Source: Hydra vulgaris (Eukaryota > Cnidaria > Hydrozoa > Anthoathecata > Hydridae). Taken from it: a stretch of DNA of 64,000 nucleotides. Of the stretch, positions 1-64,000 are shown one piece after another. Where the stretch lies: NCBI RefSeq assembly GCF_038396675.1, contig NC_088934.1:2748501-2812500 (forward strand), in the 5' to 3' direction. The translations under genes and the position numbers were made by a program. Under the pieces are notes generated by a model. The model was not told the DNA's origin. It worked only from the letters and a program-made list of their open reading frames with translations, and made no database searches. Each line of letters begins with the position of its first letter. The stretch's first letter is position 1.

Positions 1-658
1 TGGTAGAACCGACAACAGAAAATAATGAAAATAGTCAGGTTAACGATAACAAAGAAGTTTATGGCGAAAATGATGACTTTAATCTGGCAGGAGACAATGA
101 AGATGATAATAAATATGAGGAAGGCATCGCCAATCTTGCAAAAGAAATTTGTCTTGTATGGAAAGTGAATGATTGGGTTGCTGTTGCATATGAAAAACAA
201 TGGAATATTGGATATATTGTGGAGGTAATATTATTCAAAGTATATATTAGTTTCAAGTTTTTATTTTGTTTTACAAAACAGTGCTCTAAAATAAAAGGAA
301 TATAAATAAAATGTAAAAATAATTTCAGAATGACGTTATATAAGACTTTACAAGTTTTATTGAATGTAAGCAAAATTAAACAAATCATAAGCTCTTTATT
401 ATATTATTTTAAATGTTGCGCTAATACTTTTAGGTATCTATAACTGGGATCAGAGTTAATTGTATGATTAACGGGCAAGAGAAGAATACTTTTCGCTGGC
501 CAGTTACTACCGAGGAGATAAATAACCAAACTGATAAAATTATCTGTTTAGTAAATGCTCCTTTTCTAATCAGTGGTTGTGGCGATTATTCATTATCCGA
601 AGAAGACTATAATACAGTCATATCATTATTCTTAGAGAAACTTACTGCAGCAGAGTAG
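1..658 (+). CDS. 3' end of an unidentified gene (two exons, 5' truncated by window)
   Basis: Two exons join in phase 0: about 1-224 and 434-658. The donor is GAG|GTAATA at 225 and the acceptor TTTTAG ends at 433. The first visible exon is rich in Asn, Asp and Glu and ends in a compact stretch, KVNDWVAVAYEKQWNIGYIV. The second continues directly with VSITGIRVNC and ends at the TAG at 656-658 (last residues LTAAE). The W-V-A-V-x-Y ... W..G.I.E pattern followed by F-R-W-P resembles a small beta-rich module seen at the C-terminus of many uncharacterised animal and transposon-associated proteins. I cannot name the family. An AATAAA lies 46 nt after the stop. The start lies left of the window. Seen: open frames, splice borders, matching phase. 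Inferred: expressed gene. It could be the tail of a transposon-derived gene. Confidence 0.6.
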
Positions 659-703
659 TAATTATGTGTGATGTGGTGGATAATGTGTGTAAATGACTCT
701 ATT

Positions 704-709
704 AATAAA
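704..709 (+). terminator. Candidate polyadenylation signal
   Basis: AATAAA lies 46 nt downstream of the stop codon at 656-658, in an AT-rich trailer. In such AT-rich DNA this hexamer also occurs by chance. Confidence 0.35.
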
Positions 710-1454
710 TGAAAAACTAATTTTTAAATGGAAACACATTTAAATGTTTGATTTATGTTTTATTTAATTAGCAATATAGTTATCTTGATGTTAGATTTTT
801 GTTCAGTTTTTAATTCATGTTATATCATGCGTGTGACAAAATCACACGAATTTTTTTTATTATTATGTTAGGACCTTTTTGTATTGACAGTTGGATATGT
901 TTACATTTTTACAAAACTAAGCGCCTCTGCCGTAATGGTTCATTTTGTAAGTATACTAAAACATTTTTTTCCAATTTCAAGCCTTAATATATTAATAGGC
1001 CTTAGGTATCACATAACTTTCTTTGCATTTTTAGACTCAATACCTTTGATAATTTCAAATCCTAAAAGAAAAATTGTGTGCAACACTTCGCCGCTAGAAT
1101 TAACTCCGATTAAAAATTGACAAAAGTGATTTATTTTGTACTTTTGAACTATGATAATTAGCCAACCGCACAGTGTCACGCAACTTTTTTATATTTTTTG
1201 GAGAGAGCTTTTGGGTTACGTCTGATATTAACTACAAAAGCTATGTGCAACTTTTTGCCTTGCCAAAAAAATGGGTTCAAAGGTGGCAAAAACTAAATTT
1301 CTAAAAATTTTTAAAAAAATCTCAAAAATTTAAGCCCAGATTCCGAGTGAACGAAACATTTTTGAAAATTTTTTTTTTCCCCAACAGGTTTTCTCTATAT
1401 TCTGATCAATATATAAAAAATTCAAGCAATTTGGAGGAGGTCACTTCCACAGTT
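710..1454. other. No recognisable gene
   Basis: AT-rich sequence with homopolymer runs. The only open stretch (884-1120, plus) has no start context, domain or coding signal. Part of it (about 1150-1454) may be the 3' flank or terminal region of the mariner relic that follows, but I could not identify a terminal inverted repeat. Confidence 0.4.
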
Positions 1455-2445
1455 TCAGGAATTTGCCTGATTCTTAGAAAAAACGGCTCTTAAATCAATT
1501 TCTTGTAGTTTTAGTTTAATGCGATCAATCAAAATTTGCTCTGTTGAAGTTTGCCAATCTCCCTCGTAAACCTTCTGTGCCAAATGTCCCCCAAAATTTT
1601 CAATTGGTCGTGCTTGAGGCACATTTGGGGGATTGGATTCTTTATCAACGTAATAGACATATTGGTCCATCCAATTTAGAGAATCATCAGAATAATGAGA
1701 ACCTGCTAAATCTTGCCAAAACAAATAGTTAAAGTCTTCATGATACTTGTGAATAAATGGAAGAAGTCGTTTTTCTAAACATTCATTAATATAGATTGAT
1801 GAATTGATCGCTACAGTCTCGGAAGTGCGAAACAATGGCTCGGACATACCACGGTCAGATATGGCTATCCACATTAATAATTTTTTTGGAAATTTCTCTT
1901 TTCCTGTAAAACGAACACTTTCTGGGCATGTCTTTTTGTTGTTTGTGTAGTATCCAGAATTTCCAGGCATGTTGTCCCCTGCAAAGCAAAAGTTTTTTTT
2001 GTCATCGATGACTATAAAATGATTTTGTGTTATAGAGTTGGTTAACTAGTTTCCTGCTTCTTTTCTTTGCCTTTATTTGTTGTTCTATAGTGTATTTTGG
2101 AGTGTTTTCACGTTTTCTATATTTAATATTCATTTTTTTTAACTGACGACCAATTGTCGATTGATTTACACCGAATTTAATACCTATTTTTTTCTGACTG
2201 ACCCCTTTTCGATTGTTGACAAGTCTCGTTAATTCGGCTTTCTTTTCTCTAGTCCAGGATGTCGGACGACCAGGGTGCTTTCTATCAGAAAACGATTGAA
2301 CAGTTTCAAGTCTTTTTAGGTTATCATATTTTGTACTTTGAGCAAATCCTTCCTATTCAAAATGATTTACGATTTTTTTATTATTTACAAAAAACATTTT
2401 TAGTCGCTTTCGAAAAGATTCTCGTTCAGCTGCATTTAACCTCAT
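1455..2445 (-). pseudogene. Tc1/mariner (IS630) transposase, degraded
   Basis: Read on the minus strand, an ATG at 2445 opens a transposase N-terminus with a helix-turn-helix part (HPGRPTSWTREKKAELTRLV, then QKKIGIKFGVNQSTIGRQLK). The catalytic domain follows: first Asp in FIVIDDKKNF, second in LFWQDLAGSHYS, and Glu in VPQARPIENFGGHL. By my count 37 residues separate the second Asp and the Glu, so the layout is DD37E. An in-frame TAG interrupts the N-terminal part (after VNHFE) and a frameshift lies just before the first catalytic Asp (about 2030). The final 171 codons (1970-1455) are open. The PPNVPQARPIE and AQKVYEG words are typical of mariner-like transposases. The element is dead. I could not define its terminal repeats. 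Confidence 0.8.
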
Positions 2446-2574
2446 TTTAAATAATTGTGTTCCAAATAATAAAGTTTATATTTTATAGAACGTTTATGCC
2501 TACGCATAAAACCACAAAAACTAATTATTGTGCTCAAATAATGAAATTAGGATTTGACCGATAACTTCCGCATC

Positions 2575-3190
2575 ACCCGTTATTGCCTGGGGAAGTACTG
2601 AAAAAGTTACACCGTCTTTATCGCTGTCAGAAACGGGCAATTCGCATTGTAAACCTTATTTTAGTGAAATGAAAATTTTAAATATATTTAAACTCAAGGT
2701 TTTGAAAATTTTAAGCTTTATTTATATGTGGAAAAACAATCTATACCCCCCCAGTCTTTAAAGATCTTTTCAGTTTAAAACCCAGCAACAAATACTCTTA
2801 GAAAAAAATATTTTTTTAACAAACCTTTTAGTCAAACAAATTTTAATTAATTTTGTTTACAAAAATTTGGTAAAACAAGTTTATTCCATAGGTGCACCGC
2901 ACCTATGGAATAAACTTGTTGCCTATATTGTTTAAAGTTTTGCATATGTAAAAAATTCTATATATATTTTTTTACTTTATTGTAACGTATACTTAAAAAG
3001 GTATTTGTAAGCTAATTTGTTTCTTATTGTTTTTAAGGTTCCAATGATAAAATTTTTGTGATCTTCTTTTGGAAACCAAGTTTACATTGTTATCCCGCTT
3101 TGTATATATTTGTAAAGTACTTTTAATAGTTTATTTTATCATATTACAACTAACATTATAAACTGAAACAACAACAGTAAAAAAAATTAG
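2575..3190 (+). pseudogene. 3' end of a LINE (reverse transcriptase C-terminus and 3' UTR)
   Basis: A plus-strand frame contains the words VIAWGST, FSEMKILNIFKLKVLKILSF and APHLWNKLVAYIV. These are typical of the region after the reverse transcriptase domain in CR1/Jockey-like LINEs. The frame ends near 2936. The trailer contains AAGGTTCC...GATGATAAA...GATCTTCTTTTGGAAACC, also present at about 15785-15830 downstream of the same LINE type, so this is the conserved 3' UTR with a potential stem-loop. A-rich sequence near 3175-3190 may be the tail. The 5' part is absent (5' truncation, common for LINEs). A perfect hairpin sits inside the coding remnant. Confidence 0.65.
2874..2920. repeat. Perfect hairpin, 22-bp arms, 3-nt loop
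   Basis: Left arm 2874-2895 is the exact reverse complement of right arm 2899-2920, with loop ACC. The right arm encodes the LWNKL word of the LINE C-terminus. The corresponding place in the related LINE tail at about 15560 is only a weak quasi-palindrome. Confidence 0.95.
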
Positions 3191-3545
3191 ACAACAGAGT
3201 TACTGATATGTTTAACATTCATTTGAGTAATCCAATTAGCTGTTAGAGTATCCATATCTCCTCTTTTCAATTCCTTGTCTGGTTTGAAGTTATTTGGCAT
3301 ATACTTTCTGTCAATACAAACAGTACCACATAAATAAATCTTTTTTTAAAGCATGTAAACTTATAACCATGGCGAGCTGATGTAGTTATCAAAAAATACC
3401 TTACAACACAAATGTTTGAGTTTTCTTGACAACATGACAGCAATACTCTCATTAAGGCCATATTCTGTGCTTACATTGTGTCCTGTATAAAGATCAAACT
3501 GATAAAGGTAGCCTGTTATCTTATTATTTTTCATTTTTCAACATC
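3186..3545 (-). pseudogene. piggyBac-like transposase fragment
   Basis: On the minus strand the words GYLYQFDLYTGHN, YGLNESIAVMLSRKL and VFFDNYISSPWL are followed, after a short shift, by ICGTVCIDRKYMPNNF and FKPDKELKRGDMD. This order (GY..F.lYtG, then yGL.e.V, then D-N-f-f, then CGTvR.nRKg.P and LKRGe) is that of the catalytic region of piggyBac/PGBD transposases. A stop and at least one frameshift separate the two parts and the frame closes at about 3187. Only the second half of the catalytic domain is left. The RNKR-type C-terminal cysteine domain is missing. Confidence 0.7.
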
Positions 3546-3914
3546 TTCGCTTCCAGCAAGGCTGCAAACAATCACGATTAGAGTTGGAAGTTATTGAAAG
3601 AGAAAAGATGAAGATTGTAGAGCAAGATAACGATTGACAGACGACTTAAAAAATTGCAAATTATATTAATCAGGAAATCAAGATGAAAGAAGCGAATTCC
3701 AAAGAACTAATGTTTGAGGAAAAAATTAAACAAATAAGAGTTTTTGGAGCACTTGGAAATAGTCACAGAAAAAGGATGAGACTTAATTGATTGACGAGTA
3801 ACACGAGAATGAATTTTAGTTGATGGCACAAGAGACGCTAGCTCTTTAGAGCGGTGCCCGTTATATTATTTGTAGAAAAAAGAAAGAGAAGCAACATTAC
3901 GATGATATGATTAT
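3546..3914. other. Unassigned stretch
   Basis: A plus-strand frame rich in Glu and Lys (about 3560-3640, with words like LELEVIEREKMKIVEQDND) hints at a coiled-coil relic but is closed by stops within about 30 codons. Nothing else is recognisable. Confidence 0.3.
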
Positions 3915-5045
3915 GGTTGGAGGTTGGCTGCAAAAGTATTTCCAACTATGTTTACAATGCGTTTTTGCACCTTGTCTCAAAGAGAAAGTGCATCATTCGA
4001 AGATCCGCCTCAGATATGACAACAGTATTCCATACAAGGACAGATTTGAGATTTATAGAAATAAAGAATATAATCCAAAGTAAGAATGTGTCGAGCACGA
4101 TAAAAAGATGCAACCTTAGCAGATGCTAATGTTACAATGGATTTGATATATGGTTTCCAAGAAAGGTCGGAAGTAAGAGTTAATCCTAGAGGATGAAGAG
4201 TGGATGACTCATTGAGTACATTACCGTTCATAAATATAGGAAAATCTAAATTATTGCGATAACGATTGGCTGAAAAATTGAGTTTTATCTGAACTAAAGT
4301 TTACCAGCCACTGTGAACCCCATGCTGTAGCAGTTAGATCTTTTTTTAAGCTCAAATACCTCCTCCAAGCAATCAGAGAGTGTTGACTTCTTATCATGAC
4401 ATAAAATAAATGATAGTGTCATCAGCGAACAATGCCACCTTAGATGTGAGAATATCTGGAAGGTTGTTAATGTAACTTAAAAAGAGTATAGGGCCAAAGA
4501 TTGAACCTTGAGGAACCCCTGAAGTTACAGAATAAGAAGAAGAATGCTGACCATCACGGACAACTTTTATACTACGATTGGAAAGGAAGGATTTGATAAT
4601 CTCAAAGATGTTACCAGATTCACCGTAAGAAGAAATCCTATGGAAAAGACCAGCATGCCAAACTTTATCAAAAGCTTTAGAAATGTCAAGAGCAATGGCC
4701 TTAACCTCTCCACCTTTATCTAATGCACGATAAAACTTATTGGTTATTACTGTTAGCAAATCAGCTGTAGAACGTAAAGATCGAAATCCATATTGATGAT
4801 CAGAAAGTAAGTTATTAGATTCAAGGTGAGAGATTAAATATTTGTTAATTAAAGATTCTAAAACCTTGCTTAGGATAGGAATAAGACTAATGGGACTGTA
4901 GTTAGACGAGTCAGATTGCTTTCCAGAATTTTTGAAAATATGGATAACAGATGCCGCTATTCAGCATGCCGAAAAACAATATTCCGATAAGCACTTGTTA
5001 AATAGTTTTGAAAGTATAGACGACAGCTCTGGAGAACACTTATGC
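3915..5045 (-). pseudogene. LINE reverse transcriptase, degraded
   Basis: Minus-strand reading gives reverse transcriptase motifs in order: NYSPISLIPILSKVLE, HQYGFRSLRSTADLL, KAIALDISKAFDKVWHAGL (first catalytic Asp), SVTSGVPQGSIFGPILFL, and VALFADDTIIYF (catalytic FADD). The block 4759-4394 is open for 121 codons. Downstream (4231-3915) is the LTSDLSWKPYIKSI region typical of the thumb/connection of CR1/Jockey-like LINEs. Several stops and frame changes are present. No endonuclease domain was recognised here. Confidence 0.8.
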
Positions 5046-5876
5046 AAGACTAAACATGTATTTTGACTAAACAGGAAATCACTTTAGATACAGAAGCTGA
5101 AGTGAAATGAATGTCAAGCAATTGATCGCCCTGTTTGACATCTATATAACAACAGAAAGATCAAAACTCGATCGCGCGCATGATTTTTTAAAAGTCTAAT
5201 TAAAACTTTATAATTTTAAATTTTTTTGCAAAAAATTTATCTAGTATAAAAATTTTATTTTTCTGAGGGTACATAATTCTTTTTTGATTGAATATATGTT
5301 TTTTAAAAGTACTTACCTATATAAAAATAATGCACTTTGCACAGCATAAAAATATTAATTCACGTGAAACCGAGACCCTAAGGAATTTATTCGTCACTCT
5401 ACGGACAATTCTATTTAAATAAACTTCTAAACGATAAATAAATATTCATTACTTATAGCTTGAAGTGCTTACTTTTAGGTCCAGTACATAAAGAACTGAT
5501 AATTGAAACATGAAAAAATGGTTTTTTGATTTTTATAATTACATAAACCAATTTGCATTGCAGAAATCTCTTTCTTTCAAAGTCTCTGATTTCAAAACCA
5601 AAGAAGATCAAATAAAGGAAACTTTTTTAATAGAGGACATGAACAATAAACATGTGTGCTTATCTTTCAGCTTTTGTGATTATTGCAAAATAATGCTGCC
5701 TCTGTGCATGTTGATTGTATGAGAACATGCAACAATATCAAAGAGACTATCAAGATCAATAATTATTTCATTAGTTGCTTCTTTGAATGATTCTGCGTTT
5801 TTCAATAACTTGGATATTTTAATCCATAGTCTTTCTATTTTTTTTGCAAGTAATTTTTCCGAAATTGAAACTGGTG
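5046..5876. other. No recognisable gene
   Basis: AT-rich sequence. A 70-codon open frame at 5510-5722 (plus) starts with MKKWFFDFYNYINQF. It has a CAG that could be a splice acceptor inside it and no similarity I recognise. I do not call it a gene. Confidence 0.35.
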
Positions 5877-6115
5877 CACAGTGGGCTAGAATTCTATTTT
5901 ACAAGACAAACTAATACCTCCTTATATAAAAAAGATTTAAGGACTATTTTTGCACTGTTTAATATTTTGAGGATTGCGGTTTTAATGGTGAAATTAGTTA
6001 TAACTTTAAAATTGCTATGAATACCTAAATTGCTTAGCAACCATATTTTATTAACCATATAATAAATATAAACTGGAAAAAAGTGGAAGCTTTATCGGAT
6101 GACTCCCAAAACTAC
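5877..6115 (+). mobile_element. MITE-like relic of the RAG1-like transposon family (left end)
   Basis: Begins with CACAGTGGGCTAGAAT, matching the left end of element A (11956). An ACAAAC box follows 22 bp after the heptamer, as in A. The subterminal motif ATTGCTATGAATACC...GCTTAGCAACC (6011-6041) matches the first subterminal repeat of A. No transposase is present. The right boundary is uncertain; a degraded CCACACTG near 6110 may be the other end. Confidence 0.55.
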
Positions 6116-6170
6116 CACACTGAGTGTTTTTATACTAAAAATGTAGTAATACTATGGATTTTTTATTTTG

Positions 6171-6234
6171 TTGATAGTGACACCTGAAATAACTGGCAAC
6201 GGTTGATAGTGACACCTGAAATGACTGGCATCGG
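6171..6234. repeat. Tandem duplication, period 32 bp, two copies
   Basis: The word TTGATAGTGACACCTGAAAT starts at 6171 and again at 6203, and the rest of the unit differs at a few bases. Confidence 0.85.
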
Positions 6235-6524
6235 TTTATTTTGAATAGTTACTAGCTGTTTCTTAAACATTTATAAATTCGACTAACATTATTGTCGCAG
6301 TCTGATTAAAAATTATTTTATGCAAATTAAATACATACCCAATTACTAATTTTAGGTGTTTTTATGCAGTTCTAGGACTCTATTTTATATTTCAAAAAAA
6401 CTACTACAAAACCCTTATAAAAAAGAACCTAAAGCTTAAACCTTTTTGCGTTGGTAATACTATAAACGTTTTGGTTTAAAATTATTTTTCAAATCAAAAC
6501 TCGTGTATTCTGATTAATGTAAAT

Positions 6525-6672
6525 CAGCTTAGCTTCTTTTTCTTGACCATCTTAGCTCAAACTATCAGCTTAGTTCTTTTTAAACTTGATTCAAACTACC
6601 GGTTTGATTCTTTTTAAACTTTGCTCAAACTATCACCTAAGCTTCTTTTTCTCAACCATCTTTGCTCAAACT
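6525..6672. repeat. Imperfect tandem repeat, four units of about 35-40 bp
   Basis: Each unit has a TCAGCTTAG-like start, a TTCTTTTT core and a GCTCAAACTA-like end. Units differ by substitutions and small indels. Confidence 0.6.
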
Positions 6673-6735
6673 ACAACCTCATATAAACAGTAGTTCTTAA
6701 GATGAAAAAGATGTAACTAATGGCGTCGATCATCT

Positions 6736-8240
6736 TTTCTTTTTTTTTTTTACTTAAAGTATTAAAATTCACTTGGGGTCTGGATACTACTGTTGGATAT
6801 AAGCAGAATTATCTTTATCAATGAAAGCAGTTAGAAGAATATTCTTATTATCAATTACAAATTGAACCGATATTGGTTCATTTTGTAGCCATTTTTTGTT
6901 ATTCTCTAACGTAAAAACGTAAAAACGTAAAAATGAAATTCTTGAATTACTTAAGAGAAGATTTAGTTTTCAGTTCATTATTTTATTAGAGTGTTCCACA
7001 AGGTCCTCGGTAAACAGTTGCTGAATAATATGCTCTGGATTGAATAATTTGGATTGAAACTATTTTTTGAAAACCTGGTGGGGATATATGTGATTTATTT
7101 TTTCTAAAAGTGAATTAAATAAGATTGATACATTTTTTTTATCAAGTTTGAACTAGAAGATAAGAATATGATAAAGGTTTAGTTTATCTACATTTAGAAT
7201 ATCGAGTTCATTAAATTATGTTTGAGTGTGAGAGAAACAATTTACGTTTTAGATTATCCTTATAGACCAGCTTTGTTTACTAAGTAATTGTTTTACTTTC
7301 ATTGCGTTTTACTGCTCCAAGCAACGTTTGCATAATTTAAATAGCAATGAATTAAAGAAAAGTAGAAGTTTTTCAAACAAGATAGATTTAAAAATTGCTT
7401 GAATTTGTACAAAAAAAAAAATGTATTAATTTTAATGTGTAAAGACAATTTGTTTGATTTAAACCATTGCGATAACTTATCAAGTTATCAAGTCTTTGTC
7501 TACTGTTTGAAATAATTTACTAATATTTTTACTGGAATAAAACAAGTTGGTATCATCTGCAAACAAAATTGAATTTGAATTGTTAAAAAATTTATTTAAA
7601 TCGTTTATATAAATGAGAAATAAAAAATGGTTCTAAAATTGATCTTGGAGGAACATCACTGGTTTATAAGGTCTAAAAATGAAATAAAAAATGGATTGTA
7701 AGGTCATATAATCCATTTTTCTATCATCATATAATATGTATACGATAACTTTTGAGCTTGGATAGAAGGACTTAATGATTGACTGCTTCATAAGTCTTAC
7801 TTAGATCAATGAAAACATCTAGGGTATACTTGCCTTCATCAAACGCTTTAAATACATCATGAACAAGGTGAGTGATATCATGTTCAGTGAAATGACCACA
7901 TTTAAAATCAAACGTCTTATGATAAAGAATATTATTTACATTTAAAAAAGAAATTAGTCTATTATACATAACTTATTCTAATATTTTAGAAAAATAAAAA
8001 AGTATTGAGATTGGTCTACAATAAGCAAATCCAAAACATCTCCAGATTTTTGGAATTGAAATTGCTTTGCAATTTTTCGGTTTATTTAAAAAAACACCCT
8101 GTTTTAAAGTTAAAATAAAAATGTGTAATAGTATTTTGTTTTATTGATTTGATAAGTACTGATTACTTATATTATCAAATCCTGAACCTTTATAAGGTTT
8201 TAACAGAGTCAGCATCTAATAATTCTTTTCAGTAAGTTTG
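6736..8240 (-). pseudogene. LINE fragment with reverse transcriptase relics and poly-A tail
   Basis: Minus strand. The block 7969-7772 reads FDFKCGHFTEHDITHLVHDV and YTLDVFIDLSKTYEAVNH, which is the first catalytic motif (D in FIDLSK). FADD-like SILFADDTNLFY follows near 7565-7545, and SQWFKSNKLSLHIKI corresponds to the downstream thumb region. A run of T at about 6739-6752 is the poly-A tail of the minus-strand copy. Many stops and frame changes are present. The first motif is close in wording to the LINE at 42326-48830, so both probably belong to one family. Confidence 0.65.
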
Positions 8241-9279
8241 TAGTTTGACATTGTTGGTTGAAGTTAAGTACGAATAAAAGTGTACTTGATAAGTTGCTAC
8301 ATTTGATTATAAAAAACTAATTAAGTGTTTCAGCCACTAAGGATATATTTCAATACAAATGCTACTAATTTTAAGAATTTCAGAGAATAAATTTCTCCAT
8401 AAATTTTAATTTCTGATTACCTCCTTAAAATACATATTTTGTTTTATTTTTCGGTTCAGAATTTTAATTATAAAGATTATAATTAAGGTAATTTGTAAAA
8501 ACCTTTAACTATAAAGTTAATGCGGGAAGATTTTTTGAAGTTATTTTTGTTCAAGTTCTCAAATCAAGTAGCTTTTACCTCAAATCAAAGTACTTTTATT
8601 TATTGTCAAAATATAGAACTTGTCTTCAATTAAAAGACAAGTTTATTTTATTTGACAGTAAATTAAGATAAACTGCGCAACTTTACAGTGGGCTAAAATT
8701 TAATTTTTTTTCGCTTAATTTTTCATATAATGGATCCAAAAGCTAGCACATTCAATATGAATATGTTGAGTTATCAAAAGTTTTAAAAACTGAAATAAGA
8801 GATATCTAGGTACAAAGTAAAACTTTTGGTCAAAAGTGTAAATCAAGAAAAAATTTTGTGGGTGGGTATTCTGACCAATTTAAATATAATTACTCTTAAT
8901 ATTTTCCTTGAAATTTATATATTTATGGAAAGATCTATGGGAAGAGATTTATGGAAAAGCCTGAGACTAGTTTAAGCTTTAAAAATAAAAACTTAAATGT
9001 TGCGAAAGTAGTGAAAGCAGAAATATGAAAAAAAGTTGAAAAATAATCATGTAGTTTAACTTTAGTGCAGCTTGAAAACTAATTTACAACTGTTTACAGG
9101 ATGATCTTCGCATTTTAACTCTAAATACGCTCTAGATAAATTTAGTGAAAGTTTTTTTGAAAAAATTGCTTTTAAGTGATGCAAGGTCCTCTGCATCTGC
9201 CAAGTGGGCAAGCGTTGTCCGGAGGACGCCTCCAAATAATGCTTGCTTTATAGAGAATACAAAAGAACTGGTAATACTG
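8241..9279. other. No recognisable gene
   Basis: AT-rich. The only notable word is TACAGTGGGCTAAAATTT at 8694, a degraded copy of the RAG1-like transposon end. Confidence 0.35.
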
Positions 9280-9333
9280 AACAAATCTTATATTTGATAT
9301 GAATAGCTATTCATATCAAATATAAGATTTGTT
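9280..9333. repeat. Perfect 54-bp palindrome without a loop
   Basis: The 27 bases 9280-9306 are the exact reverse complement of 9307-9333. The centre is ATAGCTAT. Confidence 0.95.
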
Positions 9334-9479
9334 TTCGAAGCGGAAATAAATATTCTTTTGTAAAAACAAAAACCGAACGCTGTAGTTCAGTTGAATCACT
9401 ATTACGACCAGTAGTAGTGATGCAACAGAAAAAAAAAATATGTTTAAAAGATATGAGAAATTTCATCTTTTAAACAAAT

Positions 9480-10755
9480 TTTTCAGATCTGTTTTTGTTA
9501 CGGATAATGGTATTGCACATGTCTAAGATTTGTCAATACACTCAAGCTCCTTAAATAATGTAATTTTTCCATGCAGCTATGTAGTTTCATCCCTACAAAA
9601 CCTTCCATCAAAGTCTTCCAAATCACCTAATGGATACCCAGCATTACTTCTAAAATCAATTATTAATGCCATTGCTATTCCTTTTCCATACTGTTTTATT
9701 TACAACGTCAAAAAATACCATACCTTTAATCTGGAAAACTACTATTGTGTGCCAGATCTTTAAGAAAGGAAACCCATCATTAACCACAAACTATAGACCT
9801 ATTTCTATGACGAGCATTATTTGTAAACTTAAAGAGTCAATCATTGCAGAATGCATTACACATTACTTACTAATCAACAAAATTATTACCGCTCATCAAT
9901 TTGGCTTTTTAAAGCTTAGGTCCACCAGTACACAGATGTTGACAACCTTAAATGAGTGCATCACTGCTGCTTATAACAAAAAAATAGTTGATATTGTATA
10001 TATAGACTTTGAAAAAGCCTTTGATTCTGTGACTAACTCTAAATTACTGTTCAAACTGCATTGTTATGGTATCCAGTATAAAATGCTAAACTAGGTTACC
10101 ATTTTTTTAACAAATCGTTCTCAATGAGCATGCGTCGGTAACACGTATTCAAAAAAAAATTCTTGAAAAGAGCTAAATACCTCAAGGAAATGTTTTAGGA
10201 CCCATCTTATTTTTAGTTTTTATAAACGATGTAACTTCATGCATTAATGGTGATAGCAGCATAAGTTGTTTGCTGATGACAGCAAGTTATTTCAAGCAAG
10301 CGATGATGGAAACTGCATACACTTTAAAAAAAACCTCAATACCTTAAAAAATTTCGGCAACTTAATATAGCAACCAAAAAATATTTTCATCTACGCTATA
10401 GAAACAGTTCTTTAACATAAAATTCATACTCAATGAACATTGGCACACCTATTGAATCTTTAATTCAATTCAAGATATCGGTATAGTTGTATCTTCGAAT
10501 ATGAAGTTTTCTAATGAACAGTGCACAATCAGTGAACAAGCAATGAATGAACAGTTCCTACTTACTTTTAAAATCCTTCATCAGTAACAATATCAAGCCT
10601 CTGATCAGAGCCAATATAGTTTATGTTCGACCTATTATAGAATCTTGTACCTCTGTAAGGAATACTCATCTTTTAGAAGATTTACGCCGGTTAAAAATGG
10701 TTCAGAAATCTTTTACTAGAAGTGTCTGTAAAAAATGTGGCATTCCTTTTTAAAT
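9480..10755 (+). pseudogene. LINE reverse transcriptase, degraded
   Basis: Plus-strand words in order: KSPNGYPALLLKS, IFKKGNPSLTTNYRPISMTS, ITAHQFGFLKLRSTSTQML, IVDIVYIDFEKAFDSVTNSK (first catalytic Asp) and LFADDSKLFQASDDG (catalytic FADD, near 10270). The C-terminal YVRPIIESCTSV and LRRLKMVQKSFTR end at about 10753. At least four stops and three frame shifts break it. The longest open part is 9666-10094. It is a different LINE lineage from the minus-strand copies, judging by its FEKAFDSV motif. Confidence 0.8.
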
Positions 10756-10892
10756 CAAATTTAAAAAAGTATAATGTTCATGACCATTGTACACTATTTT
10801 AACTAGTTTTTTTTTTCATAAGAGTTATTTTGATATTACCTGTATCATCTTTTTGTATTTTTTATTTTTAAATGTAAATAAATTAGAAAGTA

Positions 10893-10980
10893 AATAACGT
10901 TATGAGCGTGTAAAAATAACGTCATGAGCATGTAAAATTAACGTTATGAACGTGTAAAAATAACGTAATGAGCGTGTAAA
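10893..10980. repeat. Tandem repeat, four units of 22 bp
   Basis: The unit AATAACGTTATGAGCGTGTA(AA) is repeated four times with one to three substitutions per copy. Confidence 0.9.
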
Positions 10981-11890
10981 ATTTACAACTCATTCTGATG
11001 ACAATTAAAATTTTACATGTTTAAAAACTTTCAAACATTAAAAAATAATTATATGAAATTTGGAAGAAGAAGAAAAATTTTGAATTTAGAATTAGATAGT
11101 AAATTAAAATATTTTATCAACTAATTGCCCTCGCATGTATTGTGAATCTTTTGGAATATTTTTATTCCCAGGCTATATTAGGTAAAATATGATAATAAAA
11201 CAAAATTTTTTATTTAAAAAGTACAAATAACTTTAAAAATATTCATTAAAGAAAAAAATTATTTATTGCGGTTTTATTTTTAAAACTAATTATTTGACCT
11301 TTTAAAAAAGCTTAAACGATAAGGGAAGGGGGAACCGGAGAGTAAATGGCTCTCCCACCTAAATAGTTTTGTGAACCTCTTTATTTAATTTAGCTATAAG
11401 TATTTTTATTTTTACGTTATTTTAAATTAAGTTTTGAAAATGCATCTTTGATTATGAGCAATATTTTGGAGTTGAGCCCTTCCCCCTTGAAAAAAATCTT
11501 ATAAACGCGTATGCTACAAAGTTATGTTTCTCTAAAACTACCGATCCAAATTATGTGAAATCTTGGGCATAAACACTTTACCATAGAATTTTTTGAAAAG
11601 AATAATAAATTTGGGCAGGTATCAGGAAATTACTATGGCTACCTTTCTGTAACCGTCTCACTCTGCGATGACGTAAGTATAAATTCCTCAGCAAAATTTT
11701 CTAAAAAAGATTTGCCTCTACCTTACAGGCACGAATAACTTAAGATAAGTTATTTTTAAATCATACACAATGTCTATGTGTTTAAAAATTTATATGCCAC
11801 ATGAAAAACTTGCATTAAAGTGAAACTGATAATAAGTTTTTAGTTAAACGTTTTGCATTAAATTATCAATACATTATAACATTGTAATGA
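10981..11890. other. No recognisable gene
   Basis: AT-rich sequence without open frames of note. At the end (11893-11935) GGAAGACCGGGGCTAGTTGC and AGGGGTAAGTTGC mark the terminus of a pogo-type element like the MITE at 16584. Confidence 0.35.
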
Positions 11891-11950
11891 AGGAAGACCG
11901 GGGCTAGTTGCAACAGGGGTAAGTTGCAACAACGCGATTTAAAGAATTAT

Positions 11951-11955
11951 CGCCG
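11951..11955. repeat. Target-site duplication, left copy (CGCCG)
   Basis: CGCCG directly precedes the CAC of element A and recurs directly after its right end at 15306-15310. A 5-bp GC-rich duplication is the known signature of Transib/RAG-type integration. Confidence 0.85.
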
Positions 11956-11993
11956 CACAGTGGGCCAGAATGCACTTTTACTGGACAAAATTC
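11956..11993 (+). repeat. Left end of element A, RSS-like with 22-bp spacer
   Basis: Heptamer CACAGTG at 11956-11962, spacer 11963-11984 (22 bp), then ACAAAATTC at 11985-11993. The heptamer equals the consensus vertebrate V(D)J recombination signal heptamer and the second box shares ACAAAA with its nonamer. Confidence 0.75.
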
Positions 11994-12084
11994 ATAACTA
12001 ATTTAATATTAGAGCTATATTCACTAAAATTAGTATGAGTACTAATATGATGTCTGCGCTTTTTATGAAGGTAATATTTTTTTA

Positions 12085-12275
12085 TTTCGTTGCTATGGAT
12101 ACCTTTATTTTGCTTAGCAACAACCTACTTTTGTTATCTGCAGATATTTTATAAGTGCTATATTCACTAAATTTGGCATGAGTACCAATATGAGATCACA
12201 CTTCTTACAAAAGTGATAATTTTTTAAATTTAGTTGTTATGGATACTTATATTGCTTAGTTACCGGATACTTTCC
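12085..12275. repeat. Left subterminal repeats of element A
   Basis: Two diverged copies of a block of about 145 bp. Each has TATATTCACTAAA, ATGAGTAC.AATATGA and a GTTGCTATGGATACC-like word (12089 and 12233) followed by GCTTAG. The same motif lies inverted near the right end (14601-14637 and 14750-14782). Subterminal repeats are often transposase binding sites; that role is inferred. Confidence 0.7.
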
Positions 12276-12435
12276 TTAGTTACAAAGTGGTAAATTGATA
12301 TTTGAATATCTTATCGGATTTTTGACCCACCTATATTGAATAAAAATTGAGTATTTAGGTAAATAATGTTTTAGGAATAATAAAAGCAAAAAATAGTGCA
12401 AGAAAACGTTATCAATTTTAAATTACATCAAAAAA

Positions 12436-14415
12436 TTATAAAACAATAATATCGTTTGAAGATTGTTTAAGTAATTGTAAAACATCTGAAGGAAATGCTT
12501 TATGATTTGTTTGGTGTGATGTTGATTTACGCAATGATGAAATAACAGGATCACTGGAAACTAGGAGTCTATTGATAAGATCAGTATTTATTGCTTTTCT
12601 GGATGTTTTTCGGCTGAAATTTTCGCGATAAGATTTAAAGTCTTTATTTCTAGCCTCTTGAGCTTCCTCTGACATAAGTCCGATGGGTAATATAAGGCTT
12701 TTAATTATGTCATGTCCATGTATCAATTCTTTGTGAACTGATTGAGCCATGTAATACCATGGATAAAGGGACACATATAATCTAAAAGTGTCAAAACAAT
12801 AATCCTTGAACTTTAAGCAGTCTATTTCATATCCTGAAGAGAGCGTTACCAAGATAATGTAAAATCTGAATATAAGGTTTTGGTCAATACCCAGAATTTC
12901 AGCTATTTGTTCATATGCTGCAAAAGCACGCCTTGAGGTATTGCCATCATTACTTGTTCCAGAACCACCACTTTTAGGGAAATCAACAACAAGTCCCATT
13001 TTGTTCATAAAATCAGTCTGAATCTTTTGTTTAGCTACAGATGCCTTTTCTTTGTGTTCTTTAGATCTTGCTTGCCACTTTCTTGTTTCTTTTTTATATG
13101 CAATGTGCAATAACATCTCAAAAAATCGAATCCATGCATGAAGACTGGAAAGACCATATTTGAACTCTCTGTTAGTATAATCTATATTAAGGATATCAAG
13201 ACTATTTATATTTTTTGGAGAGACACCACACACTGAACAGCATTGGTATGAGTTATTTTTTTCAGATAATATTGTTTGAACCTTCCCATCAATCATTGTA
13301 AGTTCAATAATACAATTCACTTCAATAGAAGATCCGCAAATCTCTAATAAAATCATACCCAAGCTTTCTATCTCACTTTTAATGTACTGATCTTCTTCAA
13401 TCACAGATTCCTTGGATTCCATTTTGTATGCAAATCTTATGGGTGTACAATAGGCTGTGGAGGACGACTTTTGATTTCTCCAAATAGGCACCTTTTCGTT
13501 GCTGTTGTTAAATCCAGTCAAATCCAATGGGACAAGACAAGTAATAAATAATGATTCTTCACGCTTTAAACCTCTGTTAATTTCGGGTTCTGATAAAACT
13601 TGTTTATAAATGCTTCGGCCAGTAGCACCATCAAAACCAGCCTTACACGTTAGTGTCATTGTTTTTATTGCTTTGTCGTTCAATATCAAGTGCCTTAGCA
13701 CAGGTTCCTGAACTGCACAGATTCTTTGCAAAGTATGAGTCATTAAATCTTTTAAAGGAACTGAAGCTGAATAGTCCTCCACTGTTATGTTTGCAGGATA
13801 ACATTTCAATTTTGCATCTCTGACATCATTGTAAGCGGGGTAGATGTTATATTCTTTCTCCAAGGCTCCGCTTCTAATCAATTGATAGGAAGCTTTTGTC
13901 ACACTTGCATCAATTATCAAAGCCAGTGCTTTGTCTGCTGAATATTTAGTTGCTTTATCTGTATTTGATATATTTAAAACATTCTTGGCAGCAATAACAA
14001 CAGATTCATCTCTAAATTTTTTATTAGCAGCAAAAAATAATTCATGGGATGAACGAGATTCAATTAAACAAGATACACGCCGTTTTTTAGTTTTATTAGA
14101 ACTATTATCAAATGCAACTGGTTTTCGACCACGTCTACTTGCAGTTGGTTCATTGTCTTTTTTTCTGACAATTAAATATTCATTAGGCCAGTTCCCAAAC
14201 TTCTTTTCAAAATTTTTCACAGTATAGTTTGCAGATTTCCACTTTTTTTTATACAAGTAAACAAATCGTTGAACAGCATGTCTAAAATCAACGTCTTTAA
14301 AATCAGCAAATTTTGGCTGAATAAATTTTAATATATCTTCAGTAATAATTTGTTTTGAAATACTAAGATTGTTTTTTTGGAGAAAATTATGAATGTCTAA
14401 GTTTAACAAAACCAT
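12436..14415 (-). CDS. RAG1/Transib-like DDE transposase, 659 residues, intact
   Basis: Uninterrupted frame from ATG at 14415. The RAG1 core layout can be followed by eye. First catalytic Asp D262 lies in KAGFDGATGRS (compare CDGMGD of RAG1). Second Asp D376 lies in MIDGKV, followed by a CxxC at 393/396 (CSVCG; RAG1 has CTLCD). LHAW (H426) is followed by the RKWQAR and MGLVVDFPKSG region. Then comes HKELIH (H561, H566; RAG1 HKTLAH) and, 21 residues later, E587 in SEEAQEARNKDFKSYRENF (RAG1 SEGNESGNKLFRRFR). The basic stretch SRRGRKP...KKRR near residues 93-113 may be a nuclear signal or DNA contact. It probably cuts and pastes its own element. RAG1-specific RING/zinc N-terminal parts are absent. 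Family assignment rests on motif matching. A related superfamily such as Chapaev is the main alternative. Confidence 0.82.
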   Translation of the reverse strand: MVLLNLDIHNFLQKNNLSISKQIITEDILKFIQPKFADFKDVDFRHAVQRFVYLYKKKWKSANYTVKNFEKKFGNWPNEYLIVRKKDNEPTASRRGRKPVAFDNSSNKTKKRRVSCLIESRSSHELFFAANKKFRDESVVIAAKNVLNISNTDKATKYSADKALALIIDASVTKASYQLIRSGALEKEYNIYPAYNDVRDAKLKCYPANITVEDYSASVPLKDLMTHTLQRICAVQEPVLRHLILNDKAIKTMTLTCKAGFDGATGRSIYKQVLSEPEINRGLKREESLFITCLVPLDLTGFNNSNEKVPIWRNQKSSSTAYCTPIRFAYKMESKESVIEEDQYIKSEIESLGMILLEICGSSIEVNCIIELTMIDGKVQTILSEKNNSYQCCSVCGVSPKNINSLDILNIDYTNREFKYGLSSLHAWIRFFEMLLHIAYKKETRKWQARSKEHKEKASVAKQKIQTDFMNKMGLVVDFPKSGGSGTSNDGNTSRRAFAAYEQIAEILGIDQNLIFRFYIILVTLSSGYEIDCLKFKDYCFDTFRLYVSLYPWYYMAQSVHKELIHGHDIIKSLILPIGLMSEEAQEARNKDFKSYRENFSRKTSRKAINTDLINRLLVSSDPVISSLRKSTSHQTNHKAFPSDVLQLLKQSSNDIIVL

Positions 14416-14600
14416 ATCTAAATAATTATTGTAACAAGTATTTTGTATTTAAAAGTAAAATGTTATAATATATATGCCGCCTGGACTACTATTACTCGTT
14501 AGTTATTAAGTTACTACAAGTGTTAGTAATTAAAATTAAAAGTAATTAAATTACTGTCAGTGTTAGTAATTAAATTACTAACAGCTACCGAAAATATGTT

Positions 14601-14782
14601 GTTGCTATGTTATGCAAAGTAAGGTATCCATAGTAACCAAAAAAAGTTAACCTCATAAGAATTCTGAATCTCATTTTAATACATACCCCCAATATTGTGT
14701 ATTTAGCGCAAGTAAAATACTGTTAAAACAACGTTAATGTAAAAATGAGTTGTTGCTATGCAAAATTTAGTACCATAGCAAC
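14601..14782. repeat. Right subterminal repeats of element A
   Basis: GTTGCTAT...GGTATCCATAGTAAC (14601-14637) and GTTGCTATG...CCATAGCAAC (14750-14782) are two short interrupted inverted repeats. Each is the mirror image of the left subterminal motifs. Confidence 0.65.
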
Positions 14783-15276
14783 CAAGTTAAAACATACATA
14801 AAATCTGAACGGGGATTTAAGGGGACGAGCAATCAATTAAAACTCGATTGAAGCATCATATAGCTCAAATAAATATAAGATAACACATGGCAAATTGTGG
14901 TAATTATTAGTTATTGTGCGGCAAAAAATAAGTTTCTTAAGAAATTTTTTTTTAATCTGTGATTTTCAAAGTATAACTGAGATAACATGCTATGACAAAT
15001 TGATTTCACACATTGGTTTTTCTTATCTCTAAATACTCTAGAATAACATATACTAATTTTTTGTTTCAAAAACGTAGATGTAATTGAAATATAACACAAC
15101 GTTGATGTCACCGTTAATTACTTATTTATAATTTTTTTTTATTTTAATTTTATCTCAATATTCAAATGCTTAGAGTCCTGGTAACTAAGGGATTTAATAT
15201 AAATAAATTATCAATAGATTTCTCCTAATATATGTAGATACTAAAATTAAATAAGATTAGACAACTAAAATTTTTC

Positions 15277-15305
15277 CCATTTTGTCCACCTACTGGCCCA
15301 CTGTG
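15277..15305 (-). repeat. Right end of element A, RSS-like with 13-bp spacer
   Basis: Read on the minus strand: CACAGTG (15305-15299), a 13-bp spacer (15298-15286), then ACAAAATGG (15285-15277). Compared with the left end, the ACAAAA box is 9 bp closer to the heptamer. Confidence 0.75.
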
Positions 15306-15895
15306 CGCCGTCAGAAATATGCAATCCGTTTAATAAACTTTGCGGATCGAAACACTCATTCCAAACCACTTTTTATTGAAATGAAGGTTCTCAATATTTA
15401 TGAGCTTAATGTTTTTAATGTTTTGTGCTTTATGTATATGTGGAAAAATGACATATCTTTACCCCTTTTTTAAGATCTCTTTTGTTTGAAACCAATAAAT
15501 AAATATACACTTAGAAACAATAATTTTATACATGAGCCCTTTTGTCGAACCAAGTTTAATCAGTTTTGTATTGCATATCGTCCACCCTATCTTGGGAATA
15601 AAATTTTTTTGTCCAATTTCGATATGCATTTTACTTTTCCCATTTTCAAATATAAACTAAAAAATTTAATTATCTCAATGGATTTTTTAATTGTAATTTT
15701 ATACTTTCTTTATAACTTTTATTGGTTATTACGTTTTATTTTGTTGATTATGCTTTGATGTAGTTTATATACACATGCTTGTAAAAGGTTCTGATGATAA
15801 GATCAGTACGATCTTCTTTCAGAAACCTTGTTTGTGTTTGTGAAAGAAATTTATTTACTACGGCAACAAATGTAAACTAAAAAAAAAAAAAAAAG
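15306..15895 (+). pseudogene. LINE 3' fragment with poly-A tail
   Basis: Plus-strand words RRQKYAIRLINFADRNTHSK, PLFIEMKVLNIYELNVFNVL and YRPPYLGNKI are the LINE C-terminal region also seen at 2575-2936. One break near 15470 is followed by a second frame. The shared 3' UTR stem-loop (GGTTCTGATGATAAG...CTTTCAGAAACC, about 15787-15826) is followed by a pure A run at about 15879-15894. The left part is cut by element A. Confidence 0.7.
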
Positions 15896-16581
15896 TAGTG
15901 AATAGATTCGCATAGAGGGGAGGAGCGTATAGCTCTCCCCTTCCACCTCTGACCTGAAATCAATAAAAAGCTTTTTTTCAATTACTGCGCTATTACTGTG
16001 CGCTAAAATTGCGAAAACAAAATTTAAATGCAGCTATGATACCTCATATCATTTTGTATAACCGGGTTGGAGCTGCTCCGGCATCTTTACTATCCAAAAA
16101 TACAAAATTTCCTTAACGTAAAAATAAAGAATGTGTTAATCTTATAACTATTTGTATCGTTTTATAATGTGAAAAAATAATTAAAAACATGCTTAAAAAG
16201 TTATTTATCTGTGTTGTGTTCATTTTCTTAAGGAATCGGGTATTAGCACCTCCTAACCAATTTTAAAAACTGTTTGGAAAGTAAAATAGAAATAAATTTG
16301 CAACAAGTTACGAAAATAATATTTTACATTTCCGAATTTTTAAATAATACAACCCAACATTATAAGGTAATATTTTACAACTGCCATTGAGGGACTACTA
16401 TGACATCATATGTCGATAGAAGTCGGATTAGGAATTAAAATTATTGCTTTAAAATAAAGAATTAATAAAAATCTCATCAACAAGAAATACTTTTTAATTA
16501 GACTGAAGATGTATAGATAGTTTTGTCTTGGCTTTTAGTAAATGATAAAAAATTAAAATTCCAATAATGCAACTGTATAAG
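15896..16581. other. No recognisable gene
   Basis: Includes a short GC-richer patch at 15915-15950 (AGGGGAGGAGCGTATAGCTC) of unknown origin. No open frame worth reporting. Confidence 0.35.
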
Positions 16582-16583
16582 TA

Positions 16584-17505
16584 GGAGAGACCGGGGCTAG
16601 TTGGCCGCAGGGGTAAGTTGACGAACTGCGTTTATCTTTAGAGCCTTTCATCAGAAAGTGACAAAAATTACTCAGAAACTTCCTTATTGACCATTTCATC
16701 ATTCACTGTAGTATTGTCAGGATTCGCGCATGCGCATGGGAGATATTGAGATTTATGCGTTTTTTGGACATAAACGTAACTTTTAGAACATCGCTTCCTT
16801 TTTACTTTACAAAGAAAGTATTTAGTCGTATAGAAAAAAAATTATTGTAAAAGTTCCAGTCACAATTGGTTTACTATATCCAGTCAGACTTTTTTTTCAA
16901 AGCTGCCATTTTTCAGGATCTATAGACTGTTTATTAAAAAAAAGCTTTCGGGGTAAGTTGACAAATTTTTCACGGGGTAAGTTGGCTCATAGCATTTACT
17001 ATGGAAAAAAATATTTATTTTTATAAAATTATTATTATTTTTTTTTTAATTTTTAACAATATTGAAAATATTTATTCTTACAAAAAAATAAAAAAAAAAT
17101 TTTGTTTAGTTTTTTTTTCCACACATAAAAGGTGGGCTACTGTTTGGCTTTTATACGGACTAATATGTGGTACCAGCTAAAAGTAATATTAAATTTTGGG
17201 ATAAAATTGTTGCAAAAATTAATTTAAAAAAAATTTCTATTAATTTTGCACTTAATAGTGCATTAATAATCATTTTTATAGTTTGCGCCAACTTACCCCG
17301 TGGTGGGGTAAGTTGGCGCAAATTTTTTTTTTTTTTTGAGGATCTGGAAAGGCCCCAAAATTTTTTTTTGTAAATGAATGCAAATTTTATAAGATACCCT
17401 AATCCATACTCTTTAAGACTACAATTTAATATTTTTAAAAAAATGTACTGTTAGGGCTACAGAGCTCATAGAGTAAAAACCGAGCCAACTAGCCCCGGTC
17501 TCCCC
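16584..17505. mobile_element. 922-bp MITE with 22-bp terminal repeats, pogo-like
   Basis: Left end GGAGAGACCGGGGCTAGTTG and right end, inverted, GGGGAGACCGGGGCTAGTTG differ at one base, and both are flanked by TA (16582-16583, 17506-17507). The interior has no transposase but repeats GGGGTAAGTTG at 16610, 16950 and 16974 and inside a hairpin at 17282-17322. A related end (rc of AACTAACCCCGAAATCCCC at about 21137-21156) lies just downstream of a pogo-like transposase relic, so I infer that this is a non-autonomous pogo-type element. Confidence 0.75.
17282..17322. repeat. Perfect hairpin, 18-bp arms, in the pogo-like MITE
   Basis: Arms 17282-17299 and 17305-17322 are exact reverse complements with a 5-nt loop. 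The arm contains the GGGGTAAGTTGGC motif that recurs through the MITE. Confidence 0.95.
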
Positions 17506-17507
17506 TA

Positions 17508-19619
17508 CCATTTTTAACAATAGACATCACGTATCAATAAGCCACAGCCGTCTAAAAAAATTTTTATTTAAATTTTATCACTTGCCAAACCTTTTTGCAT
17601 GTCACAACACTAGTGGTACCTATTTTGCTAGTTTTCATCACTTACGATACCTTTTTGCAAGTTACAACTCTTGTAATATTTATTTTGGCCTTATTAAACA
17701 TAAAATATTTTTAAAAACAATACACATTAACACTATAAGCAAATATTCACATGCATTAACATTAAGAAAATATTATTCACTATGATGTTGCAACTGCAGC
17801 AGCAAACTAGAATTGTTTCATGCAATTATTAACAGCTTCAGAATCTGTTTCATCTTTTTGTCTGTAAGAAATAGAGTAAATCCTGTGTTGCAATCTTTTC
17901 TTTACTATTTCTACTTTGCCATCATACACGGCAGACTTGGATTGTTCAGTATCATACCATTCATAAATAAATTTTCAACCAACAACTCTCTCAGACATCA
18001 TCTTAGTCATCAAGTTGTTATGTAGTCTGATTAAATTAGTCGGATCGAAATTTTGTTTCCTCATTGAAAACTTTTCTACACGTCAACATTTATTGTAATG
18101 TATATAATTTCAATATAGATTATTCAAAAAAGAATTTATAAAAAATGTAAAATTTAATAAATTACTTATTCAACAAAAGCATTATTAATATTATCATAAA
18201 TAAAAATAATATAATAACTATTAAATCTAAAAAAAGCTTGTTTTTATTATCACTTTCTTATTATTAGCAGTTTTTTCGGCTTTGTAAAACGCGATATTCG
18301 CGTACCTATATATAGGTGTATATATATATTTTTGATCACTTTTATGTCCAAGAGCCTCAATGTTCATATTTTTTACCTTTTTTACCCTTTTTCAAGTCCA
18401 TTTTTAGCACAACTCTCTATGTTAAAATAATTAAATTATTTTCTTTCCAAAGTTTGATCTTAGTTAGAAGAAACAAATAAAATTGAATTGCTATTTTATT
18501 AATTGAGATTTAAATTTAAATTAAAACGCATTGGAAGAAAGATTACAACATCGTTAAATTTTATATAACTGCGTTCAAACGGTTAACAGTAGACAGAAGC
18601 AGACTTTAAATTCGAGTTCAGCAACCCAATTTTATATAAAACTGATAAAATTTAAGTACATAACTTCAACTTTTATAAAATTTTGTTGCGCTGTGTCATT
18701 AACAAAGGCCAGATAAAAAACCCTGAAAATTTATGTAGAAATTGTTGCAAGTCCAATATTCTGGACTATGAATATTCTATAGACATTGGAACTAAGCTTG
18801 GAGGCTTCGGTCCATTGAAATCCGAAGTATTAAGGACGTCCATGTTGGTTTAAATTCGGACTAATGGATAATCATCCATGCTACGAAATTCATAGCTGTA
18901 TGATTTTTAAGTGATTTCTCCACTTTCAACACATTTTTCATCAGATTTTTTATCACATTTTTTATCAGATCTTCATTGAAACTGTTTGAGATAAGTTGTC
19001 ATTTGTCACTGTCTGAAATGGTTTTATGCAAATTTGAATCAATTTCAAACTTAGATAAACTTCTTTTAACAGAGGAAATGTACCTTGTGTCGATTCAATC
19101 TATTATAGATTTTTTTTCTCAGAATTAGTTTCAAAAATGCAATATCAATATCAAAAAAAATTAAGTTACAGTTAAAATTTTGACATTAACTTAACATTAC
19201 TTTTTGCCGCTTTTTTAAACAAAATTTTAAAATTGTCATTGCTTAAAGGTTTTTTGCAAAATAATCTGCAGTCCGCAGAAATCAGAGAAAATCAAATGTA
19301 TTTAAAATTTTGTATACAGATTCACATAAAATATTTCAATTAATAAAATAACCATCAATTTTATTTGTTTCTTCTAACTGAGACTAACAAAGGAATTAAT
19401 TTAATTATTTTTAACGTCTAAAATAAGACCATTGAGGCACTTAAGCAACCCCTAAAAAAGATTGAAAATTTAAAATAAATAAAAAATTATACTAATAAAA
19501 CAGGGGTCTGCGTAGCAGAGACTCCTTGGTACTTTAGATCTTTTCATAACCTCAAAATGAAGCAGTGAGTTGTAAATGCAAACTTGCAAGAAAAAAACTG
19601 AAAATGGACTTTCCCCAAC
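17508..19619. other. No recognisable gene (2.1 kb)
   Basis: AT-rich. Short open frames at 17582-17785 and 17813-18025 (plus) have no start context, domains or splice structure I could support. Confidence 0.35.
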
Positions 19620-19818
19620 ATTTTAATTTTTTTTTTGTAGTTATTTTAGATGCTCCCAGAAGTCCTTACGGCCTTATCACAGAGCACCGCGGGAGAGCAA
19701 TTAACAAGAAGTTCACGCCTCCTTTCGTACCAATTTCGCTTGTTGGACTAGAGCTGGCATCGAACCTAGGACCTCTGGATTCTGAGCCAGAACTCTAACC
19801 ACTACGCCACGGATGCTC
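19620..19818 (-). mobile_element. tRNA-derived SINE
   Basis: On the minus strand a tRNA-like head has an A box (TGGCGTAGTGGTTAGAG) and a B box (GGTTCGATGCC) at about 19818-19745. A body containing AATTGGTACGAAAGGAGGCG and GTTAATTGCTCTCCCGC follows, and then an A-rich tail near 19640-19622. The same body is found behind another head at 31563-31780. Confidence 0.8.
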
Positions 19819-20129
19819 AATAGCAGTGGTAATGGAGGCAGCAAACCATGTTATTGATTGAAAAAAAAAACATTGATTCGAGCATCAGCAAAAAAGTATG
19901 GAATCTAGTACTCAACTCTTTCTTTTTACATAAATAAAACAAAAAATAATTTTTAATATGTAAATGCCACTACTTATTACTGGTTATAAAAAGTCGCGTC
20001 ATCAAAAGTTGCCTTATCAAAAGTCGCGTCAAGTTTTTACTTTTAAATAAGAAATAGTTATTGTTTCATATATATCAATAGCTTTTGATATTTATTTTGG
20101 ATAATCATCATATCAAGCACAAAAGCTTG

Positions 20130-20920
20130 TATTTTAATCTGCTATTAAGTATGGCATTAATTTTCAAAAATCGTGGTAAAATTCTTTGGTCACTTTTTTT
20201 GTGATGAGGAATGCTTTGTTACTTACTTGAATCACTTTATTCGACATGTCAAACCAACAAAAGAAAAACCTTTGATCTTAATTTTAGACAACCATCAACC
20301 TTATTTATCTATTTAATTAATAATATTGTGTAAATATAATGATATAGTTTTGTTTTCCTTCCTTCTTTATTGCTCTCATAAATTTCAACCTCTTGATTTG
20401 GATCATTCAAAAAATGCGTAAATAATGCACTTGACTCATGGATGAAAAGTAGCCCTGAAAAAGTAATGAGTTTATATGATATTCCAGGAATTGCGAAAAT
20501 AGCCATACAGCATTCACTTATACAGCAAAATATAACTTCTGATTTTAGAGTGGCAGAAATATTCCCATATGACATTCACACGTCATTCTGACATATATTA
20601 TTTTTAGATGCAGATTTAGCAACTCAATCTAAAGCAATTATTAACATTAATATATAAACACCTCGATCTCAGATGCGATTCCATATCCGGTGTCATTAGA
20701 GTTTTTCTCAGAAATTTCAAGACCCCTACCAAAAGCGCAACCAAGAAAAAAAAACTAGAACAAAGAGGTTCATTCACTAAATTAAAAAGGAAGCATGCAG
20801 AATTCCTAACAGATACTCCAGTAAAACAGCGACTTATGGCTGAAGCATAAATTAGTTTTAGAAAGAGAAAATCAAATACTTCAACACCAACAAAAAACAT
20901 TAGTTTGAATTGAAATGTAA
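20130..20920 (+). pseudogene. pogo/Tigger-like transposase (DDE_1 type), C-terminal part
   Basis: Plus-strand frames give FVTYLNHFIRHVKPTKEKP and LILILDNHQPYLSI (second catalytic Asp in LDNH, about 20215-20310), then SHKFQPLDL, then VNNALDSWMKSSPEKVMSLY, DIPGIAKIAIQHSL and SDFRVAEIFPYDI (to about 20575). After a gap comes a basic tail with KTPTKSATKKKKLEQ and FLTDTPVKQRL. This order is that of pogo/Tigger-type transposases, which cut and paste at TA. At least two frameshifts and several stops kill it. A terminus of the GGGG..TAGTTGC type follows at about 21132-21156. Confidence 0.75.
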
Positions 20921-21129
20921 ATTCAATTCAAATTTTTTTTAAATAAAATGTTCATGTGTTTTTATATCCTAAAATCAGAAGCATTTTTGTTTCGCTATTG
21001 AAAAATAACTAACTTTTATATTATATTTATCAATTTTGAACTAATGCGTCTCTAAGATCTATTTTACCCTGAAAAAACATTTTCAAAAACGTCAAAGTTA
21101 TAGAAGACAAATATAGTTTTGAAAATTTT

Positions 21130-21156
21130 GTTGCAACTAACCCCGAAATCCCCTAC
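21130..21156 (-). repeat. Terminal repeat of a pogo-like element, right end
   Basis: Read inverted it starts GGGGATTTCGGGGTTAGTTG and is followed by TA on the plus strand. It matches the ends of the MITE at 16584-17505 in pattern (GGGGA...CGGGGYTAGTTG). Confidence 0.55.
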
Positions 21157-21159
21157 TAC

Positions 21160-22286
21160 TTTCAAGACTATAATGCACGACCACATATGTGCTTATCAAA
21201 TCATTAAATTGAAATGGTAGTTTTTTATAAACTAAAACTTGAATTTATGATTTTTGGCTGTAGCCAATACATAATTGAATTGGTAATTAGGTCTTTATAT
21301 AAAGTTTATACAGATGTGTATTTCAGTATTACTAAGTCAGCTAGTTGCCTGATTGTTGTAATTTTCTTGTTTTGGATGCTCATTTTAACTTCAATTCTTC
21401 CTTCCAAAGCCTTCTGAATTATTCAACCTCTGATTATCGACAAATTTATTAAAATATTGATATACAATTATAGAATTTTTGCAAACTTTACTGCAACGTG
21501 TCAATAGCAACTCAATAAAACTCTAATGTTTTTTTTCCTTTCCAATTCACTGAAGTGAATTTGTTTGCCACTATTGAAAGTAATTGCTCTCCTTCAGTAA
21601 ACAACCTTGAGAAATTAATTGATCAAATCTATTTTTAATGCTGTAAATTATAATTAATACCTTTATAGTAGAAAGGTTTGTAATGCTCAAATAAATTATA
21701 TACCGTCGTTGTTGCTTCTGTGTTTCGTCTGATATACCTAGTATAAATAGTTCGATTTTCTTGGATGACGGTGAAATGGTTTTTATTTTAATATCTTTTT
21801 TTATATCAATGTTTCTTATATTTTTCAATATTTGGAAAACCAAATCAGCAAGCGCTAAGGAAAGTCATCTTTTCATTTGGTAAATTATTTAAGAAGCTGA
21901 TTCAGATTTTAAATTTTATCTAAACTAAAAAAAAAATTGATAAATAGTTAATTTTATTTTTACATCCCCTAATTCTTTTAATAAATAACAGAATTTCTGT
22001 TAACGATTGCTACGCCAACTCTAATTCTAGTTATCCAGTATCTTTTTATAACACTTTGATCTAATGGCCTACTTTGTTACACAATATTCTATGTATTCTA
22101 TATTCTCCAATATGTTTTCCAAAATGTTTTTTTGTCCTTCTAAATGTTTAACAAATAAACATATTTCTGCCATGGTTTTTATAGTAACATGACTAACAAA
22201 CTGTATAAACTTTTGTGATACTTATTACCATGTTTGTAGAGTGCTCTTGGTTTGCGAAAGCTTTCAATCGTTTTGCAAAAGTTCGT
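21160..22286. other. No recognisable gene
   Basis: AT-rich. Short frames at 21214-21417 (plus) and 21571-21843 (minus) show no domain or homology I recognise. Confidence 0.35.
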
Positions 22287-22724
22287 GTTAAGACCAGAGC
22301 CGTGGCTAGGCTTCCCCACACACCCCAATTGGGGGAGGGCAGCATTTTTAGGGGCCCTTTGTGAAAGTTAAAAACATTTTTTTGTATTTTTTATAAGAAA
22401 AATATTTAAATATATATTGTTACAGTTACTATTAATAAAAAAACTTGGCCTTTTAATCACGACATTACCTAAATTAGTGTAAAAAAAGCAATAACATTTT
22501 TCATGCAAAAAAAAAAAAAAAGTTTAATGCTCCCGTTGTTAGTTTTTTATATCATAAAAAACAAACAATAAAAGAAGGTTTGCAAAAATTTACAATTATT
22601 TTTCGTTAGTTTTTCACGATATAATTATTGGTATGTAAAAAGTGAAAGTGAAAGGGAAGTGGTGCCACTAAGAGAAAAGAAAAAGCTGCAGCCAGGGAGG
22701 AAATCACAAATTACCCCAAATTAA

Positions 22725-25230
22725 TACATTTTTTGAAACCAGTAGTTCAGCCTGGAAGTATTTCGATACCAAAAAAAACTACAAATAATTCTGATTGTCA
22801 TTATTTGAATACTAGAGTAGAGTCAGATAGGTTGATATGCGAGTCTACATCAAATGGCATAGCAATTCCGCCTATTTTTCTCAGTGATAATCCTTCTGAA
22901 TGGCCAGATAATGTTTCTGATGCACATAGGTGTGACATAGTTTAACGTGGTTTCAAAAAGATTGAAATTGATTTTTCATATAATTTAGAAAAGATCACTG
23001 AATTATTATAATCACAAGATGAAGAATGGAGAAATCTTTGAACGAACATGGCTCATATATTTTTTGAATTGCAATAAATTGTTTTGTTTCTGTTGCAAAC
23101 TTTTTGGGATAACTTCTTCAACATTCCGACAAGAAATGAACTCTTGGGAAGGCCTATCAAAAAAACCTAAAGAACACGAAACATGCAGTACACATTTCAA
23201 TTGCTTTGAACAATGGATGACTTTACAAAAAGGTTAACTGATATTTTTTTTAATTTATTGCTTTGTTACTTTTTTTTTCTTAATTAATTTTTTTTTCCTC
23301 AATTTTGGTAATGCAGGCATTACAAATCAAGCTACCATAGACGAGCAACAACAAAAGTTGCTTCATAAAGAGTGGATATTTTGGAGGGCTGTGTTAGAAA
23401 GGATACTGGACATTACCTTATACTTTCTGCAAGTAATCTTGCATTGCGTGGTTAAGTGTTGGTTCAAAGAGCAATGTAAACTTTCTTGGGGCGTTTGAAT
23501 TACTGGCTAAGTATGATACCGTTCTTAATGAGCTTATGCAAATAATTCAGGACAAAAAAACCAAGGAGCACTACTTGAGCAATGACACACAGAACGAGTT
23601 GATTAGACTTTTAGCCAAAAAGATTGAATCCAAAAATCTTTCTAAGGTAAAAAAAGCAAAATACTATTCTATTATTTTAGATTGTACGCCAGACGTTTTA
23701 CACAAAGAACATCGAGCATTATTCTGCAATTAGCAACATGTGCTCCTAGAGTAGGTATCAATATTTCCAAAAATTTCTTTGAATATCTCACAGTAAATGA
23801 TACCACTGGAAAAGGGTTTTTTGATGCATTTTTAAATCAGGCAAAAAATTGAGATCTAAATATTTTAGACTGTCGAGGTCAATCTTATGAAAATGGTGCT
23901 ATTATGAAAGTAAAAGTAAAAGGTGTTCAAGCAAAGTTTCTGGAAATGAATCCTAAAGCCTTATATGTTCCTTGTGCAAACCATTCATTCATTCTTGTTA
24001 TTGTTGATGGTGCACTGTCATCCATCAGTGCAATTTCTGTTTTTGGTGTTCTTTCAAGGTTATATACACTCTTTACATCGTCTCCTCCGCGATGGGAAAT
24101 TTTAAAATTGTGCGTAGCAATTTCTGTCGAACCACAATCAGATACCAGATGGGAAAGTAGAATAAACTGTGTTAAACCACTTGGCTATTATTTAAAAGAA
24201 GTCTTAGAGGCACTCGAAAGATTGGAAGAACATGCCTTGGAAAAGAGAGATGGGGCAACAGCAACAAAAGTACGATCACTGACTAAAATATATTAGAACA
24301 TGGCTTTCTTATTATCAATCATTATTTGGTATGACGTTTTATTTCAAATCAACAAATCAAGTAAACTGCTTCAGTCTTCTGCAACTTTTCTCGACATATT
24401 TTCTAGTTAAATAAAGGCAACAAATGCATTTCTTTATGAGTATCACAAAAATGGATTTTCTGACGCACGCATTAGTATTGGACATTGAAATGGTTTTTCC
24501 GATAGTGCGTTCACGAAATAAAAATCTATTTATTCATACGAGTGTGTTGATCACACTCGGCAACCTGAACATTAGTATATAGCAGATTTCTTTTTGCCAC
24601 TAATTGATACGCCAATCGTATCAGTAAAAGAGTGTTTTGAATTGATCAGCATTGTCACAAAGCTTAATAACTTTCTTTACCGATCTGTAATGAAAATTAT
24701 GTCTGTATATTGCAAAAGTTTGCAAATAAAGCTTGGTGATATAGATTCTGATGATTTAGAAATGGAGTTAAAATGATTTTTCATAGTTATAAAGGAGAAA
24801 AAAATGCACTCCTAAAATCTACTCATGACTTCATAATCTACAAAGAAGAGCTGCAAGAAACTTATCCCAATCTAGTTATTGCGTTACGAATCATTCTTAC
24901 TCTACCAGTTACTGTTGCAAGTGCAGAACGTAGCTTCAACAAGTTAAAACGAATTAAAACATTTCATAGGTTAGTATAAATAATCTTGCTTATACATAAA
25001 TACATGTAGCTATATTGCTTTGTATCTTTAAATAGTCAACAATGGTCAATGAACGCTTTTCTTCCTTAGCAATGCTGTCAATTGAGAACGAGGTTGCAAG
25101 AAATTTAAGTACATAAGAACATGTAGCTATATTTCTTTGTATCTTTAAATAGGTCAACAATGGTCAATGAACGTTTTTTTTCCTTTGCAATGCTGTCAAT
25201 TGAGAATAAGGTTGCAAGAAAATTAAGTTA
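22725..25230 (+). pseudogene. hAT transposase (TTF zinc finger, DUF4371, dimerisation), degraded
   Basis: Words in order on the plus strand: DNPSEWPDNVSDAHRCDIV, then the TTF-type zinc finger part ERTWLIYFLNCNKLFCFCCK (about 23045-23105), then RVGINISKNFFEYL and GVQAKFLEMNPKALYVPCAN followed by HSFILVIVDGAL (DUF4371 to catalytic core), then SDTRWESRINCVKPL. The C-terminal dimerisation region is LPVTVASAERSFNKLKRIKT (about 24900-24960). The last exon, STMVNERFSSLAMLSIENEV, is present twice. Many stops and frameshifts occur, and an AT-rich intron-like gap lies at 23235-23315. The gene type is the ZMYM/TTF hAT transposase found widely in animals. Confidence 0.85.
24994..25228 (+). repeat. Tandem duplication of 117 bp covering the terminal hAT exon
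   Basis: Units 24994-25110 and 25111-25228 align without large gaps. Each holds a splice-acceptor-like TTTAAATAG followed by the exon for the hAT C-terminal word TMVNERF. Confidence 0.9.
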
Positions 25231-25588
25231 TGAAGGCATAATAAATGAGTTTGCGAGCATGAAAACAAGCCTTTTTTGATGGTTTGCAACGTACTTGTAT
25301 TATCTGCGTAATACATTTACAGTAGTTAAAAAAACTCTATATAACTCACTAGTAAACTCTATATCAATTTAACAATTATATAATATATCTAATTGAATTT
25401 AAGCTTAACTTAATTGTTTTTAGTCTTATGAACGGCGACGTTAAAATATGTCAGGTGCTTTGCTGTTTTGAAGTAAACTGTAAACTTTATCCAATTTTTA
25501 GAAAAAATAAATAAAATGTTGGGGCCCTAATGGCTAGTTTTTTTTTGAGGGGGGCTCCCGACCCACTTGCATTAGCACTGGTTGAGAC

Positions 25589-26152
25589 TCTTGACCGTTT
25601 TCCTAATATGGTGCTTGCGCTATAATACGTTTAGCCACGGTATTTTTCTAAATACAAGAGTTACCCCAATCGAACGTCTTTAATGGAGACAGAAGCAAAA
25701 CACACAGTTTCAAAATAGAAAGAATACGATTGAGTTATTATTTTTTTTTTTAAATAAGAATTTTTGTTCCATATGCAATAAAGAGAAAAACGATTCTATT
25801 TTCATTTGCAATGCAAATAGTGTCTTTTTAAAATACGATTATTTTTAACAAAATACTCTTTTTTTAAAGAAAAAAAGGCATTTGGTATCTAGATAAAATC
25901 TTTTTAAACATCAATGCAATAAAATCACATTTTTATTGCAAACTTAAGGCGAATTTTAAGAACTACAATTAAATTCGGGTAATTCAAACTCCTATAATTT
26001 CAAACATCATTTAAACCAAATAAAGTCTTTGGCCCCGTCAAAATTTTACTTAGATAACAAACTCTTGCAAAAAACAACCTTTAGTTCAGTTGTCATTATG
26101 TAGTTTAAACATTTTTTTCAAAGTCGGACTTCTTTATATCTTTTATTATTCT
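25589..26152. other. No recognisable gene
   Basis: AT-rich with homopolymers. Nothing identified. Confidence 0.35.
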
Positions 26153-26704
26153 AAGGGGCGGATCCAGGGTGTCCCCACTGATGCACGTGCATCAGTCTTT
26201 TTGCACCGTTAAATTTAAGTGTATCTCTTTTTCATTTTTTTTAATAATAAAAAGTTAAAGTAAAAATTAGAATCTGATATTCACAAAAAATGTAAAATTT
26301 GTTTTTAACTCGAAAAAAAAAATTAAATCTATACTTAATTTTAATCACCTCTCTAATTACTTATTCGCGACTGATGCAATTGTTCCTCACTAAATACAAA
26401 TGTGATTGGTTAAAGAAGAAATATTATAGATTTTTTTACATTTTTACACATTTTTCCTATCACTTACAGAAATTTTTCCTAACACTTTGTAGCAAGTGAT
26501 GCAATTGTACTCTAAATCATAAATGATTGGTTAGGAAACAATTTAAACCAATCACTATTTATTAAAAAAACAATTGTGACAGTTGCTACAAACCTTCCGC
26601 AAAAAAAAATAAAAAAATGTTTGAAGTAAGATAAAGAACGTTTTTAATAACTAATCAATTTTGTAGAAAGTTTAGAACAATTGCATCAGTTGCTCCAAAT
26701 CGTT

Positions 26705-26878
26705 CAAAATTTACAAAATTCTGATATGCCACCTGATAAACGTACTTCCTCGTAATTTTTGTCGCGGGACTTTGCTAGTAAATTAAAGTTTCAAAATTTA
26801 CAAAATTCTGATATGCCACCTGATAAACGTACTTCCTCGTAATTTTTGTCGCGGGACTTTGCTAGTAAATTAAAGTTT
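26705..26878. repeat. Exact tandem duplication of 87 bp
   Basis: 26705-26791 and 26792-26878 appear identical base for base, which indicates a recent event. Copy B has only one unit at the matching place. Confidence 0.95.
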
Positions 26879-26889
26879 TAGTACAAATA

Positions 26890-29370
26890 TGAATCTTTTA
26901 GTCTCAAATGCAATCAAGGCTAGACATTTGTCAAATATTCGCAAATATAAAAATTGGTTGTGTGGCTGGATAGTTCAGTTAGTTAGAGCGTCCAACGAAA
27001 AGTTAAAACCCGGACTGTTACGATGCGAGTTCAAATCCTGCCACCACCAACTCAGCGCTACAGTAGCAATTCGATACGCAAAAATGTTGGTCAATAACAG
27101 ACGTTACTTTAGATTAGCCTTAATGACTATTTGTGCCTGTTCCTATGCTAAGCCAACAATATCTTTGGATATAAGAACATTGTACAGAACAATATATAGC
27201 ATGAAAATTCAAAAAAAAAAAAAATTGATAACAGAAGAGTTGGAAATTTTAAATAACAAGAGTCCAGTGCAGCTGTATATTCAGTCTTAAAAATTCTGAA
27301 ATAGATTGTTTTATCCCGAAGCAAGAAGATAGTAAAGATTATGTGCTTTAAGGTAAAACCATATTATTAAAGTTAATGGTGTTTCCAGCTTTATATAAAC
27401 TTTTATATACTCTTTTTTATTTATTTTTACTTTTTTTACTAATTATTTACTTATTTATTTTTTACTTATCCTTTACACTTAACTAGTCCTAAAACTGAAA
27501 CAAATAAAAAACAATTCTCTCATATTTCTTTTACAGAAAAAGTTAATTCTACAAAATATGTAAAAATCTAATCTAAAATTAACTTTAAAAAAAGACAATC
27601 CTTTTATAGAGTTGCCTTTTGAACCTTCTGTAGGTTCTAAAACATTTGAGTGATTCAAATACTTGAGTGAATTTTTTCTGATAACTGAAAAAAAATTAAT
27701 TCCAATAATCAAAACAGTAACAATTCTAGGCAGATATGATCTAGCATTTTGTGGACATTGTGATGATACCAAATGTCATCCTGATATTAGGGAATATTCT
27801 ACAAAAAAGATTGGGAAAAGTTAACTTCATAGAGCTTTGAAAATTTCGTGTTTATTTCTGGTGATCAAATATTAACTAATCATATTTTTTCAAGTCCAAA
27901 AAATACAACATTTATATTAAAAAGGACCCAAAACCAACTTATTGATTCTTGTGGCAAAACAATTGAGGTAGTTTTAATATAAAAATGTTAGGCATTAAAA
28001 TTTTAATTCTTTGTGATAAAGCAGTTGACTGTTCAAAAACTGAACAAATGTCACTTGTTTTAAGATATGTAAATTCAGATAACGAGATTTGCGAGGATTT
28101 CTTAAGATTTATTGATTGCTAGACTGGTACATCTGGTCTTAATCTATCTCTAAATTTACTTAATACAATTCAAGAGGGCAAGGGTATGATGGTGCAGGAT
28201 TTATGGCAGCTGAATATAAAGGAATTGCTTCTTGAAGCTCTTAATCATAATGCTTTGTTTGTTCATTGTGCAAGTCATAGACTTAGTTTAGTTGTAGCAG
28301 CTGCATGCCAAGTTCAAAAAGTGAAAAACCTTCGGTAAGTAAAAGAAATTTATCATTTTTCTAACTTATCTCCTAATCGAAGTAACTGTCTCAAAAAGTA
28401 TTTAAGTCTACAACAGGAAAAAGTTATATATACTTTTCGAACAAGATGGATTCAAAAGCTGAGAGGTCTTGATGTTTTTTTTGATAATTTTATAATTTTT
28501 ATTCATGCTGCAGAGGAAAGATTAAATGAATCATAGTAATACAACTGTATAACTGCTTCCAAAATCTCTTCTTTTTTAAGATTATTACCAGATTTCTCTT
28601 TTATTGTAAGTTTAGTTGAAACAAATCAGTTAATGGATTTTTGTAATTTACTGCAACGCTTTAAACTTAATCTTTTGACATATCCGCGCAGTGTTTTGAA
28701 ATATCTAAAAAATCCGTTATTAGAAAAAAAAAAAAATTGATATACATCACGCTGAAAGGTACACTATTGCTTTTAGTTTGGCTGTAGTCCTGATATCTAA
28801 GAAGTGAGATCTAGACTGTGTAATTTCCAGGTTTACCAGGAAAAATATCCAAAAAATACAGTTAGTGGCTATCTTAAACACAGCATTACCTCCCACTCCT
28901 CCCAATTGAACATCTTATTAATAAGCTAGATAATAGGTTTCCAGAAAATTTGTTTGGCAAAAAATGGCAGTTTGTTTATAAACGTCTAGCAGCAGTTCCT
29001 TAAACTGTACTGTCCAGAATACAAGTGAGGAAACCATGGAAATCAGATTTTTATGAATTTTTAAATTTCTATTCATCTGATAAGCCTCATTTTACTTCAA
29101 TACATGCTAAGTTAGATTTATGGGAATTATTTTGAAAAACCAATCAAATATTCCTCTAACTGTTGCTGGTATTTTAAAAGCCATTGACATAAGAGGTTTT
29201 CCAAATATAAGAAAAGCGTTTTTTATATATTAGGAACAATCCCAATAAAAAATTGTGAATGTGAAAGAATTATTTCAGTTAGACAAAATAGAAAAATAGA
29301 TACTACAAAAGCAATACAAAACAAATTTAGTTATTATTTAATGACATAAAAGCGGCGTCAATCCAAAAAA
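26890..29370 (+). pseudogene. hAT transposase of copy A, degraded
   Basis: First exon words NAIKARHLSNIRK are interrupted by a SINE, then EELEILNNKSPVQLYIQS. After an intron come relics of the TTF region. Next are SLVLRYVNSDNEICEDFLRF-like DUF4371 words (about 28050-28120), then NHNALFVHCASHRLSLVVAA (about 28240-28305) and FRTRWIQKLRGLDVFFDN. The C-terminal dimerisation words NCERIISVRQNRKIDTTKAI end near 29349. Numerous stops make it non-functional. It is the same transposase type as hAT 1 but a different family. Confidence 0.75.
26957..27219 (+). mobile_element. tRNA-derived SINE with poly-A tail and target duplication
   Basis: The head resembles a tRNA (TGGATAGTTCAGTTAGTTAG as A box region, GAGTTCAAATCC as B box) and ends in CCACCACCA at about 27050. 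The body is about 160 bp with an A run at 27211-27224. AAAAATTG precedes it (26949-26956) and follows it (27220-27227). Copy B of the hAT lacks it, which confirms insertion after the two hAT copies separated. Confidence 0.85.
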
Positions 29371-29533
29371 AAGCCGCCGGGGCATGTCCGCCCTACCCTC
29401 GCTACGCTTTTTTCTGTCCCTCCACTTTTTAAATTGACTATACTTAAATCCTAGGGAGATTGGAGGGGGTGGAGGAATGAGCTCTATGAAAAAAATTCGC
29501 ATCTTTCATTTAAAATGCTAGATCCGTATTCTG

Positions 29534-30284
29534 TTAAAGTTGATTCAAATCCATAGATTTGAATATTTCATTATCTTTGAGTGTTTTGAAGTTTTAAAGG
29601 TTCTTTAAATTTCAGTACTCGTGATAGATGCAACCAAATTAGCTCAAAAAAAAACGATACGTAATAAAGTTACTTTGGAAGTAAAGTATAACAAATTAAA
29701 ATAAACAGAAAAGGGTAGGCTGGATAAAGATATAAAGCAAAATAATTTAGAATTCCAAGTATTACCATTGCTTCCAGTAAAAAAAGTTAACAAATATATA
29801 CTATAACCATACATCAGGAGTGACAAAGGAATTTCCAAAACCCATATTACCGCTATCGTGATATAAAGTTGACAGAATGATTCTTCTGTCACTGAAAAAA
29901 ATAAAAGACCCTCTTCAAGAACAGTAGTCATTACTGGTGTTTTTAGTTTACATAAAGTTTGTAATGATTTTGTGTAAAAATTAACTATATGGTAACTGTA
30001 AAAAATACCTCTTGCATGCACTTTTTAATAATTTTTGCCGAGCGAAAATTTAAACTCCTATAATTCAAAACTAAGGTAATTCAAACAGCTGAGATTCCTA
30101 GAGATTCCTTGATGAGATTTCTAGAGGATACAAATTGCGTTAGTTTAACTGTATTTTGTTAAAAAATTGTTTAGGTTCATTCAAAAATGTATTTTTTATT
30201 GAATCAAATTTTAATATGAGCTTAACTCCGTAAAAAAAAATCACAACTATTAACCTCGCTTTCATTATTTTTCTAAATACTGTC
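29534..30284. other. No firmly recognisable gene
   Basis: A plus-strand stretch at about 29640-29780 (words RNKVTLEVKYNKLK and EKGRLDKDI) is reminiscent of the N-terminal helix-turn-helix of pogo/Tigger transposases. It is too short and broken to call. Confidence 0.3.
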
Positions 30285-30286
30285 TA

Positions 30287-31079
30287 ACGGGTGGTTACTA
30301 AAAATCCGGACTAACTTTAACTGATTTTTAAACTCTTCTTTTTTTTTTTTTAATTTTTAAATTTTTCAAGAAGCACCATCTATGATAAAATTATAGATAG
30401 CGCTTCTTGGAATCTGATAGATGCTGAGAATGATTCTGGACACAAAAGAGTGCAAAGAAGTGGTCGTGTGGCCAAAATCATAACCCCCAAGGTAATCAAG
30501 CGTCTGAGAGCTGTATTTAACCACAGCGATTGAGTTTCAATGAGGTAAGTCGGTCAAAAAATTTGGATGCAGCCATTCACATATCATTAAAACTCTTGCC
30601 AAGTACACTGACATCAAAACTTATACAAAACAGGGTATACCTGATCAACAAGAGAGCCAGAATGAGCGAATCAAGACCGCATTGATCATCTTTATCGCAA
30701 TTTTCAAGGAAAATTGGTCATACTTGACGACGACACTTACTTCACGCTGTCGCACTCAACGATAAACTAAAACAACACCTTGTACTCTTGCTACAAAGAC
30801 AAGTCTCCACCGAAAGTTAAATATGGCAAAGAGTGCAAGTTCGAACCCAAGCGGCTCGTCTGGCTACCCGTTTCTGACTAAGGTATTTCCAAGCCATTCA
30901 CTTTTTGGGTTACCTCGTTGTAGAGTTGGTCGAATCCGAAGAAACAGACTGGTTGACAAATTTAATTAAAATGAATAACTAAAACCTATATTTAATGATA
31001 TTTTTAATTAATCTCTACTTTAAAAAGTATGGGAGTAATTGCCCTTGAAAATAAGTCCGGGTTTTTAGTAACCACCCGT
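30287..31079 (+). mobile_element. mariner-like element, internally deleted, with TA target duplication
   Basis: Ends ACGGGTGGTTACTAAAAA (26 bp of terminal repeat, one mismatch) are inverted at 30287 and 31079 and flanked by TA on both sides. A transposase relic inside has words RSGRVAKIITPKVIKRLRAV, LDDDTYFTLSHSTIN (first catalytic Asp) and SPPKVKYGKECKFEPKRLVW. The frame is broken and the part with the remaining acidic residues is deleted, so 793 bp remain. Confidence 0.9.
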
Positions 31080-31264
31080 TATGGCAAGTTAACGTGTAAG
31101 CTTTTATTACTTAACCGCTTTAATATTTACAATCAATAGACGGTTAGTATTAAAGCGGATAAGTAAAATTATAGCTTGCATTATGTAGTAATGAGAAGTA
31201 ATAATAAAGCGTAATATAATTTTTTATTTATTTCATGAAAAATTATGATACGCTTCATTGTACG

Positions 31265-31525
31265 CAAAAATTTCTTGTACTGTTTTTTATTTAATTCATT
31301 TTCAAAACTTTGATTTTATTTACCTCGCCTATATGTACTAAATTTTTTCTTCAGTCTTTAGTTTTTGAAAAACTATTGATAACTTTCTTTTCATACGTAT
31401 GTCAAGAGTACCTATGTCTGTCAATATTTTGTTTCAAAAGTAACTCCCTTCCAGGGATGTTGTTTTTGCAACAATTATTAAATGTGGAAACCTTCTGCAA
31501 ATAAAAAATTAAACTTGGTTACAAC
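31265..31525 (-). repeat. Diverged inverted copy of the 37860-38095 segment
   Basis: Read on the minus strand it runs GTTGTAACCAAGTTTAATTT, TTATTTGCAG, then a coding-like stretch (KVSTFNNCCKNNIPGREL) and ends AATTAAATAAAAAACAGTAC. The plus-strand segment at 37860-38095 matches over its whole length. This copy has lost the reading frame. Confidence 0.8.
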
Positions 31526-31562
31526 AGAGTTCCATTGTTTCGTTTTTTAAGCCATTTTAAAG

Positions 31563-31780
31563 GCGGCTGAGGCGCCGAGGTTAAAGCGTTTGCTTTATAA
31601 GCAGGAGATCCAGGATTCGAAGCGATCTCTGGTCATATTTCGCGCAATTGGTAAGGAAGGGAGCGTAAACTTCCTAGTTAAATGCTCTTCCAATGTTCCA
31701 AATGTTCTGTAACAAAACCGTTAGATCTTCTTGGTGCACCTAAAACAAAAAATTTAAAAAAGTAATAATAATAACTACGC
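31563..31780 (+). mobile_element. tRNA-derived SINE, same body as the 19620 SINE
   Basis: Head: CTGAGGCGCCGAGGTTAAAG (A box region) and GGATTCGAAGC (B box). Body: GCAATTGGTAAGGAAGGGAG, AACTTCCTAGTTAAATGCTC and TTCTTGGTGCACC. The body aligns with the minus-strand SINE at 19620-19818. The tail is A/T-rich with AATAATAATAA. Confidence 0.75.
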
Positions 31781-32320
31781 TCCATCTAAAGTTTAAGGTT
31801 GTCATATAAAAAGGCGATTTTGAGAAATATAAAGTTATCTACTATTTTTAGGTGTTTAAATAGTTCCTCGGAAAGAATAAAGTAGATTTAAATAAAATAT
31901 CAAATAAATTTGGTTAATCCATAATGGCAAAAAATGTGTCACTAAATTAGCAAAATTGGTCATATTTCAAAATGCTGTGAGCCAATTTGTCTTTGTCTGT
32001 TTTCAATTAAATTTTAGGATATTATACAGTATATTTGAATACTTCAATAATTTTCAATAATTTTGTGGGAAGTTTTGAAACTTTTTGGTCTATAAAACAA
32101 TATTTAGAGTGATTCATTAAAGTTTTGTAGTTAAAATGGAGTGAAAATATTGTTGTGAACATATACTGAAAATTTGAAAACAAACACTCTATCCAATTTC
32201 AAATTGATGCATTTTAACTTTTCAAGAGACGCTCAAAATGCAAAGCTGAGAGAAACATAAAAGAAAGTTTTAAAAGTAAAAATCTCAACAAATCTTTAAA
32301 ACCTGAAAATTTGCTAAAGC
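31781..32320. other. No recognisable gene
   Basis: AT-rich, no open frame or repeat of note. Confidence 0.35.
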
Positions 32321-32626
32321 CAGGGGTGGATCTAGCATTTTAAATAGGGATGAAAGATTTTTATCAACTAACCGCCCATCCCCGAGCATTGGCAGAGCGC
32401 CCTAGGCGGCACTATTTTAGGGGCGTCAATTTTTGATTCTTTCCTATTCTTGATAGGCACGGTATGTAAAGTAATGTTGCCTAAGGTTAGGTCTCCATTT
32501 CTGGATTCTTTCCTTTTCTTGATAGGTATATTTTTTTTGTAATTTTTGTCATATTTTTTCATTAAAGTTTAATTAATATAATGAAATAAGTTCTCTCCCT
32601 GAATCACACTCTCTCTCTCTTTATAT

Positions 32627-32631
32627 ATGTA

Positions 32632-32669
<38 letters not shown>
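32627..32669. repeat. (TA)n microsatellite
   Basis: Mostly uninterrupted TA units with a few TG, next to a short CT run. It marks the deletion point in hAT copy B. Confidence 0.95.
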
Positions 32670-32672
<3 letters not shown>

Positions 32673-34249
32673 CAGTCTTGCACTCAATAAATCTTAAGAA
32701 AGCCTCGCAAATCTCGTTATCTGAATTTGCATATCTTAAAACAAGCGACATTTGTTCAGTATTTAAACAGTCAACTGCCTCATCACAAAGAATTAAAAAA
32801 TAAATCGAATGTTTTACATTTTATATCAAAACTTCCTCAATTACTTTCCCACAAATATCAATAAGTTGGTTTTGGGTAGTTTTTGATATAGGATGCATTT
32901 CTTGGATTCGAAGAAAGATGATTATCTACTGTTTAATCATCAGCATCAACACGGAAATTTAAAAGTTCTATCAAGTTATCTACTCCAACTTTTTGTGCAG
33001 AAGATTCCCCAACATCTGGATGATATTTGCTATCATCACGGTGTCCACGAAATGCAAGATCATTTCTACCAAGAAATATTATTGTTTTAATTATTGGAAC
33101 TAATTTTTTTCGGTTATCAGAAATAAGTTTTTAACGTGAATTAGTTAAACCAATCTCAATAACATTACTTTTGGAGTTGCAACGTGAAAGAAATGCATTA
33201 AACGAAAGTATTTACCTTTCGTGTTAGACACAACTTTTCTCGTGTTTTTTAAAATCACGAACAGCATTACTCCACTCTTGATGAGGCTTAAAACTAAATT
33301 TAACACTCCAAACGTATTTAAAATACTAGCACCTAGCAAAGTACAAGCAAGACAGTAAGCTCCATCTTCTTTGCAAGAATAAGCTAACCATAAAAATTGG
33401 CCCAACCATTCACTTTTAAATGACCTTTTCGTATTAGAAGATAGTGGGAAAATAAATATAGAATTAGGACGAAATACTTTGTTTATCAAATCTAACAAAA
33501 TTGAATCGTTTTTGCCAGTGGTTAAAAGTTTACCACAGGCAAGATACGTTGAAACATCATATACAGAACTTGAGTCTTTAAATAAAGAAATATCAGCTGA
33601 GTTAGAATTTAATGATTCAAATATTGTAGAATCTACGGAAGGTTCTAAAGGCAACTCAATAACAGGATTGTTTTTTTAAAGTTAATTTTAGATTGGGTTT
33701 TGACATGTTTTGCAGAATTAATTTCTTCTGCGAAAGAAACACCAGAGAGTTTTTTTTTTATTTGTTTCAGTTTTAGAACTAGTTGGAAGCACGTTAGAAT
33801 CAACAAAGTGGAAAGGATATTTAGCATCACTTTTTATAGCTAAGTCATTATTTTCACATGAAATTAATAGGGATTTTTTAATAATAGGTACAAAATGGTT
33901 AGGTTACCATTAATTATTATTTTGTATCACTGACATAATATCAGTATTACATCATAAAATCTTTAAAATATTTTGATTTTGATTTTTACTAGAATTAAAT
34001 GGATAAATAATCGTATTAAAAAGTTTTTTGAATTTTTCTAAGCCAAAATCAGGATATATTGATCTAATAAGAATGTTTAAAACTGATGACAAAGCAATAA
34101 GACGTAAAAACGAAGAAAAATTGTCAGTTGATCAATGCTTCCATTTTTCATAATTTCAGAAACTGATTCATTGTTAATTAATTTAAACTGATCTGAACAT
34201 TCAAAAGAAACACAGACTACTAGCACACTGGAAAGATTATTAAAATTAT

Positions 34250-34625
34250 CACAGTGTCTGCATGCCCGGCAGCCGGGTTGTAAAAACGTGAAACCTAAAT
34301 GCCCGGTAGTTTAAGTAGACATGCGCGTATTATCGCTACATTCTCATTTTTTAATTTTTTTTTCACTTTTTATAAAAGAAAAAATATAAAGTTAATATAA
34401 ATGCCGTGCATGCAGCTTCTGCATGTAAAATCCACCCTGCACTTTTAACATAAGAAGAGAGATTAGTTTATTCTACTGCCAGGTAGATAAAATATTCCAA
34501 TGTACTTGCAGATTTAAATCTGTTCGGTATTTTCAATTATAAAAAGAAGAGCATGCGTACTTGAACTGCCAGGCATGTAGGCTTTACGTTTTTACTAACC
34601 GGCTGCCGGGCATGCAGACACGTCA
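34250..34625. mobile_element. 376-bp MITE with 9-bp target duplication, nested in hAT copy B
   Basis: Long imperfect terminal repeats (about 75 bp) share GTGTCTGCATGCCCGGCAGC at both ends. The 9 bases TAAAATTAT lie directly outside both ends (34241-34249 and 34626-34634). A 9-bp duplication with long terminal repeats suggests a Mutator-like origin; the family is inferred. There is no coding sequence. Confidence 0.85.
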
Positions 34626-35731
34626 TAAAATTATTAGTTTCAACCTGTTTAATAAAAAGTGAGTACCTCGAATAGTAGGAAGCTTTTTCAAACAATTCAA
34701 TCGAAGTTAGAAGTCTCAATATATTGACTGTTTTCTGTGACGATTTGGTTAAAAGAGAAGCTGAACTGTACAGGCAATTTCCATCTTTGGATGACCTTAA
34801 ATCAAATAAAAAGTATACCAAAACTAGCACAGTTTTTATAATTTTCTAGCTGGAATATGAAACGCTTTTAACTTTATTAATAGTATTTACCTTAAAGTAA
34901 CATAATCTTTACCATCTTCTTGCTGCGGTATAAAGCAATCCATTTCAGCATTTTAAAAAGACTGGCTATATGGTTGAACTGGAAACTTATTATTTAAACT
35001 TTTAAGCTCTTCAACCAACTGACTTTTGCGATTATTTGGCAAATGTCTAGCCTTAATTGCATTTGTTTTCAAACTTTAATAACTAGCAAAGCCCTTTGAT
35101 GAAAATTGCAAGCGAAGAACGAATATTCGGTATATTAGAAATATTGTAGGTTTTGAACAATTTGGAGCTTCTGCCGCAATTGTTTAAAACCTTCTACAGA
35201 ACTGATTGGTTATAAAAAAAAATCTTTAGTTAAAAACTATTTTTTTAACATATTAGTATATTTTTTTAGGAAAGTTTGTAGCAAGTGTCGCAATTGTTCT
35301 TTTTATAAAGAGTGATTGGTTTAAACCGTTTTTTAACCAATCACTTTTTGATTTAGAGAACAATTGCAACAAGTTTCGCGACACTTGCTACAAAGTGATC
35401 GGAAAAGTTTGTAAAAATGTACAAATATGATTGGTTAATCGGTAAAATATTTTTATTTAATTAATCGCACTTGTTATAGTGAAGAACAATTGCATCAGTT
35501 GTTCCAAAACACAGGAAATTTTGTTTAAGAAACGAATAAGTAACTATAGAGATTAAATAAAATCGAGTTTGCATTAAGTAATTAAAATATTTGATTTTTT
35601 TCAAATCTCGGATTCAAATTTCTATTCAAGTTTTTATTAAGGCAAAAAGTGCAAAAGAGATACACTTATATTTAGCGGTGCAAAAAGACTGTCGCAAGCG
35701 CATCAGTGGCGACACCCTAGATCCGCCCCTG

Positions 35732-37859
35732 GTAGCATAGGAGATTCTATGGGTTCTTTTTCTTTTCTTTTTTTTTAAAAAGTCTCTTTGGGTTCTTTTT
35801 ATTTTCAAAATGTCACTGAAGTTCTTCTGCTTTACTCTGATGGATTTTCTTCGTTTTTTTTATATTATCAGTAGCTTTTTGGTCGTTTTACACGTGAAAT
35901 ATCTAGCTTCTTTGCAGTTTGGTGCAAAACTGTTTCTGTCAATCCGAAATTTTCTAAGTTGCCAAGGATGACATTTTTGCCATTATTAAAATGTGTTGCT
36001 GAACTGCTACCCATTTATCGCTTTTATTTCAACAAAGATTTTGATTTTGATATTATTGCATTTAAAGCCGCGTTTGCATTTTAGGTTTTAACATGCATAA
36101 TCTTCTCCAATAGCTCTTCAGTCAATAAAGCTTTAGTAATTGGAAAGATGAGATTTTTTATCCTCATAGGAATTAAATTTAGTGACTCATATGTCTTACT
36201 TTTAAACCTTTTGAAGGGTAACTAAGAGCGTTTCTAGGTAAATTTCAGAAACTGATAGCCTTAAAAGCTAACAAAACGGACTAAAAAGGTATGGTAAGTG
36301 ATTTAATTTTTTTGGTAATCAAAGTAGTGGTAAACAGGATGCTGATTTATTAAAAATGAAAACATTTTTCAAAAATATCATTTTTTGATGCGGCAACTAA
36401 GTTACGATATATTCAAACTTGCTGTAGTAACTGACAATGAATAATCAATTTTTTCCATTTATTGATCCGTGTTCAACAATTAATTTAATTGTATTTGATT
36501 ATTTGATAATTAATTTAATCGTACTTGGTTATATTGATTAGATTATGTCCTTTATCAGAAGGTTGCTTAAGGTTTGCAAGTAACGCACAGTTTAATGGTT
36601 TATATTTATAAGCAATAAAGTTGATGCGAGTTCTAGAGAATTGTTTTACAAATGTTTTGTATACAAATGTTTTTTATTCTAAAAAAAAATTGACTATAAA
36701 AAAAATACTTACACGTAAATTGTTCGCGCAAAACGCGTTCATACGCTTTTATACATACCAAAGGTTTTTAAAGCTCGTAATTTCAGTTATAATTTTAAAT
36801 TATTTCAAAGCAAATAAAACATTGGGTGATATAAAGTAAAGTTTGATGTATTATTTTTATACTTTTTTTATATTTACACTAAAATCATTTTTATAAATTT
36901 TTACATGTTAATCTACCATCCCGCGATATTTTAAGTATAAATATAATTTTTGCGTCGTTTAAAATTCCAATCACATGATTACTTACGTCTGCCCACGTTT
37001 TTAAATCCACATTAGTCCACAATAATTTTTATACTTTTGGTTTTTTATACTTTAATAATTTATATACTTTTGGGTTTAGTAGATAAAATGAATATCGTAA
37101 TTTAAAGTTCGTTATGAAATTTATTTGGTCTGAAAAATCTTACCTTTTTGTTTGTTTAATAAATTATCAGAATTCGCTCACATTCGCAATAAAATATTAA
37201 CACATATGTAAACTATAAACCACCCACGGTTTTCTTAAAACTAAATGTTTATGAATATTGTTCCGTAAACTGCTTAGTCATGGCGCCATTTTTATTTATA
37301 ATTCAGTTGTTTGTTCTTTTTTTACATCATTTTTATTACATTTTTTATTGTTGTTTATAAATTTTTATTTTTTATTTTTAAACTAAGATGCTTTTTAAAA
37401 CCTAATTCTTAAAATTTATAACTTATAATGATAAAACTCATTTTCTACAAAACATCATTCACAGTTCTGCTTAAAATAAAGTAAATATAAAAATATAATT
37501 GAAAAAATAATAAAAAAAATGTATATATAAAATGTAAAGTAGAAATTTTAAATAAGTTTTTTAGTTTTTTCTGTAAGTCTAAAATATTTTTATGAACCGC
37601 AAATATTATTTTTAAACATTAAATATTTTATTAAAAGAATTAATGGCAAAAAATACTGTTATGTTTAACTACTGTTAAAGAGCCGTTTGCACCAGCAGAC
37701 TCTTGTTCTAAAATTTCTAAAATTGCATAAAAAATATAGAAAAACAGAAACACAAAATTTTAACTTTGTAAAATAAATGGTGTTGTAAATACTTGCAAAT
37801 CATATATAAGGATCAGATTTCTTTGTTTATTTAAACTGTCATGTGAAAAAATTTTTTTG
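35732..37859. other. No recognisable gene (2.1 kb)
   Basis: Very AT-rich. A minus-strand stretch at about 36007-35870 reads NLENFGLTETVLHQTAKKL before stops and could be an old exon, but I do not recognise it. The frame 36621-36839 (plus) has no support. Confidence 0.35.
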
Positions 37860-38095
37860 TCGTAACCAAGTTTAATTTGTTATTTGCAGAAAATTTCCAC
37901 ATTAAATAATCATTGCAAAAATAATATCCCTGGAAAGGAGTTTCGAAACGAAATATTGACACATATAAGATCACTTGACACACGTATAAAAAGAAAGTTA
38001 TCAATAATATTTTCAAAAGCTAAAGACTTAAGAAAGAATTCAGGACAGTTTAGAAAACGAATTAAATAAAAAACAATAGAAATTTTTGAATAATT
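37860..38095 (+). repeat. Repeat with an exon-like basic reading frame
   Basis: After TTATTTGCAG (acceptor-like, ending near 37889) a frame runs to a TAA near 38067: KISTLNNHCKNNIPGKEF, then a Lys/Arg-rich tail RIKRKLSIIFSKAKDLRK. A second, frame-broken copy lies inverted at 31265-31525, so this is a dispersed repeat. It could be the last exon of a duplicated small gene or a transposon piece. It ends only about 170 bp before the secreted peptide gene. Confidence 0.6.
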
Positions 38096-38189
38096 CTCTC
38101 TGGCAGGAATAACAAATTTTGGAATAACATATTAATATTTTTTATCTGAAAAATATTAATTTGTTCAATTTTTTATCTAAAAATATTAA

Positions 38190-38226
38190 TTGATTCAAAA
38201 AAAGTCTAAAACTTTTTTTGAATCAA
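38190..38226. repeat. Perfect hairpin in the leader of the peptide gene
   Basis: Arms TTGATTCAAAAAAAGT (38190-38205) and its exact complement (38211-38226), loop CTAAA, ending 40 bp before the ATG. It is preceded by a short direct repeat (AAATATTAATT...TTCAA twice, about 38140-38197). Confidence 0.9.
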
Positions 38227-38265
38227 TCTTAAATTTAACAATATTTTTAAATCATAGGATAAAAA

Positions 38266-39161
38266 ATGAAAGCTGTTCTGTTGTTCTGTCTTCTTGCACC
38301 TTTAGTAATTGGTTAGTATTTTTTGTTTTAAATGTTTTAGTACGAAAATACTAAATTTTAAAACATTTTCTATATTCAATCTTTATATAGATTTTTATAT
38401 TTTATATACGTTATATTTTTTGTATATATCCTTTATTTTTCGACCTTTAACTTTGAAATTTTTGTTAACTTTGATTTATTTTAGCATATCGGCATAAAAA
38501 TGATCTAAATGAAGAAGAAAATGAAGAAGATCTTGCCGATCTACTTAGATCAAGATATCGCGATGAAGTCTTTAGAGACGAAAATGAAGATAATGATATT
38601 TCAGACTCAGATAAAACGGAAGAAGAATTATTAAATGAAAGTTTAGAAGATCCAGTAGCCGAACTGTTGGCTGCAACAAATGCAAAAAATATGCCTTCAC
38701 AAACTGTCGCCCCTACAACTGAAGCCGAAACGCAACCCCCAATTGTTTTCACAACTGCAACACCAAAAAAAAAGAAGGTCATTAGACGTAGAGGTAAGTC
38801 ATAAAAGGTAGATGTTATAGGAGGCTTCAGAAAATGCTTTTTTCTTTTTCTTTATAATCTGTTTAACAGTTATCAAAATTCTTTTAGTTAGACGTTATTA
38901 TTTATCTAATTAACCGTTATTACTTAGTTAATTAAACGTTGCTGTTTATTTGATTAACTGTTATTATTTAGATACTGTTATTTGTTGTTCTGAGTTTAGC
39001 AGTTTTTTTTAGGTAAACGACGTTGTTATCGATTCTGCATTAAAAGCCTTCAGAATAAAAATTCAAAACCGAAATGTAGAACAGTTTGTTATCCGAGAAT
39101 TCGCAGCTATCTACCATATAAATTAAGAAAACTCCTGTGGAAATCACTTCATCCATATTGA
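38266..39161 (+). CDS. Secreted cationic peptide precursor with CX3C-X12-CX3C motif (candidate antimicrobial peptide)
   Basis: Three exons, all junctions phase 1: 38266-38311, 38485-38793, 39013-39161. Donors are G|GTTAGT and G|GTAAGT; acceptors are TTTTAG and TTTTTTAG. The spliced product has 167 residues. Residues 1-16 (MKAVLLFCLLAPLVIA) are a signal peptide. Residues 22-97 hold about 26 Asp/Glu. From residue 98 on there is no acidic residue and about 22 Lys/Arg, beginning PKKKKVIRRRGKRRC, a likely dibasic processing site. Four cysteines (123, 127, 140, 144) form CX3C-X12-CX3C, followed by a Tyr/Leu/Lys/Arg-rich tail ending SLHPY. An acidic pro-part with a basic C-terminus is the design of Hydra arminins and periculins, but the cysteine frame differs from what I recall of them. 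Other possibilities: a neuropeptide-like or nematocyst-related peptide. Function is inferred; gene structure is seen. Confidence 0.8.
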
Positions 39162-39365
39162 TATTTTGTTAAATATTAAATATGAGCATTGGAGTTTAAT
39201 ATTTTTGACAATAATGACTTTTTTATATTATTAAACAGTATAATTTGTAAAACTTATAAACAAATGATTTTTTTATAAAACGTTGATTTCTTTTTTAACT
39301 ATCAAATTAATTTTTTAACTATCAAATTAATTTTACATAGACTTGAAATATGAAGCTAAAACTTA
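39162..39365 (+). other. Presumed 3' UTR of the peptide gene
   Basis: AT-rich trailer without a canonical AATAAA. TATTAAACA near 39230 is the nearest variant. Confidence 0.3.
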
Positions 39366-39745
39366 AAATATCTAACACAATGTTACCTGGAAGAACTGAA
39401 ATAGGGTGCCTTCCTATTCCCTCAGGTCTACTAAGACGAACTGTGACGAACCTTTGCAAGGTAGACACTAAGCAATTATGTGGAAGACCTTTGCCAACAA
39501 TTAAAAAGCATTGAACACATCCTCTTTCAACTGAGTTCTGGTTTGCTTGAGGTTTCTGGGTTATCAAGACTAGATATGGAGAACTGTGCTTTGCTTTGCC
39601 AACTGAGAAAACTAAACTGAATCTTTTGTAACAGGACGGACTTTGAAAGTGGAAAATTCAAATAGCTGTGATTGAGTTTGAACCTATCCCTCCTCAAACT
39701 TTCAAGGGTTGGAACTGGCAACGCCAGTTGGGACTTTTAGATCAT
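39366..39745. other. GC-richer block of unknown origin
   Basis: Base composition is clearly less AT-rich than its surroundings. Both strands have moderate open frames (plus about 39370-39510, minus 39721-39527), none with a recognised domain. Probably part of an unidentified transposon. Confidence 0.4.
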
Positions 39746-40690
39746 TAAAGTCAATTGACTGCTTCAGAATTTGTTTCATTTTTTCTGCAATTAAGTTGGT
39801 TAAAAAAAGACTAGCCTTGCCAACACACAAGAAGCAAACAGTCTTGCTGTTCTCCTCGTAGTTTTTTGGTTAATTTGGTATATTTTTTGTTAATTCAGAT
39901 GCCAAATCTATAAAAAATGGCTTGAACAACGAATGCTCAAGCTTTTTACCAGATCTTTATCAAATACTTTGTAGAAAAATTTCAATTTTTTAAAATTTTT
40001 TGATACAGTTAACTTGTTCTTTTTTGAACATAAAAAAAACAACCTTTGGCTTTTATTTTTATTTTTTATTTTTTTATTTTTATTTTTTTTTTAATTTTCT
40101 TTCTTAGACAACTTATTCAACACCGCCTATCAAAATTTAATTGGTGGATGAAAGTAAATGTTATAAAAAATGAAGTTTTAATCCGATTTTTATGTAAATT
40201 TGAAAATGGATATTTTTTCCGCGGACGAAGTAACCAGATTTAGGGACTTATATCTCAGTAACCACCAACAATAGTACAATCATACCCCCAAAGAATTTTT
40301 CTGGGTCATGAAATCTAGATTGCTAGATGTCATTTTACTTTTTTACAACAGTGGGCAAAAAAAAAAATGGTGACATTTCGTTTTCTGGATTTTTAACATA
40401 GTTCGATGTATCAAAACTACTGTGACGTGCAATGACAGATTTTTATAAAACTATAACAACTTTGCAAACGGTAAACGGCTTTAATTTTTTGAAAGAGAAA
40501 AACAAAACATTTAGAAGTAACTGATCTCAACATTCAGCAGTAATTTAGATTTGTTTTTTTGTGTTGAATATGTTTTCGGAAAAAACCCGTTTGGCGCCCC
40601 TTTCTAATTGAAACCTACTCGCTGCTTTCAAAAGTGTGTATGCATCAATATCTTCAGCAATTACGATTGAATTACAAATGAAAGACGTAC
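39746..40690. other. No recognisable gene
   Basis: AT-rich with T homopolymers. ACAACAGTGGGCAAAA at 40346 resembles transposon ends but has no partner. Confidence 0.35.
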
Positions 40691-40699
40691 ATCCATTCT

Positions 40700-40930
40700 T
40701 AATAAAGAAATAAATGACATCGTGTTTGCTTAACTAGCCTATATTCTACAAAATTGACTTGACTCATTCTTTTACATCTACTTATGATGAGAAAAGTTTC
40801 AGTAGACTAAAGATTATAAAAATTTATCCGTGATCAACAATGACAAAACAATGTCTTTTTGGATTGACATTAATTTTAATTGAATATGAGCTTGCTGAGT
40901 GCATAGACTTTGAAGTACCAATTAATCATT
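40700..40930 (+). pseudogene. hAT transposase C-terminal (dimerisation) fragment
   Basis: One plus-strand frame reads KSFSRLKIIKIYP, a stop, STMTKQCLFGLTLILIEYEL and AECIDFEVPIN. This matches the hAT C-terminal dimerisation motif (ERSFSKLK.IK...RSTM...L..L..LSIE.ELA). The stop replaces the usual Arg. Only this end of the gene is left. Confidence 0.7.
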
Positions 40931-42325
40931 GTATTTTAAACCAGCGGTCATAGACGTTTGTAAGACGTCTGTACAACGCATAATAGCCATTGAAAGTCTT
41001 TATAATGTTTTTAAAGCATCCAACGGACGTTCTGTACCTCTGGAATTAATATCTTGCAGCAAAAAATTTGAAAGAATTTTACGTTTTTATGCTTTGTTGC
41101 TCGTGGTTTTGAACCAATGTGGTCAAGTTTTGGGTCTTAGTTTAGAGTTTTAATTCCTGTTATACTTTATATTCGGTTACTTTATAGTTAATTCCAACAG
41201 TAAAATTGCTTAATTTCTTCATCATTTATTGCACTTTGATTTTATAACATGTTAGTTTTCCTCTCCCTTGATTTTAAAACCTAGGTATCTTTTCAGGGCT
41301 GCCAAGAGGAGGGGGGAGAGCGAAAGGGACAGTTTGTCCCCGGCGGCACATATTCAAGGGGTGCCAAATGAAAAGAAGGTACTTAAAAAAAAAAAAGATC
41401 CTTCATCAATAATATAGGGAAATTTTGATATGGAAGGGCGCATAACAGGGGGTTGCTGTTTCATGCAAAGTGACGGCTTTCGGCGGTCGCGTATCCTTTA
41501 TATTATCCTTTTTGAAAGTAAAGCTATTAGGTTGGCGAAGACAAAAAAAACTTAATTGTGTTTTAATATCTTTCCTAATCATTTGAAACATTAACTATAA
41601 AACTGATATTTCTTGAATTAATTTATAATTATAAATTATTTGAGCCTTTAGTAAGAATGCTCTATACCATTAAATCTATATCTTGCCTAATTGTTTATAA
41701 CTTTTAACTTTTATAATTTTATTTTTTGTAGGCCAAACTTCTGACTATAATATAAATGGTTTAGTTGTCAGTGTGAATGTACCATTTTAGCCCTTTTGAT
41801 TTATTTAGTTAATATGTTTTGTCTTGTTGATTTTTGGTCGTTGACTAGGTGGTCTAGTATTTAGTGTAAATTATGTGTTTTATTCACTAGTGCTTGTTCT
41901 TAGTTGATAACGTATCTAACTATTCCATTAATGGTTAATCGTTTAAACTAAATGTTCTGTTTTTTGTTTTTTAATTTAGTTAAATAATGGTTTTGTATCA
42001 TTTTATATAGAATTTTTTTTTTTTTGGTTAAACTGTGTTTGTCTACTATGTATTGTGGTTCAAAACAATTATAAAACTGATCTTAGCTGGTTGATTTCTT
42101 ATAATTCATTTACTGGTCAAGCCTACAGTGCACATGAACCATTATTGCAATTTTAATTTTGTTTAGTGTCATTTTGAACTTTGCCTCATTTTAAAGTCTT
42201 GCAAATGGAGGGGATTTGATAGTAGCTTACATCTTGGCTGGTGGTTCAAAACAATAGATCTTGTTACCCTAAGGTATTTATTAAAAGGTTTTATGTTACT
42301 ATGTATTGCTTCTAATACTGTTGCT
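40931..42325. other. No recognisable gene; transposon-end-like words
   Basis: At 41296, CAGGGCTGCCAAGAGGAGGG with GTCCCCGGCGGC and AAGGGGTGCCAAA behind it resembles a hAT-type GC-rich terminus. A related string lies at 45490-45540 inside element B. 41640-42310 is rich in T and G on the plus strand. No gene identified. Confidence 0.35.
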
Positions 42326-43584
42326 TTTTTTTTTTTTATTATAATTTTTATTAACCTATATTAAAATTTACAATGAAATAAATCGTGTTAATAAATAAGA
42401 GAGCTGGAGCAAGCAGAAGAAATAAACTGTCTTATCATCGAGCCCCATTTACATTGAAAAAATCGTCAGTTTATATACAAAAATGAAAAGTAGCTAAGTA
42501 CATAATAAGAATTTTACACACGTTAGTTACAATATAAATATTAATATAATATAAATATTAGTGTTGAAATATAACGCAATGTATCAAAGATTAACAACAA
42601 CATAAAAGTATTAAAGTTTTTTAACAAAAAAAAATTAAATAAAAATAAAACTGCAACAAAAGTGAAGTAGTGTCAATAACTATTTTTTTTTATGTATTCA
42701 TTTTAAAAGAGATATTTTAAATCAAAGTCATTTTGTAATAAGAGACTCCTAGATTCTTTCCTGAATTGTTTCAAAGAGATATTTTGAATATTATTTTTTT
42801 TGTAATAAATTTTAAAAGGTGTTTCCATAGAAACGGTCCACGGTTTTGGATTTGGTAAGAACTTAGTTTTAAATAAGTTTTTGATACAATAAAGTTGTTA
42901 ATTAAAAATTAAGTTGGAAACTTGTGCGAGATTTCACTAAAGTAAGGCTGAAATACAATAGGAGAAAGCCCATGTTTTATTTTAAACATGAATTGTAGTA
43001 CTTGGTGTATATTAAGTTTATATTTACTTAGAGCATCAAGCTTCCTTAAAAGAGGTTCGCAATGAAAATTTCTGTGTGCACCAAATACAATCCTGCATGC
43101 ATCTTTTTGCTTACTATAAAGTTTTTTTAATTTACTATAATTAGTACTACCCCAAACAATATTACAGTAAGAGATAAAACTATGAATAAATGAAAAGTAT
43201 ATCTTTTTCAAGGAAGCAGTGTTAAGATATGGTTTAGCTTTATATAATATGGAAATATTTATTGAGATTTTATTTTCTATGTATTTTATATGTGGTTTCC
43301 ATGACAAATTTTCATCTAGTATTACTCCTAAAAAATTAATGATTGGTTTCCTTTTAATAAATGTTTTATTGATTAAAAGATTAGGTAATTTTAGAGGAAC
43401 ATCATCACCTTTACTAGGTTCGGAGAATAAAATAATTTTAGTTTTTTCTACATTTAACGAAAGCCTATTACTTGTAAACCACACGTTTATTTTTAATAGT
43501 TCTTCATTAAATATTTTAAAGAGAACTTTTATGTTTTTGTTGGAATAAAAAAAATTGGAGTCGTCTGCAAATAATATAACATTT

Positions 43585-43838
43585 TTTTTATTTTTAATTT
43601 TTTATTTTTTTTTATAATTCACCTCCCCAAGGCCGAGAAGGCCACTACAGATGAGGAGGCTACTTGTGGTTATAACCCTCTCTCAACTCTTTAACTCCGA
43701 AACACGAACCTTGACGAACAAGGCCGCTGCGCGAAGAAACAAGTTGAGCGCGGTAATACCAGGGACGTGGCAGGAATCGAACTCGGAACCTCTCGCTTAT
43801 GAAGCGAGCGCTCTACCGCTGCACCACTACTATTTAAA
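43585..43838 (-). mobile_element. tRNA-derived SINE nested in the LINE
   Basis: Minus strand. Head TGGTGCAGCGGTAGAGCGCT (A box) with an anticodon-stem-like CTCGCTTCATAAGCGAG and B box GAGTTCGATTCC. Body contains GTTCGTGTTTCGGAGTTA and GCCTTCTCGGCCTTGGGGAG. The A-rich tail lies at about 43615-43585. It interrupts the LINE between the [12 protein letters not shown] and VILFADD codons. It is a different SINE family from those at 19620 and 31563. Confidence 0.85.
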
Positions 43839-44545
43839 AAATGCTAAGTATAAATCATTTATATACAATAAAAATAATAATGGTCCTAAGATTGAACCTT
43901 GGGGTACACCACATGTAATGTGTTTTTCTTTTTCACTTTTTCTTATAAATAATATATTGAGACCTGTTCGCCATGTAATCTTCAAACCAAAGTAAGTTTT
44001 TATTTTTTACTCCATAGAGTTCCAGTTTTTTTATAAGTATCTTATGGTGAACTGTGTCAAAGGCTTTTGACAGATCAATAAAAATAGTCCTAAGGTAAAA
44101 TAGTCATTATTGAATGCATCTGATACATGATTAATCACTTCGATTACCGCATGGTTAGTTGAATTATCTTTTTTAAACCCAAATTGTTTACTGTACAGCA
44201 AACTGTTTAACATTTAAATTAGATTCTTCCATAATAGTATTACACGGTTTAATATAAGATTCAAACTCTATGGTGCTTGGCGGAATTTTATTCGCTAACT
44301 TCAAGAAAAAATAAGTCTAGTTTTTCAGCTATATTTTTAATTATAAATCATTTCCCCGTCAATTAAAAGCTTTTGGAGGAGATTATTTTTTACACATTTA
44401 TTTTTACCAATTATTTGTTTGATTATATTCCACGTTTTTTTAGTGTCGCCGTTAGTATTTTTCCAGCAACTTTGCATAATAAATTTTTTTAGAGCAGTTT
44501 TTTTTTTTTCAAATAAGTTTTTGTAGTTTATTTCATTTATAGGTT

Positions 44546-44610
44546 AAACAAAAACTTTATGTTAAATATTTAAGGCATAACCTTAAATATTTAACATAAA
44601 GTTTTTGTTT
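44546..44610. repeat. Perfect hairpin, 30-bp arms, 5-nt loop, inside the LINE
   Basis: 44546-44575 is the exact reverse complement of 44581-44610; loop CATAA. It lies in the LINE coding remnant. Confidence 0.95.
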
Positions 44611-44723
44611 TTTTTAGACGATTTTATTAGTCTCTTGGTCACCCAGGGGTTTAAATAAGACTTGGTTTTTGTAATTATTTTTTTAACTGGAAATGCTACG
44701 TCATACTGTTTACAGAATTGCGC

Positions 44724-44772
44724 AAAAATAGTTCATATGCATTATTGGTGATAATGCATATGAACTATTTTT
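44724..44772. repeat. Perfect hairpin, 22-bp arms, 5-nt loop, inside the LINE
   Basis: 44724-44745 and 44751-44772 are exact reverse complements; loop TGGTG. Only about 115 bp from the previous hairpin. Confidence 0.95.
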
Positions 44773-45366
44773 TAAAATAAAATTCAAATCGATGTCTTCT
44801 GATAAAAGAGTTCAAAAATACAATAAGGAGTTTTCATTGATCTGTCGCGTTAAAATTGTAGAGTTCGAGGGGGGATTATTTTGGGTAATGTTATCAGTAA
44901 TTAAGAATATTGGAAAGTGATCTGTTAAATCAGTTTTGATAACGCCCGTTCCTAAACGATAGTTTTGAAAATTGTTAGTAACTATATTATCAAGTAATGA
45001 CGATGTAGTCTTAGTCTCTTTGATATATATTTTATTTATTGTTGGTATTAGGTTATATTGGGTTAGAGTATCTAGAAAGTAATCATATTTTTATTTGAAG
45101 CATAATTAAGCAAAATTTAAGCTAAAATCACCAACTTAATAAACATGTTTCCGTGTTAAACTAGTTTTGGTTAAAAAACTGCTTAAATAAGTTTTCTAAA
45201 ACTACCAGATGATTGTCTATAAATAGAATTAATTACAATATTTTTGGTAGTTTTGTTTATAATTTCTATACACAACGACTCACAATCTGTTTCATTAACA
45301 TTAAGATCATTACGTAAAATAAAGTTAATCGATTTGTGGACAAAAGTACTAACACCACCACCAGCG

Positions 45367-45406
45367 CACAAAGTATCGCTTCATATAAGCTAGGTGGACA
45401 AAAATA
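45367..45406 (+). repeat. Left terminal repeat of element B
   Basis: CACAAAG (45367-45373), 24-bp spacer, ACAAAAATA (45398-45406). The heptamer-like box has drifted from CACAGTG at two bases. Confidence 0.7.
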
Positions 45407-45768
45407 TTTTGTTCTGTAATTTAACTCCTAAGAATAAAGTTAACAATAATTTGGTGTATTATTGATTAGTTACGCGGTAGGGTAGCCAGGGGAGGGCAAA
45501 GGGGAAATTATCCCTGGCGCGAAAGCTCAAAGGGGCGCCAAAAAGACAATTTTACTATAAAAAGTAATTTTTTTAATTTTAATGTCAAAAAGGCGATTTT
45601 TGATTATTTTTAAGTTTAAAAAAATTTTAGTAATGAAAAAGTTAAATAAGTAGTAAAAATAAATACTTAATTTCAGCACTAAATTATGTAATAAAATTTT
45701 TCCTAAAATAAAAATTTACTCGCTAAAATTAAGCTAATAACTTAAAAAAAAACTTTATTTATTAACTA

Positions 45769-47829
45769 TTAATTATCATCGGATGAATCATTGTTGTTTT
45801 CACTATCCGAAGAATCGGACCCTAAATAATCTTCATCGTCACACATAATTCTATTTTCAACAAGCTGTGGTGGTATTATAGGTGGGACAATTAAATTCAA
45901 AACTTCCAACGGTAATTTACCAGTTTTCTTACATGTTAATTCTCTATGTAAGTTGATTACAGGATCTGATGTTACCAAAAGCATATTGAGCAAATCTATA
46001 TTTGTGCAAATACGTGAATTTTTTCTTGTATGGTGTTCGCGGAATCGACGAAAATCTTTACTGCGGGCTTCTTGAGACTCTTCCGATAGTTGTCCAATCG
46101 GAAGAAGGCATGTTTTTATAACTTCCGTGCTATGTACAAGTATTTTGTGCACAGTAACAGGCATATAGTACCACGGATATAAATTAATATAAAGAGTTTT
46201 GGTTTCAGAACAAAATTTTTCAAATGCACAATAGTTAATATCAAAGCCAGAGGAAAGTGTTCTTAATAAAATACTGAAATTTTTAATAAGATTGACGTCT
46301 AAACCAGTAATTTCTCCACTTAACTCTGGCTTCAAAAAAAACCTGCGAGCTGTGTTCCCATCATTTGTATTCCCAAAGTCAGGTTTTGGTTTATCTACAA
46401 TAAGTCCCATATGCTTTTTAAATTTTTGTTTGATGTCTTCTGAGCGTTTTTGGACACTAGCTTTATCTTCTTCGCTTCTAGCTTGCCACTTTTTTAAATC
46501 TAAACGATAGCTAATGTGTAACATGCACTCAAAAAAACGAATCCACGCATGCAAAGTAGATAGACCAAAGCTATAATGTTCTTTTTTAACAACTAAGTCT
46601 TTTATTTCACCGTTCATCATTTTAGGAGTCGCACCACATATGTAACATTTTTGTTGGGAACTTGTGTCAGTCAAAGCATTGCAAACTTTTCCATCAATCA
46701 TTGATAGTATTAGGTCGTGTTTAACAGTAATTTGAAGTTCACCGAGTCTTATAGATGTTAGGACAAGTTGAGATACTTCTTTTAAAACTTGGTTAGTTTC
46801 TTTTTTAGTTAAAAGATTTGTTTCTTTTGAAAAAATAAATTTGATTGGTCGGCAATAAAGTGTAGATGAAGGACGTGGATTTTGCCAAATAATATTTTGG
46901 CCGTCACTCAGTCTCAACGGAACAAATGAAAATACAAACAGAAACTCATCAGTAGGATCAGAGTTTGTAAATCTTTGTTTATATGTGCTGTGACCTGAGC
47001 TCCCATCACATCCCCATATGCTTAATAATGTTAATGGCGTATTAAAAGTAATATTTTTAAGAACTTCGCATTTGGCTTCAAATAAGCGTTCAGTAGTTTT
47101 ATCAAGTATAGCTTGTAGGTTAATTTCGGCACGTGTTTCTGTAATAAAAATATGTTCATCTAATGGATAACATAACTTTTTTGACTTGCATAGACTATAA
47201 TAAGATGGAAATACTATATGCCCTGCCTTCAAAGACCACTTTCTCGTCTGTTTATAAGAATGACTTGTACATTTAGACTCAACGTAATAAGCTAATGCCT
47301 CGTCACGATTCAACTGCCTACCACCACAAATAAAGTCTTTTGAATTTATTTTTTCTGATGATTCTAGACTTTTTCTGATTAAAGTAGCTTGGTTTCTGTG
47401 CCCCGACGCACAACATGCTATTTCAGCAGCTGTAGTCAATTCAGTTGCACTTTGCAATTTTACTAAGTTTTCCAGCCTTCGTTTTTTGGTTTTAAACGAC
47501 GAGTCTTCAAAGTTCTTTTTGGGCCATCCTTGAATTCCTCCAGTTGGTGAAAAAGTGCATTGCTGATGTATACTTATTTCAAATTCTACATCTGCTCCCT
47601 CTAACCAAATTTTATTTTTGTTTAAAAAACGGTCCATCATCATATATGCTTCTGACCATTTTATTGCGAATTTTGAAGCTATACATGAAATTTTTAACTG
47701 CAAAGACCTCTCAGAATCTCTAGTCACATTAGTTACATCAGTAACACAAAATCTTTGCAAAATAAAATCTAATAAAAGAGAATTTCTTTCTTCTTGATTA
47801 TGTCTTCGCCATTCTTCAAATAACTCCAT
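45769..47829 (-). CDS. RAG1/Transib-like DDE transposase, 686 residues, intact
   Basis: Uninterrupted frame. The first in-frame ATG is at 47829 (MELFEEWRRHNQ); upstream codons are open only to 47847 and contain no ATG, so I chose this start. Numbered from it: first Asp D275 in WGCDGSSGHS, second Asp D379 in SMIDGKV, CxxC 395/398 (CYIC), H427 in LHAW, HKILVH at 561-566, and E587 in SEESQEARSKDFRRFREHH. The same residues in the same order occur in the transposase at 12436-14415. The two share SLYPWYYM/NLYPWYYM, GLSxLHAWIRFFE and SNDGNTSRR/TNDGNTARR, yet are widely diverged elsewhere. The C-terminus ends in an acidic tail (DEDYLGSDSSDSENNN) that A lacks. Expected role: transposition of element B. 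No RAG2-like partner is present. Confidence 0.82.
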   Translation of the reverse strand: MELFEEWRRHNQEERNSLLLDFILQRFCVTDVTNVTRDSERSLQLKISCIASKFAIKWSEAYMMMDRFLNKNKIWLEGADVEFEISIHQQCTFSPTGGIQGWPKKNFEDSSFKTKKRRLENLVKLQSATELTTAAEIACCASGHRNQATLIRKSLESSEKINSKDFICGGRQLNRDEALAYYVESKCTSHSYKQTRKWSLKAGHIVFPSYYSLCKSKKLCYPLDEHIFITETRAEINLQAILDKTTERLFEAKCEVLKNITFNTPLTLLSIWGCDGSSGHSTYKQRFTNSDPTDEFLFVFSFVPLRLSDGQNIIWQNPRPSSTLYCRPIKFIFSKETNLLTKKETNQVLKEVSQLVLTSIRLGELQITVKHDLILSMIDGKVCNALTDTSSQQKCYICGATPKMMNGEIKDLVVKKEHYSFGLSTLHAWIRFFECMLHISYRLDLKKWQARSEEDKASVQKRSEDIKQKFKKHMGLIVDKPKPDFGNTNDGNTARRFFLKPELSGEITGLDVNLIKNFSILLRTLSSGFDINYCAFEKFCSETKTLYINLYPWYYMPVTVHKILVHSTEVIKTCLLPIGQLSEESQEARSKDFRRFREHHTRKNSRICTNIDLLNMLLVTSDPVINLHRELTCKKTGKLPLEVLNLIVPPIIPPQLVENRIMCDDEDYLGSDSSDSENNNDSSDDN

Positions 47830-48345
47830 TTTTGAAAAAGAGCGCACATGATCTAAAAGAAATTTAATAACAAAAAATTGTGGATTTATGTGGTGAAAAT
47901 TTTTACATCGTTGTACACCTTAGGACTTTAGCTATACACTGTTAAAAAATTAGCTTGGATACATGTGGATACAAAAAGTTGTATAGGTTTCAAAATTAAA
48001 AACATAAAAAGATTTTACAATTTTAGCGCAGTTTTTCAAATCAAGTTTTAACACATATTGCTTCTCTTTTGAATAAAATATTTAATGTAATTAAATAGTA
48101 TTTACCCTCTAAAGTAAAATCCATCGTTGCATTAAAATGATTGCTTTCTGTAATTCCTGATTAATCGTATTGCAAACGCTGTAAATTTGAACTAAATTTT
48201 TTCAAAATTGGAATTACATTTTAATGTCTTTTTAATTGCTTATGACTCATTGCTCTGAAATGTTTTTCATAATTAACACCGCAAGTTATTACCAATGCGG
48301 AACTGTTATTGTGAAAATATTATCAGTTAGTTGATTTCTTGATAT

Positions 48346-48385
48346 GACTTTTGTCCACCTAGCTTGTATAAAGCGATACACTGTA
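48346..48385 (-). repeat. Right terminal repeat of element B
   Basis: Inverted reading: TACAGTG (48385-48379), 24-bp spacer, ACAAAAGTC (48354-48346). It matches the left end over most of the spacer. Confidence 0.7.
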
Positions 48386-48830
48386 GTACCTGGTTGGTAC
48401 TGACGCGGTTGGTGAACTGATACGTAATTCTTTACTGATTCGTTATTACCTAATTCAAAATTTGAATTTTTCCGTTGGTTTTAAGCCAAGTTTCAGTGAT
48501 ACAAATTATTTGAAATTCGTCGTTTTTGCTGATGCAATAAGAGTTTAAGATATCAAAGGTTTTTGTTAATACTTCTTATGTTTACATTTAATATAGAAAA
48601 GTTATTTTTGTTCTGACAGAAATATTGAGTAGGTTCAGAAATTGAATAAAACTCAATTTCTAAATTTTTTCCATTTAAAATAGTTATTTTTGCTTCTATG
48701 TACTGCTTCTTTTAGTTGTAGCTAATCTTCACAGTTGTCTAATTATTATTTTATTACTTTGCCATTATTATCCAGTGGGCACAAGACATAAAAAAGACGT
48801 CTTTTGAACGTCTTTTAAACGTTTCAAACG

Positions 48831-49386
48831 CCTACTTTACTATTAAAAATAGTTTATTTTTTGAATGTTTGGTTTTGTGTTTTTATATTTAGTTCAATTT
48901 TGGTTATGAACAAACGGTCGCGCCAAAAATGTATATATTTTATTATTGCATTTATTATTTTATTCATTGTCTTTTTAAATTTCTCACTTCTGATCCTATG
49001 ATTTGTCTCAGTTGGATTTCAGTCATTGTTGTTGTGGTCTAATCTTATGTGTGTGGTTAAGCTTTTTACCTTATATTCTTATATATTTGTTGATTAAATT
49101 ATTTATGATAACTATTTAGTGTGAATTATTATTTAATGTGAATGCTCCATTGTTGCATTTTTAACTTTCGATCCTGGTGCAAAAGTTTTTCGCTCTCATT
49201 TAATTGTTCTAGCCTACGGCAATGGTTTAAAATAATTATGTTAAAATGTTTTAGTTTTAAGCCATTGTCTTTGCAAACTCATCTTGGGTGTCATCATGAA
49301 AATGGTGACGCAGTTTTTAGAAAAGTTTTTTATTTAAGTTTTACTATCTCGCCTAAACTACATTGAATAAGGCTGTTTTTGCACTG
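48831..49386. other. No recognisable gene; T/G-rich
   Basis: Just before it, CCAGTGGGCACAAGACATAA with AAAAGACGTCTTTTGAACGT (48774-48815) is a short repeat-like string also hinted at inverted near 40950-40980. The rest is T/G-rich, like 41640-42310. Confidence 0.3.
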
Positions 49387-49880
49387 CACAGTGGGCACGA
49401 ATTGTCTAAAAATGGCAAAACTATTTATGGGTTAAATCTAGACATATGATACACTTTTATAGAGGTTTTAGGGGCCAAGGATTTGATTTTTGGACTCCAT
49501 TTTAATTTCGGAGTAGTAATGACCACACAAACGGTCATTTTAGTGGAGGTCAAGGGCTGTCCTGAGATGTAAAGATGTTTTTCAATTAAATGGTACATTT
49601 TGTATGTATAAATGTTGGTAATTGTGGTAAGGGAATTTAAAACTGGACATATTTGGTCTTCACGAGTGGTTATGACCGCTTAGGTGATCATTTTAGGGGT
49701 GGTCAAGGGTGGTCTTTGAGTTTCCCGATAGTTTTTCAATTAAATGGTTCATGTTGTATGTAATTGATATCAGGTAAATTAAATCTGTATATATTTTGAC
49801 TCCGGGAATGGTTATGATCGCACAGGTAGGTGTGGTCATGGGTTGTTAAGACATTTTCGTGATTTTTATTTATTTTATGT
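49387..49880 (+). mobile_element. CACAGTGGGC-ended element with internal repeats (partial)
   Basis: Starts CACAGTGGGCACGAAT at 49387, with a CAAAAC box 22 bp after the heptamer. The interior holds three diverged units of roughly 150 bp sharing GACATAT, ACTCC..., GGTTATGACCGC, GTGGTCAAGGGTGG and TTTTTCAATTAAATGGT (about 49440-49590, 49635-49765, 49775-49860). The right end was not found. Confidence 0.5.
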
Positions 49881-51640
49881 ACTTAAATTTATTGATATTG
49901 TGAATATAAATAAATAATGTTCAATAAAATTGAACTTTATTAACATATTTTTATATATATAAGAATCTAGGTAATGACATACATCATACTAATGTATGAT
50001 GTCATCACCAATCTTGATCTATACAACAGGAGCCTTTTGGCCTCCTCAGGTTGATTGGAGTCTTTGACTTTTCCCCAATTTCTCCTTATTCTGGACACCT
50101 TAGTAATGTAGCTGCAAAGCATTTTCATCATAAAATCATAATTTTGAGGCTTGGAGAATCTCTTTGTGTCGTGCTATCTGTTGTTTTAATCTAAAATATT
50201 ATTATTAGGGTGTATGAAAGGTCTATTTTTCATCATTAAATAACTGTTTTTTCATTTTGTAGGCGTTATTTAAATACAAAACACATTTGACATATTTAAA
50301 GTACAATTTTTTAGATGAAAACGGCGTTTTAGAAAAGTTATTTAGACGACATTAAAACTAAAAGTGCTAGACAATGTAGTTTTCTCGCTTTCAAGACAAA
50401 AAAAGGTTAAAAATCCCTTTTTCTCGTAAACAAGCTAACTTCTCTTTCCTAAACTAAACTCTTTTTTTTACATTAATAAAAACCTTTGCATGCATAAATA
50501 CTAATAATAAATCTTCTCTTACTTGAATCATCCTTTTACACATGATCACATGTGCAGCCTAGTACAGCCTAGTGTTTTTTTGCTTGTGTAAAGATAAGTG
50601 TTAAAAAAAATGTTGCGCATTTGAAGGGGTTTTTTTAAAAAATACTTTGAAAAAACGCAAGTATGAAAAATAAGTTTTTATATTTCTTCTTCTTATTTCA
50701 ATATATGATGTCAATGGACAAGTAACTACTGTTAGGAAATTAAAATGGTGTAAAATTGCAACCTTTTTAGTATGTTCTTCAAATGTTTTAACAACATTTT
50801 TAGATTGGAAAGTTTCTAAATCGTTTATTATTACATTATTTTCCATGATTTAACGAGATGTGGAAAAAGTAAAAATAGTTGAACGAAGCACTGGTGTTAC
50901 TATAATTAAACTTAGCAAAGATGAAAATGCTGATGTTACAGCTTCAGGTCTTAATACCTTCCTTTCTAAATTTTTTTCCATACAAGTTCGCTTGCAACTT
51001 TTGCTAGAATCAGAGCTTGCATTTTTAAAGTCAATTTGTATAAATTGTAAGGAGAAAACGTAGCTGTTTTTTGTAGGAACAAAATTTTCTCTTTTAATTC
51101 TCCTCAGCCATTGTTCACAAACATGTTATTGTCAGAAAAAGAGTGATAGCCTTTAGATTTCGAATCAGTATCTGTATCATACCCAGATTTACATGAGACC
51201 TTGTATTTAATTTTGCGTTAAAGATATTCAATGTATACATTAATGCTGCTTTTCAGTTAAGATTTATGGCTTGACCACACCTGAGCGCAACATCAAACGT
51301 TATTAAATTGCACCCTAAAATCAGTCTTAAAAAGTTATCTCAAGGCAAAAACCATCAGAAAAGTTTGAAGAATGATGCTTCTTTATGGAATTATATATTT
51401 TAAATAATGCAAAATATTATTTCTGATATTATTTGTTGTATTAGTTGCTGTCCAACGGGACGACCCTGGCTCCTCTTACACAAGTAAAACCTTGTTTACT
51501 CAAGAAATATTATTACTTTTTATGAAATAAGAAATTGCTTGTCTGCAATTAATAGGGTTTTTAGATTCATAAATATGATTCCATCAATTTAAATGATATA
51601 AACGTCATAATTAAAACTTTTATGTATAAAGAGTGCATTC
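49881..51640. other. No firmly recognisable gene
   Basis: A less AT-rich patch at 50030-50180 is of unknown origin. A plus-strand frame of about 68 codons ends at 51063 (words VEKVKIVERSTGVTIIKLSK and LQLLLESELAFLKSI). It lacks a convincing start and could be the last exon of an unknown gene. Confidence 0.35.
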
Positions 51641-51860
51641 TAAAAAAGTGTAAGTGCCAAAGTCCCTCATTTTTAGTTTACTGCTTAGATAGGTTGTAGG
51701 TGCCACTGATTCTCATTTTTCAAAAGATGGGAGCGATACTACTGCTCATAGTGTCTTAAATACGCGCTAAACTTGTTGTGTAAGTCATAAGTCATTCTAA
51801 AGAAAAAGAAGCTTTTATTACCTCCTGTAAAATCTTAATTTTGGCACTTACACCCTTTTG
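51641..51860. mobile_element. MITE of about 220 bp
   Basis: Ends AAAAGTGTAAGTGCCAAA and, inverted, AAAAGGGTGTAAGTGCCAAA match over about 18 bp. No coding sequence and no clear target duplication. Confidence 0.65.
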
Positions 51861-52740
51861 GAAATCCACACTTCATATACAGATTGATTTTTTCTGCAAA
51901 ATGTACTTTACCACGCAACTTAGGCACATAAAACGCACTTTTACACGTAACCTTTATCAACTTTCTATGCTATTATTTAAAAAAAAAAAACGATTTAAAA
52001 TTGTTTCAAAATGCAAAAAAAAATAGTGTTAGAGTAAAAGTTTATATACCTTGTATCATTTAAAATAAAAGTAGTTTTAATGTGTTTTAAATACATTTTT
52101 AATACCTTGTTTCAATCACTATATAAAACTGTGTTAATGTTGAAATTTAATTAACTTTACATAACAATTCTGACAAAATCATTTGTGAACAAAATACAAA
52201 ATTATTTTTTTGCGACAATATATATGTATTAGAGCTTGGAACAAAAGATTTTTTTCATAAACCTTTAGTTATTTTTATTTAAAAACAACCGAAGGTTGGT
52301 GAATTAAAAATTGAAGGGTATTAAAAAAAACCCATAAATGTGAGTTATTAAAAACCACATTAACAATATTGCTTAAAAATGCTCATAGTGGGGAAAAAAG
52401 TTTGGTTTTCAGTAATTTTAACCCATTTGGGACCAAATTTTTTTTGTAAATTTTTTAAATTTTCTATTAGAATCCACGTATGTGAAAACAGGAAAAAATA
52501 TATTTTCGCAAAGCAAGAGTATTGATAATGTCTTTGGAGGTTATAAATAAGAAAAAAAAAGAGCAGGAATATTACATAGTTTTAATTTAAAATAAAACTA
52601 TATATTCGACATAAAAAAAAAGCATAAATATGAGGAAAGAATAAAAAGCTTGGACAAAGAATTGTTAAAAAAAAAATTAAAACTAATAAAACGAGAGGAC
52701 ATCATTGCAATGAACATTAAAAAAGCTTAAAAAGATAGCT
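51861..52740. other. No recognisable gene
   Basis: AT-rich with A homopolymers. The short frame at 51841-52026 has no support. Confidence 0.35.
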
Positions 52741-53455
52741 CTAGTCATCATTTTGAAAGATGAAAGCGATAATGATGTAACAACATGTAGTAACTGTTGA
52801 ATTACCATTTAAAGGATCATGAGTAGGGTTGTAAGGAAAAACGTCAGGGACAGGGATCAATTTCTAATAATGAAAAAAAGTAACAAAGCAATTACAATTA
52901 AATTTGTAAATATAAAATATTTGAAGAAGTTTACTGTTTAATAAAACTAAATTGTAAGTACGATAAGTTCAAAGACTTGAGACGTGATTTAAGGTATAAG
53001 ATCCCTCAAGAAAATTTGTATAAAAAATTTGTTTTAGCAAAAAACCAAGTAAAATCTGAGAGACAACTATATAACCGGATTTTAATTAATGCATGATAAA
53101 TTCATTAGTAGCCATGGCTATCAAGTTAAATGGCAGACATCCAAAAATGTTTATGCTACCCGGGCCATTCTGTCTCAGAAACCGAAAGCATATAGGATAT
53201 GATTTTTTGGCTTATGATTAACAATATAGTAATTTACAAACTAAACTTAAACTGTTTTAAAAAACAAAGCATTTAAGTTATGCTGAGTTTTTCAAAATGG
53301 CATATTTGAAAAAATGCATTTTTTCAAATACGCCAAATCTTCTATAAATCAAAATCTAAATCTTCTATAATCAAAAACTCCAAACAGTATTGTAAAACTT
53401 TTAATTCTAATTGTACAACTAGATGCAATGAATATTTAGTGAAAATTTTATGCAA

Positions 53456-53592
53456 ATCTAACATACGGTTAATGAGATAGGATGGCCGGGAGGTTGAAAA
53501 ATCTAACATACGGTTAATGAGAGAGGATGGCCGGGAGGTTGAAAAATCTAACATAGGGTTAATGAGATAGGATGGCCGGAAGGTTGAAAATT
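53456..53592. repeat. Tandem repeat, three units of 45 bp
   Basis: Units start at 53456, 53501 and 53546 with ATCTAACATACGGTTAATGA and contain GGATGGCCGGGAGG. Copies differ at a few bases. A period of 45 keeps a reading frame open, but no gene is evident. Confidence 0.92.
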
Positions 53593-53797
53593 GACAATTT
53601 GAGATAAAAGCATTTAAATATTACAATAATAATTTTACCAAATAAAAATGTCAAATACTGAATTTAAAATCTGTTAATTATAAGAACAAGAACCAGGATC
53701 ATATAGACAACCTTTTTGGTCATTCTCTGCGTCATCTTTTTTTTGCATCCACGAATAACTTGTCATCCCATTAAAACTTTCATTCTGGTTTTGCGTC

Positions 53798-55458
53798 TTA
53801 CGATGAAAATAAAATACGATATTTTTATTCTATTTTAGTTTAAAAAAAAAACTTTTTGTCAGACAAACATCTTTTCATGAGTCAAAATATGATGCATAAT
53901 CTATGGAATTTTTTACTAAAATATTTTAAAATGAAAAATGATATATTTTCTTGCAAAATGCTTAACTTTTTAAGCATTTAAAAACACTTTTTCATATAAC
54001 ACTTATATAAAATAGTACAAAAGGAAACTGCCTGCTGCATCTTTTATTCAGACATCCCTGGAGAAAATATTTAAACATTTTTGAAATATTTAAAAACTTA
54101 CATTCTTTCAATCAATTTCTTCGCAAGTAATATTTTTTGATCGTATTAACCAAGTTTTTTATTTTAAAATCATAAAATCAAAATTTTATCAAATCTTAAT
54201 TTAATCAAAATTTAATCAAAGTTTATCAAAAATGACATTAGAAAACACATTTGACTTGAATGTTCAGTAAAATAATAATAAATTAATTTGCTTGGTATGA
54301 TACTTGTAAAACACAGCTCACACAAATCGCCCACTTGGCAGTATTGGTTGAAAAATATGGTGTACATTTAAATCATTTTAAAGTATAGCATAATTTTTTA
54401 GTTTGTTGTTTTATTAAACAAATTACTTAGTCAAAAGTGCCCTAGCATGGTTGTGGTGAGTGAGACTCAATTCTTAAAAGGAACTTATTTAAACATAGTA
54501 TTTACGACCTCAAAATAATTAGTTCTTTATTTTTATTTTTAATTTTTATTTTTATTATTAAATGAAAGAATAGTTAAAATAAATTCTACTTCGAAAAATA
54601 TTTGAAAAAATTTTTTTTTTTTGAGAATTTTAAGCGAGTTGAGATGAATGTTTGAATTTTACTTTAAGAACCAACTTCAAATAAAAATAAAATTTCTGAT
54701 GTAAATGAGCAACGTTCATTGTCACAATGTTTCTTGTCAAAAATATACAAAATTTAAAAGCATTTATATATATTTATATAGTTTTCTTTACTACATAGGT
54801 CATAGTTTAGTTTTGATTAACAAAAAAAGAATATAAATAATTAAAATATTAAAAATAATATCAAATGAGTGTACAACTTACCCCACCATCATATTTAGAT
54901 ATATTTAGATATAAAAGAGATTTATTTTTTCAATTATTATTTATTTTTATTATTTTTCTTTATCTAAATTATAAATAATATTTTATCTAAATTATACAAT
55001 AAAATACTGTAACTTATGGAAGCAGTAATAAAATACTGCAACTTATAGTGCGCAAAATATATTGTGTATAAACTCTTTTTTTTTATATATGTAGCTATAT
55101 AATGTTTTGAAAATTAAAAACAATCGTTGTAATGAACTTACAATTTACAATCTTTAGTTAAAGTTTACAACTATAATACGCGTTTGTTGTTTACGATTCA
55201 TATTTATTTATTTTCATTGATTTTTTACTCCAAAAAATTGTAAAAAATTAGTATATTACTATTAATGTAAACTTTCAAGAAAGTGTGAACGTAAACTTTT
55301 TAAACAGATAGAATTATTTATTCGTTAAAACGTTAATTTTTATCAGTTTCAATGAAGTTAAGAATAATTTCTGTTTAGAATATATGTTATTTAGATGTTT
55401 CAAGAAGTCCTAAATTTAAAAATCTCTTTAAAAAACCAAAAAAACATTTGAAACTTAC
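53798..55458. other. No recognisable gene
   Basis: AT-rich. A short direct repeat (AAAATACTG.AACTTAT) lies at about 55002-55050. Nothing else found. Confidence 0.3.
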
Positions 55459-56225
55459 TTTTCTTTACTCTTTTTTACAGAGGTTTTTTTCACTTTTGTA
55501 ATCCCAGTTTTATCTAAGCAAAAAAATAAATTACACAGGCTAAGATAAAAAGTTTGTTTTGTTTTTCGAATTAAAATTTGCAAAACATTTTTCCGCATCA
55601 CGTCAAGTTGTATAGGTCTTTGCGTTCAAATCTTTAGCTTTTGGGGCAAAGTTTCTAATGTTTTCGAAAAAAAAAATTATTCAAAAGTATGTCAACTTAG
55701 GTGTCAAAAAAAAAGTATTTTCATAGAGGTTTTAGAAAACAAATATTTTTACGTAAAATTTATTGACAAAAAAATATTGTATAAAGCGCTTGTGACCCTT
55801 AAAGCAAGCAATAATATAATATGTATTCATTTTTTTTACAAACAAATCTTATTTTTAAAATCTATATAAAAACCTACTTCTTTCAAGATCTCAAATGCTA
55901 AAGATTTGAACCCCATTTTCTTTACAACTTGGCGTGATGTTGAAAAATGGGTTGCATAATTGAAATCAAATTGAGTAATGATATATTAAAAACATTTGTT
56001 TTCGCTGAAAAAATTTTGATGGTCTGTGTAATTTCCAAGAGTATTTATCTATTTTATCTACAACATAAAAAGCCATTTTTACTTAAAGTCCAAAGTCAAA
56101 AAAAATATGTTATGTTTTTGTGACTTTGTAATTACTTACCACTATTGTCGATGCTTGTTGGTAAATCATCATCGGAACCTAAATTAAATAACATAGTAAT
56201 TAAACAGGTATGCATAACTTTTGAA

Positions 56226-56625
56226 TTATTTGATTAAAGTATACAGTTTATTAAAAATAAAAAGAACAATTAAATGTGATGTTATCTTTATCACTATTGA
56301 TTCGCTTCTTTGCTGGTGAAAGCCAATAGCGTAAATCATTTTTGCAGCTATGGGGGTTTGATACCTATCTATATTCATTTTCTTTGAATGATCGATGAAC
56401 TTATGAAATAAATGACGCTCATCTGACGGAACATCGGTTTTAGCATGCAAATAGCATGATAAATGATTCTGCACTGATTCTGCGGCGATTTAATATTGCA
56501 ATTTAATATTAGAGGGCCGTCCCGAAAACGACCTGTATGTGCAATATCAAATCGCCAGTCTTCCATGGAGGAGAGGGGGAAGGGTTGGTGTTGTGTATAT
56601 TTTTTGCCAACTGAAGACACCAAAA
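56226..56625 (-). other. Unidentified open stretch, less AT-rich
   Basis: Two overlapping minus-strand frames (56474-56226 and 56623-56375). One has VPSDERHLFHKFIDHSKKMN and AAKMIYAIGFHQQRSES. I do not recognise a family. A shift between the frames would suggest a broken transposon gene. Confidence 0.25.
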
Positions 56626-56816
56626 AAAAAAGGTTCTCAATATTTGCAATTTTTCAACTATATTTCAAAACTTGCTCAATGTACCAACTCAAATGCTTAT
56701 ATGACAGATTTGGGGGAGGGGGTGGAACACTCCCTACACCCCCTGTTCAAGACCTGTGCACGTATTGCCTTAGAATTAGTTAAGCTTAAGTTTTTAGTTA
56801 TTCTTTGCACTGCGTG

Positions 56817-57401
56817 CTAATCAACTGTGTGGTCTTTTGAGCTTTTACTGCTCGCAAATAGGTAAAAACTTTGGGAAGAAATTTCGCATTGGTTTCGAAA
56901 GTCCATGCTTGCAAGTTTGTTAAGCGCTGGTAATGCATCTTCCGGGAAAAGTATAATGACATTGCCCCTTTCTTTTCTTTCCACAAAAGCAATTTTTAGA
57001 AATTTGAAATTTTTTTTGTGCTTTTTATTATATTCATAGTTTCTATTGTTGTCCACCCATTCATCATTCATGCATGATTCCCAATTTGTTAGTTCCCAAT
57101 TTGTTAGTGTCATTCTTGTTAATCACTAGTTCAAAACTTTCAGATCCACTTGAATTAGATAAAAATTTTAATTCATTAGAATGTTCATTCTTATAGTTTA
57201 TAATTCTTTGTAGATAAAAACATCTTTTTCAGTGGAAATAAATCCAAGATTTAAAGTGGGGTTAGGAAATTCTATGCTTGGTTCTTTGTCAACAAAATGG
57301 TTGGAGCAAACACGACTGTCGTTTGATGGTTCCCAAGGTCTTCCTACTTTTTTTTTTCTATTAATTAACTTTATCCAAGTATTCCATTTAACTGATTCCA
57401 T
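56817..57401 (-). pseudogene. Transposon gene fragment with THAP-type zinc finger
   Basis: 57401-57198 reads WNTWIKLINRKKKVGRPWEP, then SNDSRVCSNHFVDKEPSIEF and PNPTLNLGF. The CSxHF and P-x-P words are the C-terminal half of a THAP domain. 57113-56817, on the same strand, reads FVERKERGNVIILFPEDALP, ALNKLASMDFRNQCEIS and SFYLFASSKSSKD. That resembles a C-terminal piece of uncharacterised animal transposon proteins (pattern R.G..V.iLfp......L......N.YLFA). Frames are broken in between. Confidence 0.5.
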
Positions 57402-57599
57402 TTAACTTTTTTTACAATGTGATAGGAAATGCAAACTGCTTGAAAAAGTTCAAAAAATTACTGCATTTATACTAAAAAAAAAAAAAACTTTACTCAAAAT
57501 AAAACTTATAAAAAGTTTTTTTAAAAACACATTTTACTTGTTTTTATTAATAAAAAATATATTTATTTCAAAACTTTTAAAATTAACAATTTTAACTCA

Positions 57600-57680
57600 A
57601 GTTGAGTTAGAACAGCTCTTCAACTCAACTCTAGAGTTGAGTTGAGTGAGTTAGAGTTAGAGTAAGAGTAGAGTTGAGTT
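57600..57680. repeat. GAGTT-rich simple repeat with a perfect 24-bp palindrome
   Basis: Repeated GAGTTGAGTT/GAGTTAGAGT words. 57621-57644 (CAACTCAACTCT plus its exact complement) is a loop-less palindrome. Confidence 0.85.
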
Positions 57681-57719
57681 TTACAATCAGATTAGAGTTT
57701 TTTTTTTACTAAAAATAAA

Positions 57720-58795
57720 AAATTATTATAGGTTGGAAGGGTGAAGTAATTCAATCTTTAGAGAAGAAACTAGGATTCAAACTTATCTGGATTAACTGTG
57801 CGCTACATACCAACGAATTGCCACTTAGGCATTTAATATTATCTTTAGCTGGAAAAACTTTATCTGAAAATAGATTTTCAGAAAACATCGGAAAACTTAT
57901 TAACATGGCAACAAACCTATTTCGATTAATTTTGTTGTAGACCTTTTTCGTTCGAGAAAGAAGTTGTAGATTCAATGTCTACAGCTCAGAAGTATTTATA
58001 CAGAATATATAATGCAATAGCATTAGGTATTTTTGCTGATGGCTTGAAGGAGATTAAAATTGGCCAACATGATCATTCAAGATGGTTGAATTTTGAAAAT
58101 AGACAACATCAATCTGGTGCTCCGAGCATAGTTTAGAAAACAAAGATCTACAAAGCTTGAAATTGTTAGCTGAGTTCATCATAGTTTATTCTATTATGTG
58201 GTTTGAGCTTAAGGTAATAAACTTAGTTATGTAAGTATAGATATAATACAATAATTTACTGAAATAATAAAATTTACTTTAATAGTTGTAACACAATTGC
58301 GATTATGCTAAAGAAGAGTAATTAATTTCAGACTAAACATAGCTGGATTCAAGGTCCATGTCATGTCCTTACACAACGAACTTTGGTAAAGAAACAGAAC
58401 AAGTTTGTGAAGGATATTGTATTACCGCAATTTTCTGCTCCTCTGCCTAGAATGCACACAATGATAGTATTCTTCCGACAATGCTCTGTAGTTCAGATGG
58501 AGGAGAAACGAGATTTGCAGTGCAGAAGATAATTGATGTAAAAAATATTCAGGACGTTGGAGACAAAAAATGCAGAAATAAAAGAATACCAATGATAAAC
58601 ACTGAATCAAATAGTCAAATAGTTTTAATCAAATGGGAAACAGATGAGATCACTGAAGCGGTTTTTACTTGTTGTTTGATGAAAGATGATATCATACAGT
58701 TTATTAATAATCCAATGGTTGCTCCAAACTATATAATTATTTATTTTTATATAATTATTTATTTTTATATTAATATAATAAAAACAAAAGAATAA
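57720..58795 (+). pseudogene. Unclassified transposon protein, broken (LHTNELPLRHL family)
   Basis: Plus-strand words: GWKGEVIQSLEKKLGFKLIW, INCALHTNELPLRHLILSLA and GKTLSENRFSENIGKL (57730-57905). After a shift: DSMSTAQKYLYRIYNAIALG and GQHDHSRWLNFENRQHQSG (57970-58130). Then KHSWIQGPCHV (58335-58370). Finally MLCSSDGGETRFAVQKIIDV, DVGDKKCRNKRIPMINTE and LIKWETDEITEAVFTCCL (58481-58700). I know this combination from uncharacterised, multi-copy animal proteins that behave like transposon products, but not a named superfamily. A stop, frame changes and a possible intron (58215-58330) break it. It is head-to-head with the THAP fragment, so both may come from one element type. Confidence 0.5.
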
Positions 58796-58937
58796 ATCAT
58801 CTTCACTAGCATACTATAAATTATTATTGTGAGAGTTAAAAGTTATATCAAATAGTGCTTTCCTAACACTCCATACCATAGCTCCCGAAGGAGTTGTATT
58901 ATTTGAATCCTCTTTTAAATATACTTAAACCAAATAG

Positions 58938-59110
<173 letters not shown>

Positions 59111-59350
59111 ACTTACTTTCACCTCTTTTGATCTTTATAATTAATAATACATCCATATTTTATAATATAAAAATTTTATAGCTTTTACAATAAAATAAAC
59201 AAACATTTATTTCTTATTTGAAAACTTATTAAAAAATAAGGTTTTCTAAATAAGAATTAAAGACATTGAATAGTTCATTATTATTTAAATAAAAACGTTC
59301 GTTATTTATATTTTATCAACAGAAAAACTTCATATTTATTAAAACTTTAT

Positions 59351-62300
59351 TCAAGTAATTAAACAACTCGTATAATATTTTTCTAAATTATTCAAACACA
59401 TTGCAATATTATGTTTTGCTTTCGTTGTAGACGGATGGTTGATACCTAAAATTTCAGTTTGTATTTTCTCAACAGAATAATAAATTTCTAAGGCTTCGTT
59501 ATATTTTCCCATATTGTTCAAACAGAGTGCGATATTATGTTTTGTTGTCATTGTAGACGGATGGTTGATACCTAAAATTTCAGTTTGTATTTTCTCAACA
59601 GAATAATAAATTTCTAAAGCTTCATTATATTTTCCCATATTGTTCAAACAGAGTGCGATATTATGTTTTGTTGTCATTGTAGACGGATGGTTGATACCTA
59701 AAATTTCAGTTTGTATTTTCTCAACAGAATAATAAATTTCTAAAGCTTCGTTATATTTTCCCATATTGTCCAAACACCTTGCGATATTATGTTTTGTTGT
59801 CATTGTAGACGGATGGTTGATACCTAAAATTTCAGTTTGTATTTTCTCAACAGAATAATAAATTTCTAAAGCTTCGTTATATTTTCCCATATTGTCCAAA
59901 CACCTTGCGATATTATGTTTTGTTGTCATTGTAGACAGATGGTTGATACCTAAAATTTCAGTTTGTATTTTCTCAACAGAATAATAAATTTCTAAAGCTT
60001 CGTTATATTTTCCCATATTGTTTAAACAGAGTGCGATATTATGTTTTGTTGTCATTGTGTCCGGATGGTTTATACCTAAAATATCAGTTTGTATTTTCTC
60101 AACAGAATAATAAATTTCTAAAGCTTCGTTATATTTTCCCATATTGTCCAAACACCTTGCGATATTATGTTTTGTTTTCATTGTAGACGGATGGTTGATA
60201 CCTAAAATTTCAGTTTGTATTTTCTCAACAGAATAATAAATTTCTAAAGCTTCGTTATATTTTCCCATATTGTTTAAACAGAGTGCGATATTATGTTTTG
60301 TTGTCATTGTGTCCGGATGGTTTATACCTAAAATATCAGTTTGTATTTTCTCAACAGAATAATAAATTTCTAAAGCTTCGTTATATTTTCCCATATTGTT
60401 CAAACACCTTGCGATATTATGTTTTGTTGTCATTGTAGACGGATGGTTGATACCTAAAATTTCAGTTTGTATTTTCTCAACAGAATAATAAATTTCTAAA
60501 GCTTCGTTATATTTTCCTATATTGTCCAAACAACTTGCGATATTATGTTTTGTTGTCATTGTAGACGGATGGTTGATACCTAAAATTTCAGTTTGTATTT
60601 TCTCAACAGAATAATAAATTTCTAAAGCTTCATTATATTTTCCCATATTGTTCAAACAGAGTGCGATATTATGTTTTGTTGTCATTGTAGACGGATGGTT
60701 GATACCTAAAATTTCAGTTTGTATTTTCTCAACAGAATAATAAATTTCTAAAGCTTCGTTATATTTTCCCATATTGTCCAAACACCTTGCGATATTATGT
60801 TTTGTTGTCATTGTAGACGGATGGTTGATACCTAAAATTTCAGTTTGTATTTTCTCAACAGAATAATAAATTTCTAAAGCTTTGTTATATTTTCCCATAT
60901 TGTCCAAACACCTTGCGATATTATGTTTTGTTGTCATTGTAGACGGATGGTTGATACCTAAAATTTCAGTTTGTATTTTCTCAACAGAATAATAAATTTC
61001 TAAAGCTTCGTTATATTTTCCCATATTGTCCAAACACCTTGCGATATTATGTTTTGTTGTCATTGTAGACGGATGGTTGATACCTAAAATTTCAGTTTGT
61101 ATTTTCTCAACAGAATAATAAATTTCTAAAGCTTCGTTATATTTTCCCATATTGTTTAAACAGAGTGCGATATTATGTTTTGTTGTCATTGTGTCCGGAT
61201 GGTTTATACCTAAAATATCAGTTTGTATTTTCTCAACAGAATAATAAATTTCTAAAGCTTCGTTATATTTTCCCATATTGTCCAAACACCTTGCGATATT
61301 ATGTTTTGTTTTCATTGTAGACGGATGGTTGATACCTAAAATTTCAGTTTGTATTTTCTCAACAGAATAATAAATTTCTAAAGCTTCGTTATATTTTCCC
61401 ATATTGTTTAAACAGAGTGCGATATTATGTTTTGTTGTCATTGTGTCCGGATGGTTTATACCTAAAATATCAGTTTGTATTTTCTCAACAGAATAATAAA
61501 TTTCTAAAGCTTCGTTATATTTTCCCATATTGTCCAAACACCTTGCGATATTATGATTTGTTTTCATTGTAGACGGATGGTTGATACCTAAAATTTCAGT
61601 TTTTATTTTCTCAACAGAATAATAAATTTCTAAAGCTTCGTTATATTTTCCCATATTATTCAAACAGAGTGCGATATTATGTTTTGTTGTCATTGTAGAC
61701 GGATGGTTGATACCTAAAATTTCAGTTTCTATTTTCTCAACAGAATAATAAATTTCTAAAGCTTCGTTATATTTTCCCATATTGTTCAAACACCTTGCGA
61801 TATTATGTTTTGTTGTCATTGTAGACGGATGGTTGATACCTAAAATTTCAGTTTGTATTTTCTCAACAGAATAATAAATTTCTAAAGCTTCGTTATATTT
61901 TCCTATATTGTCCAAACAACTTGCGATATTATGTTTTGTTGTCATTGTAGACGGATGGTTGATACCTAAAATTTCAGTTTTTATTTTCTCAACAGAATAA
62001 TAAATTTCTAAAGCTTCGTTATATTTTCCCATATTGTCCAAACAGAGTGCGATATTATGTTTTGTTGTCATTGTAGACGGATGGTTGATACCTAAAATTT
62101 CAGTTTCTATTTTCTCAACAGAATAATAAATTTCTAAAGCTTCGTTATATTTTCCCATTTTGTTCAAACAGAGTGCGATATTATGTTTTGTTGTCATTGT
62201 AGACGGATGGTTGATACCTAAAATTTCAGTATCTATTTTCTCAACAGAATAATAAATTTCTAAAGCTTCGTTATATTTTCCCATTTTGTTCAAACAGAGT

Positions 62301-64000
62301 GCGATATTATGTTTTGTTGTCATTGTAGACGGATGGTTGATACCTAAAATTTCAGTTTCTATTTTCTCAACAGAATAATAAATTTCTAAAGCTTCGTTAT
62401 ATTTTCCCATATTGTTCAAACACCTTGCGATATTATGTTTTGTTGTCATTGTAGACGGATGGTTGATACCTAAAATTTCAGTTTGTATTTTCTCAACAGA
62501 ATAATAAATTTCTAAAGCTTCGTTATATTTTCCTATATTGTCCAAACAACTTGCGATATTATGTTTTGTTGTCATTGTAGACGGATGGTTGATACCTAAA
62601 ATTTCAGTTTTTATTTTCTCAACAGAATAATAAATTTCTAAAGCTTCGTTATATTTTCCCATATTGTCCAAACAGAGTGCGATATTATGTTTTGTTGTCA
62701 TTGTAGACGGATGGTTGATACCTAAAATTTCAGTTTGTATTTTCTCAACAGAATAATAAATTTCTAAAGCTTCGTTATATTTTCCCATTTTGTTCAAACA
62801 GAGTGCGATATTATGTTTTGTTGTCATTGTAGACGGATGGTTGATAACTAAAATTTCAGTATCTATTTTCTCAACAGAATAATAAATTTCTAAAGCTTCG
62901 TTATATTTTCCCATTTTGTTCAAACAGAGTGCGATATTATGTTTTGTTGTCATTGTAGACGGATGGTTGATACCTAAAATTTCAGTTTCTATTTTCTCAA
63001 CAGAATAATAAATTTCTAAAGCTTCGTTATATTTTCCCATATTGCTCAAACAGAGTGCGATATTATGTTTTGTTGTCATTGTAGACGGATGGTTGATACC
63101 TAAAATTTCAGTTTGTATTTTCTCAACAGAATAATAAATTTCTAAAGCTTCGTTATATTTTCTCATATTGTTCAAACAGAGTGCGATATTATGTTTTGTT
63201 TTCATTGTAGACGGATGGTTGATACTTAAAATTTCAGTTTGTATTTTCTCAACAGAATAATAAATTTCTAAAGCTTCGTTATATTTTCCCATATTGTTTA
63301 AACAGCTTGCCATACTACATTTTGTTGTCATTGTGTCCGGATGGTTGATACCTAAAATTTCAGTTATTATTTTATCAACAGAATAAAATGCTTTTAATGC
63401 TTCGTTATATTTTCCCATATCGCCTAAACAGGTTGCCATATTATGTTTTGTTGTTATTGTATCGGGATGGTTGTTATCTAGAATTTCAGTTTCAATTTTC
63501 TCAACAGAATAATAAATTTTTAAAGCTTCGTCATACTTTCCCATACTCATTAAACAGCCTGCCATATTACGTTTTGTTGTCATTGTGTCCGGATGGTTGA
63601 TACCTAAAATTTCAGTTTGTATTTTCTCAATAGAATAATAAATTTTTAAAGCTTCGTTATATTTTGCCATATCGTCCAAACACTTTGCAATATTATGTTT
63701 TGTATAAAGCGTGTTTTTATTATTTTCACCATAAGTTTCTGAATTAAAACTTTGAATATATTTTAATATTTCGAATGCTTCTTCAAATAAACCTTTGCAT
63801 ACTAATAATTTATGAATAGAAGTTGTCCTATTATGGAAGGTTTCCGAAAATCTCTTTCTGTTTGTACGAAACATATAGATAAAATGGAAAACAAAATGAT
63901 TTCCGCAATCCATGTGATCTTTTACGTCATTTAATTCAACTTTAAAATAATTTTCGAGTAAACCAAGATATGTATTTATACTTGAATTTCTCTTTTGAAA
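59351..64000 (-). CDS. Long TPR-array protein (kinesin-light-chain-type TPR), N-terminus outside the window
   Basis: The frame is open from the right edge (64000) to the stop at 59351-59353: 1,549 residues. The ATG at 63913 need not be the start because 29 codons upstream are open (LGLLENYFKVELNDV). Visible parts: about 80 non-repeat residues, then 35 TPR units of exactly 42 residues, consensus NHPSTMTTKHNIALCLNNMG then KYNEALEIYYSVEKIQTEIL. The first four units are diverged (NTLYTKHNIAKCL, MAGCL, MATCL, MASCL), the rest nearly identical, and the last degenerates (MCLNNLEKYY). NHP.T....N.A.CL...GKY.EAL is the kinesin-light-chain/nephrocystin type of TPR, a protein-binding superhelix. In cnidarians such arrays often follow an NB-ARC or NACHT domain in NLR-like receptors, so such a domain may lie upstream; this is inference. 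No membrane segment or signal peptide is visible in this part. Confidence 0.85.
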   Translation of the reverse strand, partial: FQKRNSSINTYLGLLENYFKVELNDVKDHMDCGNHFVFHFIYMFRTNRKRFSETFHNRTTSIHKLLVCKGLFEEAFEILKYIQSFNSETYGENNKNTLYTKHNIAKCLDDMAKYNEALKIYYSIEKIQTEILGINHPDTMTTKRNMAGCLMSMGKYDEALKIYYSVEKIETEILDNNHPDTITTKHNMATCLGDMGKYNEALKAFYSVDKIITEILGINHPDTMTTKCSMASCLNNMGKYNEALEIYYSVEKIQTEILSINHPSTMKTKHNIALCLNNMRKYNEALEIYYSVEKIQTEILGINHPSTMTTKHNIALCLSNMGKYNEALEIYYSVEKIETEILGINHPSTMTTKHNIALCLNKMGKYNEALEIYYSVEKIDTEILVINHPSTMTTKHNIALCLNKMGKYNEALEIYYSVEKIQTEILGINHPSTMTTKHNIALCLDNMGKYNEALEIYYSVEKIKTEILGINHPSTMTTKHNIASCLDNIGKYNEALEIYYSVEKIQTEILGINHPSTMTTKHNIARCLNNMGKYNEALEIYYSVEKIETEILGINHPSTMTTKHNIALCLNKMGKYNEALEIYYSVEKIDTEILGINHPSTMTTKHNIALCLNKMGKYNEALEIYYSVEKIETEILGINHPSTMTTKHNIALCLDNMGKYNEALEIYYSVEKIKTEILGINHPSTMTTKHNIASCLDNIGKYNEALEIYYSVEKIQTEILGINHPSTMTTKHNIARCLNNMGKYNEALEIYYSVEKIETEILGINHPSTMTTKHNIALCLNNMGKYNEALEIYYSVEKIKTEILGINHPSTMKTNHNIARCLDNMGKYNEALEIYYSVEKIQTDILGINHPDTMTTKHNIALCLNNMGKYNEALEIYYSVEKIQTEILGINHPSTMKTKHNIARCLDNMGKYNEALEIYYSVEKIQTDILGINHPDTMTTKHNIALCLNNMGKYNEALEIYYSVEKIQTEILGINHPSTMTTKHNIARCLDNMGKYNEALEIYYSVEKIQTEILGINHPSTMTTKHNIARCLDNMGKYNKALEIYYSVEKIQTEILGINHPSTMTTKHNIARCLDNMGKYNEALEIYYSVEKIQTEILGINHPSTMTTKHNIALCLNNMGKYNEALEIYYSVEKIQTEILGINHPSTMTTKHNIASCLDNIGKYNEALEIYYSVEKIQTEILGINHPSTMTTKHNIARCLNNMGKYNEALEIYYSVEKIQTDILGINHPDTMTTKHNIALCLNNMGKYNEALEIYYSVEKIQTEILGINHPSTMKTKHNIARCLDNMGKYNEALEIYYSVEKIQTDILGINHPDTMTTKHNIALCLNNMGKYNEALEIYYSVEKIQTEILGINHLSTMTTKHNIARCLDNMGKYNEALEIYYSVEKIQTEILGINHPSTMTTKHNIARCLDNMGKYNEALEIYYSVEKIQTEILGINHPSTMTTKHNIALCLNNMGKYNEALEIYYSVEKIQTEILGINHPSTMTTKHNIALCLNNMGKYNEALEIYYSVEKIQTEILGINHPSTTKAKHNIAMCLNNLEKYYTSCLIT
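59354..63763 (-). repeat. 126-bp coding tandem repeat, 35 units with higher-order structure
   Basis: Units follow without indels. Order on the coding strand shows larger duplications: units 7-11 repeat as 12-16 (same pattern NKM, NKM/DNM, ASCLDNI, ARCLNNM), and units 19-22 repeat as 28-31 (TDILG...HPD alternating with HPSTMKT). Differences cluster in a few codons. Confidence 0.95.

Follow-up and report, generated by a model that had tools for sequence, protein, structure and literature searches.

One open question on the origin of adaptive immunity is how a single enzyme came to require two signals with different spacers, and it is raised by a transposon in the window, a 64,000-nucleotide stretch of Hydra vulgaris DNA: are the two ends of this element genuinely unequal, and does its transposase need them to be? 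Direct reading of the letters showed that positions 11956 to 15305 (3350 bp) hold a RAG1-related Transib. Both termini open with a CAC-type heptamer, CACAGTG; the left end reads CACAGTG-22-ACAAAATTC and the right end, on the minus strand, CACAGTG-13-ACAAAATGG, which bears out the heptamers and the 22- and 13-bp distances of the original prediction (Table 1). In the other register of the box the spacers are 21/12, and neither register gives 23/12. The inverted repeat in the strict sense spans 13 bp (CACAGTGGGCCAG), and part of the subterminal direct repeats recurs inverted near the right end, at 14616 to 14645. We conclude that the element is very probably a recently mobile, cut-and-paste Transib with genuinely bipartite, asymmetric RSS-like ends.

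Table 1. Positions of Transib features in the window.
Feature	Position	Strand	Basis or remark
Left target-site duplication, CGCCG	11951..11955	.	same letters at 15306-15310
Left heptamer, CACAGTG	11956..11962	+	read from sequence
Left spacer, 22 bp, GGCCAGAATGCACTTTTACTGG	11963..11984	+	sequence, copy comparison, genome pattern scan
Left nonamer-like box, ACAAAATTC	11985..11993	+	sequence, copy comparison
Subterminal direct repeats, 44-nt and 33-nt units, 143-144 bp apart	12007..12253	+	
Transib transposase gene, 659 aa, intact	12436..14415	-	
Right nonamer-like box, ACAAAATGG	15277..15285	-	sequence, copy comparison
Right spacer, 13 bp, GGCCAGTAGGTGG	15286..15298	-	sequence, copy comparison, genome pattern scan
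Right heptamer, CACAGTG	15299..15305	-	read from sequence
Right target-site duplication, CGCCG	15306..15310	.	sequence, copy comparison
Second Transib, family E	45367..48385	-	ends CACAAAG-24-ACAAAAATA and TACAGTG-24-ACAAAAGTC
Family-E ORF, 692 aa, GTG start	45769-47847	-	

Thirty loci of the same family (family A), fetched with the transposase and including the window copy (L001), were compared. Both ends are complete in 25 of them: 24 have spacers of 22/13, and L025 has 22/14. The spacers are thus nearly constant over independent copies, as had been anticipated, and the caution that the 9-bp difference might be an indel in one copy can be set aside. No complete locus has equal spacers at its two ends, the 24/24 arrangement being confined to other families. 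The left spacer of L011 was read directly as 22, and the left heptamer of L021 has been lost; in L006, L007, and L015, one end each was not found. The left end of L020 is 8 bp shorter, with the box 14 bp from an altered heptamer, and its CGTTG duplication, read by eye, matches on both sides; a later deletion is the simplest explanation. Transibs in general make 5-bp duplications. Most examined copies carry their own, and the left and right duplications agree fully in 22 of 27 family-A loci in which both ends were placed by script. CGCCG does flank the window copy, as predicted, but its GC-rich character does not extend to the family, whose duplications mainly take forms such as CAATG, CGTTG, and CAGCG. 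There are at least 67 near-complete copies, and 43 of these, by a count made by eye, contain no internal stop; a passage in PMC4411706 states that autonomous Transibs are usually present in one or a few copies.

The pattern CACAGTGGGCCAG-N0..30-ACAAAAT matched the 911.5-Mb genome exactly at 1062 places and the reversed control at none, and among the 100 matches listed the spacer was 22 in 57, 13 in 40, and 16, 23, and 24 once each. Given these matches, and the 22/13 spacers in 24 of the 25 complete loci, neither chance resemblance nor an indel in a single copy is more than a negligible explanation of the unequal ends. Sibling families in the same genome are likewise unequal: family B is 22/13, and families C and D are 24/13, or 23/12 in the other register. 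With the box read as GACAAAACC, it lies at exactly 12 in the right ends of C and D and at 23 in the left ends of D. Left ends of family C sought with free spacing had 24 in 90 of 98 cases, 22 in 7, and 29 in 1. Left ends are common to A and B, and the right ends of C and D are 70% identical over 191 bp; both family-D copies read are broken.

The element has a single long open reading frame, in agreement with the predicted single RAG1-like gene and the predicted absence of RAG2. Residues C393/C396 and H561/H566 of its product we take, from their positions, to be the RAG1-type zinc ligands. Residues 155 to 649 match HzTransib (E = 4.9e-102, about 43% core identity), and D262, D376, and E587 align with HzTransib D126, D225, and E436 (numbering offset worked out in the analysis), which a passage in PMC6941560 gives as catalytic. 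Core identity is 64% between the A and D transposases and about 40% between A and E. A Pfam search with the A transposase gave no real match. A search of viral and prokaryote contigs with the A protein alone found no relatives, and the transposase alignment held no conserved stretch usable as a query for those contigs. That the element is instead a RAG-like (RAG1L-RAG2L) transposon from which RAG2L has disappeared is very improbable: the E transposase does match Pfam RAG1 weakly (E = 0.0012, below the Pfam cut-off), but the extent and identity of the HzTransib match point to Transib, RAG1 is found only through weak co-linear matches at E about 1e-3, and no second gene, hence no RAG2-like or convergent RAG2L gene, lies within the 3350 bp. 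A RAGL identity was accordingly rejected.

The transposase core would bind and cut at the heptamer through nicking and hairpin formation, as HzTransib and RAG do, a GRP-containing N-terminal stretch, the putative counterpart of the RAG1 nonamer-binding domain (NBD), would grip the ACAAAA box, and a transposase dimer would synapse one long-spaced and one short-spaced end. Within this NBD-like stretch the A transposase has GRKP at residue 96, which aligns with GGRPS in D and GWPK in E, and the N-terminal profile is co-linear with RAG1 GGRPR, at a weak -0.3 bits; judged from sequence, the likeness to the GRP motif and NBD is weak. The distance from heptamer to box is nearly constant across copies and differs from one end to the other. 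Across the right ends of five families, identity is 100% over the heptamer, the next six bases, and the box, 64% at positions 14 to 20, and 50% and 34% past the box, the box having been required when finding C and H and not for A, B, and D. As expected from the original prediction, ACAAAA is kept beyond the heptamer in the sibling families; past ACAAAA the boxes differ (TTC, TGG, GTA, CCT).

Recognition could instead involve the terminal 13 bp alone, with the ACAAAA box serving as no recognition element. The inverted repeat proper has that length, and a passage in PMC7204232 proposes that invertebrate RAG-like complexes rely mainly on the terminal 15 to 17 bp. However, the box distance has stayed fixed while spacer and interior diverged, and the box is present at ends found without requiring it (right ends of A, B, and D, left ends of C, and the family-E element in the window). 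Families E and F, moreover, keep the box although the bases past the heptamer differ, the box having been required in their search except for the window copy. We regard recognition by the terminal 13 bp alone as improbable, and the bipartite reading of the ends is retained below.

Families E and F are the symmetric relatives. The family-E element in the window has altered heptamers and no matching duplication. The looser pattern that revealed E and F yielded 202 matches, of which 100 were listed, with 30 in the control, a real background. Among the listed matches, 9 of 11 E/F pairs are 24/24, and the remaining two are 24/20 and 24/29; duplications are identical in 7 of 8 fetched 24/24 elements. 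Symmetric families transpose too, in the same genome. Since these relatives are symmetric, we infer that the short end derives from the long one, which would have lost 9 to 11 bp, about one helical turn, from the middle of the spacer. Deletion of one block converts the long to the short spacer with a match of 12/13 in D, 12/13 in B, 11/13 in A, and 10/13 in C; the same match was reached by 199 (A), 213 (C), 348 (D), and 13 (B) of 5000 shuffles, so that in A, C, and D the deletion does only modestly better than shuffled sequence.

Asymmetry in a RAG2-free transposon, which the original prediction took to bear on how the 12/23 rule arose, is already in print. Ends of 12/23 (+/-1) are listed for Transib5 of Drosophila melanogaster and Transib2/N1/N2/N3 of Anopheles gambiae in a passage of PMC8355894 that cites earlier work; these resemble family A in being asymmetric, belong to other hosts, and are likened here by their published description. 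Tao et al. 2022 (PMC9435367) divide Transibs, including Hydra vulgaris Transib-7 and -9, into Subgroups I and II, both with an NBD containing GRP, and place symmetric and asymmetric ends together in Subgroup II. Either Hydra element may be the present family A; spacer lengths for the Hydra families, copy counts, and a pairing test are all absent from the main text. A literature search combining the 12/23 rule with Transib returned no match, '12/23' not being searchable as such. Family A is thus a real further case. HzTransib of Helicoverpa zea (6pqn and other structures) shares with it the transposase core, the aligned catalytic residues, and 5-bp duplications, but a passage in PMC8289069 describes HzTransib ends as symmetric and as bearing little if any resemblance to a nonamer, and the solved chain matches the A protein only from residue 155, past the NBD-like stretch. 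Vertebrate RSS are similar in CACAGTG, the A-rich box, and two spacers differing by about one helical turn; family A differs in lacking RAG2, in its 22/13 spacers, and in having at most a putative pairing rule. Passages in the literature describe the ends of ProtoRAG from amphioxus (27/31) and AanRAGL from an alga (4/13) as bipartite and asymmetric, and ProtoRAG as preferring asymmetric pairs. Unlike family A, both carry RAG2L, and their second element is not ACAAAA-like.

Whether the transposase requires unequal ends was approached through convergent ends within 10 kb of each other. Among the listed matches there are 83 such within-family pairs in families A to D, all long-short, none with two long or two short ends: 31 in A (L22/R13, 3.0 to 3.6 kb; 100 listed of 1062 matches), 8 in B (1.3 to 3.7 kb; 24 of the 25 C1 rows among 100 listed of 260 matches, control 0), 28 in C, and 16 in D (2.8 to 3.0 kb; 100 listed of 154 matches, control 0). 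The C pairs come from 98 of 98 left ends (control 0) set against 57 short ends, 56 from the 154-match scan and one from the 260-match scan; 23 measure 1.5 to 3.9 kb, and the five of 4.6 to 9.0 kb may be chance or nested. One cross-family 7.9-kb pairing and one 8.4-kb pairing between short ends of two families were omitted. The sole short-short structure found, L061 of family H (G000:C1:26877590-26877905), has two 13-bp ends and flanks that are inverted, not duplicated. Its full length matched only itself; most of the 40 candidates scored covered one half (about 127 bp), and the one further candidate read, L102, has internal tandem repeats and one 13-bp end. We took L061 for an inverted duplication and rejected it as a moved short-short element; a second end of family H was not found.

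These pairs bear on two readings. In the first, a bipartite end with a functional box can work with any other such end, and the asymmetry is a historical accident passed down from a single founder end. Because each family goes back to one founder, uniform long-short pairs within it need no rule, and because A/B and C/D form two related groups and not four independent families, their agreement carries less weight; the mobility of the symmetric E and F and the reported symmetry of HzTransib ends fit as well. Against this stand the long-short arrangement kept in both groups despite the 64% core identity of the A and D transposases, the absence of like pairs among the 83, and the failure of L061 to qualify as a transposed element. 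We give this accident-of-descent account slightly less than an even chance. A transposase preference for long-short pairs, read from genomic ends, is plausible and falls somewhat short of that. The fuller proposal, that Hydra Transibs enforce a 12/23-like long-short rule without RAG2, arisen in this lineage when a symmetric 24/24 ancestor was shortened at one end by about one helical turn, we consider unlikely.

If that proposal were true, these elements would replay how the 12/23 rule began, in a genome where symmetric and asymmetric forms still coexist and family D even has the exact 23/12 spacing to the GACAAAACC box. The asymmetry is repeated across many copies and sibling families, which makes this genome well suited to experiments on the beginnings of the 12/23 rule: one organism supplies ends of both lengths, intact transposases of family A, and symmetric controls for testing a RAG2-free 12/23-like rule.

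Judged by its sequence, the family A element of the window is a Transib. Residues 155 to 649 of its protein match the Helicoverpa zea Transib (HzTransib) with an E value of 4.9e-102, and D262, D376, and E587 align, under an offset derived in our analysis, with HzTransib D126, D225, and E436, reported as catalytic in PMC6941560. A Pfam search with the family A protein gave no usable match. A profile built from the proteins of families A, D, and E matched RAG1 weakly (best E value, 0.00076) but co-linearly, and its GRP motif lined up with the GGRPR motif in the nonamer-binding domain (NBD) of RAG1 in a stretch scoring -0.3 bits. Given the HzTransib match and the weakness of the match to RAG1, identity as a RAG1L-RAG2L transposon was rejected. 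CMC-Transib is listed in PMC12220107 among the putatively active elements of the Hydra vulgaris AEP haplotype.

Features of the window and their positions
Feature	Position	Strand	Description
Family A element	11956-15305		3350 bp; CGCCG flanking each side
Family A left end			CACAGTG - 22 bp - ACAAAATTC, read from sequence
Family A right end			CACAGTG - 13 bp - ACAAAATGG, read from sequence
Family A transposase gene	12436-14415	minus	659 aa; sole gene of the element
Second Transib, family E	45367-48385	minus	692-aa ORF at 45769-47847, GTG start
Left-type Transib end	5877-5922		CACAGTGGGCTAG, 22-bp spacer, degraded box ACAAACTAA; similar GCTATG-ATACC subterminal stretch after it
Transib candidate	49387-49425		Further heptamer CACAGTGGGCACG, AAAAC stretch ~22 bp on
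Tetratricopeptide repeat frame	59351-64000	minus	1549 aa, still open at window end; many near-identical repeats (Pfam TPR_12, 29 stretches)
Tc1/mariner-type transposase and LINE-type reverse transcriptase fragments	1455-1970, 4394-4759, 9666-10094, 42909-43484		Assigned by eye; Pfam found nothing in the first and last

The original prediction took constant spacers (the distance from heptamer to ACAAAA-type box) of about 22 and 13 bp over independent copies as evidence in its favor, and they proved nearly constant. A transposase search of the 911,502,276-base, 15-contig assembly supplied 30 family A loci, including the window copy (L001). Both ends were complete in 25, 24 of them having left/right spacers of 22/13 and the other, L025, 22/14. 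The left end of L020 carries an internal 8-bp deletion that puts the box 14 bp from an altered heptamer, and its flanking duplication still matches; we take this short left end to be a later deletion. The left heptamer is gone in L021, and one end each was not found at L006, L007, and L015 among the 30 loci examined. Target-site duplications were identical in 22 of the 27 loci where the script located both ends. At L016 the left flank itself repeats the left end in inverted orientation (GCATTCTGGCC-CACAGTG-GGCCAGAATGC) and no matching duplication was found at the ends, as if the element had been set at, or copied onto, another end. A free-spacing scan of the whole genome gave 1062 exact end matches versus 0 in a reversed control; in the 100 listed, the spacer was 22 in 57, 13 in 40, and 16, 23, and 24 once each. 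Family A is young, with ~99% base identity among 22 full copies identified through exact matches to the end motifs (98.7% on average for the window copy versus the others) and an ORF of exactly 659 aa in 17 of the 30 loci.

Three sibling families are likewise asymmetric. Family B left ends resemble those of family A, and its right end, GGCCAGTGACTGG-ACAAAAGTA, has an interior unlike that of the family A right end. Pairing used 24 of the 25 matches listed on contig C1 (spacer 13 in 17, 24 in 4, and single cases of 10, 15, and a nested 28) and gave eight pairs, at 22/13. Family C is older, two copies being 84% identical; the complete set of 98 matching left ends has spacers of 24 in 90, 22 in 7, and 29 in 1, and all 28 convergent pairs found are 24/13. 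Three of its left ends with 22-bp spacers lie about 15.0 kb apart (G000:C12:28922528, 28937534, and 28952567), suggesting a 15-kb tandem repeat bearing a Transib end. Family D has the ends CACAGTG-24-ACAAAACCT and CACAGTG-13-ACAAAACCT, with 16 pairs spanning 2.8 to 3.0 kb, all 24/13 among the matches listed; it would be exactly 23/12 if the box were read one base earlier as GACAAAACC, a register picked post hoc. Its transposase gene is disrupted in each of the two copies read (an in-frame stop in L084, separate frames in L085), which are 98.6% identical. An apparent GT...AG intron lies at ~819-887 of L084, right before TSNDGN, where the family A gene is uninterrupted. The target-site duplications of L037 (B), L083 (C), L084, and L085 are identical, and those of L082 (C) differ. 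The right ends of C and D are 70% identical across 191 bp; because these two are related, the four families form two groups, A/B and C/D.

Families E and F are symmetric. Their 11 convergent pairs among the matches listed comprise nine at 24/24, one at 24/20, and one at 24/29, and duplications were identical in seven of eight fetched 24/24 pairs. The search pattern has some background (202 matches versus 30 in the control), and the spacer was 24 in 50 of the 100 matches listed out of 202. The window copy of family E has 24/24 ends with altered heptamers and no matching duplication at its two flanks. For the left-type end at 5877, a pattern search of the window found no right end; it is either a relic or an undescribed relative.

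The right ends of A, B, C, D, and H (a further family with a 13-bp-type end) are identical in the heptamer, the six bases after it, and the box, with 64% identity in the spacer core and, past the box, 50% and then 34%. Heptamer and box do not vary among the 24-bp ends of C, D, E, and F, where identity in the spacer core is 33%. The box was not demanded in searching for the A, B, and D right ends, the C left end, or the window E copy; it was for the remaining ends, whose agreement is therefore inflated.

In core identity, A and D (64%) are closer to each other than to E or HzTransib (40 to 43% for A-E, A-HzTransib, D-E, D-HzTransib, and E-HzTransib), so that asymmetry groups A with D. E, the outgroup, has symmetric ends, as does HzTransib according to PMC8289069. 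On parsimony, the short end would have arisen by loss rather than gain. When a single block is deleted from the long spacer, the remainder agrees with the short spacer at 12 of 13 positions in D (11 bp) and B (9 bp), at 11 in A (9 bp), and at 10 in C (11 bp), an agreement reached by 348, 13, 199, and 213 of 5000 shuffles in D, B, A, and C, respectively.

Transib5 and four Anopheles families were already reported with 12/23-like ends (PMC8355894). Tao et al. 2022 (PMC9435367) give all Subgroup I Transibs asymmetric ends and Subgroup II both kinds, place an NBD with GRP in both subgroups, and include Hydra Transib-7 and -9 in their alignment; family A may be one of their Hydra families. The open-licence papers searched did not describe pairing at the level of copies, nor a series from 24/24 to 24/13 in one genome.

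All 83 within-family convergent pairs of A to D among the matches listed (31, 8, 28, and 16) consist of one long and one short end, with none of two long or two short ends. Two pairings across families were excluded from this count: a long end of type B with a short end of type A at 7.9 kb, and two short ends of different families at 8.4 kb. In five of the 28 family C pairs the ends are separated by 4.6 to 9.0 kb; these five may be coincidental or nested. The one short-short object found, L061 (G000:C1:26877590-26877905), is palindromic and lacks a proper duplication. Both L061 and L102 (G000:C3:50879900-50880480) carry a family H end, and their flanks look inverted rather than directly duplicated (ACAGATC...GATCTGT; TTCTACAGCT...AGCTGTAGAA). 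ProtoRAG is reported in PMC8289069 to favor asymmetric pairs. Long-short pairing within a family is predicted by descent alone; the persistence of long-short pairs in two groups lends mild support to a pairing rule.
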